This document shows positions 1 through 37,730 of a DNA stretch of 37,730 bases, piece by piece (the first letter of the stretch is position 1; each line of letters begins with the position of its first letter). Position numbers and translations under genes: made by a program. The stretch is from Clostridiaceae bacterium (GTDB lineage: Bacteria > Bacillota > Clostridia > DSM-8532). The stretch is from positions 1 through 37,730 of the forward strand of contig JAAYNX010000041.1 in NCBI GenBank assembly GCA_012520615.1, written 5' to 3'. The notes beneath the pieces were generated by a model that worked only from the letters and a program-made list of their open reading frames with translations, was not told the origin of the DNA and ran no database searches.

Positions 1-1
1 A

Positions 2-41
2 GTCGATGAGTCGATGAGCCAGTGAGCCAGTGAGCCAATCA
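2..41. repeat. 8-bp tandem repeat at the window edge
   Basis: The first bases are built from 8-bp units: GTCGATGA twice (2-17), GCCAGTGA twice (18-33), then a diverged GCCAATCA (34-41). The last units form the left arm of a hairpin: AGTGAG-C-CAATC (29-40) pairs with GATTGCTCACT (46-56) with one bulged C. The array probably continues left of the window. It lies just upstream of yhbY and may mark the end of the preceding gene or a decayed spacer. Function unknown. Confidence 0.6.
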
Positions 42-89
42 GTGGGATTGCTCACTCTTCGTGTCTTGTGTAATAGCGGAGGAAAAAAT

Positions 90-383
90 ATGATAACAGG
101 AAAACAAAGAAGTTACTTAAGGGGATTAGCAAACGGTATCCCGGCCATTTTCCAAGTAGGTAAAAACGGGATAGATGAAAATGTTGTTCGACAGTTTCGA
201 GAAGCTCTTGAGGCAAGGGAATTGGTTAAAGCCAGTGTGTTAAAAAACTCAATATATACGTCAAGAGAAGCGTGTGAAGAGCTTGCCCAGGCGGTTGATG
301 CCGAAATAGTATCTGTCATTGGGAATAAATTTGTCCTTTATAAGGAATCTTCTAATAATAAGGTTATAGAACTGCCAAAATAA
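90..383 (+). CDS. yhbY: YhbY/CRS1-type RNA-binding protein (ribosome assembly)
   Basis: A 97-residue protein made up of one CRS1-YhbY domain, which binds pre-ribosomal RNA during large-subunit assembly in the cytoplasm. The N-terminal ITGKQRSYLRGLA segment and the KH-like G-K-N-G loop (IFQVGKNGI) are diagnostic, followed by the typical LVKASVLKNS strand. The open frame extends up to position 30, but ATG at 90 is the real start: GGAGG at 78-82 sits 7 nt before it, and the upstream codons do not resemble the family. In many Firmicutes this gene follows obg; the upstream neighbour is outside the window. The next gene starts 35 nt downstream on the same strand, so the two may be cotranscribed. 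Confidence 0.9.
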   Translation: MITGKQRSYLRGLANGIPAIFQVGKNGIDENVVRQFREALEARELVKASVLKNSIYTSREACEELAQAVDAEIVSVIGNKFVLYKESSNNKVIELPK

Positions 384-418
384 ATGAGAAGTATATTTCT
401 AGAGACGGAGTTGGAATT

Positions 419-1267
419 ATGATATGGTTCGGGCCTGCAGGAAACTCAAACAGCTTTTATGATCAAGGTTTCGCTCATTCATGGCAAATGCCTCAATGGC
501 TAAATGAAATGGGCCTTAATGCTTATGAGTATCAATGCAATAAGGGCGTCAATCTCAAAGATGAAACAGCCCAGCAGATTGGAGATAAGGCGAAAGAGTT
601 TAATATTCGCCTAAGTGTCCATGCACCTTACTATATCAACCTTTCAAGTGCTGAAGAAGAAAAAAGGAACAACTCAATTAAATATATTTTAGATACCCTC
701 CATGTAGCTAAAATAATGGGAGCAGGGCGTATTGTGATGCACCCGGGATATGTGTCTAAAATAACTCGTGAAACTGCTGTGGAGCTAGCAAAGGCAACAT
801 TGCTGGAAGCCATCAAAGAAGCCGATGAAGCAGGGTTTTCAGATATAACGATATGTCCGGAAGTGTTGGGGAAAAACAATCAGTTAGGTAATCTAGAAGA
901 AGTGCTGGATTTATGCGGTCTGGACGAAAGACTTATACCATGCTTGGACTTTGCCCATTTACACTCATTAACTCAGGGTGGAATGAGAACCGAGAATGAC
1001 TTTGCCCAGGTCTTTAAAATAGCAGAGAAACATCTTGGAAAAGAGAGAACAAAAAAACTGCACATTCATTTCAGCCGTGTAGAATTCGGAAAAGGCGGAG
1101 AGAAAAAGCATTGGTCATATTCAGATACAAAGTATGGTCCTGATTTTGATCCCCTCGCAAAAGTAATTATTGATCTTAATTTAGAACCTGTTGTAATATG
1201 TGAATCCCGTGGCACAATGGCGGAGGATGCGCTCACCCTAAAGAAAATATACAATTCGAAACTTTAA
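419..1267 (+). CDS. Endonuclease IV-like TIM-barrel protein (AP endonuclease family 2)
   Basis: A 282-residue xylose-isomerase-like TIM barrel related to deoxyribonuclease IV (Nfo), which cuts DNA at abasic sites using three zinc ions. Most metal ligands of the family can be placed: H68 (VHAPYY), H108 (MHPG), E148 (CPE), D177 and H180 (DFAHLH), H217 (HIHFS), H231 (EKKH) and E262 (CES). The family's Asp-x-His motif is changed: the sequence before H231 is GEKK, so the third-zinc aspartate is missing or moved to E228. It is therefore a divergent subfamily and may not be a true AP endonuclease. The start is ATG 419 with GGAG at 407-410. The neighbour yhbY gives no functional hint. Family assignment is firm; exact substrate is uncertain. 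Confidence 0.8.
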   Translation: MIWFGPAGNSNSFYDQGFAHSWQMPQWLNEMGLNAYEYQCNKGVNLKDETAQQIGDKAKEFNIRLSVHAPYYINLSSAEEEKRNNSIKYILDTLHVAKIMGAGRIVMHPGYVSKITRETAVELAKATLLEAIKEADEAGFSDITICPEVLGKNNQLGNLEEVLDLCGLDERLIPCLDFAHLHSLTQGGMRTENDFAQVFKIAEKHLGKERTKKLHIHFSRVEFGKGGEKKHWSYSDTKYGPDFDPLAKVIIDLNLEPVVICESRGTMAEDALTLKKIYNSKL

Positions 1268-1414
1268 TTCTAAACATGAAGAACCATCATATCACAATTA
1301 GAGTCAACCCGGAAAAGTGTTCTAAGCCATTGGTTGTGTCAATTTACTGTAGGAAATGAAATCGACCGCCTACTTGTTAACCTGATATATGCAACAACAG
1401 AATCGTCCCTTGCC

Positions 1415-2362
1415 TTACTTAAGCATCACTTCAATTAAAAGACTTAATATCAGAGGGAGCATAATAAGAACAAGATTCATTACTGCTAGGGCAAAGGTGT
1501 CCTTTTTAGTTTGAAGACCAAAAAAGACCCGTATATTTTTGTAAACCTTATATGCTGTTAATAGCGCTATCAGGGAAAGCAGCGGGAGGTACCCCAAAAA
1601 TACACACAATATAATATCCAGATAAGCAAAAAGGTACATGGCACCATACAAAAACAGGGCTTTCTTTTTACCGATTTGGATAGGCAGAGTATAGCGTTTA
1701 TTTACAAAGTCATCTTCCATGTCACAGATATTGTTAGCAAGCATTATGTTTGCAATGCAGAATACGGCAGGTAGTGAAGCTAATACAATGGGAAGCAAAA
1801 GCATCCAGTTAATAGTGAATACTATATTGGTATTATTGATAATTAGCGTAAGTGGATGGTAATCAAGTATAGAAGCATATACCACCAAAAACGGAATCAT
1901 AAGTCCCATAAAAACTCCGGAAAACACTTCTCCAAAACAAGTTCGAGAAATCGGAAGCGGCCCGGCAGAATAAAGAATACCCATAAAGAAGGATAACATT
2001 CCCAAGGCCAGTAACCAATAATCAGCTCTTAAGAAAGTCAATATGCCAAAAACAACCGCAATAACAAGTAAAAGTGCAATTGTCAAAATGACTGTCGTTT
2101 CACTAAGATTATATTGCCCAATGGCATTGTGAACCTCAAAATTATAGCCCTCTTTTTTTATTGCTCTTTTATAGTCCTGGTAATTATTAAGAGCGGTAGT
2201 AAACATATCAAAGCAAATAAGGGATATAAAAAAGAACAGAACATTTATAGGCTTCCAAGTTTCGTATTTATATAGAGTATAAAGTACTCCGAAAATATAA
2301 GGTGTTACACTTGCAATTTTAGTTTGTATCTCAACAAGTTTCAAAAAGCTCTTAACATGCAT
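1415..2362 (-). CDS. UbiA-family prenyltransferase (MenA-like)
   Basis: A 315-residue integral membrane protein with about eight or nine hydrophobic segments. It carries both Asp-rich prenyl-diphosphate/Mg2+ motifs of the UbiA superfamily: NNYQD (residues 59-63) and NNICDMEDD (210-218), the latter followed by KRYTLPIQIG as in MenA-like enzymes, plus the YSAGP loop (131-135). Such enzymes attach a polyprenyl chain to an aromatic acceptor, for example dihydroxynaphthoate in menaquinone synthesis. No other menaquinone genes are in the window, so the acceptor is unknown. The start at 2362 has AGGAG about 10 nt upstream. It is transcribed away from aroQ, with a promoter overlapping the aroQ promoter. 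Confidence 0.82.
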   Translation of the reverse strand: MHVKSFLKLVEIQTKIASVTPYIFGVLYTLYKYETWKPINVLFFFISLICFDMFTTALNNYQDYKRAIKKEGYNFEVHNAIGQYNLSETTVILTIALLLVIAVVFGILTFLRADYWLLALGMLSFFMGILYSAGPLPISRTCFGEVFSGVFMGLMIPFLVVYASILDYHPLTLIINNTNIVFTINWMLLLPIVLASLPAVFCIANIMLANNICDMEDDFVNKRYTLPIQIGKKKALFLYGAMYLFAYLDIILCVFLGYLPLLSLIALLTAYKVYKNIRVFFGLQTKKDTFALAVMNLVLIMLPLILSLLIEVMLK

Positions 2363-2406
2363 ATCTGAACGCTCTCCTATTCAATTTATCATATTAGTAT
2401 ACTTAG

Positions 2407-2435
2407 ATTATATCCATTTTGTTGATGAGTGTTAA
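2407..2435 (-). promoter_or_regulatory. Sigma-A promoter for the prenyltransferase gene
   Basis: Read on the minus strand: TTAACA (-35, 2435-2430), a 17-bp spacer, and a perfect TATAAT (-10, 2412-2407), 45 bp before the start codon. The -35 lies inside the spacer of the divergent aroQ promoter. Confidence 0.65.
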
Positions 2436-2450
2436 GAAATCCGATAAAAT
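2422..2450 (+). promoter_or_regulatory. Sigma-A promoter for aroQ-pepP
   Basis: TTGATG (2422-2427), a 17-bp spacer and TAAAAT (2445-2450), about 70 bp upstream of aroQ. It overlaps the promoter firing in the opposite direction, so occupancy of one should exclude the other. Confidence 0.6.
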
Positions 2451-2519
2451 AATTATATTAGATGTTTCTCGCAACGCCGATAAGTATATTCTAATTGTGA
2501 AAGGGGCATGAATTAATAG

Positions 2520-2960
2520 ATGATTAGGATAATAATTCTTAACGGACCCAATCTTAATTTATTGGGGACCAGAGAGCCGGGCATATATGGAAATCAAACT
2601 CTGCAGTTTATTCAAAAAAGACTGGAGGAGGAAGCGGCTACTTACCGCATAGATTTAGATTTCTATCAATCAAATCATGAGGGTAAATTGATAGACAAAA
2701 TACACGAGGCATACAAGAACGGATTTAACGGTATTATTATTAATCCGGGGGCATTTACTCATTATAGTTATGCTATTCGTGATGCGATAAGTGCAACCAA
2801 TATACCTACTATAGAAGTTCATCTTTCCAATATTCATGCCAGAGAAGAATTCAGAGCTAAGTCTGTTATTGCCCCTGTTTGTATAGGTCAGATAAGCGGC
2901 CTTGGTGTGGATGCGTATTCGGCGGCACTTTTTGCTTTACATAGACGTTTTCAGTCATAA
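2520..2960 (+). CDS. aroQ: Type II 3-dehydroquinate dehydratase
   Basis: A 146-residue protein of the normal length for type II dehydroquinases, which form dodecamers and convert 3-dehydroquinate to 3-dehydroshikimate in the shikimate pathway. Visible signatures: [17 protein letters not shown] (residues 8-24, including R18 and catalytic Y23), NPGAFTHYS (75-83) and [14 protein letters not shown] (99-112, catalytic H101). The start is ATG 2520. The only ribosome binding site (AAGGGG, 2501-2506) is 13 nt away and is better placed for an ATG at 2508 that stops after two codons. pepP follows 26 nt downstream and efp further on, the order seen in Bacillus (yqhS-yqhT-efp). Confidence 0.95.
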
Positions 2961-2986
2961 AAATACAGTTTGGAGTGATAGACAAG

Positions 2987-4060
2987 ATGAACAATAGATT
3001 GAAAAAACTGAGAAATCTTTTAGTAGAAAAAGATTGCGACGCCTGTTTAATAACAGGACGAGCCAACACATTATATTTTTCCGGATTTACAGGCACAACC
3101 TCGTTTTTATTGGTCGGCGCCGATAAAGCATGGCTGGTTGTGGACTTCAGGTATACCATCCAAGCAAAAAAACAAGTTTATGATGGAATTGAGGTTATCG
3201 AGATTAACGAAAGCTTTTATTCCTCATTAAATGAAATTATAAAACAAAGCTCTATTAAAATAGTTGGCTTCGAAGGCCCTGCTCTCACTGTTTCGGAATA
3301 CACCAGAATAAAGGATAAAATTACAGGAATTAAGAAATTAAAAAACCTAGAGGACTCAATCAACCGAATCCGCATAATTAAAGATTCCCAAGAGATAGAG
3401 CAAATTCAGCAGGCTGTGCTTTTGGGGGATAAAATTTTTGAGCACATCGTTAAATTCATCAAACCGGGAATGAAAGAAGTGGAAGTCGCTGCCGAACTTG
3501 AGTATACAATGAAAAAACTGGGTGCAAAAGGGCCGTCGTTTGAGAGCATTATAGCTGCGGGACCTAGATCTGCCATGTGCCATGGCACGGCCACAGAAAA
3601 TATTCTTAAAAACGGCGATGCAGTAGTTTTAGATTTTGGGGTAATTTACCACAACTATTGTTCCGATATGACGAGAACAATATTTATAGGAGAACCGAAC
3701 AAAGAGTTGAAAAAGATATATGATATTGTAATGAAAGCTCAAGAAGCGGCTTTGGAGGGTATTGTATCAGGCATGAGCGGTTTTGATGCCGATAAAATCG
3801 CTAGAGATATAATAGCTTCAAACGGTTACAAAGACGCTTTCGGGCATAGCTTGGGGCACGGTGTCGGCATAGAAATACATGAGGAACCAAGATTATCAGC
3901 AAAAAGTGAAGATATTTTGGAAGATGGCATGGTGTTTTCGGTTGAGCCCGGTATTTATGTAGAAGGTTTGGGTGGCGTAAGAATTGAGGATATGGTTGTA
4001 TTGGTAGACGGCAAAATCAGGAACTTTACCACCAGTCCTAAGGATATTATTATAATATAG
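2987..4060 (+). CDS. pepP: Xaa-Pro aminopeptidase (M24 metallopeptidase)
   Basis: A 357-residue cytoplasmic M24 peptidase that releases an N-terminal residue preceding proline. An N-terminal creatinase-like domain (about residues 1-125) precedes the pita-bread catalytic domain. All five metal ligands are present: D216, D227, H291 (GHSLGHGVG), E320 (SVEPGIY) and E334 (RIEDM), plus the substrate histidine in MCHGTA (H199). An upstream GTG at 2975 is in frame, but GGAG at 2972-2975 overlaps it, so ATG 2987 is chosen. This is the YqhT-like protein normally found between aroQ and efp. Exact substrate specificity (Xaa-Pro versus Xaa-Pro-Xaa) cannot be read from the sequence. Confidence 0.9.
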   Translation: MNNRLKKLRNLLVEKDCDACLITGRANTLYFSGFTGTTSFLLVGADKAWLVVDFRYTIQAKKQVYDGIEVIEINESFYSSLNEIIKQSSIKIVGFEGPALTVSEYTRIKDKITGIKKLKNLEDSINRIRIIKDSQEIEQIQQAVLLGDKIFEHIVKFIKPGMKEVEVAAELEYTMKKLGAKGPSFESIIAAGPRSAMCHGTATENILKNGDAVVLDFGVIYHNYCSDMTRTIFIGEPNKELKKIYDIVMKAQEAALEGIVSGMSGFDADKIARDIIASNGYKDAFGHSLGHGVGIEIHEEPRLSAKSEDILEDGMVFSVEPGIYVEGLGGVRIEDMVVLVDGKIRNFTTSPKDIIII

Positions 4061-4072
4061 TTTTTAGTTTCA

Positions 4073-4095
4073 TTTAGCGCATCAGCGACGCTAAA
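4073..4095. repeat. Small inverted repeat after pepP
   Basis: TTTAGCG (4073-4079) pairs with CGCTAAA (4089-4095) around a 9-nt loop. No T-run follows, so it is at best a weak terminator. The TTAGCG/CGCTAA ends recall the dispersed element near 11222-11331 and may be a decayed fragment of it. Confidence 0.35.
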
Positions 4096-4117
4096 TTAGA
4101 AGCTATATAACTTTTTC

Positions 4118-4146
4118 TTGCATACCTAAGCATAATAGCTTAATAT
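4118..4146 (+). promoter_or_regulatory. Possible promoter for efp
   Basis: TTGCAT (4118-4123), 17-bp spacer, TAATAT (4141-4146), about 48 bp before the efp start. Both hexamers are imperfect; efp may also be read through from pepP. Confidence 0.35.
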
Positions 4147-4193
4147 AAGATGGTAAGAATTTACCGAATTTTTATAAGAGAGGTTTACTTATT

Positions 4194-4751
4194 ATGGTAG
4201 TAGCAGGCGATTTTAAAAATGGCTTAACCTTTGAAATGGATGGACAAGTTTTTCAGGTTGTCGAATTCCAGCATGTCAAGCCTGGAAAAGGTGCGGCTTT
4301 TGTTAGAACAAAGATTAAAAATGTAATAACCGGTTCTACAATTGAGCGTACATTTAATCCTTCTGACAAATTTGAGAAAGCTCAGATAATGAGAAGGGAT
4401 ATGGAGTATCTTTACAACGATGGAGATTTGGCATATTTCATGGACACAGAGAACTATGAACAATTGCCTATTAACTTATCTTCTATCAAAGATGCCCTTA
4501 TTTTTGTAAAAGAGAATACTGTTTGTAAGGTTCTTTCATATAAGGGCAATGTCTTTGGCGTAGAGCCACCTATGTTTGTAGAATTAGAAATAACTGAAAC
4601 AGAGCCCGGTTTCAAAGGTGATACAGCAACTGGAGCAACCAAACCTGCCACTTTGGAAACAGGTGCACAGGTAAAGGTTCCCCTCTTTATTGATCAGGGC
4701 GAGAAGATACGCATAGATACCCGTACAGGCGAGTATTTGGAAAGAGCCTAA
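4194..4751 (+). CDS. efp: Translation elongation factor P
   Basis: A 185-residue EF-P of the usual length and three-domain architecture. It binds ribosomes stalled on polyproline stretches between the P and E sites. The N-terminal KOW-like domain has [23 protein letters not shown], where the KPGKGAA loop carries the lysine that is modified in some bacteria; the C-terminal domain ends in the conserved [17 protein letters not shown] 4194 follows AGAGAGG. No EF-P modification gene (epmA/B, ymfI) lies nearby. A good intrinsic terminator follows at 4786. Confidence 0.97.
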
Positions 4752-4785
4752 ACTAAAAACAATTTGATTTTTAATAAGCAAGATG

Positions 4786-4817
4786 GAGTCCTTTTTTAGG
4801 GACTCTATTTTTGTCTT
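4786..4817 (+). terminator. Intrinsic terminator after efp
   Basis: GAGTCC (4786-4791) pairs with GGACTC (4800-4805) over an 8-nt loop, followed by TATTTTTG. It closes the aroQ-pepP-efp unit. Confidence 0.75.
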
Positions 4818-4896
4818 CTGCATAATTCAAGGAATTAATCCAATACTATGTATGAAACAATTTTTACAGCGGGTCTTTGGAAGGAGGTAAAATTTT

Positions 4897-5451
4897 TTGA
4901 AAGCAACAGGTATTGTTAGAAGAATTGACGATCTGGGAAGAGTGGTTATACCAAAAGAAATCAGAAGAACTTTAAGGATTAGGGAGGGTGATCCTCTTGA
5001 AATCTATACAGACCGTGAAGGAGAAGTAATTCTAAAAAAATATTCTCCCATTGGTGAACTGGGTGATTTTGCTGAAGCATATGCTGAATCACTTCATAAT
5101 ACAAGTGGACACATTATTGCGGTGGCAGACAGAGATTCTATTATTGCTGTTTCAGGCGGCTCAAAAAAAGAGTTACTAGAAAAAACCTTAAGCTCTGATA
5201 TAGAGAAAATAATAGAAAATCGAGATATGTTTATAGCGCAATCAGAGGAATCCCAGCGTATTCCCGTAATATCAGACGAAAAGGGCAATACAAAATACAC
5301 ATCCCAAGTAATATCACCAATTATTTCTGAGGGAGATGCTATAGGAGCTGTTTTAATGCTTTCCACCGATCCCAAGGTCAAAATGGGAGATGTGGAAACA
5401 AAGCTGGTACAATCAGCGGCAGGCTTTCTAGGTCGACACATGGAACAATAA
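4897..5451 (+). CDS. spoVT: Stage V sporulation protein T, AbrB-type regulator
   Basis: A 184-residue transcription factor that modulates sigma-G-dependent genes in the forespore. The N-terminal SpoVT/AbrB swapped-hairpin DNA-binding domain is clear (MKATGIVRRIDDLGRVVIPK, then EIRRTLRIREGDPLEIYTD). The rest (about residues 55-184) is the GAF-like ligand-sensing domain that separates SpoVT from short AbrB proteins. Translation starts at TTG 4897: AAGGAGGT at 4881-4888 gives ideal spacing, the next in-frame methionine would remove the DNA-binding domain, and MKATGIVRRID is the normal family N-terminus. The gene stands alone between two terminators. Confidence 0.95.
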   Translation: MKATGIVRRIDDLGRVVIPKEIRRTLRIREGDPLEIYTDREGEVILKKYSPIGELGDFAEAYAESLHNTSGHIIAVADRDSIIAVSGGSKKELLEKTLSSDIEKIIENRDMFIAQSEESQRIPVISDEKGNTKYTSQVISPIISEGDAIGAVLMLSTDPKVKMGDVETKLVQSAAGFLGRHMEQ

Positions 5452-5462
5452 AACTTCTACGT

Positions 5463-5506
5463 AAAAAAGTGAGCCAAGGTAAAGTACACTTTGGCTCACT
5501 TTTTTT
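5463..5506. terminator. Strong bidirectional terminator after spoVT
   Basis: AAAAAAGTGAGCCAA pairs with TTGGCTCACTTTTTT around a 13-nt loop. It has a T-run on both strands, so it can end spoVT and also the convergent flavoprotein gene. Confidence 0.88.
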
Positions 5507-5565
5507 GAAATCTAGAGATGGGAATTGTTCTGTTCTCTATCGCAGTCAAGGCCCCGTAGGATATA

Positions 5566-6954
5566 TCACTTCTTCTCGGATATTACCCTTGCGACATGAA
5601 CGCCGCTTGCTGCCGCCTGTGATAATCCACGAGTAATGCCGGCGCCGTCACCGATTGCGTAGAATCCGGGAAGCTCGGTTTCAAATTCATTATTCAATAA
5701 TAGCCTTGAACTGTAGAATTTTACTTCAACACCATAGAGAAGAGTATCGTAATTGGCCGTACCCGGAGCGATCTTGTCCAAAGCGTTTATCATCTCAATG
5801 ATATTATCCAGATGACGCTTTGTTAGAACAAGACTTAAGTCACCGGGAGTAGCTTTCATAGTAGGTCTGGTAAAGCTTTGAGCTAAGCGATGCTCATTGG
5901 TGCGCTTTCCTTTTACCAAATCACCAAAGCGCTGTACCAAAATTCCTCCACCAAGCATATTTGAAAGAGAAGCAATTCGTTTGCCGTATTGATAAGGCTC
6001 GTTAAATGGCTTAGTAAAGCGATTGCTTACGAGGATCGCAAAATTAGTATTTTCGCTTCTGAAAGCAGGATCTGTATAGCTATGACCGTTAACAGTTATT
6101 ATTCCGTCAACATTCTCGCTTACCACATGACCATAGGGATTCATGCAGAAGGTTCTAACTAAATCTCCGTACTGCTTTGTTCTATACAAAAACTTGGACT
6201 CGTATACAATGTCGGTAATATTTTCAAATACTCTTGCAGGGAGTTCTACTCTAACGCCTATATCCACCTGATTATTTATCAACTGGAGATTGAGATTTCG
6301 GCATTGGGCAGCAAACCATTCAGCCCCAGAACGACCGGGAGCAACAATTAAGTATTTACAAACAGCAGTTTCACCGTTATTCAGCTTTATTCTATACCCA
6401 GATTCCAGCTTCTCAAAGGATTCTACTCCCGCATCACAAGATATTTCAACTCTCTCATTAAGATAGTCGAACATTTTTGTCAGTATTTGCTTATTATTCT
6501 CTGTCCCCAAATGCTTTACTTCAGCCTCTAAAAGGTGAAGATCATATGACAGAGCTTTTCTTGATATTTCACGAGCTTCAGGAGAATTGGTTGTAAAACG
6601 CTTTGAAGTTGCTCCAAAGCTTACATTTACCGTATCAACATATTCTATCAAATCCATGATTTTCTTTGTATCTAGATATTCATTCAGCCACCCGCCAAAT
6701 TGAGTGGTAAAATTATATTTGCCGTCGGAAAATGCTCCTGCACCACCGAAACCGTTCATTATACCGCAGGAGTTACAATTTATACACGATGCAACTTTCT
6801 TTTCGACTATCGGACATAATCTCTTATAAATATCTCTTCCTTGTTCCAGCATAAGTATATCCATGCCCGGCATGAGCTTTTGAAGTTCATAACCTGCAAA
6901 AATTCCCGCTGTACCGCATCCGATTATTATTGCATCATAGCTGTTCTTTTTCAT
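5566..6954 (-). CDS. FAD-dependent dehydrogenase-like flavoprotein (COG2509 type)
   Basis: A 462-residue protein with an N-terminal Rossmann FAD-binding motif (IIGCGTAGIFAG: G12, G14, G17) and the second flavin signature near the C-terminus (FYAIGDGAGITRGLSQAAASG). A cysteine set follows the first strand: C47, then C57-x2-C60-x2-C63 in CINCNSC, leading into NGFGGAGAFSDGK. This combination matches the uncharacterised COG2509 flavoproteins common in Clostridia. The cysteines could be redox-active or bind a metal; I cannot tell which. ATG 6954 is preferred to the in-frame TTG at 6957, since AGAAGGGG precedes it by 7 nt. It is divergent from pcrA. Substrate unknown. Confidence 0.75.
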   Translation of the reverse strand: MKKNSYDAIIIGCGTAGIFAGYELQKLMPGMDILMLEQGRDIYKRLCPIVEKKVASCINCNSCGIMNGFGGAGAFSDGKYNFTTQFGGWLNEYLDTKKIMDLIEYVDTVNVSFGATSKRFTTNSPEAREISRKALSYDLHLLEAEVKHLGTENNKQILTKMFDYLNERVEISCDAGVESFEKLESGYRIKLNNGETAVCKYLIVAPGRSGAEWFAAQCRNLNLQLINNQVDIGVRVELPARVFENITDIVYESKFLYRTKQYGDLVRTFCMNPYGHVVSENVDGIITVNGHSYTDPAFRSENTNFAILVSNRFTKPFNEPYQYGKRIASLSNMLGGGILVQRFGDLVKGKRTNEHRLAQSFTRPTMKATPGDLSLVLTKRHLDNIIEMINALDKIAPGTANYDTLLYGVEVKFYSSRLLLNNEFETELPGFYAIGDGAGITRGLSQAAASGVHVARVISEKK

Positions 6955-6986
6955 CAAAACACCCCTTCTAAATCAAGTGACAATAT

Positions 6987-6995
6987 ATTATACCA
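6987..6995 (-). promoter_or_regulatory. Extended -10 promoter for the flavoprotein gene
   Basis: Minus strand TGGTATAAT: a perfect TATAAT (6992-6987) with an upstream TG, 33 bp before the start codon. No good -35 hexamer is visible, which is typical of extended -10 promoters. Confidence 0.5.
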
Positions 6996-7055
6996 TAAGT
7001 TCAAGCATAGTCATTTATAAAAATAAAGCAAAGGCATTTTTTGGCGAACATTTGT

Positions 7056-7084
7056 TTGATTTGAGCCAGACTCTATTATATAAT
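7056..7084 (+). promoter_or_regulatory. Sigma-A promoter for pcrA
   Basis: TTGATT (7056-7061), exactly 17 bp, then a perfect TATAAT (7079-7084), about 55 bp upstream of the pcrA start. Confidence 0.75.
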
Positions 7085-7138
7085 ATAATGGTTAAGCAAA
7101 TAATCAAAAACACGAAAACACCCAATTTGGAGGGAATT

Positions 7139-9355
7139 ATGAAGATTTTAGAAGGCCTGAATCCGGAACAGAAACAGGCCGTTATGCATACAGAAGGGCC
7201 TTTGCTGGTGCTTGCGGGAGCAGGTTCGGGGAAAACAAGAGTTTTAACTCATAGAATCGCGTATTTAGTAGAAGAAAAGCTGATACGTCCGTGGAGTATT
7301 TTGGCCATCACATTTACCAACAAAGCTGCCAGAGAAATGAAAGAAAGAATGGAAAAGCTGATTGGTCCTGAGGCCAATAATATATGGGTTGGCACATTTC
7401 ACGCTACCTGTGTAAGAATATTAAGGCGCGAAATAGAAAAGCTAGGTTATGACAGAAGCTTTGTTATATATGACTCAGATGATCAGAAAAGTCTGGTTAA
7501 AACCTGCCTAGAACAGTTAAACATTAATGATAAAAACTTTCCTCCTCGATCGGTTCTAAACGAAATAAGCCGAGCGAAGGACGAGTTAATCGACCCGGAA
7601 AGATTTGCACTTATGTATGCTTCTGACTATCGCATGAGTAAAATAGCAGCTATATACGAGCTCTATCAAAAAAAGCTTAAAGCTAATAATGCTTTGGATT
7701 TTGATGATATAATCCTGCTTACCATCAGTATTTTTTCAAGATTTCCAGAAGTCTTGGACTATTATGCCAATAAATTTAAATATATTTTGGTTGATGAATA
7801 TCAGGATACAAACACAGCCCAATACATGCTGGTAAGTATGCTTGCAACAAAACATGGGAACATATGCGTTGTGGGTGATGACGACCAAATGATTTACGGC
7901 TGGAGGGGAGCAAATCTTCGCAATATTCTTGATTTTGAGAAGGATTACCCCAATTGCAGGATTATTAAGCTTGAGCAGAATTATCGTTCTACAAAAACTA
8001 TTCTTGAGGCCGCTAATAACGTAATTAAGAACAATGGCGGCAGAAAAGAAAAGCAGCTTTGGACTGAAAATAACGAGGGTAAGCTATTGAACAGGTACGA
8101 AGCCATAGATGAGCGTGATGAAGCCTTTTATGTCGCTAGCACCATGAAATCCCTGAAAAAATCGGGTAGATCATATAATGACATGGCTATCCTTTATAGA
8201 CTTAATGCTCAATCCCGTGTATTTGAGGAAATGCTGATGAAGCAAGGTGTTCCTTACAAAATATATGGAGGGCTTAAGTTCTATGCCAGAAAGGAAATTA
8301 AGGATGTTATTGCATTACTTAGAGTTGTACAAAACGGTAATGATGACGTCAGCCTGAAAAGAATAATAAATGTACCTAAAAGAGGCATTGGAAAGACTAC
8401 TTTGGATAGGGTTGAACAATACGCAATTAACGAAGAAGTCAGCATGTACAAAATAATTTCCATGATTTCGAATTATCCGGATCTTTCCCGAGCCAGCAAG
8501 AATCTACAAGAGTTCTTGAATTTTATAGAGAGCATGAAGGGGCTGGCGGCTAATACAGAGCTGGTAGAATTTATTGAGTTATTGATTGACAAAAGTGGTA
8601 TTGTGAAAGAACTAGAAGCCGAAATGACTGTTGAGAGCAGAACACGAATAGAGAATATCAAAGAGTTTATCTCTGTGGCGCGGGAATTCGAAATAACCAC
8701 AGAAGAAAAACCGACTTTAGAAGATTTCCTTGCTCATATATCTTTGGTGGCAGATATTGATGATACCGAAGAGGTGGGAGATCGTGTGGTAATGATGACA
8801 CTTCATAGCGCAAAAGGCCTTGAGTTTCCTGTTGTTTTTATAGCAGGAATGGAAGAGGGCGTATTTCCGAGTTATAGGTCGTCGGCTGAGGAGGAAGAAC
8901 TCGAAGAAGAACGCAGACTTTGTTATGTGGGAATAACCAGGGCCAGGGAAGAGGTTTATATTACCAATGCAAGATGCCGTATGCTTTTCGGCAGCACTAC
9001 ATATAACCGGGAATCTCGATTTTTAGCAGAAATACCCGATGGGCTTATTTCTCAAATTGAAAACAAATCTGCACAAAATCAGAGGAGCGAGTCTAAAGGT
9101 GGATTTGGCTTTATGTCAAGTGGCAAAGTAGTGGATTTGTCCGATCTTAAATCAAGAATAAAAGAATTTAACCGGATGTCTGACGAAAATGTTGCGGCTG
9201 TTAATGTGGGAGACCGTGTTGTTCACAAAAAATTTGGTGAAGGAATTGTAAAAGCCAAGGTAAAAGAAAGCGATGACTTTAGGCTGGATATTAACTTTGA
9301 CCAATACGGGATGAAGCGCCTTATGGAAAGCTATGCTAAGCTTAAGAAAGTATAG
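7139..9355 (+). CDS. pcrA: ATP-dependent DNA helicase PcrA (UvrD family)
   Basis: A 738-residue superfamily 1 3'-5' helicase, the normal length for PcrA. It acts in nucleotide excision repair, plasmid replication and clearing of RecA or stalled RNA polymerase. Visible motifs: Walker A GAGSGKT (27-33), motif Ia AITFTNKAA, Walker B LVDEYQDTN (218-225), motif III GDDDQMIYGWRGA, motif IV LEQNYRST, motif V MTLHSAKGLEFPVVF and motif VI YVGITRARE. A C-terminal tail (VGDRVVHKKFGEGIV) is the Tudor-like RNA polymerase-binding domain typical of PcrA. The open frame extends back to 6977, but GGAGG just before ATG 7139 and the LNPEQKQAV start define the protein. A HAD gene follows 29 nt downstream. Confidence 0.96.
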   Translation: MKILEGLNPEQKQAVMHTEGPLLVLAGAGSGKTRVLTHRIAYLVEEKLIRPWSILAITFTNKAAREMKERMEKLIGPEANNIWVGTFHATCVRILRREIEKLGYDRSFVIYDSDDQKSLVKTCLEQLNINDKNFPPRSVLNEISRAKDELIDPERFALMYASDYRMSKIAAIYELYQKKLKANNALDFDDIILLTISIFSRFPEVLDYYANKFKYILVDEYQDTNTAQYMLVSMLATKHGNICVVGDDDQMIYGWRGANLRNILDFEKDYPNCRIIKLEQNYRSTKTILEAANNVIKNNGGRKEKQLWTENNEGKLLNRYEAIDERDEAFYVASTMKSLKKSGRSYNDMAILYRLNAQSRVFEEMLMKQGVPYKIYGGLKFYARKEIKDVIALLRVVQNGNDDVSLKRIINVPKRGIGKTTLDRVEQYAINEEVSMYKIISMISNYPDLSRASKNLQEFLNFIESMKGLAANTELVEFIELLIDKSGIVKELEAEMTVESRTRIENIKEFISVAREFEITTEEKPTLEDFLAHISLVADIDDTEEVGDRVVMMTLHSAKGLEFPVVFIAGMEEGVFPSYRSSAEEEELEEERRLCYVGITRAREEVYITNARCRMLFGSTTYNRESRFLAEIPDGLISQIENKSAQNQRSESKGGFGFMSSGKVVDLSDLKSRIKEFNRMSDENVAAVNVGDRVVHKKFGEGIVKAKVKESDDFRLDINFDQYGMKRLMESYAKLKKV

Positions 9356-9384
9356 ATATTATTAAGTTAGGAGACCAAGAATTT

Positions 9385-10050
9385 ATGATTAAAGCATTGG
9401 TTTTTGATCTTGACGGAGTAATCATTGACAGCGAGAGTATTAATACGGAACTGACTTTGCAGGTATTAAGGGATGTCGGTGCACAGTCGGATACAGACGA
9501 AATTAGTCAATTCGTCGGGGTTCAGAATGAAAAAATGTGGACGATATTAATTGATCGCCACCAGATTAAAGAATCTGTTGAACAACTCATGGAAAAACAA
9601 AGAGTTTATATCCTTGAAAGGTTTTTAAACGGAGAGCTTGAGCCTATTGCTGGAGTAATAGAGCTTTTAGAAGAGGCAAGAAGTAAGAATCTTAAGATTG
9701 CACTGGCAACATCGGCACCTAGGGTCTATGCCGAGTATATATTAAAGAAGATAAAAGCGGCTGAATATTTCGAGGTATTGGTTACCTCAGATGAAATTGC
9801 AAAAAGCAAGCCCGATCCGGAAGTCTATATTACTGCGGCTAAGGCTCTTGGTCTTAAGCCCGAGGAATGTATCGCGATCGAGGATTCCACTGCCGGTATC
9901 CAAGCGGCCAAAAGTGCAGGGATGACATGCATAGGCTTTAAAAATCCGAATTCCGGAAATCAGGACACCACAAAGGCTGATAATGTGGTAACATCAATTA
10001 GAGAAATCAATCTCGATAGTATTGATAAAAAGGGAGATATTTATGAGTGA
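9385..10050 (+). CDS. HAD-superfamily phosphatase/phosphomutase (subfamily IA)
   Basis: A 221-residue HAD hydrolase. Motif I is DLDGVIIDSE (nucleophile D8, acid/base D10), motif II ATSAP, motif III lysine in KSKPDPEVY, and motif IV IEDSTAGIQAAK. A helical cap is inserted after motif I (about residues 15-85). The pattern is closest to beta-phosphoglucomutase and phosphoglycolate phosphatase-like proteins, but the substrate cannot be assigned. RBS TAGGAG precedes ATG 9385. The stop codon overlaps the next start in ATGAGTGA (10043-10050), so the following AAA+ gene is translationally coupled to it. Confidence 0.85.
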   Translation: MIKALVFDLDGVIIDSESINTELTLQVLRDVGAQSDTDEISQFVGVQNEKMWTILIDRHQIKESVEQLMEKQRVYILERFLNGELEPIAGVIELLEEARSKNLKIALATSAPRVYAEYILKKIKAAEYFEVLVTSDEIAKSKPDPEVYITAAKALGLKPEECIAIEDSTAGIQAAKSAGMTCIGFKNPNSGNQDTTKADNVVTSIREINLDSIDKKGDIYE

Positions 10051-11128
10051 TATTAACAATCCCTTAAACAATGGCAGAAGGCATAATGAAGACCTTAATA
10101 AACTTCTGGACGAAATGGACTCTATTTTAAAAAGAAATCCTATGAGGGGAGTTTATGATGATCTTTTTGCAAACAAACTCCCAATAATAGAGGATAATAC
10201 AGCTCCACCTAACGGTACTGACGGACAGTATGCACGTTTTGATCCGGGAAACAATCCGTTTGAACCCGAGGAGACTGAGGATGCGCCTCCACCAAAAAGC
10301 CTTGAAGAGCTCATGGAGGAGCTGAATAGTCTTGTAGGCCTAAAAAAAGTTAAAGAGGATGTCAAGTCCCTGACCAATGTGGTAAAAATAATGAAAATGC
10401 GCAAAGAAAGAGGTTTGCCGGAAGTAGATATGTCGCTTCACCTTGTTTTTACAGGTAATCCGGGAACGGGCAAAACTACTGTGGCAAGATTGCTTTCGGG
10501 AATATACAGAGAAATTGGCGTATTGTCCAAAGGGCATTTAGTAGAAGTGGATAGATCAAGGCTTGTAGCCAAATATGTCGGGCAAACTGCTCCACAGGTT
10601 ATGGAAGTTGTAAATGAAGCTATGGGCGGCGTTCTGTTTATAGATGAAGCTTATTCCCTTGTTTCCCGCCGAGGAGAGAATGACTTTGGCTATGAGGCTG
10701 TGGATACTTTACTTAAAGCGATGGAGGATAATCGCGATGACTTGATAGTGATAGTTGCCGGTTATCCTGATAAGATGGAGGAGTTTTTGGACTCCAACCC
10801 CGGTCTTCAATCCAGATTCAATAAATATATAAATTTTGACGATTATTCCCCGGAAGAGCTTATGGACATCTTCAGAGGAATGTGTAAAAAGAATGGATAT
10901 AAACCCACCGAGGACGCTGAAGAAAAGGTTAAACAAATGCTGGAGTTTCTTCATGAAACTCGCTCTGACAGCTTTGCTAACGCCCGTACAGTTCGGAATT
11001 TATTCGAGAAGCTTCTCACTATTCAGGCTGACAGGCTGGCAGAAAAAGAATCGGTCAGTGACGAAGAACTATCTTTAATTACCGAGGAAGATTTAGATAA
11101 AATCGACCTCAATGAACTCATGCGATAA
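10043..11128 (+). CDS. spoVK: SpoVK/CbxX-CfqX-type AAA+ ATPase
   Basis: A 361-residue AAA+ protein. Residues 1-95 are polar and probably disordered (DPGNNPFEPEETEDAPPP). The ATPase core follows LEELMEELNSLVGLKKVKEDV: Walker A GNPGTGKTT (138-146), Walker B VLFIDEAYSL (D201, E202), the arginine-finger region SNPGLQSRFN, and a helical lid. This is the CbxX/CfqX family that includes Bacillus SpoVK (spore maturation) and rubisco activases. The gene product is often named stage V sporulation protein K in Clostridia, but the SpoVK role is inferred from family only. The start is ATG 10043 inside the overlap with the HAD gene; GGGAG at 10032-10036 is its RBS and lies inside the HAD coding region. Confidence 0.8.
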   Translation: MSDINNPLNNGRRHNEDLNKLLDEMDSILKRNPMRGVYDDLFANKLPIIEDNTAPPNGTDGQYARFDPGNNPFEPEETEDAPPPKSLEELMEELNSLVGLKKVKEDVKSLTNVVKIMKMRKERGLPEVDMSLHLVFTGNPGTGKTTVARLLSGIYREIGVLSKGHLVEVDRSRLVAKYVGQTAPQVMEVVNEAMGGVLFIDEAYSLVSRRGENDFGYEAVDTLLKAMEDNRDDLIVIVAGYPDKMEEFLDSNPGLQSRFNKYINFDDYSPEELMDIFRGMCKKNGYKPTEDAEEKVKQMLEFLHETRSDSFANARTVRNLFEKLLTIQADRLAEKESVSDEELSLITEEDLDKIDLNELMR

Positions 11129-11570
11129 CCATAATAAAGATAACCTCTACATTTCTAGGGCATACTGTACGAAAACCGTTTTGGCATGCAGATTTTTATA
11201 TTTGATTATACAATCGTGAATTAGCGGCGTGGCTGCTACGATTTAAAGCGAAGCATGGCTTGCGTAGCGAGCGCGACTTGAAAACCGGATGTTTTCACGG
11301 AGCGCTAAATCGTTGCAGGCAACAGCCGCTATATTTGGTACCATGCTTCGCTCCTAGGAGACAGTAGTAGCACCCATGTAAGGCTTGCCCAAGAAGACAA
11401 AGTCTAATTGGTTGCAAGCTACTGCGCAGCGAGTTTTCGTATAATATGTATGTGGCAGATATGAATTGCTATTTCCCGCAAAACGGGAAGTAAGTACTAT
11501 TTTTAAGGTTCCTTTCATATAATTTTAGTACCCCGATTTACTTAAGACAAAATTTATGGAGGAACCATAC
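11129..11570. other. 442-bp gap between the AAA+ gene and spoIIE
   Basis: No plausible coding region. Most of it is a structured element (11161-11448). To its right is a hairpin TTCCCG/CGGGAA (11473-11489), then a lone TATAAT (11518-11523) with no matching -35 before spoIIE. I see no clear Spo0A box. Confidence 0.6.
11161..11448. mobile_element. MITE-like structured element with terminal inverted repeats
   Basis: Ends are 16-bp inverted repeats matching at 14 of 16 positions (11161-11176, CATACTGTACGAAAAC; 11433-11448). Inside are an imperfect ~30-bp inverted repeat (11222-11250 with 11302-11331, both TAGCGGC... arms), a perfect 11-bp pair GCGAAGCATGG (11248-11258) with CCATGCTTCGC (11341-11351), a central hairpin GAAAAC-CGGAT-GTTTTC (11280-11296) and GTTGC-AG-GCAAC (11312-11323). 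It has no ORF. Its left arm recurs at 30225-30254, so at least part of it is a dispersed repeat. I could not find a clear target-site duplication. Confidence 0.55.
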
Positions 11571-13895
11571 ATGGAAAATATAACACTACTAAAGAACGAA
11601 AAAAGGTTTTTTAAATATACTAGTTATCACCTTTCGAAAATCAAACAGCATCATCTCATCGGCTTTCTAATCTGCTTTGTTTTTTCCAGAGCAAATCTTT
11701 TTGGTGTTATAAGGCCTTTTACATCGGCGTTCTATGTTTCTGCCGGGTTTAGCAGAATTTCAAAAGTAATAGCAATAACTTCAATTACTTTTGGCAACGC
11801 TATCTTTACTAATTTTTATGAGACCATAAGGCAGCTTCTGGCTTTGATACTTTTTGAGGTTCTTATAAATATTATACTAAGTAACAGTGCAAAAAACGAT
11901 TCGGCTTTTGCTCGATCTGTATTAATGTCATTTATTATCGGTCTTACCGGCCTTATTAGAGGTGCTGTTCAGGGATTTCATCTATATGATTTGGTGGTTT
12001 CACTTCTAAGTGCCGTCATGGTCTTATCCTTTTCTTTAGTTCTGGCTCCCGGGATTGAAAACTTCAGAGACATAAAAAAGAATAGTGCCATTGATGGGAA
12101 AAAGCTGTTTTCTAGGTCAATTTTATTAGGCGTTATTATTATAAGTCTCCAAGGCATAATGGTATGGAATTGTGAGTTGGGTACTGTTTTGGCCGGACTA
12201 GCAGTAATTGTTATTGCAAGACATAAGGGCAGCAGTCAGGGAGCATTAATCGGTGTGATACTAGGAATAGTTATTTCTATATATGATATTCCGGGAGCTC
12301 TTGCGGTTCCCGGCATGTTTGCATTAGCTGGCGCTGCGGCAGGGATTCCAGTAAAAACACGTACATTTACTGTTACACTATGGACATTGGTAATAATTTT
12401 CTTTTCAGGGCTTTCTGTTCTGGAGGGCGGCCTTATAGTGAAGTATTATGAAGCTCTGACTTCGGGGATTCTGTTTTTGTTTATACCTAAAAAAGTAGTT
12501 AGTTATGTCAGTGATAAATTTATCGGATTTCGAGAGAAATCAGAAAATATCGCTATATGTGAATCAAAACAAACCCATGAGGCTGCCGATAAGCTATTTG
12601 TCTTGGGTAAGGCCTTGTCTCGGGTATCCAGAAGTATAGAAGAAACAATTTTGGATGATGAAGATGATACAAGTTATGTTATCCAATGGATAATTGAGGC
12701 AGTGGCTGAAAGGGCATGTAATCGCTGCAGTATGTGTGACAGATGTTGGAACACCTACTTCTATAAGACCTATAAATTAATAGAAGAAACATTGTCCAAT
12801 TTGAAAATGGATGAAAACGGTCAAATGGAAATCCCGGCTTGGTTTAAAACGACTTGTACAAAATCTGAAAAATTTATTGAAGCTCTGGAAACAGCCTATT
12901 CGGTTTATAAATCTGATAAGGTTTGGAGACAAAAGTTTAAGGAAAGCCAAGCTCTTCTTTGTAAGCAGGCAAATATAATTTCCGGCAGCGTCATAGCACT
13001 TGCACGAAATCTTGTTGATAATGAGGAGCGGGATTATGAAACTGAAAACAGGCTTCTTAAAGTTGCCGGAAGCAGAGGCATACCTGTTTCGGGTTTTCGT
13101 TACCATAACAAGTATGATTCTAAGCCCTATTTAGAGGTTCTATTAGAAACAATAAGTAAAATTAATGTAGATTATCTGGATGAAATAGTGCAGCAGAATA
13201 TTCAGAATAATTTTATCAGGACAGGTGAGTGCAGGAGAAATTTTCTTGGGCATACTGTTTTAAGGTATACTAAAAAGCCAAGGTATAAGACAGTTACAGG
13301 AGTGGCGCGCACTGTCAGAGAAACCTCCGTTATATCCGGGGACAATTTTACATTTTTTATAACGTGCCAAGGTATTCATATAAGTGCAATCAGTGATGGT
13401 ATGGGCAGTGGTAAGCAGGCCGATAAGTTTAGCCGGACTGCTATTCAGATATTGGAGAGTTTATTAGAGGACGGAATAGAAGTTGGCCAAGCAATAAGGT
13501 TATTAAATCTGTACTTAAATATGAAAGGTGAAAATGAAAGATTAGCAACGATTGATTTATGCTCAATAGACCTTTCTACCGGAGCGGCATCCTTTTACAA
13601 GTATGGTGCATCGTTATCCTTTGTGAAAAGACGATATGGTACAGATGAAATAAACACCTCTACACTGCACTATAAGCCATTTACCATAACTGGAGGCGAC
13701 TTTGTTGTAATGATATCAGACGGTGTTCTTGAGGCTTTTTCTGTTTTAGGAGAGACTTCGGGGCTAAAAAAATATATTGAGAGCATTGATACTATAAATG
13801 CTCAACTTATGGCCGAAGGTATTTTAGCCGAAGCTAAAAGCCGTAGCCAAGGTAAACATGATGATATGACAGTTTTGGTGACAAAACTCTGGTAA
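11571..13895 (+). CDS. spoIIE: Stage II sporulation protein E, PP2C phosphatase
   Basis: A 774-residue membrane-anchored serine phosphatase. In the family it dephosphorylates SpoIIAA to release sigma-F in the forespore and interacts with FtsZ at the polar septum. The N-terminal third (about residues 25-325) is a set of around ten hydrophobic segments; a central regulatory region holds a cysteine cluster C383-x2-C386-x2-C389-x2-C392; the C-terminal PP2C domain has metal-binding ISDGMGSGKQAD (D609) and KHDDMTVLV (D764, D765). The ATG at 11556 overlaps the Shine-Dalgarno GGAGG (11558-11562), so ATG 11571 is chosen. It ends 2 bp from the end of the convergent murC gene, with no terminator between them. 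Confidence 0.95.
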   Translation: MENITLLKNEKRFFKYTSYHLSKIKQHHLIGFLICFVFSRANLFGVIRPFTSAFYVSAGFSRISKVIAITSITFGNAIFTNFYETIRQLLALILFEVLINIILSNSAKNDSAFARSVLMSFIIGLTGLIRGAVQGFHLYDLVVSLLSAVMVLSFSLVLAPGIENFRDIKKNSAIDGKKLFSRSILLGVIIISLQGIMVWNCELGTVLAGLAVIVIARHKGSSQGALIGVILGIVISIYDIPGALAVPGMFALAGAAAGIPVKTRTFTVTLWTLVIIFFSGLSVLEGGLIVKYYEALTSGILFLFIPKKVVSYVSDKFIGFREKSENIAICESKQTHEAADKLFVLGKALSRVSRSIEETILDDEDDTSYVIQWIIEAVAERACNRCSMCDRCWNTYFYKTYKLIEETLSNLKMDENGQMEIPAWFKTTCTKSEKFIEALETAYSVYKSDKVWRQKFKESQALLCKQANIISGSVIALARNLVDNEERDYETENRLLKVAGSRGIPVSGFRYHNKYDSKPYLEVLLETISKINVDYLDEIVQQNIQNNFIRTGECRRNFLGHTVLRYTKKPRYKTVTGVARTVRETSVISGDNFTFFITCQGIHISAISDGMGSGKQADKFSRTAIQILESLLEDGIEVGQAIRLLNLYLNMKGENERLATIDLCSIDLSTGAASFYKYGASLSFVKRRYGTDEINTSTLHYKPFTITGGDFVVMISDGVLEAFSVLGETSGLKKYIESIDTINAQLMAEGILAEAKSRSQGKHDDMTVLVTKLW

Positions 13896-13897
13896 AG

Positions 13898-15292
13898 CTA
13901 ATTACCGCAACCGCCAAGAAACATCTCGCCTACTTGGTATACATTTCCTGCCCCCATGGTAATAACAAGGTCGCCGGCGGTTGCATTATCGCGAAGGAAT
14001 TCAACGATATCTTTAAACTTAGATATATAAACAGAATTTCCGGTATTCATGTTTATCCGGTCGTTTAAGACACGGGAGCTGATAATACCTGTATCTTTTT
14101 CTCTAGCGGCATAGATGTCGGTTACAATTACAGTATCGGCCTGACCAAAAGATCTGGAAAAATCGTCGATGAGCTCGTGGGTTCTGGTATAGGTATGAGG
14201 CTGAAATACACAGAATAAACGGTTAGTTGCCAATGCCCTGGCTGCGCTTAAGCTAGCCTGAATCTCGGTAGGGTGATGGGCATAGTCGTCCATAACCCTT
14301 ACACCGTAAAGCATTCCTTTGTCTTCAAGGCGTCTGTGGGTGCCTTGAAATTTCTCCAATCCGTTGATTATAGTGCTTTTGCTTATTCCTAAGCTGTGAC
14401 AAACCGCAATGGCGGCCAGTACATTGGAGACATTATGGAGCCCGGGCACCGCAAGACTGATATTTGCCCACCTAGACCTTTTATGAACTATTGTCGCGTT
14501 TGCATAGCCTTGTTTGAAAGTAACGTTTTCACAGCTCCAGTCAGCCTCGGGCGTATTGATACCGTAAGTAATCACGGGCCGTGTCAGCAATTTTGAAAGT
14601 GTTTTTGTTTGAGGATCATCTATATTAAGCACAATTATTCCGGGAGTCTTGACATTGGCAAGAAACAGTTCAAAAGATTTTCTAATGTCGTCAATATCTT
14701 TAAAAAAGTCCAAGTGATCTAAATCTATATTAAGGACAACTGCCAGGAAAGGTCTGAATTGCAGGAAACTATTTTTATACTCGCATGCCTCAGCAATAAA
14801 ACATTCACTGTTACCAATGCGGGTATTTCCGCCTATCAGATTAAGCAAGCCCCCAACATGAATTGTAGGATCGAGGCCAGATTCCAAGACTACTGAGGCA
14901 ATCATTGATGTAGTTGTTGTTTTGCCGTGAGTACCCGCAACAGCGATGCTATTTTGGAACTGATCCATTATTGCACCTAATAGTTCCGATCTTTCAATTG
15001 CCGGGATATTACGATTATTAGCCTCAGTTATTTCAGGATTATCCTTGGAAATTGCGGCAGTATAGACAACCAGATCCTGATTAGAAATATTTGAAGCATC
15101 GTGAGAGTAATATATGGTTGCTCCCATACTTTGCAATCTTTTAGTGATATCTGTTTCAACCAGATCAGAACCTGTAATTTTAACATTCTTATTCATTAGA
15201 ATCTCGGCAAGACCGCTCATGCTAATGCCTCCGATTCCGACCATGTGTATTGTCATATTGCTTTTATCAAAAAAAATATTCGTACGTTCCAT
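13898..15292 (-). CDS. murC: UDP-N-acetylmuramate--L-alanine ligase
   Basis: A 464-residue cytoplasmic Mur ligase that adds L-alanine to UDP-MurNAc with ATP, the first peptide step of peptidoglycan synthesis. Domain 1 has the UDP-binding GIGGISMSGLAE (19-30); domain 2 the P-loop GTHGKTTTT (120-128) and EACEYKNSFL; domain 3 GLHNVSN (284-290) and DDYAHHPTE (335-343), a MurC hallmark. ATG 15292 has GGAGA 8 nt upstream. It stands alone, apart from the other mur genes, and runs tail to tail with spoIIE, so its transcript may extend antisense into spoIIE or vice versa. Confidence 0.97.
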   Translation of the reverse strand: MERTNIFFDKSNMTIHMVGIGGISMSGLAEILMNKNVKITGSDLVETDITKRLQSMGATIYYSHDASNISNQDLVVYTAAISKDNPEITEANNRNIPAIERSELLGAIMDQFQNSIAVAGTHGKTTTTSMIASVVLESGLDPTIHVGGLLNLIGGNTRIGNSECFIAEACEYKNSFLQFRPFLAVVLNIDLDHLDFFKDIDDIRKSFELFLANVKTPGIIVLNIDDPQTKTLSKLLTRPVITYGINTPEADWSCENVTFKQGYANATIVHKRSRWANISLAVPGLHNVSNVLAAIAVCHSLGISKSTIINGLEKFQGTHRRLEDKGMLYGVRVMDDYAHHPTEIQASLSAARALATNRLFCVFQPHTYTRTHELIDDFSRSFGQADTVIVTDIYAAREKDTGIISSRVLNDRINMNTGNSVYISKFKDIVEFLRDNATAGDLVITMGAGNVYQVGEMFLGGCGN

Positions 15293-15326
15293 TTATACTC
15301 TCCAAAATGTCAAGATATCAGATAGA

Positions 15327-15356
15327 ATTATATATCAAATACAAGCATTTATACAA
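15327..15356 (-). promoter_or_regulatory. Probable murC promoter
   Basis: On the minus strand TTGTAT (15356-15351), 18-bp spacer, TATAAT (15332-15327), about 35 bp before the murC start. Confidence 0.5.
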
Positions 15357-15390
15357 GGTAAGAAAAGTACAGTCATGCAAGGGTTAATTT

Positions 15391-15435
15391 TTGCCATAAA
15401 ACCAAATTTCAATACCTATAATAATTTTATGGCAA
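15391..15435. repeat. 11-bp perfect inverted repeat between murC and spoVG
   Basis: TTGCCATAAAA and TTTTATGGCAA flank a 23-nt AT-rich loop. There is no T-run, so it is more likely an operator or paired binding site than a terminator. Its ligand is unknown. Confidence 0.5.
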
Positions 15436-15523
15436 TAATCGGCTAAACATTCGTATTAATGCATCTTTTCAGTCCTTTGATACAACGATGGCATGGTAAA
15501 TATTAAAAATATTTTTTAAAAAA

Positions 15524-15552
15524 GGAGGAATTTCGGTATATTTGGCGAATTT
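15524..15552 (+). promoter_or_regulatory. Sigma-H promoter of spoVG
   Basis: GGAGGAATT (-35, 15524-15532), an 11-bp spacer and GGCGAATTT (-10, 15544-15552). This matches the Bacillus sigma-H consensus RnAGGAwWW-N11/12-RnnGAATww at every defined position. It lies 50 bp upstream of spoVG, the classic sigma-H-controlled gene. The GGAGG here is not an RBS, since no start codon follows it closely. Confidence 0.85.
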
Positions 15553-15601
15553 ATAATATCAAACAAAAAACTACATTGCTATCGGAAGGTGGGCTGCTAA
15601 A

Positions 15602-15892
15602 ATGGAGATTACAGACATTAGAATTCGTAAAGTTGATGCTGAAGGGAAAATGAGAGCAGTTGTCTCAATTACTTTTGACAATGAATTTGTTGTTCATGAC
15701 ATCAAAATAATTGAAAGCCAAGGCGGGTTGTTCATTGCAATGCCTAGTCGCAAAACCCCGACTGGAGAGTTCAGAGACATTGCGCATCCTATTAACGCAG
15801 AGGCAAGAAACAAGGTGCAAAATGCGATACTGGAAAAATATCAGTCTATGCTAGCCGAAGAAGAAGCTGCGGGCACAACTATTAATGAATAA
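15602..15892 (+). CDS. spoVG: SpoVG septation/regulatory protein
   Basis: A 96-residue SpoVG of normal length. SpoVG binds nucleic acid and affects asymmetric septation, cortex formation and the expression of many genes. The whole family signature is present: [11 protein letters not shown], then [20 protein letters not shown], and [34 protein letters not shown] precedes ATG 15602. It has its own sigma-H promoter and its own terminator (15913), and it heads the conserved order spoVG-glmU-prs-pth. Confidence 0.97.
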
Positions 15893-15912
15893 TTTCCAAT
15901 TGCCGATGAACT

Positions 15913-15946
15913 TAGGCACTTCATAATTAAGAAGTGCCTATTTTGT
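15913..15946 (+). terminator. Intrinsic terminator after spoVG
   Basis: TAGGCACTTC (15913-15922) pairs perfectly with GAAGTGCCTA (15931-15940) around an 8-nt loop, followed by TTTTGTT. It separates spoVG from glmU. Confidence 0.75.
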
Positions 15947-16079
15947 TGCATTAAAATATGAAAAATGTCAATTGCATTACTATAATAAAAATGAGAGAAT
16001 AAATGTGGCGAAGATATTTTAATATTATTTAAAGAATAGTGAAAATAGAAACGAAAGGTATTTAGGAGGTTAAAAGCAC

Positions 16080-17351
16080 ATGCTGGGACTGGTGGCGTTA
16101 ATTATTGCATCTGATAAGGGCAGAAAGTTGACCCCATTATTGTCGAAATATACTTATGAGATATGCGGACAAGCCATGATATCCTATGCAATTGATGCGG
16201 GACTTGAAGCAGGTGCTCAGAGGCTTGTTGTTTTATCGGGCCAAGATTCCGACTTGATTAGAGAACTTATACCCAAAGATTCTGCATTCATACAGAATGA
16301 CGAAAAATCTGCGGATGAAAATATCATATACAAAATTCAGGATGCTTTTAAGAAAAACAAAAGTGAAACTATATTGATTTTGCCGGGTGAATACCCCCTT
16401 ATAAACGGAAGCACCCTCAAAGCTGCTTATGAATATCATTTAGGGAAAAATAATCAAGTAACAGTTCTTACAAATACAGAAGGTAGTCTCTCCGATATTT
16501 GCTTTATTAATACCGATTTGCTTCTATCTGAATTTTCTTCTCCTAAAGACATTACAACTGATTTTTGTATAAAGAATATAATCAAAAGACTCTACGCTGG
16601 TGGTCAAAAAGTCGATAGCTATTGTATTTCAAATTTTAGTGAACTGCTTTCGGTTAATGACAGTAGTCAACTGTCAGAGGCCGAGCGCATAATTTTAAAC
16701 CGCATCATTAAAAAGCATATGGATAATGGTGTCATCTTCCATTTGCCTGAAACCAGTATGATTGATAACAGGGTGAAAATAGGGAAAGATACTATAATTC
16801 ATCCTGGAACGATACTTGAGGGGAACACAATTATCGGCGAGAATTGTAATATAGGGCCATATTCACGGATTCAAGACAGTCTTGTTAAAGACGGAGTTCA
16901 TTTTATGAATTCGGTAATGATTCAGTCCCAGATTGGAAACAACACAACAGTGGGGCCTTTTGCTTACATAAGACCCGGTTCAAAAATCGGAGAAAATATT
17001 AAAATCGGTGATTTTGTTGAAATTAAGAATTCCAATATTGGAAATAATTCAAAAGTACCGCATCTTTCATATATAGGAGACGCAGATGTTGGGAAACATG
17101 TTAATGTAGGTTGCGGTGCCGTAGTTGTTAATTATAATGGCAAGGTTAAAAATAGAACATTGGTTGGTGACCATGCGTTTGTAGGATGTAATGTTAATCT
17201 TGTGTCACCAGTGGTTATAAATGATTATGCATATATTGCGGCCGGTTCAACCATAACGGACGAAGTGCCGGAATATGCACTGGCTATAGCCCGAAATCGC
17301 CAGACTATCATAGCGGATTGGGTAAAAAGAAAAGGATTAGATAGAAAATAA
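16080..17351 (+). CDS. glmU: GlmU-like protein: intact acetyltransferase, degenerate uridyltransferase
   Basis: 423 residues against about 456 for GlmU. The C-terminal left-handed beta-helix is complete, with the acetyltransferase residues in place: R298 (RPG), K316 (EIKNS), H328 and Y331 (PHLSYIGDA), N351 and K355 (NYNGK). This half makes GlcNAc-1-P from GlcN-1-P and acetyl-CoA. The N-terminal nucleotidyltransferase half is badly eroded: canonical AAGKGTRM is ASDKGRKL (9-16), the LPKVLH lysine region is LSKYTYE, the QLGTGHA uracil loop is gone, GDxPL is GEYPL (103-107), and the QGEYYLTD segment is absent. UTP transfer is therefore unlikely. Position between spoVG and prs identifies it as the glmU orthologue. 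RBS AGGAGG precedes ATG 16080. Confidence 0.85.
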   Translation: MLGLVALIIASDKGRKLTPLLSKYTYEICGQAMISYAIDAGLEAGAQRLVVLSGQDSDLIRELIPKDSAFIQNDEKSADENIIYKIQDAFKKNKSETILILPGEYPLINGSTLKAAYEYHLGKNNQVTVLTNTEGSLSDICFINTDLLLSEFSSPKDITTDFCIKNIIKRLYAGGQKVDSYCISNFSELLSVNDSSQLSEAERIILNRIIKKHMDNGVIFHLPETSMIDNRVKIGKDTIIHPGTILEGNTIIGENCNIGPYSRIQDSLVKDGVHFMNSVMIQSQIGNNTTVGPFAYIRPGSKIGENIKIGDFVEIKNSNIGNNSKVPHLSYIGDADVGKHVNVGCGAVVVNYNGKVKNRTLVGDHAFVGCNVNLVSPVVINDYAYIAAGSTITDEVPEYALAIARNRQTIIADWVKRKGLDRK

Positions 17352-17383
17352 TAATATAAACAAGTTGGAGGTTGTTAGTTCAT

Positions 17384-18346
17384 ATGAATCTTCATGGTAA
17401 GGACATTAAGATTTTCGCAGGAAATTCAAACAGGCAGCTCGCAGAAGAAATTGCATCAAAGGTAGGACTACCTCTGGGAGAAGCTATTGTTTCGAAGTTT
17501 TCCGACGGGGAGACAGCAATTAGTATCAATGAGGTAGTTAGAGGGTCGGATGTATTCATTATCCAATCCACCTGCACACCTGTAAATGACAATATCGTTG
17601 AGTTGCTAATTCTGGTTGACGCATTAAAGCGCGCTTCAGCAGGGCGAATTACTGCGGTTATTCCCTATTTTGGATACGCGCGTCAGGATCGTAAGGCCAA
17701 AGCCAGAGATCCTATTTCAGCTAAGCTTGTAGCAAACCTTATTACGGTATCAGGAGCAGACAGGGTTCTTACCATGGATCTTCATGCACCACAGCTTCAA
17801 GGCTTCTTTGATATTCCGGTGGATCATCTTTTGGGAACACCGATACTTGCACAGTACTTTTACAAAAAGTTTGCCGGTAATACAGACGATGTGGTTGTTG
17901 TTTCACCGGATGTCGGCAGTGTGGGAAGATCGAGAAAATTTGCCGAAAAACTTGATGTGCCACTGGCTATAATAGATAAAAGAAGGCCTAAAGCCAATGT
18001 TTGTGAGATAATGAATATTATTGGTGACGTAAAAGGCAAGCGGGCAATATTAGTAGATGACTTAATAGATACCGCCGGAACGGTTGTGAACGCAGCTAAT
18101 GCTATGGGGGATATGGGAGCAGTTGAAGTTTATGCATGCTGTACACATGGAGTTCTTTCAGGCCCGGCTATAGATAGAATCCGTACCTCGGCTATTAAGG
18201 AACTGGTAACATTAAACACCATTCCTCTGTCTACCGAAAAACGAATAAGTAAAATTACCACTCTTTCAGTTGGAGATGTCTTTGCAGAAGCTATCGAAAG
18301 AATATATGGTGATATATCTATCTCAACACTATTTACTCAACAGTAA
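17384..18346 (+). CDS. prs: Ribose-phosphate pyrophosphokinase (PRPP synthetase)
   Basis: A 320-residue class I PRPP synthase that transfers pyrophosphate from ATP to ribose-5-phosphate for nucleotide, histidine and tryptophan synthesis. Signatures: [16 protein letters not shown] at the N-terminus, [20 protein letters not shown] (ATP flexible loop), [18 protein letters not shown] (metal/pyrophosphate site) and the PRPP loop [12 protein letters not shown]. The frame could start at TTG 17372, but GGAGG (17367-17371) abuts it; ATG 17384 is chosen, spacing 12. It follows glmU by 32 nt, as in Bacillus. Confidence 0.96.
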
Positions 18347-18370
18347 CCAATAAAAAGTCTAGAGGTTAGT

Positions 18371-18931
18371 ATGTTTGTTTTTGCTGGATTGGGAAATATG
18401 GGAACAAAATATGAGCGAACCCGACATAATGTCGGGTTCGATACTATTGATTTTCTTGCCGCACAGTATAGAATCAATAATTTTAAGTTAAAACACAAAT
18501 CATTAATAGCAGACGGAATTATTCAGGGGCAGAAGACTCTTCTGGTAAAGCCACAAACCTATATGAATAATAGCGGAGAGGCTATACGCCAGATTATGGA
18601 TTACTATAAGGTGCCCTATGAAAATCTTGTAATTATTTATGATGATGTAGATTTAGATGTAGGACGTTTAAGAATCAGGGCTAAAGGTAGCTCTGGTACA
18701 CATAACGGAATGCGCTCCATATTAAATCATATAAAAACAGAGGACTTTCCGCGAATACGCATAGGAATAGGCAAAGCACCTGAACAAATGGATTTGGCTG
18801 ACTATGTATTGAGCCGTTTTTCGGACGAAGAGAGAAAACTAGTCAATACTGCCATTGAAAATGCAGCAAGGGCGGCAGTAACTATGATTTGCTCGTCAGT
18901 CGAGATAGCCATGAGCAGGTATAATAATTAG
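18371..18931 (+). CDS. pth: Peptidyl-tRNA hydrolase
   Basis: A 186-residue Pth that recycles peptidyl-tRNA released from stalled ribosomes. All catalytic positions are present: N9 (GLGNMG), H19 (TRHNVGFD), N67 (TYMNNSG), D92 (YDDVDLD) and N112 (GTHNGMRS). In Bacillus the orthologue (spoVC) follows the glmU-prs block, matching this context; a ctc/rplY gene is missing between prs and pth here. ATG 18371 follows GAGGT. Its 3' end is 2 nt from a REP-like hairpin. Confidence 0.96.
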   Translation: MFVFAGLGNMGTKYERTRHNVGFDTIDFLAAQYRINNFKLKHKSLIADGIIQGQKTLLVKPQTYMNNSGEAIRQIMDYYKVPYENLVIIYDDVDLDVGRLRIRAKGSSGTHNGMRSILNHIKTEDFPRIRIGIGKAPEQMDLADYVLSRFSDEERKLVNTAIENAARAAVTMICSSVEIAMSRYNN

Positions 18932-18933
18932 GA

Positions 18934-18970
18934 AGTTCCAGACACCACAACCGTCCCCTTGTCTGGAACT
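18934..18970. repeat. REP-like hairpin between pth and the GGDEF gene
   Basis: A perfect 11-bp inverted repeat, AGTTCCAGACA (18934-18944) and TGTCTGGAACT (18960-18970), encloses a 15-nt loop containing AACCGTCCCC. It overlaps the stop codon of the GGDEF gene by one base. There is no T-run. The CCGTCCCC-in-hairpin form resembles palindromic repeats seen scattered in other Clostridia and associated there with IS200-like transposases; that link is from memory, not shown here. Confidence 0.6.
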
Positions 18971-20511
18971 CAAAATGCGTTATAAACTCGGTAGCCGCCC
19001 CGGCCGGCCTGCTTAGCCGAATACATGGCAGCATCAGCCATTTTCTTAAGGCTGACGATATCGGTTGAATGATCAGGGTAAAGTGCGATTCCGGCGCTAA
19101 CCAAAACAGGCATCATTGCCGGACCTATCATACGAGGCTTGGCAAGAGTATCAATTAGTTTATCAAGAATCTTAACCGTCTCTTTTTTCCCTGCCTTTGG
19201 AACAAATACAATGAATTCATCACCGGAAATTCTGATCTTTACGGCTTCTTGCGGGAAAACATTTATCAGATCGTTAGAGAATGTTTTAAGCAATTCGTCC
19301 CCTGCATCATGTCCATATGAATCATTAATTGTCTTAAGATTATCAACATCTAGGAAAATTAAAGAGCCTTTATCTCCACAGGTCGAAATGGTTTGAGAAA
19401 TACGATCGGGGAAGGTGCGGCTACTTAGGCATCCTGTAAGCGGGTCCCGTTCTATTTCATTTCTGAGGCGTTCATTATCCTTTTTAAGATTGAAAAGGAT
19501 AAGCTGTGTTTTAGTAAATACTTGCTGCCGGCGGAGAGTTTCTTCTTCCAGCACCCGAGTTGTATCTTTGTACGCGGTTAGTGCCTCTATGAGCATTTCC
19601 TTGTTGTTGGTGATCTGACAAATATCAGCCATGGATAAGGAAACATTACGCTTTAACACGGGATAATCAAGTTTCATGGCAAAGTTATATGCGCTTAAAA
19701 TTGTTTGGAAGGCCGCGTCATAGGAATTATTCTCACAGTACAATTTACTAAGCTTCATACGGATTTGCACAAGATAATAACTATTGTTAGTTTCATTGGC
19801 AAGAGCAAGGGCTCTTAAATAATACTCTTTTGCTTCGGACAGGTTTTTTTGACTCGCACGGATTTCACCCATTATGTAATAACTTTCGCAAAGCATTTGA
19901 ACGTTTTTATTCATAATGGATTCTTGCATAGCCTTATTAGCAAAGGTTTCCGCTTCATCAACTCTATTCATAAGGTGAAGCGTATGTCCTAAATTCCTAT
20001 ATATTATGCATTTCGGAAATATTTCACTGTCGCTGTTTTCACATTTGCTAAGCAGTGAAAATAAATACTCCATAGCGGTTTCATGATCCCCCAACTCGGT
20101 GAGAATACTGCAGATATTATTGTAAACACGGCATTCTATATCGGGGTAATCTTTGGACTTTGAAATTTCCAGTGCTTCAAGCAGGTAGTCGAGACTTTTT
20201 GATATAACACCTAGATTGTAATATGCGATACCAAAGGAGTTTGCTGTTCGTGCAATACGAACCTTATCCTTATGTTTATTAGCAATGGAATAACATATAT
20301 CAAGATGTTTAATGGATTCTTCATTATTACAGTTTGCCATTAAAGATCGGGCTATGCGAAAATGGCTTTCATACATACCAATATCATATTGAAGTACCCT
20401 AGATAATTCCAAAGCATCTATAGCAAAGCTCATTTCTTTTCCTGTATATTGATTTGTATGACGGTCGCATTCATCTAAAAGCTCATCGACAATTGACCGT
20501 TGGTCTTTCAT
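18970..20511 (-). CDS. TPR-repeat diguanylate cyclase (GGDEF protein)
   Basis: A cytoplasmic protein of 513 residues with no membrane segments. The first ~310 residues are helical TPR repeats (for example ARTANSFGIAYYNLG, YIMGEIRASQKNLSEAKEYYLRAL). A short coiled linker leads to a GGDEF domain from DPLTGCLSS, with IFLDVDNLKTINDSYGHDAGD and the active-site loop SGDEF (429-433), a variant still found in active cyclases. No RxxD inhibitory site precedes it. It probably makes c-di-GMP from GTP in response to a partner bound by the TPRs. The start is uncertain: GTG 20538 and ATG 20523 are in frame, but only ATG 20511 has an RBS (GGTGA, 5 nt upstream). Confidence 0.8.
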   Translation of the reverse strand: MKDQRSIVDELLDECDRHTNQYTGKEMSFAIDALELSRVLQYDIGMYESHFRIARSLMANCNNEESIKHLDICYSIANKHKDKVRIARTANSFGIAYYNLGVISKSLDYLLEALEISKSKDYPDIECRVYNNICSILTELGDHETAMEYLFSLLSKCENSDSEIFPKCIIYRNLGHTLHLMNRVDEAETFANKAMQESIMNKNVQMLCESYYIMGEIRASQKNLSEAKEYYLRALALANETNNSYYLVQIRMKLSKLYCENNSYDAAFQTILSAYNFAMKLDYPVLKRNVSLSMADICQITNNKEMLIEALTAYKDTTRVLEEETLRRQQVFTKTQLILFNLKKDNERLRNEIERDPLTGCLSSRTFPDRISQTISTCGDKGSLIFLDVDNLKTINDSYGHDAGDELLKTFSNDLINVFPQEAVKIRISGDEFIVFVPKAGKKETVKILDKLIDTLAKPRMIGPAMMPVLVSAGIALYPDHSTDIVSLKKMADAAMYSAKQAGRGGYRVYNAF

Positions 20512-20655
20512 AGCTATCACCATACTTGTTGCTTTCACTATTATTGAATTTTAGGATGACTTAATAAAGAAGTTATACCGTACGTCAAGATGAAATAATT
20601 ATGATGTCGCTTTGAGTGTGGTTCGAAATCTTTAATTTCGACAATGAATGAAGTT

Positions 20656-20684
20656 ATTATACCACGAGCAAAATATAAAATAAA
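20656..20684 (-). promoter_or_regulatory. Extended -10 promoter for the GGDEF gene
   Basis: Minus strand TGGTATAAT (-10 at 20661-20656, perfect, with TG extension), 17 bp from a weak TTTATT (20684-20679). Confidence 0.5.
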
Positions 20685-20697
20685 GGTTTTATGGATA

Positions 20698-20721
20698 TAA
20701 TTATTCCAATTGGAATAATTA
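20698..20721. promoter_or_regulatory. 24-bp perfect palindrome, probable operator
   Basis: An uninterrupted palindrome with core TTATTCCAATTGGAATAA. It lies 13 bp upstream of the GGDEF -35 and 58 bp upstream of the guaB -35, in the middle of a divergent promoter region. The absence of a loop argues against a transcript hairpin and for a dimeric repressor or activator site. The binding protein is not identified. Confidence 0.6.
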
Positions 20722-20779
20722 AAATTCCCAAGAATTACAAAAGGTTTTACAATCCTTCGTTCCTAAATGGATTCTTAAA

Positions 20780-20808
20780 TTGATTTTTGATAGGGTATAA
20801 AGTATAAT
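20780..20808 (+). promoter_or_regulatory. Sigma-A promoter for guaB
   Basis: TTGATT (20780-20785), 17-bp spacer, perfect TATAAT (20803-20808). A second TATAAT (20812-20817) lies 9 bp on. The predicted leader is about 80 nt. Confidence 0.7.
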
Positions 20809-20862
20809 AGGTATAATAATTTTTTGGATTTACTAATTATGTATAATGTATACATGGGCTAA

Positions 20863-22353
<1,491 letters not shown>

Positions 22354-22471
22354 TTAGAGCTTATTGGCTTCATATGGAGTTTTAAAGCAGGCAGTTATCG
22401 GATAAATTCTTGTTATCAATATTGATTTTCTCCAGTATGATGTAGCAGGAATAAAATACTCAGGAGTAATG

Positions 22472-23302
22472 ATGAACGTAGGAATCCTTCTGCCTGTCGA
22501 AAAAAAGAGGTGGAGGCCTGTCACACTTAAAACATACCAAATTGAAGTTATTACCGGTCTTAATTTGGTGGTCTGTCTATTGCCCTGTACAGAAACCGGG
22601 GCAAGGTACCGCCCGAGTTATAGAAAAAGACTCAAGGCCAAGCTGGATAGGGTTTTTGAAGCGCAAAAGGCTTGGCCGGTTCTGGAGCATCCCGATATCG
22701 GTGGGTTTTATCAGGTTGATACGTCGGTTTTTGTAGAGTTATTGAAGGAATTAGCTTTGCAGCGATTCTACGAAATTTTAGGATTAATTAAGGGTGTAGG
22801 TCCCTTAATTAATAAGGAAATACTTGTCACGGGATCATCTGAATATCTTGAGCACGCTATTGAAATACTTATCACAAAAGTGAAAACAATTAATATACTG
22901 ATACCTAAAGGAGTAAGCGAACCGATTGAAGCTGAAAAAGCTTTTTTAGAAACAGGGATACCGGTTCATATTACAACAGATTACCAGGTGTTGAACCGAA
23001 CCGGTATATGGCTTAGATTTCCTGATGACAATGAAAACTTTGATGTGTTGCCCCAAAAGTTTAAAGGTACAATAGTAGATTTTGGAGCCATGAAGGTAAT
23101 TGATACAAAATCACAAAAGATTTTCAATATTGGCATAGAGTTCTCTGATAGCATTAAGAAAAGACTAGGGAAACACCTGTTATGTACTTGGAAAGAAGGA
23201 GTACTTGAAGGCTTTATGCTGCTTGTATGCTCAAACGCTTGGGATGTAAGCGATACAGAGGCATTTAGGCGGCTAGAAATGCGATTTGCGTTTCTTTCTT
23301 GA
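22472..23302 (+). CDS. Protein of unknown function between guaB and greA
   Basis: A soluble protein of 276 residues that I do not recognise. It has no signal peptide or membrane segment. Residues around 115-150 (KEILVTGSSEYLEHAIEI, then TKVKTINILIP) resemble one strand-loop-helix of a Rossmann-like fold, but without a usable GxGxxG. The C-terminal region is rich in short strands (GTIVDFGAMKVIDTKSQKIF). Codon use and GC match the neighbours. AGGAG at 22462-22466 fits the second ATG (22472) better than the first (22469). The stop codon overlaps the greA -35. It may be cotranscribed with guaB; function open. Confidence 0.75.
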   Translation: MNVGILLPVEKKRWRPVTLKTYQIEVITGLNLVVCLLPCTETGARYRPSYRKRLKAKLDRVFEAQKAWPVLEHPDIGGFYQVDTSVFVELLKELALQRFYEILGLIKGVGPLINKEILVTGSSEYLEHAIEILITKVKTINILIPKGVSEPIEAEKAFLETGIPVHITTDYQVLNRTGIWLRFPDDNENFDVLPQKFKGTIVDFGAMKVIDTKSQKIFNIGIEFSDSIKKRLGKHLLCTWKEGVLEGFMLLVCSNAWDVSDTEAFRRLEMRFAFLS

Positions 23303-23327
23303 CATCATAATAGGGGTACACTATAAT
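23299..23327 (+). promoter_or_regulatory. Full-consensus sigma-A promoter for greA
   Basis: TTGACA (23299-23304), exactly 17 bp, TATAAT (23322-23327): all twelve consensus bases are present. The -35 overlaps the stop codon of the upstream gene. Transcription would start near 23334, about 60 nt before greA. Confidence 0.85.
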
Positions 23328-23395
23328 GAATCGTAATGTTAAATAATGTATTGACGTTATATGGGGCAACGTAATACTAAAAAGGGGAGAAAAAA

Positions 23396-23872
23396 ATGAG
23401 TAAAAAAGAAGTCCTTCTTACTTATGAAGGTCTTAAAAAACTCGAAGAAGAGTTGGAGTTTTTAAAAGGTGAAAAGAGAAAAGAAATAGCTGATAGAATC
23501 AAACAGGCACTCGCTTTTGGAGATATTTCCGAAAACTCAGAATATGACGAAGCAAAAATTGAACAAGCGCAGAACGAGGTTCGTATCGCACAACTGGAAA
23601 TCATGCTTAAAAATGCATCCATTATAGACGAGGATGAAGTAGATACTAAAGTTGTTAGTTTAGGTGCAAAAGTAAAGATTCGCGATATTAAATCAAAAGA
23701 AGAATACGATTACCAAATTGTTGGTTCAGCTGAGGCTGATCCTGTTTCAAATCGGATATCAAATGAGTCTCCTGTCGGAAGTGCACTTTTAGGGCACAAA
23801 GCAGGTGAGTCGGTTGATGTAGAGGTACCCGGAGGCAAAATAAAATATAAGATACTTAGTATCTATAAGTAA
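23396..23872 (+). CDS. greA: Transcription elongation factor GreA
   Basis: A 158-residue GreA of normal length. It inserts a coiled coil into the RNA polymerase secondary channel and stimulates cleavage of backtracked RNA. The N-terminal coiled coil (about residues 8-75) contains [16 protein letters not shown], with the acidic tip residues that act in catalysis; the C-terminal FKBP-like domain has [32 protein letters not shown] precedes ATG 23396. It has a strong promoter of its own and is followed by lysS, a common pairing in Firmicutes. Confidence 0.97.
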
Positions 23873-23877
23873 AGACC

Positions 23878-23906
23878 TTGTTTGTACCATTAATTTAGGA
23901 TATAAT
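23878..23906 (+). promoter_or_regulatory. Probable lysS promoter
   Basis: TTGTTT (23878-23883), 17-bp spacer, perfect TATAAT (23901-23906), just after the greA stop. The predicted start site (about 23913) is only about 10 nt before a terminator hairpin. Confidence 0.55.
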
Positions 23907-23922
23907 AATGTTTCGATACCAC

Positions 23923-23959
23923 AACAGTTTACATAATAATGTAAGCTGTTTTCTTTTTT
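23923..23959 (+). terminator. Terminator hairpin in front of lysS
   Basis: AACAG-T-TTACAT (23923-23934) pairs with ATGTAA-G-CTGTT (23939-23950), a 12-bp stem with one U-G pair and a 4-nt loop, followed by TTCTTTTTT. It can end greA transcripts; it also lies downstream of the lysS promoter. Confidence 0.8.
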
Positions 23960-23978
23960 AGTGTTTTTGGAGGTAAAA

Positions 23979-25478
23979 ATGTCTGAAATTATTGAAAATA
24001 ATAACGAACAGTTAGACTTGAATGAGATTCTGCAGGTTAGACGTAATAAGCTTTCTGAGCTTCAGACGTCAGGCAAGGACCCGTTTCATACTGTAAAATA
24101 TGATGTTACAGCTAGAACCGAAGAGATTCTTTCTAATTTTGAGGAATACGAGAATAAAGATGTTTCCATAGCGGGCAGGCTTATGAGTAAGCGCGGTATG
24201 GGCAAATCAAGTTTTTGCGATCTTCAAGACAGGGATGGCAGAATACAATTATATGTAAGAATAAATGACATTGGCGAGGAACAATACGAAAACTTTAAAA
24301 AGCTTGATATAGGCGATATAATCGGAGTTACCGGCCGTGTTTTCAAAACCCGCATGGGAGAAATATCAATTCATGTTGATACTTACACTCTTTTATCCAA
24401 ATCCTTGAGACCTCTTCCGGAGAAATTTCATGGACTTAAGGATCCAGATACCCGTTATCGTCAAAGGTATCTTGATTTAATCGTTAATCCAGATGTAAAA
24501 AAGACTTTTATTACACGAAGCCGAATAATTGCTGCAATCAGAAGATTTCTGGACAAAAGAGATTTTCTTGAGGTGGATACACCAATTTTAAATACAATTC
24601 CCGGTGGAGCTACCGCTAGGCCATTTATAACCCACCACAATACATTAGGTATTGATATGTATTTAAGAATAGCTCCTGAGCTATATTTAAAACGTCTGAT
24701 TGTCGGCGGGCTGGAGAGGGTTTATGAGCTTGGTCGCATGTTCCGTAACGAAGGAATGTCAATAAAACATAACCCCGAGTTCTCCATGATGGAGGTTTAT
24801 CAAGCATATACCGATTACCACGGTATGATGGAGTTGGCTGAAAGCCTGATTTCGTCTGTTGCTCAAGAGGTTCTTGGCACTATGAAGATAGAATACCAAA
24901 GTAAGGAAATAGATTTAACACCTCCTTGGACAAGACTTACCATGACTGAGGCTGTATTAAAATATGCCGGCGTAGATTTTGATGCTATAAAAACCGATGA
25001 AGAGGCAAAAAATGCGGCTAAGGCAAAGGGCATGAATATTGAGGGAAGCCCGGCTAAAGGTGAGATTCTGAGTATGATGTTTGAAGAATACGCCGAATCA
25101 AATCTAATTCAGCCTACCTTTATAATTGATTATCCCGTAGAGGTTTCCCCACTAACAAAACGCAAGCCTGATAGACCTGAATTAACAGAGAGATTTGAAC
25201 TGTTTATTACCGGGCGTGAGTTCGGCAATGCATATTCAGAGTTAAATGACCCACTTGACCAAAAGGAGCGCTTTTTAGACCAAGTTAGAAAAAGAGAGGC
25301 CGGGGATGAAGAAGCTAACATGATGGATGAGGATTTCGTGGTGGCATTGGAGCATGGGCTTCCGCCTACCGGTGGCATGGGTATAGGTATTGACAGGCTT
25401 GTTATGCTATTGACCGACTCATTTTCTATAAGAGATGTTTTATTATTCCCAACCATGAAGCCAAAGGATAAGGAATAA
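23979..25478 (+). CDS. lysS: Lysyl-tRNA synthetase (class II)
   Basis: A 499-residue class II LysRS. The N-terminal OB-fold anticodon-binding domain ([25 protein letters not shown]...) is followed by the catalytic core: motif 2 [23 protein letters not shown], and motif 3 [26 protein letters not shown]. Typical LysRS signatures RPFITHHN and [10 protein letters not shown] are present. An upstream in-frame ATG at 23961 overlaps the terminator tail; ATG 23979 has GGAGG 6-10 nt before it. No T-box leader is present; the short space to the promoter leaves no room for one. Confidence 0.97.
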
Positions 25479-25583
25479 GCGCTGATTTTAACATTCAAGT
25501 ACAGGTGAAAATTTAAAGAACACTATAATTTTTACAAAAAAACTGTTAAAATAATATGAACAATGGTTTTTGGAGGGTGTAAA

Positions 25584-25898
25584 ATGTTTGAGTTGAGTAC
25601 TGAGGGCAATGATGGTCAGAACTATATCATTGCGATTAAGGGTGAAATTGATATTTATTCGGCTCCTGAGTTTAAAGAAAGCCTCTCTCAATCCATTAAC
25701 GGTGTACAACAGGATATAGTCTTGGATTGCAGCGAACTGTCCTATATTGATAGTATGGGGCTGGGAATCTTAGTTGGTGCATTAAAGCGTGTCAGAGAAA
25801 AAGAACATAATATTATAATAAGAAACCCAAGAAGTACCGTACGCAAACTCTTTAAGATTACCGGTCTGGATAAGGCGTTTATTATTGAGGAGGTCTGA
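25584..25898 (+). CDS. STAS-domain anti-sigma factor antagonist (RsbV/SpoIIAA-like)
   Basis: A 104-residue single STAS domain. The phosphorylation loop is ELSYIDSMGLGIL, with S57 the expected target of an anti-sigma kinase; the preceding IVLDCS strand is standard. In such systems the unphosphorylated form binds the anti-sigma factor and frees the sigma factor. GGAGGG at 25572-25577 fixes ATG 25584 over an earlier in-frame ATG at 25563. It is the first gene of a four-gene cluster (25584-27576) and ends 3 nt before the next gene. It could be an RsbV or SpoIIAA relative; the sigma gene nearby favours RsbV. Confidence 0.88.
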   Translation: MFELSTEGNDGQNYIIAIKGEIDIYSAPEFKESLSQSINGVQQDIVLDCSELSYIDSMGLGILVGALKRVREKEHNIIIRNPRSTVRKLFKITGLDKAFIIEEV

Positions 25899-25901
25899 AT
25901 A

Positions 25902-26288
25902 ATGAATATAATGGACACAGTTTCTGTGCTCATTCCACTGAAAGCTGAATACGTTAGTATTGCCCGTCTCACAGCTTCAGGAATAGCCAGCAGGCTCGGT
26001 TTTGATATAGATACCATTGAAGATATAAAAGTAGCTCTGTCAGAGGTATTAGGCAAATTTATTGAAAAGACGCCAGGTGCGGGAAGGGTAAATGTAGATT
26101 TTCTCTGTCTTGACGATGGACTTTCAATTACATTTAATCTTCCTGATTGCAATATACCTTATCTGTTCGATAATGAAATGGACAAGTTTGCATTGGCTAT
26201 TATTAGTTCTCTTATGGACGAGGTTGAAATTGAAAAGCAAGGCCATGGGATGATTAAAATGGTAAAAAAGCTCGGAAAGGCAGTTTGA
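25902..26288 (+). CDS. Degenerate GHKL anti-sigma factor (RsbW/SpoIIAB-like)
   Basis: A 128-residue protein in the place where RsbW or SpoIIAB normally sits. The helix IEDIKVALSEVLGKFIEK aligns with the family N-box (ALSEAxxNAxxH), keeping the glutamate (ALSE) but replacing the Mg2+-binding asparagine with lysine and the histidine with lysine. No DxGxG (G1) box is visible; a remnant of G2, QGHGMIKMVKKLG, remains near the end. ATP binding and kinase activity are therefore doubtful, although sigma or STAS binding could persist. RBS GGAGG (25889-25893) gives good spacing to ATG 25902. It ends one base before the sigma gene, implying coupled translation. Confidence 0.75.
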   Translation: MNIMDTVSVLIPLKAEYVSIARLTASGIASRLGFDIDTIEDIKVALSEVLGKFIEKTPGAGRVNVDFLCLDDGLSITFNLPDCNIPYLFDNEMDKFALAIISSLMDEVEIEKQGHGMIKMVKKLGKAV

Positions 26289-26289
26289 A

Positions 26290-27048
26290 ATGAGCAGGAA
26301 GGCAGAGACATTAAGGACTGATGAGCAGTCTGAAAGAGAAATATTCGAATTATATTACATAAATAGGGATGTTGAAATACGAAACCAAATTGTTTCAAGA
26401 TATATGTACTTAGCCGACATCATTTCAAAGAAATTTATCAACCGCGGGGTAGAGTGTGACGACATCTATCAGGTGGCGTGTGTTGCTCTTATTAATGCTG
26501 TTGAGAGATTTAACACTTCAGAGGACGTCAAATTCGTCAGCTTTGCCACGCCTACGATTATCGGTGAGATAAAGCGATATTTCAGAGATAAGGCATCAGT
26601 TATTCGCATCCCAAGACGTATATATGAGGTTTATCAAAAAGTTAATCAGGCAAGAGAGTATTTGATGCAGCAGCATAAAAGGGCTCCAAGAGTTGATGAG
26701 ATAGCCGAGTATCTAAATATGAAAGAGGAAACGATACTTGAAATAATAGAATCATGGAATGTTTATAATATACAGTCCTTTGACCAAACTGTATTTGATG
26801 AGGATAATCTTGAGCTTCACGAAACTGTTGGCGAAGAGGATGACACCTTTGAGAAAATAAACAATCGTGATTTTCTTGAGAAGGCTATGCACAACTTTGA
26901 CGACACAGAAAAGCAATTCATAAAACTTCGCTTCTTTGAGAATAATACGCAAAAAGAAATTGCCAATTATTTTCATGTTTCTCAGATGTATATTTCACGT
27001 TTAGAAAAAAGGACACTGGAAAAATTCAGAATGATTTTAAAAAAGTAA
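26290..27048 (+). CDS. SigB/SigF-family RNA polymerase sigma factor
   Basis: A 252-residue group 3 sigma factor with regions 2, 3 and 4. Region 2 has ECDDIYQVACVALINAVERFNTSEDVKFVSFATPTIIGEIKRYFRDK, with the GEIKRYFRDK segment characteristic of SigB/SigF/SigG; region 3 has RAPRVDEIAEYLNM; region 4.2 has TQKEIANYFHVSQMYISRLEKRTLEKFR. The sequence looks nearer SigB (general stress) than SigF (forespore) to my eye, for example PTIIGEIKRY and SQMYISRLEKR. The gene is bracketed by two GHKL proteins. It starts 1 nt after the preceding stop. Its regulon is unknown. Confidence 0.88.
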   Translation: MSRKAETLRTDEQSEREIFELYYINRDVEIRNQIVSRYMYLADIISKKFINRGVECDDIYQVACVALINAVERFNTSEDVKFVSFATPTIIGEIKRYFRDKASVIRIPRRIYEVYQKVNQAREYLMQQHKRAPRVDEIAEYLNMKEETILEIIESWNVYNIQSFDQTVFDEDNLELHETVGEEDDTFEKINNRDFLEKAMHNFDDTEKQFIKLRFFENNTQKEIANYFHVSQMYISRLEKRTLEKFRMILKK

Positions 27049-27058
27049 AATAGGGTAT
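27035..27058 (+). promoter_or_regulatory. Possible SigB-type promoter before the second anti-sigma kinase
   Basis: TTTTAA (27035-27040), 12-bp spacer, GGGTAT (27053-27058), one mismatch from the Bacillus sigma-B consensus GTTTAA-N12/15-GGGTAT. It overlaps the end of the sigma gene. In AT-rich DNA the -35 carries little weight. Confidence 0.35.
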
Positions 27059-27120
27059 ATATTATATAGTAATGCTATGAGATATACTCAGTATACGCTT
27101 GCGTTTATGGAGGGTTTTAG

Positions 27121-27576
27121 ATGGTTATGCAGATGGATTATAACCAGGACACAAAAATCTACAGCGAAGATATTCCAACCGATGCTTATGTGGTATGTAA
27201 TGAAGTCAGAAATATTTTAGATATGCTTCAACGCAGATACTTGCTTGATGCCGAGCAATGTTTTGATATAAAAGTTATCTTATGCGAATTATTGCAGAAT
27301 TCTATAAAACATGGAAATGTAAGTGATGTCAGCAAAAAAATTCGTGTGGAGATATGGCTCAAAGAGGCCAGCAGAGTTCTTGGAATAACTATTAAAGATC
27401 AGGGACGTGGTTTTCAACCCGTCAAAACCAGAGATTTTTCTCTGGCAAAACCATTGGACTGTAATCCGGTCAACATGGATGAGTCAGGAAGAGGGCTTTT
27501 AATAGTAAATGAACTATGCGATTGTATGGAATTTAACACCATGGGCAATGCTATTACTGTATTGAAAAGGATATAA
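27121..27576 (+). CDS. GHKL anti-sigma kinase (RsbW-like), intact active site
   Basis: A 151-residue histidine-kinase-fold ATPase of RsbW/SpoIIAB type. All three nucleotide-binding boxes are present: N-box VILCELLQNSIKHGN, with the E, N and H in place, G1 box IKDQGRGF, and G2 box ESGRGLLIVNELCD. Such proteins hold a sigma factor inactive and phosphorylate the STAS antagonist on serine. GGAGGG (27109-27114) sits 6 nt before ATG 27121. It is 72 nt after the sigma gene, with a possible sigma-B-type promoter between, and is followed by a strong terminator. It is the obvious active kinase partner for the STAS protein upstream. Confidence 0.85.
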   Translation: MVMQMDYNQDTKIYSEDIPTDAYVVCNEVRNILDMLQRRYLLDAEQCFDIKVILCELLQNSIKHGNVSDVSKKIRVEIWLKEASRVLGITIKDQGRGFQPVKTRDFSLAKPLDCNPVNMDESGRGLLIVNELCDCMEFNTMGNAITVLKRI

Positions 27577-27594
27577 TGCAATATAGCAGCTATT

Positions 27595-27616
27595 GCCCGG
27601 CCGTGCCGGGCTTTTT
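27595..27616 (+). terminator. Intrinsic terminator ending the sigma cluster
   Basis: GCCCGGC (27595-27601), 3-nt loop CGT, GCCGGGC (27605-27611), then TTTTT. Compact and GC-rich, so probably efficient. Confidence 0.88.
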
Positions 27617-27652
27617 AGTTAATTAAAGGTAAGGGAAGGGCAAACTGTTTTA

Positions 27653-27681
27653 TTGTTCAAGGACATGACTTGTGATATAAT
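27653..27681 (+). promoter_or_regulatory. Sigma-A promoter for the ClpE-like gene
   Basis: TTGTTC (27653-27658), 17-bp spacer, then TGATATAAT: perfect -10 (27676-27681) with the TG extension. The leader is about 95 nt. I see no CtsR operator here. Confidence 0.65.
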
Positions 27682-27782
27682 AGTAGTATTAGTGAGAGTT
27701 GATGGCAATATTATTGAAGTATAACAAAAGTCATTGAAATTTTGTATAAATGATACCAAATACAAGGAGTTGATATATAAGA

Positions 27783-30161
27783 ATGGTAAAGTGTTCTGTT
27801 TGTAAAGAAAATGTTGCGGTTGTATTTATTACCCGTGTTATAGATGGAAAAGCCGAACCCCTCGGACTTTGTATGTCCTGTGCGCAAAAGCAGGGTTTGG
27901 CACCTTTGCAGCAAATGATAACCCAATCAGGAATGACACAAGAAGATCTTGAGAATTTGAACAATCAGATGGCTGAGATGTTCGGAACAATGAATATGGA
28001 TGATTTTATTCAAAGTCTTCCTCAGGATAACGATTCAATGCCGATGCCGACTGATGATAATGGCGAAGATGATACAAATTCCATGCTTCGCTTTATTAAC
28101 AGCGCATTTTCAAAATTCGGACCATCCGGGGAAGCCGGGAAAGAAGGAAACGACAAGTCTTCTCAAAAACAAACAAAAAGTGCGGAGCCCAGAACGCAGG
28201 CCAGATCTCCTAGGAAAAATCTTAACGCATTTGGGACCAACCTTAATGAAAAAGCCATGTCAGGGGAGATTGATTGTGTTATAGGAAGAGAAAGAGAAAT
28301 AGAACGGGTAGTTCAGATTCTCAATCGCAGAACAAAGAATAATCCCGTGCTTCTGGGTGAACCGGGAGTTGGTAAAACTGCAATAGCCGAGGGTTTAGCC
28401 CTAAGAATTGTGGAAAATGAGGTGCCAGCTAAGCTGTTAGATAAGGAGATTTATCTTCTTGATCTTGCTGCAATCGTAGCCGGAACACAGTTCAGAGGCC
28501 AATTTGAAGCTAGAATGAAAGCTATTATTGACGAAGCTAAGGCGCAAAAAAATGTAATTTTGGTTATTGACGAAATTCACAATATTGTAGGTGCCGGCGA
28601 AGCTGAGGGCGGAGCGATGAATGCAGCAAATATATTAAAACCTGCATTGGCACGTGGAGATGTACAGATTATCGGCGCCACAACCCTCGAGGATTATAGA
28701 AAGCATATTGAAAAGGACTCTGCTTTGGAAAGGAGATTCCAGCCTATAATAGTAAAAGAACCTACGGTAGATGAGAGTATCGAAATACTGATGGGTTTGA
28801 GACCATACTACGAAGATTTTCATCAAGTGCGTTATACAGATGAAGTAATAGAAAATGCTGTTAAAATGTCGTCGAGGTATATAAACGACAGATTTCTTCC
28901 GGACAAAGCTATTGACGTTATAGACGAAGCTGGTTCCAGAGTGAATTTAAAAAATAACGGTACTGTTGAACTGTATAAGTGTAAAGAGCAACTCAAAAAA
29001 GTGCAGGACCTGAAAGAGAAGGCAGCAATTATTGATGATTATCAAAAAGCCGCTGATTATAAAGTCGAAGAATGTAGGCTTATGGAGAAAATTAAAGAGC
29101 TCGAAAAAGAGATTGGAACTTTGGATGTTACCTTAGATGATGTTGCATATGTAATTGAGAACTGGACCGGTATACCTGTTCAGCGTATTTCTGAAACAGA
29201 TGCCACCAAACTATTGAAGATAGAAGAACGCCTCCACAGAAGAATAGTTGGACAGGAAAAAGCTGTATCCGCTTTAGCCAGAGCCATTAGAAGAACCCGT
29301 TCAGATTTTAGTAAGAAGAAAAGGCCCGCAAGCTTTATATTTGTAGGACCTACCGGAGTTGGTAAAACAGAGTTGGCCAAAGTACTTGCCAATGAACTTT
29401 TTGGTAATGAAGAAGCCATGATAAGGCTTGATATGTCAGAGTACATGGAAAAGCACACTGTTTCAAAGTTAATAGGAGCTCCTCCTGGATATGTTGGGTT
29501 TGATCAGGGTGGTCAGCTAACCGACAAGGTAAGAAGAAAGCCATATTCAATACTGCTTCTGGACGAAATAGAAAAGGCTCACCCGGATGTGTTCAACATG
29601 CTTCTTCAGATTATGGAGGATGGCCGCTTAACTGATAGCACCGGCAGAACTGTTGGCTTTGAGAATACTATTCTGATTATGACTTCAAATGCCGGAACAG
29701 GCCTTAAATCTAATGGTATAGGGTTTAATAAAGACGGGTATGAAGCCCTTGAGAAAAAGGTAAATAATGCTGTCAGAGAAATATTCAGACCTGAATTTTT
29801 GAACCGGGTTGATGAGGTAATCGTATTTGAACAGCTTAGCCGTGAGCAATTGGCTCAAATTCTCGAAATAATGTTGAATCAGGTTGCGCAGGACGTAAAA
29901 GAAAAGGGTATGAGTATTGTCTTTGATGATAAGGCAAAAGACTTTCTTATGGAAAAGGGTTTTGATGAAAAGTACGGTGCCAGACCTTTAAGGAAAACAA
30001 TTCAAAGACATATTGAAGACGAGCTTTCAGAGTTGTTTTTATCTGGCAAAATCCGCGAAGGAAGCAGTATTCAGGTTTCGGTCGAAGCAGGAAAAATAGC
30101 TATGATAGTTGTGGATTTACCCATATTAAAGCATGCAAAGAAAGTCAAAAAGCTTCAATAA
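27783..30161 (+). CDS. ClpE/ClpC-like AAA+ ATPase with N-terminal zinc finger
   Basis: A 792-residue Clp/Hsp100 unfoldase with two AAA+ modules. Instead of the ClpN repeats of ClpC it begins with a four-cysteine finger, C4-x2-C7 and C29-x2-C32, as in ClpE, then a Met/Asp-rich and basic linker (about 45-140). D1: Walker [10 protein letters not shown] (192-200), sensor [16 protein letters not shown] coiled middle segment follows (about 400-450). D2: Walker [10 protein letters not shown] (522-530), and [21 protein letters not shown]. The I-G-F tripeptide (646-648) is the ClpP-docking loop, so it probably feeds ClpP. RBS AAGGAG is 13 nt from ATG 27783. It lies between a stress-sigma cluster and spoVA. 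I cannot decide between ClpE orthologue and a clostridial ClpC variant. Confidence 0.88.
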
Positions 30162-30177
30162 TAAGTACACACCATCG

Positions 30178-30208
30178 TTGACAGAAATGTACAAAGATTA
30201 TCTATAAC
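30178..30208 (+). promoter_or_regulatory. Possible promoter upstream of the spoVA leader hairpin
   Basis: A perfect TTGACA (30178-30183) and TATAAC (30203-30208), but the 19-bp spacing is long. Transcription would enter the 30225-30254 repeat and then the hairpin at 30268. Confidence 0.35.
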
Positions 30209-30224
30209 ATTAGTTTATTCAATT

Positions 30225-30254
30225 TTAGCGGCGTAGCTGCAACGATTTAAAGCG
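30225..30254 (+). repeat. Second, partial copy of the dispersed element
   Basis: These 30 bp match 11221-11250 at 28 of 30 positions (beginning TTAGCGGCGT, ending ATTTAAAGCG). Only the left arm is present; the sequence diverges after it. It lies between the ClpE-like gene and the spoVA leader hairpin. Confidence 0.75.
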
Positions 30255-30267
30255 TAGATTATAGAAT

Positions 30268-30322
30268 AAAAACCCCGCAGTGATGAGAAAATAGACCATA
30301 TATCATCATGCGGGGTGTTTTT
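30268..30322. terminator. Bidirectional terminator covering the RBS of the small ORF
   Basis: ACCCCGCA-G-TGATGA (30272-30286) pairs with TCATCA-TGCGGGGT (30303-30316), a 14-bp stem with one bulge, 16-nt loop, and a T-run on either side. The GGGG that could serve as RBS for ATG 30323 lies in the right arm. Confidence 0.82.
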
Positions 30323-30514
30323 ATGGAAAGAGCAAATTATGTAAGAAAAAACAGAATTCCTCTCTATTTAATAATAGCCGTGGTGGCTGTTGCGGCGCTG
30401 GCTGCGGGAATATATTTTCTTTTGTCCGGCAACCGTACAAAAGAGCCCAACCGTGGGACTTATGTTATTAAACAGACAGAGAGGAGCAGACACATTGAAA
30501 AAACAAATCAGTAA
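30323..30514 (+). CDS. Small single-pass membrane protein preceding spoVAC
   Basis: A 63-residue protein I do not recognise. It has a basic N-terminus (ERANYVRKNRIP), one hydrophobic helix (about residues 13-35, ending FLLSG) and a polar, charged tail; by the positive-inside rule the tail would be outside. Its 3' end overlaps the spoVAC start by 20 nt, suggesting coupling. ATG 30308 is in frame but lies in the hairpin stem; ATG 30323 is just after the T-run, with only the sequestered GGGG (30312-30315) as RBS. It could be a genuine spoVA-operon microprotein or simply a leader ORF. Confidence 0.55.
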   Translation: MERANYVRKNRIPLYLIIAVVAVAALAAGIYFLLSGNRTKEPNRGTYVIKQTERSRHIEKTNQ

Positions 30515-30947
30515 GCACGAATACCAGAAGATGGTGGATAAAAAGGCGCCGGGTTCTCATATTGTAAGAAATCTTTTTGCCGCTTTTATAACAGGAGGGG
30601 CAATTTGTTCTGTGGGGCAAATTGTAATGTTGGTTTTTAAGAACTTTGGAGCCGACAAAGAAACCGTTGCTTCGGTGACTAGTATTATTATGGTCTTTAT
30701 AGGAGCATTCTTAACCGGAATAAATATCTACGATGAGATAGGAAAATTTGGTGGGGCAGGCGCATCAATACCCATAACAGGTTTTTCAAACTCCATTGTA
30801 TCTCCTGCCATGGAATTTAAGAAAGAAGGCTATGTTATGGGGGTGGGGGCAAAAATGTTCCTTATCGCTGGGCCTGTCTTAGTTTATGGGATATTTTCAT
30901 CTGTCGTAGCGGGACTCCTCTATTTTATCTGGAAGCAGGTGATGTAG
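30495..30947 (+). CDS. spoVAC: Stage V sporulation protein AC
   Basis: A 150-residue integral membrane protein, part of the SpoVA channel that moves Ca-dipicolinic acid into the forespore and releases it at germination. In Bacillus SpoVAC acts as a mechanosensitive channel. Hydrophobic segments lie at about 25-47, 60-80 and 115-145; GGAGASIPITGFSNSIVSPAMEFKKEG is the signature shared by SpoVAC and SpoVAE. The reading frame is open upstream, but TTG 30495 with GAGGAG (30481-30486) gives the family N-terminus KKQISKHEYQKMV. Its stop is immediately followed by spoVAD at 30948. Confidence 0.93.
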   Translation: MKKQISKHEYQKMVDKKAPGSHIVRNLFAAFITGGAICSVGQIVMLVFKNFGADKETVASVTSIIMVFIGAFLTGINIYDEIGKFGGAGASIPITGFSNSIVSPAMEFKKEGYVMGVGAKMFLIAGPVLVYGIFSSVVAGLLYFIWKQVM

Positions 30948-31955
30948 ATGGCTAAAAGATTAGGAAACCAAACAATAATTTTAGATAAGCAACCTATTAT
31001 CTTAAGTGGTGCAGGAATTGTGGGAAAAAAGGAGGGTGACGGTCCGCTGGCAAGATATTTTGATGATGTGGTGGATGATGAATATGCAGGTGAAAAGACC
31101 TTTGAGGCTGCTGAATCCCGTATTTTAAGAGATACATTTATTAAAGCACTCGAAAAAAGCGGTAAATCATCCACTGATATCAACCTAATTCTTTCAGGGG
31201 ATCTTTTGAATCAATGTACTGCGGCAAGCTACGCATTTAGGGATGTAGATACACCCTATTTGGGTTTGTTTGGAGCGTGCTCTACCATGAGTGAATCACT
31301 TGCAGTAGCTTCCATGATAATAGACGGAGGTTCGGTAGATTATGCAGTGTGTGCGGCATCCAGCCATTTTTGTTCGGCGGAGCGCCAATTTCGATATCCC
31401 TTGGAATTTGGAGCTCAAAGGACCCCCACCTCCCAATGGACTGTTACCGGAGCGGGAGCAATAGTGTTAGGTAAAGACGGGCAGGGCCCCAAAATAACAT
31501 GTGTTACTCCGGGTAAGATAATAGACGAGGGGATCAAAGATTCTAATAATATGGGAGCGGCAATGTCCCCAGCCGCATTTGATACCATTAGAAGCCATCT
31601 TATAGATACCGGACGCAGTGTGGATGATTACGACCTAATTCTTACCGGGGATTTGGGGAGCTTTGGCAGTACCATGCTTCGTGATCTTCTAAGCAAGAGT
31701 AATATTGATTTAAAAAATAAACACAAAGACTGCGGTACGATTATTTTTGATCTTGAGAAGCAAGGGGTAGATTGCGGAGGAAGTGGTTGTGGATGCAGTG
31801 CCGCAGTATTTTCTACCTATATTTTAGACCAATTTATGCAAGGAATATTAAAACGGGTGCTCTTTGTCGCTACGGGAGCATTATTAAGCCCCACAAGAAT
31901 TCAGCAGGGTGAAACCATTCCCGGTATTGCCCATGCTGTTTTAATAGAAGCGTAG
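30948..31955 (+). CDS. spoVAD: Stage V sporulation protein AD
   Basis: A 335-residue thiolase-fold protein that binds dipicolinic acid in the SpoVA complex. GLFGACSTMSESLAVASMI carries C111, aligned with the nucleophile elbow of thiolases; VCAASSHFCSAERQFRYPLEFGAQRTP and DLGSFGSTMLRDLL are conserved in SpoVAD. No membrane segment is obvious. It starts directly after the spoVAC stop and ends 15 nt before spoVAE. Catalytic activity is not expected; the family acts as a DPA-binding component. Confidence 0.96.
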   Translation: MAKRLGNQTIILDKQPIILSGAGIVGKKEGDGPLARYFDDVVDDEYAGEKTFEAAESRILRDTFIKALEKSGKSSTDINLILSGDLLNQCTAASYAFRDVDTPYLGLFGACSTMSESLAVASMIIDGGSVDYAVCAASSHFCSAERQFRYPLEFGAQRTPTSQWTVTGAGAIVLGKDGQGPKITCVTPGKIIDEGIKDSNNMGAAMSPAAFDTIRSHLIDTGRSVDDYDLILTGDLGSFGSTMLRDLLSKSNIDLKNKHKDCGTIIFDLEKQGVDCGGSGCGCSAAVFSTYILDQFMQGILKRVLFVATGALLSPTRIQQGETIPGIAHAVLIEA

Positions 31956-31970
31956 ATTAGGAGGGTAGCA

Positions 31971-32330
31971 ATGATTGATATTTTAAAGGCCTTTCTATTG
32001 GGCGGATGCATATGCATAATAGGGCAGCTATTAATTGATCTTACAAAAATAACGCCTGCAAGAATCATGGTAATTTTCGTGGTTTCGGGGGTTGTTTTAG
32101 GGATATTCGGGCTTTATCAGCCTTTGATTGAATGGGGAGGAGCGGGAGCTACTGTCCCTCTTGTCGGGTTCGGCAATACACTGGCTAAGGGTGTAATAAA
32201 GGAGGTGGATAAGGTGGGCTTGCTAGGCATTTTTACAGGAGGGGTGAAGGCTGCTGCCGCAGGTATTACAGCGGCTGTTACTTTCGGATATATAATGGCG
32301 ATTATTTCTAAACCAAAGATTAAAAGTTAA
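31971..32330 (+). CDS. spoVAE: Stage V sporulation protein AE (SpoVAEb type)
   Basis: A 119-residue membrane protein with hydrophobic segments at about 4-22, 30-50 and 85-112. EWGGAGATVPLVGFGNTLAKGVIKEVDKVG is the SpoVAC/SpoVAE signature. It completes the minimal C-D-E set usual in Clostridia, where the Bacillus spoVAA, spoVAB and spoVAF genes are often missing. RBS AGGAGGG precedes ATG 31971. A weak hairpin TCAAGG-TTTAG-CCTTGA (32363-32379) follows. Confidence 0.94.
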   Translation: MIDILKAFLLGGCICIIGQLLIDLTKITPARIMVIFVVSGVVLGIFGLYQPLIEWGGAGATVPLVGFGNTLAKGVIKEVDKVGLLGIFTGGVKAAAAGITAAVTFGYIMAIISKPKIKS

Positions 32331-32348
32331 CGTCTAATATGGTATAAT
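32320..32348 (+). promoter_or_regulatory. Extended -10 promoter for the DUF4015-like gene
   Basis: TTAAAA (32320-32325), 17-bp spacer, TATAAT (32343-32348) preceded by TGG. It overlaps the last codons of spoVAE and lies 78 bp before the gene. Confidence 0.55.
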
Positions 32349-32425
32349 AGCTAACAGTGAATTCAAGGTTTAGCCTTGATATTTTATGTGCTAAATACTA
32401 TATTACATTCGAAGGAGAAAAAGTG

Positions 32426-33787
32426 ATGGCAAAGACATCAAGAAAGAACAGAAGACAAAACTTTTTAATCGTAACAGCGGCTTTCTTATCATTAATGATC
32501 ATAGCAGTAGTTTTTGCACTACTTTCGAGGAATAATCCAATTACCCCTGGTCCGGGTACACAAAGCCCTACTCAATCGGCCTCACCTACTACCGAAACGC
32601 CGGCAGATACGCCGACCCCTCTGCCGAGTCAAAGTAATACGCCGACCCCTACGCCTACTCCTACACCTACTCCCACGCCAACACCTGTTCCTGAACCCAC
32701 CCCTATTAACGGTATAACGCCTTATCCGGAGATTTCCCAAGACAGCCGAAGCACCCACACAAAGGAGATGCCTCCTGTAAAAGCATTGTATTTAAATGCT
32801 ACATCGGTAAGACAGAACCTTGACCACTATATTGATTTGGCTAACAGGACAGAAATAAACGCGTATGTAATTGATATAAAAAATGATGCGGGCATGCTTA
32901 TGTATGATTCCGATATTGATGTTGTGAATAAGGCGGGTGCCGATACTCCCGGCTTTGATATTAGAACCGTGACAAAGAAACTCCATGATAACGGAATTAT
33001 TGTAATAGCCCGTATGGTTACATTCAAGGACTCTACCATGACTACTTATAATCCGGATCTGGCAATTAAAAAAGATAACGGTGAGGTCTGGAACTCTGGT
33101 ACAAAGTGGCTTGATCCTACCAAAAAGGAATCTTGGGACTATATTTTAAGTATTGCCCAAGAGGCGGTAAATTTCGGATTTGATGAAATACAATTCGACT
33201 ATATCCGTTTCCCCGAAACAAGTCTGTATACTTATAAAATGGATTTTGCACCGGGGCAGACACGCTCGGGGGCTATCGAGAACTTTATACGCTATATGCG
33301 TATGAATCTTCCTCCCGAAACAGTTCTTTCGGCAGATGTATTTGGTATGCCTCTTATTTCAATGAAAGACTACGGAGAAATAGGCCAAACTCTTGAAACC
33401 ATCGGTAATAGTCTTGATTATATTTGCCCTATGATTTATCCTTCACATTATGCCAACGCTTCTAAAACGGGTGCAATGTCCAATGGTGTAGGCCAGACAA
33501 TAAACGGAATAAAATTTACCCATCCTGACCTAAAACCGTATGAAGTTGTATATAATACTCTTATGGTAGGAAAAGGTCGCATAGATAAAAAACCGGGTTA
33601 TAACCTTAATGTTCGTGCCTATATTCAAGGGTTTACAATGAAAAATCTTCCTGAAGGTTATTGGATGGACTATGGAGTAGAGGAATACCAAGCCCAAATG
33701 AAGGCTGTTTATGATGCGGGTTATGACGAATGGATATTCTGGAATGCGCCGAACTCATATGTTGAAGCCGCATTTAAACCAGAGTAA
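32426..33787 (+). CDS. Membrane-anchored putative glycoside hydrolase (DUF4015-like)
   Basis: A 453-residue extracytoplasmic protein. Residues 1-11 are basic, 12-34 form a membrane anchor or uncleaved signal, and 38-95 are a Pro/Thr/Ser linker with a run of PT repeats, as seen in clostridial surface proteins. The rest is a TIM-barrel-like domain with YVIDIKNDAGMLMYDSD, DEIQFDYIRFPE and SADVFGM, matching my recollection of the DUF4015 putative glycosidase family. The acidic residues in these strands are candidate catalytic residues. GGAG at 32414-32417 favours ATG 32426, directly after an in-frame GTG. Substrate unknown; a wall or spore-coat glycan is possible. Confidence 0.8.
   Translation: MAKTSRKNRRQNFLIVTAAFLSLMIIAVVFALLSRNNPITPGPGTQSPTQSASPTTETPADTPTPLPSQSNTPTPTPTPTPTPTPTPVPEPTPINGITPYPEISQDSRSTHTKEMPPVKALYLNATSVRQNLDHYIDLANRTEINAYVIDIKNDAGMLMYDSDIDVVNKAGADTPGFDIRTVTKKLHDNGIIVIARMVTFKDSTMTTYNPDLAIKKDNGEVWNSGTKWLDPTKKESWDYILSIAQEAVNFGFDEIQFDYIRFPETSLYTYKMDFAPGQTRSGAIENFIRYMRMNLPPETVLSADVFGMPLISMKDYGEIGQTLETIGNSLDYICPMIYPSHYANASKTGAMSNGVGQTINGIKFTHPDLKPYEVVYNTLMVGKGRIDKKPGYNLNVRAYIQGFTMKNLPEGYWMDYGVEEYQAQMKAVYDAGYDEWIFWNAPNSYVEAAFKPE
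32629..32701 (+). repeat. Pro-Thr codon repeat in the secreted protein's linker
   Basis: About a dozen near-tandem ACN-CCN hexamers encode alternating Pro-Thr. Synonymous positions vary, so it is not a recent slippage array. It is a flexible, possibly glycosylated spacer. Confidence 0.6.
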
Positions 33788-33868
33788 GTTAAGGTGATAG
33801 CCCATATGAAATGATACTGCCCGGTGAGATAAACGATTTTCTCACTTGCGGCATAATCGGAGGTAATA

Positions 33869-34699
33869 ATGAACCTGTTACAAGCTATAATTCTGGGCAT
33901 AGTACAGGGATTAACCGAGTTTTTGCCCATTAGTAGTTCAGGACATCTTGTTTTGTTTCAAAAGATTTTAGGGGTGGATATATCTACCCCTCAGGCGCAG
34001 TCGATGATTATGACTTTCTACGTGGCTCTGCATGTGGGTACTTTGTTTGCAGTTGTTTTCTTTTTCTGGAAGAAGGTTATGGAGATGATTCGCAAACCTT
34101 TTTCCAAACTGCCGCTGCAAATTGTCGTGGCAACTATCCCGGCAATAATTGCTAATTTCCTTTTTGGAGATTTTATAGAAAGTACATATATGAGTTCACT
34201 ATTGTTAGGGCCGGGCTTTTTGTTTACAGGTTTGGCAATAGTAGTAGCAGAAAGATTATCAAATGGTAAAAAGGGCCTTGAAGAGCTAAAAACAACCGAT
34301 TCACTTTTAATAGGTACGGCTCAAGCCGTTGCCTTATTACCCTCTGTTTCCCGTTCGGGTATGACAATTACTACATCTTTAACACTGGGCTTGCAAAGAG
34401 GCTTTGCTGCAGATTTTTCTTTTCTTATGTCGATTCCCCCCATTTTGGGTGGTGCTCTTTTAGATGTAGTCGATATCATGAAAGGAACTACGGTTTCTTT
34501 TGAAACCATAGGAATAGGCAATATACTTGCCGGTATGGTAGCGGCCGGAGTTACAGGTTTTTTTGCCATAAAGCTTATGATTAACGCTATTAAGAATATG
34601 AAGTTGAAGTACTTTGCCTATTATGTATTTGCATTGGGAATTTTTATAATTATAGGACAGTTATTTTTCAAAGAGAGTGTACAATGGCTCTTACAATAA
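33869..34699 (+). CDS. uppP: Undecaprenyl-diphosphatase (UppP/BacA)
   Basis: A 276-residue polytopic membrane enzyme that dephosphorylates undecaprenyl diphosphate to recycle the wall-lipid carrier; excess confers bacitracin resistance. The two active-site segments are present: GIVQGLTEFLPISSSGH (10-26, with E17) and LPSVSRSGMT (157-166, with R162), the latter replacing the canonical PGTSRSG with PSVSRSG. About seven hydrophobic helices fit the family. CGGAGG precedes ATG 33869. tsaD follows 31 nt downstream on the same strand. Confidence 0.95.
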   Translation: MNLLQAIILGIVQGLTEFLPISSSGHLVLFQKILGVDISTPQAQSMIMTFYVALHVGTLFAVVFFFWKKVMEMIRKPFSKLPLQIVVATIPAIIANFLFGDFIESTYMSSLLLGPGFLFTGLAIVVAERLSNGKKGLEELKTTDSLLIGTAQAVALLPSVSRSGMTITTSLTLGLQRGFAADFSFLMSIPPILGGALLDVVDIMKGTTVSFETIGIGNILAGMVAAGVTGFFAIKLMINAIKNMKLKYFAYYVFALGIFIIIGQLFFKESVQWLLQ

Positions 34700-34730
34700 T
34701 AAGGAATTTTGTGAACTGGGTGAGAAATAA

Positions 34731-35756
34731 ATGAAAGACATTTTTATTTTAGGGATAGAATCAAGTTGCGATGAAACCTCCGCTGCCGTTGTGGTAAACG
34801 GCCGTAAGGTATTATCAAATATTATTGCATCCCAGATAGATTTACACGCTGAATATGGAGGAGTGGTTCCAGAAATAGCTTCACGCAAGCATGTGGAACT
34901 CATTATTCCTGTTATAGACACTGCTTTAAAAGAAGCAGGCATAACTTTGGAGGATGTGGACGCAATTGCCGTAACCTACGGGCCGGGGCTTGTAGGAGCG
35001 CTTTTGGTTGGTGTTACCGCTGCAAAAGCCGTAGCGGCTGCCTTAGACAAACCTCTTATTAAGGTTCACCATATCGAAGGCCATATAGCCGCTAATTATA
35101 TAAGCCACCCTAAGTTAAAACCGCCATATATAGGGCTCATTGCCTCGGGCGGCCATAGCCATATAGTTCATGTCAAAGACTATCTTGATATTGAAATTCT
35201 CGGAATGACAAGAGACGATGCAGCAGGCGAGGTTTTTGATAAAATAGCCAGAGTATTGGGATTAGGATATCCGGGGGGGCCTGTAATCGATAAACAGGCT
35301 AAACTGGGGAATAGAAAAGCGGTTCGTTTCCCTAGAGTCAATTTCCCCGGCGGGTCTTACGATTTTTCATTCTCCGGGCTTAAAACTGCTGTTATTAACC
35401 ATGTGAACCAAGCGCGGCAAAAGGGGGAGGAACTTAATATCCCAGATATCTGTGCATCATTTCAGCAAGCCGTGGTGGATGTGTTGGTAGATCATACCTT
35501 AAAAGCTGCAAAGAACCTTAATGTTAATAAAATAGTCCTTGCAGGAGGTGTTGCAGCGAATTCTCTTCTTAGAGAGACACTTAAAAGCAAGGCACAAAAA
35601 ATAGGCATGGAAGCCTTATACCCTACTCCTGTTTTATGTACCGACAACGCTGCGATGATTGCTTCGGCAGGGTACTACTCCTTTTTAAATGACGATTTTG
35701 CGGATCTAACTCTTAATGCTGTGCCTTCTCTCGTTATAGGAGAGGGGCGTAAGTGA
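34731..35756 (+). CDS. tsaD: tRNA N6-threonylcarbamoyladenosine transferase TsaD
   Basis: A 341-residue Kae1/TsaD protein of normal length. It transfers threonylcarbamoyl to A37 of ANN-decoding tRNAs with TsaB and TsaE. Key features: the N-terminal [12 protein letters not shown], metal ligands H114 and H118 (HHIEGH), [29 protein letters not shown] and the C-terminal DNAAMIA aspartate. RBS GGTGAG precedes ATG 34731. tsaB and tsaE are not in the window. Confidence 0.97.
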
Positions 35757-35834
35757 CTATTATCAAGTGTTACAGGGGCTAAAGGTATACAAGTTTATGG
35801 TTATAAAAAGTTTACACATATCCTTCAATCTACC

Positions 35835-35961
35835 TGTTGATAAATCTAATTTACCTGTGAATATGTTAACATTTTGAGCTGTGGAGACTGTGGAAATATT
35901 CATAAAAATCGCTTGTATTGCCCGTTTTATCTGTGGATAACCCTGTGGATACTGTGGATAA
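35835..35961. other. Cluster of DnaA-box-like sites
   Basis: In the 210-bp convergent gap after tsaD. Three tight boxes: TGTGGATAA (35932-35940, perfect complement of TTATCCACA), TGTGGATAC (35944-35952) and TGTGGATAA (35953-35961). Weaker ones lie upstream: TGTTGATAA (35835-35843), TGTGAATAT (35856-35864), TGTGGAGAC (35880-35888) and TGTGGAAAT (35889-35897). All have the same orientation. No dnaA or dnaN is near, so this may be a DnaA-titrating or regulatory site rather than oriC. Confidence 0.6.
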
Positions 35962-35966
35962 GCCTA

Positions 35967-36677
35967 TTAATTGTCCCCAAGGGCTTGATACATTTCGTAG
36001 GAATTCATTACTTTTTTAACATAATTTTGGGTCTGAGTGTATGGAGGGATGCCTCCATATTTCTTTACCGCATTAGGGCCGGCATTATAAGCGGCCAAGG
36101 CAAGTTTGAGGTCGCCGTCAAAGGCTTTTAATTGATAGTAGAGGTATTGAGTACCCCCCAAAATATTCTGTTCAATATTATAGGCATCGGTGACCCCTAG
36201 GCCTTCTGCCGTGCCCGGCATTAGCTGCATTAGCCCCATTGCACCGGAAGTTGAAAGTGCAAATGGCTGGAATCCCGATTCTTCTTTAATAACAGCACGA
36301 ACCAACTTTGGGTCTAGACCAAATTGTTTTGAATAAGTATTTATCGCCGCATCTATTCTAGGCATCAATTCATTAATCTGAGTTTGTGAAAGACGAGGGT
36401 AAACCGATTCATAAGAGCCTGAAACCAAGGGATACTTGGTCTTTTTACTGCTCTCGGCTGAAGGTTCCATCTCGATAATAGGGGCTGCCGATTCTCCTGG
36501 TTTAATAGCCGATCCTGCTAATGCAGCGGCTGATTCAGAAAGTGCCGAGGCATTTTCCAGCTCCTTGGCAAACCCGGTTTTATTACTAGAAGGAACATTC
36601 ATTTTAATGGGCAAACGGCTCTGAATTTCTGCAATTTTTTGATTCATCAAAGAAGATATATCTGGAATTTTCATCAT
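35967..36677 (-). CDS. Lytic transglycosylase (SLT family)
   Basis: A 236-residue protein. Residues 1-95 are polar and low in complexity; the rest is a lysozyme-like SLT domain: AVIKEESGFQPFALSTSGAMGLMQLMPGTAEGLGV, with the catalytic glutamate E133, then NIEQNILGGTQYLYYQL and ALAAYNAGPNAVKKYGGIPPY. Such enzymes cleave MurNAc-GlcNAc bonds to 1,6-anhydro products. No signal peptide or membrane segment is visible, so export is unexplained. GGTGAAGG lies just before tandem ATGs; the first (36677) is used. It is divergent from spoIIR and may act in sporulation-linked wall remodelling, which is only inferred. Confidence 0.88.
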   Translation of the reverse strand: MMKIPDISSLMNQKIAEIQSRLPIKMNVPSSNKTGFAKELENASALSESAAALAGSAIKPGESAAPIIEMEPSAESSKKTKYPLVSGSYESVYPRLSQTQINELMPRIDAAINTYSKQFGLDPKLVRAVIKEESGFQPFALSTSGAMGLMQLMPGTAEGLGVTDAYNIEQNILGGTQYLYYQLKAFDGDLKLALAAYNAGPNAVKKYGGIPPYTQTQNYVKKVMNSYEMYQALGDN

Positions 36678-36726
36678 CCTTCACCTTTCTTATTAATTAT
36701 ATCGGAATGCAGATGTTATTTATAGA

Positions 36727-36756
36727 GTATAAATTGCGGATTTACGCCACATAATG
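36727..36756 (+). promoter_or_regulatory. Possible forespore sigma (SigF/SigG) promoter for spoIIR
   Basis: GTATA (36727-36731), 18-bp spacer, CATAATG (36750-36756), close to the sigma-G pattern GnATR-N18-CATnnTA with one mismatch. It would give a leader of about 110 nt. In Bacillus spoIIR is sigma-F-dependent, so a forespore promoter is expected, but this match is weak. Confidence 0.3.
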
Positions 36757-36869
36757 CGAATAATGAATCAAAATCAATTAAATAATTACTTCCATGGGAA
36801 ATTCGCCCGTCTGAATTGAAACCATATATTTCGAGAATAATTGTAATAGAACATAAATGGATGGTGATT

Positions 36870-37577
36870 ATGATGAAAATTAATAAAAGGAACATTATTT
36901 CAGCTGTAAAGGACACCAGTTCAGTTATACAGCTATTGTCTGTGGCAACACGTTTCCTTATAGTGATTATGATTATTTGTGTAATATATGGAGGAGCTAC
37001 TCAAAAACAAATATCGGACAATGTCGTTAGACTTCATATTGTAGCCAACAGTGATTCGGCGGAGGATCAGGATTTGAAGCTGAAAGTTCGCAATGCAATC
37101 CTAAAGCATATGCAAGAAAAATATCCTAATGGGGCAACCCGGGATGAGGCTGCAGCCTATTTAAAAGAAAGTCTTCCATTGATTAAAGAAATAGCTTCCG
37201 GCGTAGTAAAAGAAAATGGCTCCAATGTAACTGTAGATGCGAAGTACGGCGTGTATTCCTTTCCTACCAAGGAGTATGACGGACTCGCTCTTCCTGCCGG
37301 AATGTATGAGGCTGTACGGGTAGAGCTTGGAGCAGCCGAAGGCCAAAATTGGTGGTGTATTATGTTTCCACCCCTTTGCGTTGCCGATGCAAATAGTCTT
37401 AAAATGGACGAGGAAGCTATGAATCAACTTAAAGAAGGCCTAGGCGATAATAATTATCAGCTTATTACAGATATAACCGAAAACGCTAATGCACCGGTAA
37501 AAATAAAATTCCGTATTGTTGAAATAGTGGAGGACTCTAAAATACGTATTGCGGAGATTATTAACGCCCTGTTTTAA
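36870..37577 (+). CDS. spoIIR: Stage II sporulation protein R
   Basis: A 235-residue secreted signalling protein. In Bacillus it is made in the forespore and triggers SpoIIGA to process pro-sigma-E in the mother cell. A hydrophobic segment (about residues 25-47, VATRFLIVIMIICVIYGGA) is a signal peptide or anchor; the hallmark VRLHIVANSDSAEDQDLKLKVRNAIL follows, and VELGAAEGQNWWCIMFPPLCVAD is also conserved. The open frame reaches back to 36816, but the tandem ATGs at 36870/36873 follow GGATGGTGA and give a normal N-terminus. Confidence 0.94.
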   Translation: MMKINKRNIISAVKDTSSVIQLLSVATRFLIVIMIICVIYGGATQKQISDNVVRLHIVANSDSAEDQDLKLKVRNAILKHMQEKYPNGATRDEAAAYLKESLPLIKEIASGVVKENGSNVTVDAKYGVYSFPTKEYDGLALPAGMYEAVRVELGAAEGQNWWCIMFPPLCVADANSLKMDEEAMNQLKEGLGDNNYQLITDITENANAPVKIKFRIVEIVEDSKIRIAEIINALF

Positions 37578-37643
37578 AAATGAAATAGCCACATTAGAAG
37601 AACCTAGCTTTATTATGTAGTTGATGATATAAAAATCATGGTA

Positions 37644-37730
37644 TAATAACCTCACCCGTTACTGAAATCGAAGATTTCAAACGGGTGCCCGAGAGCATTG
37701 ATACTGCGTATTAATAACCTCACCCGTTAC
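37644..37730. repeat. 68-bp-period direct repeat with internal hairpin at the right edge
   Basis: TAATAACCTCACCCGTTAC occurs at 37644-37662 and again, identical, at 37712-37730, where the window stops. The first copy starts a long hairpin: CACCCGTT (37653-37660) with AACGGGTG (37680-37687), and inside it GAAATC (37664-37669) with GATTTC (37673-37678). It looks like the beginning of a tandem array with a unit of about 68 bp. Confidence 0.65.

Follow-up and report, generated by a model that had tools for sequence, protein, structure and literature searches.

A degenerate RsbW homologue and a separate GHKL protein as candidate anti-sigma factor and kinase of a SigB-type module widespread in Clostridia

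Introduction

In the textbook partner switch, one and the same protein inhibits the sigma factor and phosphorylates the antagonist; the nucleotide state of this protein is believed to influence the choice of partner. How such a switch could operate when the protein encoded in the position of the kinase appears to have no site for ATP is the question raised by positions 25584–27576 of a 37,730-nucleotide stretch of DNA from a Clostridiaceae bacterium (contig JAAYNX010000041.1 of assembly GCA_012520615.1; hereafter, the window). A preliminary description had noted here a STAS antagonist, a degenerate GHKL protein, a sigma factor, and a second, intact GHKL protein, and had considered three roles for the degenerate protein: a pure sigma-binding subunit, a decoy for the antagonist, or a partner in a heterodimer. 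We have analyzed the four genes and their relatives, and propose that the two jobs of RsbW have been divided between two proteins.

Results

The open reading frame coordinates were re-checked and, together with family models and alignments, agree with the four-gene order of the preliminary description, all genes being on the forward strand. The module opens with the gene of an RsbV/SpoIIAA-like STAS anti-anti-sigma factor (25584..25898), read from an ATG at 25584 preceded by a ribosome site, GGAGGG, at 25572; the longest open frame begins at 25563. It is followed by the gene of the degenerate RsbW homologue, here termed W1 (25902..26288; 128 aa), by that of a sigma factor of the SigB/SigF/SigG group (26290..27048; 252 aa), and by that of the intact GHKL protein, W2 (27121..27576; 151 aa). 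Terminator prediction gave none in the gap between the sigma and W2 genes; a strong intrinsic terminator, with seven G-C pairs and a T-run, is predicted 3´ of W2 (27595..27611, forward strand). Upstream of the module are greA and the gene of a class II tRNA synthetase (by sequence, lysS), and downstream is a ClpC-type AAA gene. A conserved-looking ORF of 277 aa for which no Pfam match was found lies 5´ of greA (22469–23302).

The STAS protein scores 88 bits against TIGR00377, ant_ant_sig (cut-off 53), and matches TM1442 (1sbo) and RsbV (6m36). The acceptor serine, in the motif YIDSMGLG, is residue 57 when counted from the start at 25584, as described earlier, and residue 64 from 25563; the position equivalent to Ser56 in the DSxG motif is serine in all 147 aligned STAS rows. 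The sigma factor has complete regions 2, 3, and 4 and passes the cut-off of the SigBFG model TIGR02980 (242.3 vs 234.35 bits), and it is below the equivalog cut-offs for SigB and SigF (179.7 vs 315 and 180.8 vs 321 bits). A second, separate operon in the same genome holds spoIIAA-spoIIAB-sigF. A complete SpoIIE of 779 aa (SpoIIE_N and PP2C) is encoded in the window, some 12 kb upstream of the module (11556–13895), and is presumably the SigF phosphatase. Elsewhere in the genome, a membrane protein of MASE3-SpoIIE architecture is a candidate for the phosphatase of the STAS protein. The genome also encodes a small GHKL protein of 162 aa (L214 on C84, 3874–4362) whose gene is clustered with genes of DRTGG-like and Fe-S hydrogenase-like proteins and a PHP gene; it is probably an unrelated regulator of the anti-sigma-like kind.

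W1 is related to RsbW by several measures. It matches Pfam HATPase_c_2 with 30.6 bits (cut-off 27.4), its closest relative in the PDB is B. subtilis RsbW (6m36; phmmer 3e-12), and it falls below the NCBIfam equivalog cut-offs for RsbW (74.4 vs 145 and 68.7 vs 155 bits). In alignment with RsbW and SpoIIAB, the N-box of W1 reads SEVLGKF as against SEACTNA and SEAVTNA, so that the N-box Asn is replaced, and the DxGxG motif (G1), the lid, and the GxG motif (G2) are missing. An AlphaFold2 model of the W1 monomer (pLDDT 86.9) has the RsbW fold with the lid region absent, and is superimposed on RsbW chain 6m37_C with a Z-score of 19.0 and an rmsd of 1.3 over 112 residues. The suspected loss of the ATP site is thereby borne out, and a displaced site, which the preliminary description had named as evidence against its reading of the 25902–26288 protein, is ruled out by both alignment and model, as is a displaced lid. 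Since the N, G1, and G2 boxes are absent, W1 is an RsbW homologue but not an RsbW kinase, and the homology-based label "RsbW kinase" would be wrong for this protein.

The docking surface has fared differently from the ATP site. In 6m36, the RsbW residues that touch RsbV include Arg23, Asp42, Lys44, Ser48, and Glu49, together with Tyr118 in the C-terminal half (PMC7340262). W1 retains R22, D41, K43, and E48 at the positions of R23, D42, K44, and E49. Among 117 rows with a degenerate W1, the equivalents of R23, D42, and E49 are kept in every one, either Lys or Arg stands at K44, and most rows have Ser at Ser48, which indicates that the N-terminal half of W1 is constrained like that of an active RsbW and that no such constraint acts on the catalytic half. 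Decay of the gene in relatives, the other outcome that would have spoken against the earlier reading, was not seen: dN/dS is 0.05–0.11 within the genus, amino acid changes being clustered in the C-terminal half, and the frame is open and of near-constant length in about 90 loci. With conservation on this scale, neither chance nor a local pseudogene can account for the arrangement. Given its RsbW position and its conserved N-terminal half, W1 can be expected to bind the sigma factor.

In W2, the N, G1, and G2 boxes (ELLQNSIKHG, DQGRGF, and ESGRGL) are complete, as the preliminary description had it, and the protein matches HATPase_c_2 with 63 bits. The catalytic Glu, the N-box Asn, and the second Gly of G2 are found in 101/101 relatives, and the remaining Gly and Asp residues of the ATP site (G1/G2) in at least 97. 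The position of SpoIIAB R20 and RsbW R23, by contrast, is occupied by Val or Ile in 96 of the 101 and by Arg in a single one. Degeneration is thus reciprocal: W1 has lost the ATP site and kept the docking residues, and W2 has kept the ATP site and exchanged the Arg for Val or Ile. The predicted structure of W2 matches SpoIIAB (Z 16.1) and RsbW (Z 15.8), and its relatives form a clade distinct from RsbW, SpoIIAB, and W1 (SH-aLRT 99). The distinct clade rules out an origin of W2 as a duplicate of W1 and implies that it was recruited. W2 probably does not bind sigma.

Occurrence of the same order in related genomes had been set beforehand as a test. The genus and family include 30 other W1-bearing genomes; STAS-W1-sigma-W2 is complete in 27 of them, and the remaining three stop at a contig edge. 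One member of the genus (G003) has no module. The genera with the module include Thermoclostridium, Acetivibrio, Ruminiclostridium, Anaerobacterium, and Herbivorax, and it is thus more widespread in Clostridia than the preliminary description had covered. Two apparent giant sigma ORFs (L033 and L078) proved to be runs of masked N and not fusions. Co-occurrence was assessed in 152 distinct rows, 117 with a degenerate W1 and 35 with an intact protein (26 RsbW-type and nine SpoIIAB-type). A linked W2 accompanies 89 of the degenerate rows vs 0/35 of the intact ones, counts that are not independent because the loci are related. The other 28 degenerate rows comprise 14 with an unlinked W2, six cut by contig ends, three masked by N, and five of one family (f3) that also lacks a linked STAS gene. 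W2 was searched for and not found in family f3, in seven genomes with intact RsbW, or elsewhere in three contig-end genomes cut at the sigma gene (75% and 83% complete, the third small). An Anaeromonas genome has both an intact RsbW and an unlinked W2, showing that W2 can coexist with a kinase-competent RsbW. In all degenerate loci that have a STAS gene, Ser56 and Asp55 are kept, which argues that some kinase still phosphorylates the STAS protein.

Two minor arrangements were noted. The loci of family f3 (L187, L188, L189, L193, and L195) consist of a W1-sigma pair with a partly degenerate W1 and no adjoining STAS gene; L187 lies just 3´ of gyrA. In three other loci (L111, L121, and L123), the STAS, W1, and W2 genes adjoin with no sigma gene between them, and the best sigma match elsewhere in these genomes has at most about 32% identity. 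In L111 and L121, the two of these that were inspected further, the operon continues with a receiver (REC)-SpoIIE phosphatase gene, which would complete the expected set of parts.

W2 appears to have its own promoter. In the window, a SigB-type promoter, ATTTTA-N13-GGGTAT, is predicted on the forward strand before W2 (27034..27058), overlapping the 3´ end of the sigma gene; in this genus the -35 element is weak and overlaps coding sequence. Across loci, GGGTAW occurs in the sigma-W2 gap in 65/83 (13.7 expected from shuffles; absent from the remaining 18/83) and TTT-N14-16-GGGTAW in 48/83 (1.5 expected). In 51 loci that lack W2, the counts for the equivalent stretch 3´ of sigma are 3/51 and 0/51, and there is no enrichment of the motif upstream of STAS, W1, or the sigma gene. 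The motif resembles the C. difficile SigB consensus, WGWTT-N13-17-(G/T)GGTWA (PMC7494833). Unlinked W2 genes have GGGTAW upstream in 12/14 cases and are divergent from a rubredoxin gene in 13/14 (L234–L244 and L295–L297), several also having GGGTAW on the rubredoxin strand, which points to one divergent promoter region that serves both genes under sigma control. On the strength of these matches, W2 is likely to be transcribed by the sigma factor of its own module.

Other possible targets were sought with the same motif. In Ruminiclostridium-group genomes it precedes genes for a thioredoxin, an MCP, and a ZIP transporter, and in another genome a thiol peroxidase gene, the names being read off translated sequences and the sites being sequence matches. 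Across the window genome, GTTT-N14-15-GGGTAW gave 20 matches vs 36 in a reversed control, and no clear regulon emerged. A search for TTT-N14-16-GGGTATATA in the window genus returned W2, one recurrent site located within a coding frame, and, for two species, glgC (L272 and L289, with GGGTATATA boxes 5´ of the gene), making a link between glycogen and the sigma factor possible. Taken together, the predicted sites point to a regulon for oxygen or redox stress that has a built-in shut-off.

Discussion

On the basis of gene order, motif loss and retention, conservation, the correlation with W2, and promoter enrichment, all computed, we propose that the two jobs of RsbW are split between a nucleotide-independent inhibitor, W1, and a sigma-controlled STAS kinase, W2, the latter providing negative feedback; we assign this model a probability of roughly 0.78. 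W1, modeled here as a monomer, would hold sigma through its N-terminal dimer and docking half without nucleotide, and unphosphorylated STAS would dock on the same face of W1 and release sigma. From neighborhood and co-occurrence, we infer that W2 is a dedicated kinase that phosphorylates Ser57 of STAS and so withdraws it from W1. A SpoIIE-type phosphatase, for which the MASE3-SpoIIE protein is the candidate, would undo the phosphorylation. With its own SigB-type promoter, W2 would be made in larger amounts by active sigma, which would then shut itself off and end the response. Of the roles considered at the outset, the pure sigma-binding subunit fits best; the decoy and the heterodimer found no specific support. 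That W2 represents a separate GHKL family with a predicted promoter of its own goes beyond the preliminary description.

The two GHKL proteins could instead form an obligate heterodimer of pseudokinase and kinase, in which W1 docks sigma and STAS and allosterically activates W2, the kinase being active only in the complex. Both proteins are modeled with the GHKL fold, GHKL anti-sigma factors dimerize via beta1/alpha1 (PMC7340262), and the two genes are close in most loci and directly adjoining in L111 and L121. However, in several families W2 is unlinked and apparently has its own sigma-type promoter, such that the stoichiometry would vary, and its separate clade shows that it is not a duplicate of W1. 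In M. smegmatis, moreover, the kinase RsbW2 did not co-purify with RsbW1 (PMC7693655). We regard this arrangement as improbable. The same low standing is given to the notion that W2 serves another pathway, acting on a different STAS substrate or regulating a phosphatase as RsbT does, and is a mere member of the regulon, with some other kinase, or none, phosphorylating the STAS protein. The placement of W2 next to rubredoxin and away from sigma genes in several families would be in line with this, as would the precedent of RsbT, a GHKL kinase whose target is the stressosome instead of RsbV (PMC7522486). Yet, as far as the sequence is readable, W2 accompanies nearly every degenerate W1 that still has a STAS, it is absent from the seven intact-RsbW genomes searched, the STAS serine is invariant, and in L111 and L121 a single operon joins STAS, W1, W2, and a phosphatase.

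A decoy or sponge role of W1 toward STAS, with W2 as the real anti-sigma kinase, accounts for the docking residues that W1 retains but is very unlikely: W1 occupies the RsbW position and is most like RsbW, W2 lacks the conserved docking-helix Arg of RsbW and SpoIIAB in 100/101 rows, and family f3 retains the W1-sigma pair without a linked STAS or W2, which is unexpected for a decoy of STAS. Finally, the reduced and more divergent C-terminal half might recall a decaying pseudogene or a sequencing or alignment artifact, a reading that the open frames, low dN/dS, and invariant docking residues refute almost completely.

The split of inhibitor and kinase proposed here has a biochemical precedent in actinobacteria. 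In M. smegmatis, SigF is bound by RsbW1, which lacks kinase activity, and the phosphorylation of RsfB falls to RsbW2, which does not bind SigF (PMC7693655). The logic of a divided switch is therefore already known. The likeness, as read here from sequence, lies in a single STAS-sigma system with two homologues, of which only one has kinase motifs. The mycobacterial system involves an actinobacterial SigF, whereas in the clostridial module W1 has lost the N, G1, lid, and G2 elements entirely, the predicted kinase is from a separate GHKL clade, and the genes form a conserved four-gene cluster with a SigB-type promoter. What is new is thus the independent lineage, the full loss of the ATP site, the conserved cluster, and the sigma-type promoter on the kinase gene.

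The module shares with rsbV-rsbW-sigB-rsbX of B. subtilis the STAS-RsbW-sigma order, the RsbW fold, the STAS serine, a SigB-type promoter, and a feedback gene directly after sigma, and W2 occupies the position that in Bacillus belongs to rsbX, the gene of a phosphatase that targets the stressosome. In B. subtilis, inhibitor and kinase are combined in RsbW, in contrast to the division between W1 and W2, and the SigB promoter precedes rsbV (PMC7522486), whereas here it precedes W2 with no enrichment before STAS. W2 also resembles RsbT in being a GHKL protein, RsbT being a Ser/Thr kinase that acts on STAS proteins and for which no anti-sigma role is reported; RsbT, however, targets RsbR and RsbS and activates RsbU, while W2 accompanies an RsbV-type STAS and a sigma factor. 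The rsbV-rsbW-sigB operon of C. difficile encodes a clostridial SigB of oxidative stress, with thioredoxin and thiol peroxidase as shared targets (PMC7494833). A single RsbW anti-sigma factor is described in that species, and in the open-access literature we found no description of a split module there or elsewhere in Clostridia.

How the module evolved can be outlined only tentatively. A phylogeny of the sigma factors splits the degenerate loci between two positions, with only moderate rejection of one common clade (AU p 0.028); the tree of the short W1 sequences brings them all together (SH-aLRT 89), possibly through attraction. Anaeromonas looks like an intermediate in which the kinase was gained first, the ATP site being lost later in other lineages. 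A scenario that we hold at slightly less than even odds is that the nucleotide-independent switch arose at least twice in Clostridia, by recruitment of W2 into the sigma regulon followed by loss of the RsbW ATP site, that the kinase step serves as sigma-dependent feedback of an oxygen or oxidative-stress regulon, and that Anaeromonas keeps the intermediate state.

In conclusion, separation of inhibitor and kinase appears to be common to a large part of the Clostridia, many anaerobes among them. In a 2020 review, the function of SigB of C. thermocellum and C. cellulolyticum was listed as "not reported" (PMC7522486). The apparent separation of functions allows inhibition, docking of the antagonist, and phosphorylation each to be examined by itself, and such studies are feasible in genera with cultured members, i.e. 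Ruminiclostridium, Acetivibrio, and Thermoclostridium.
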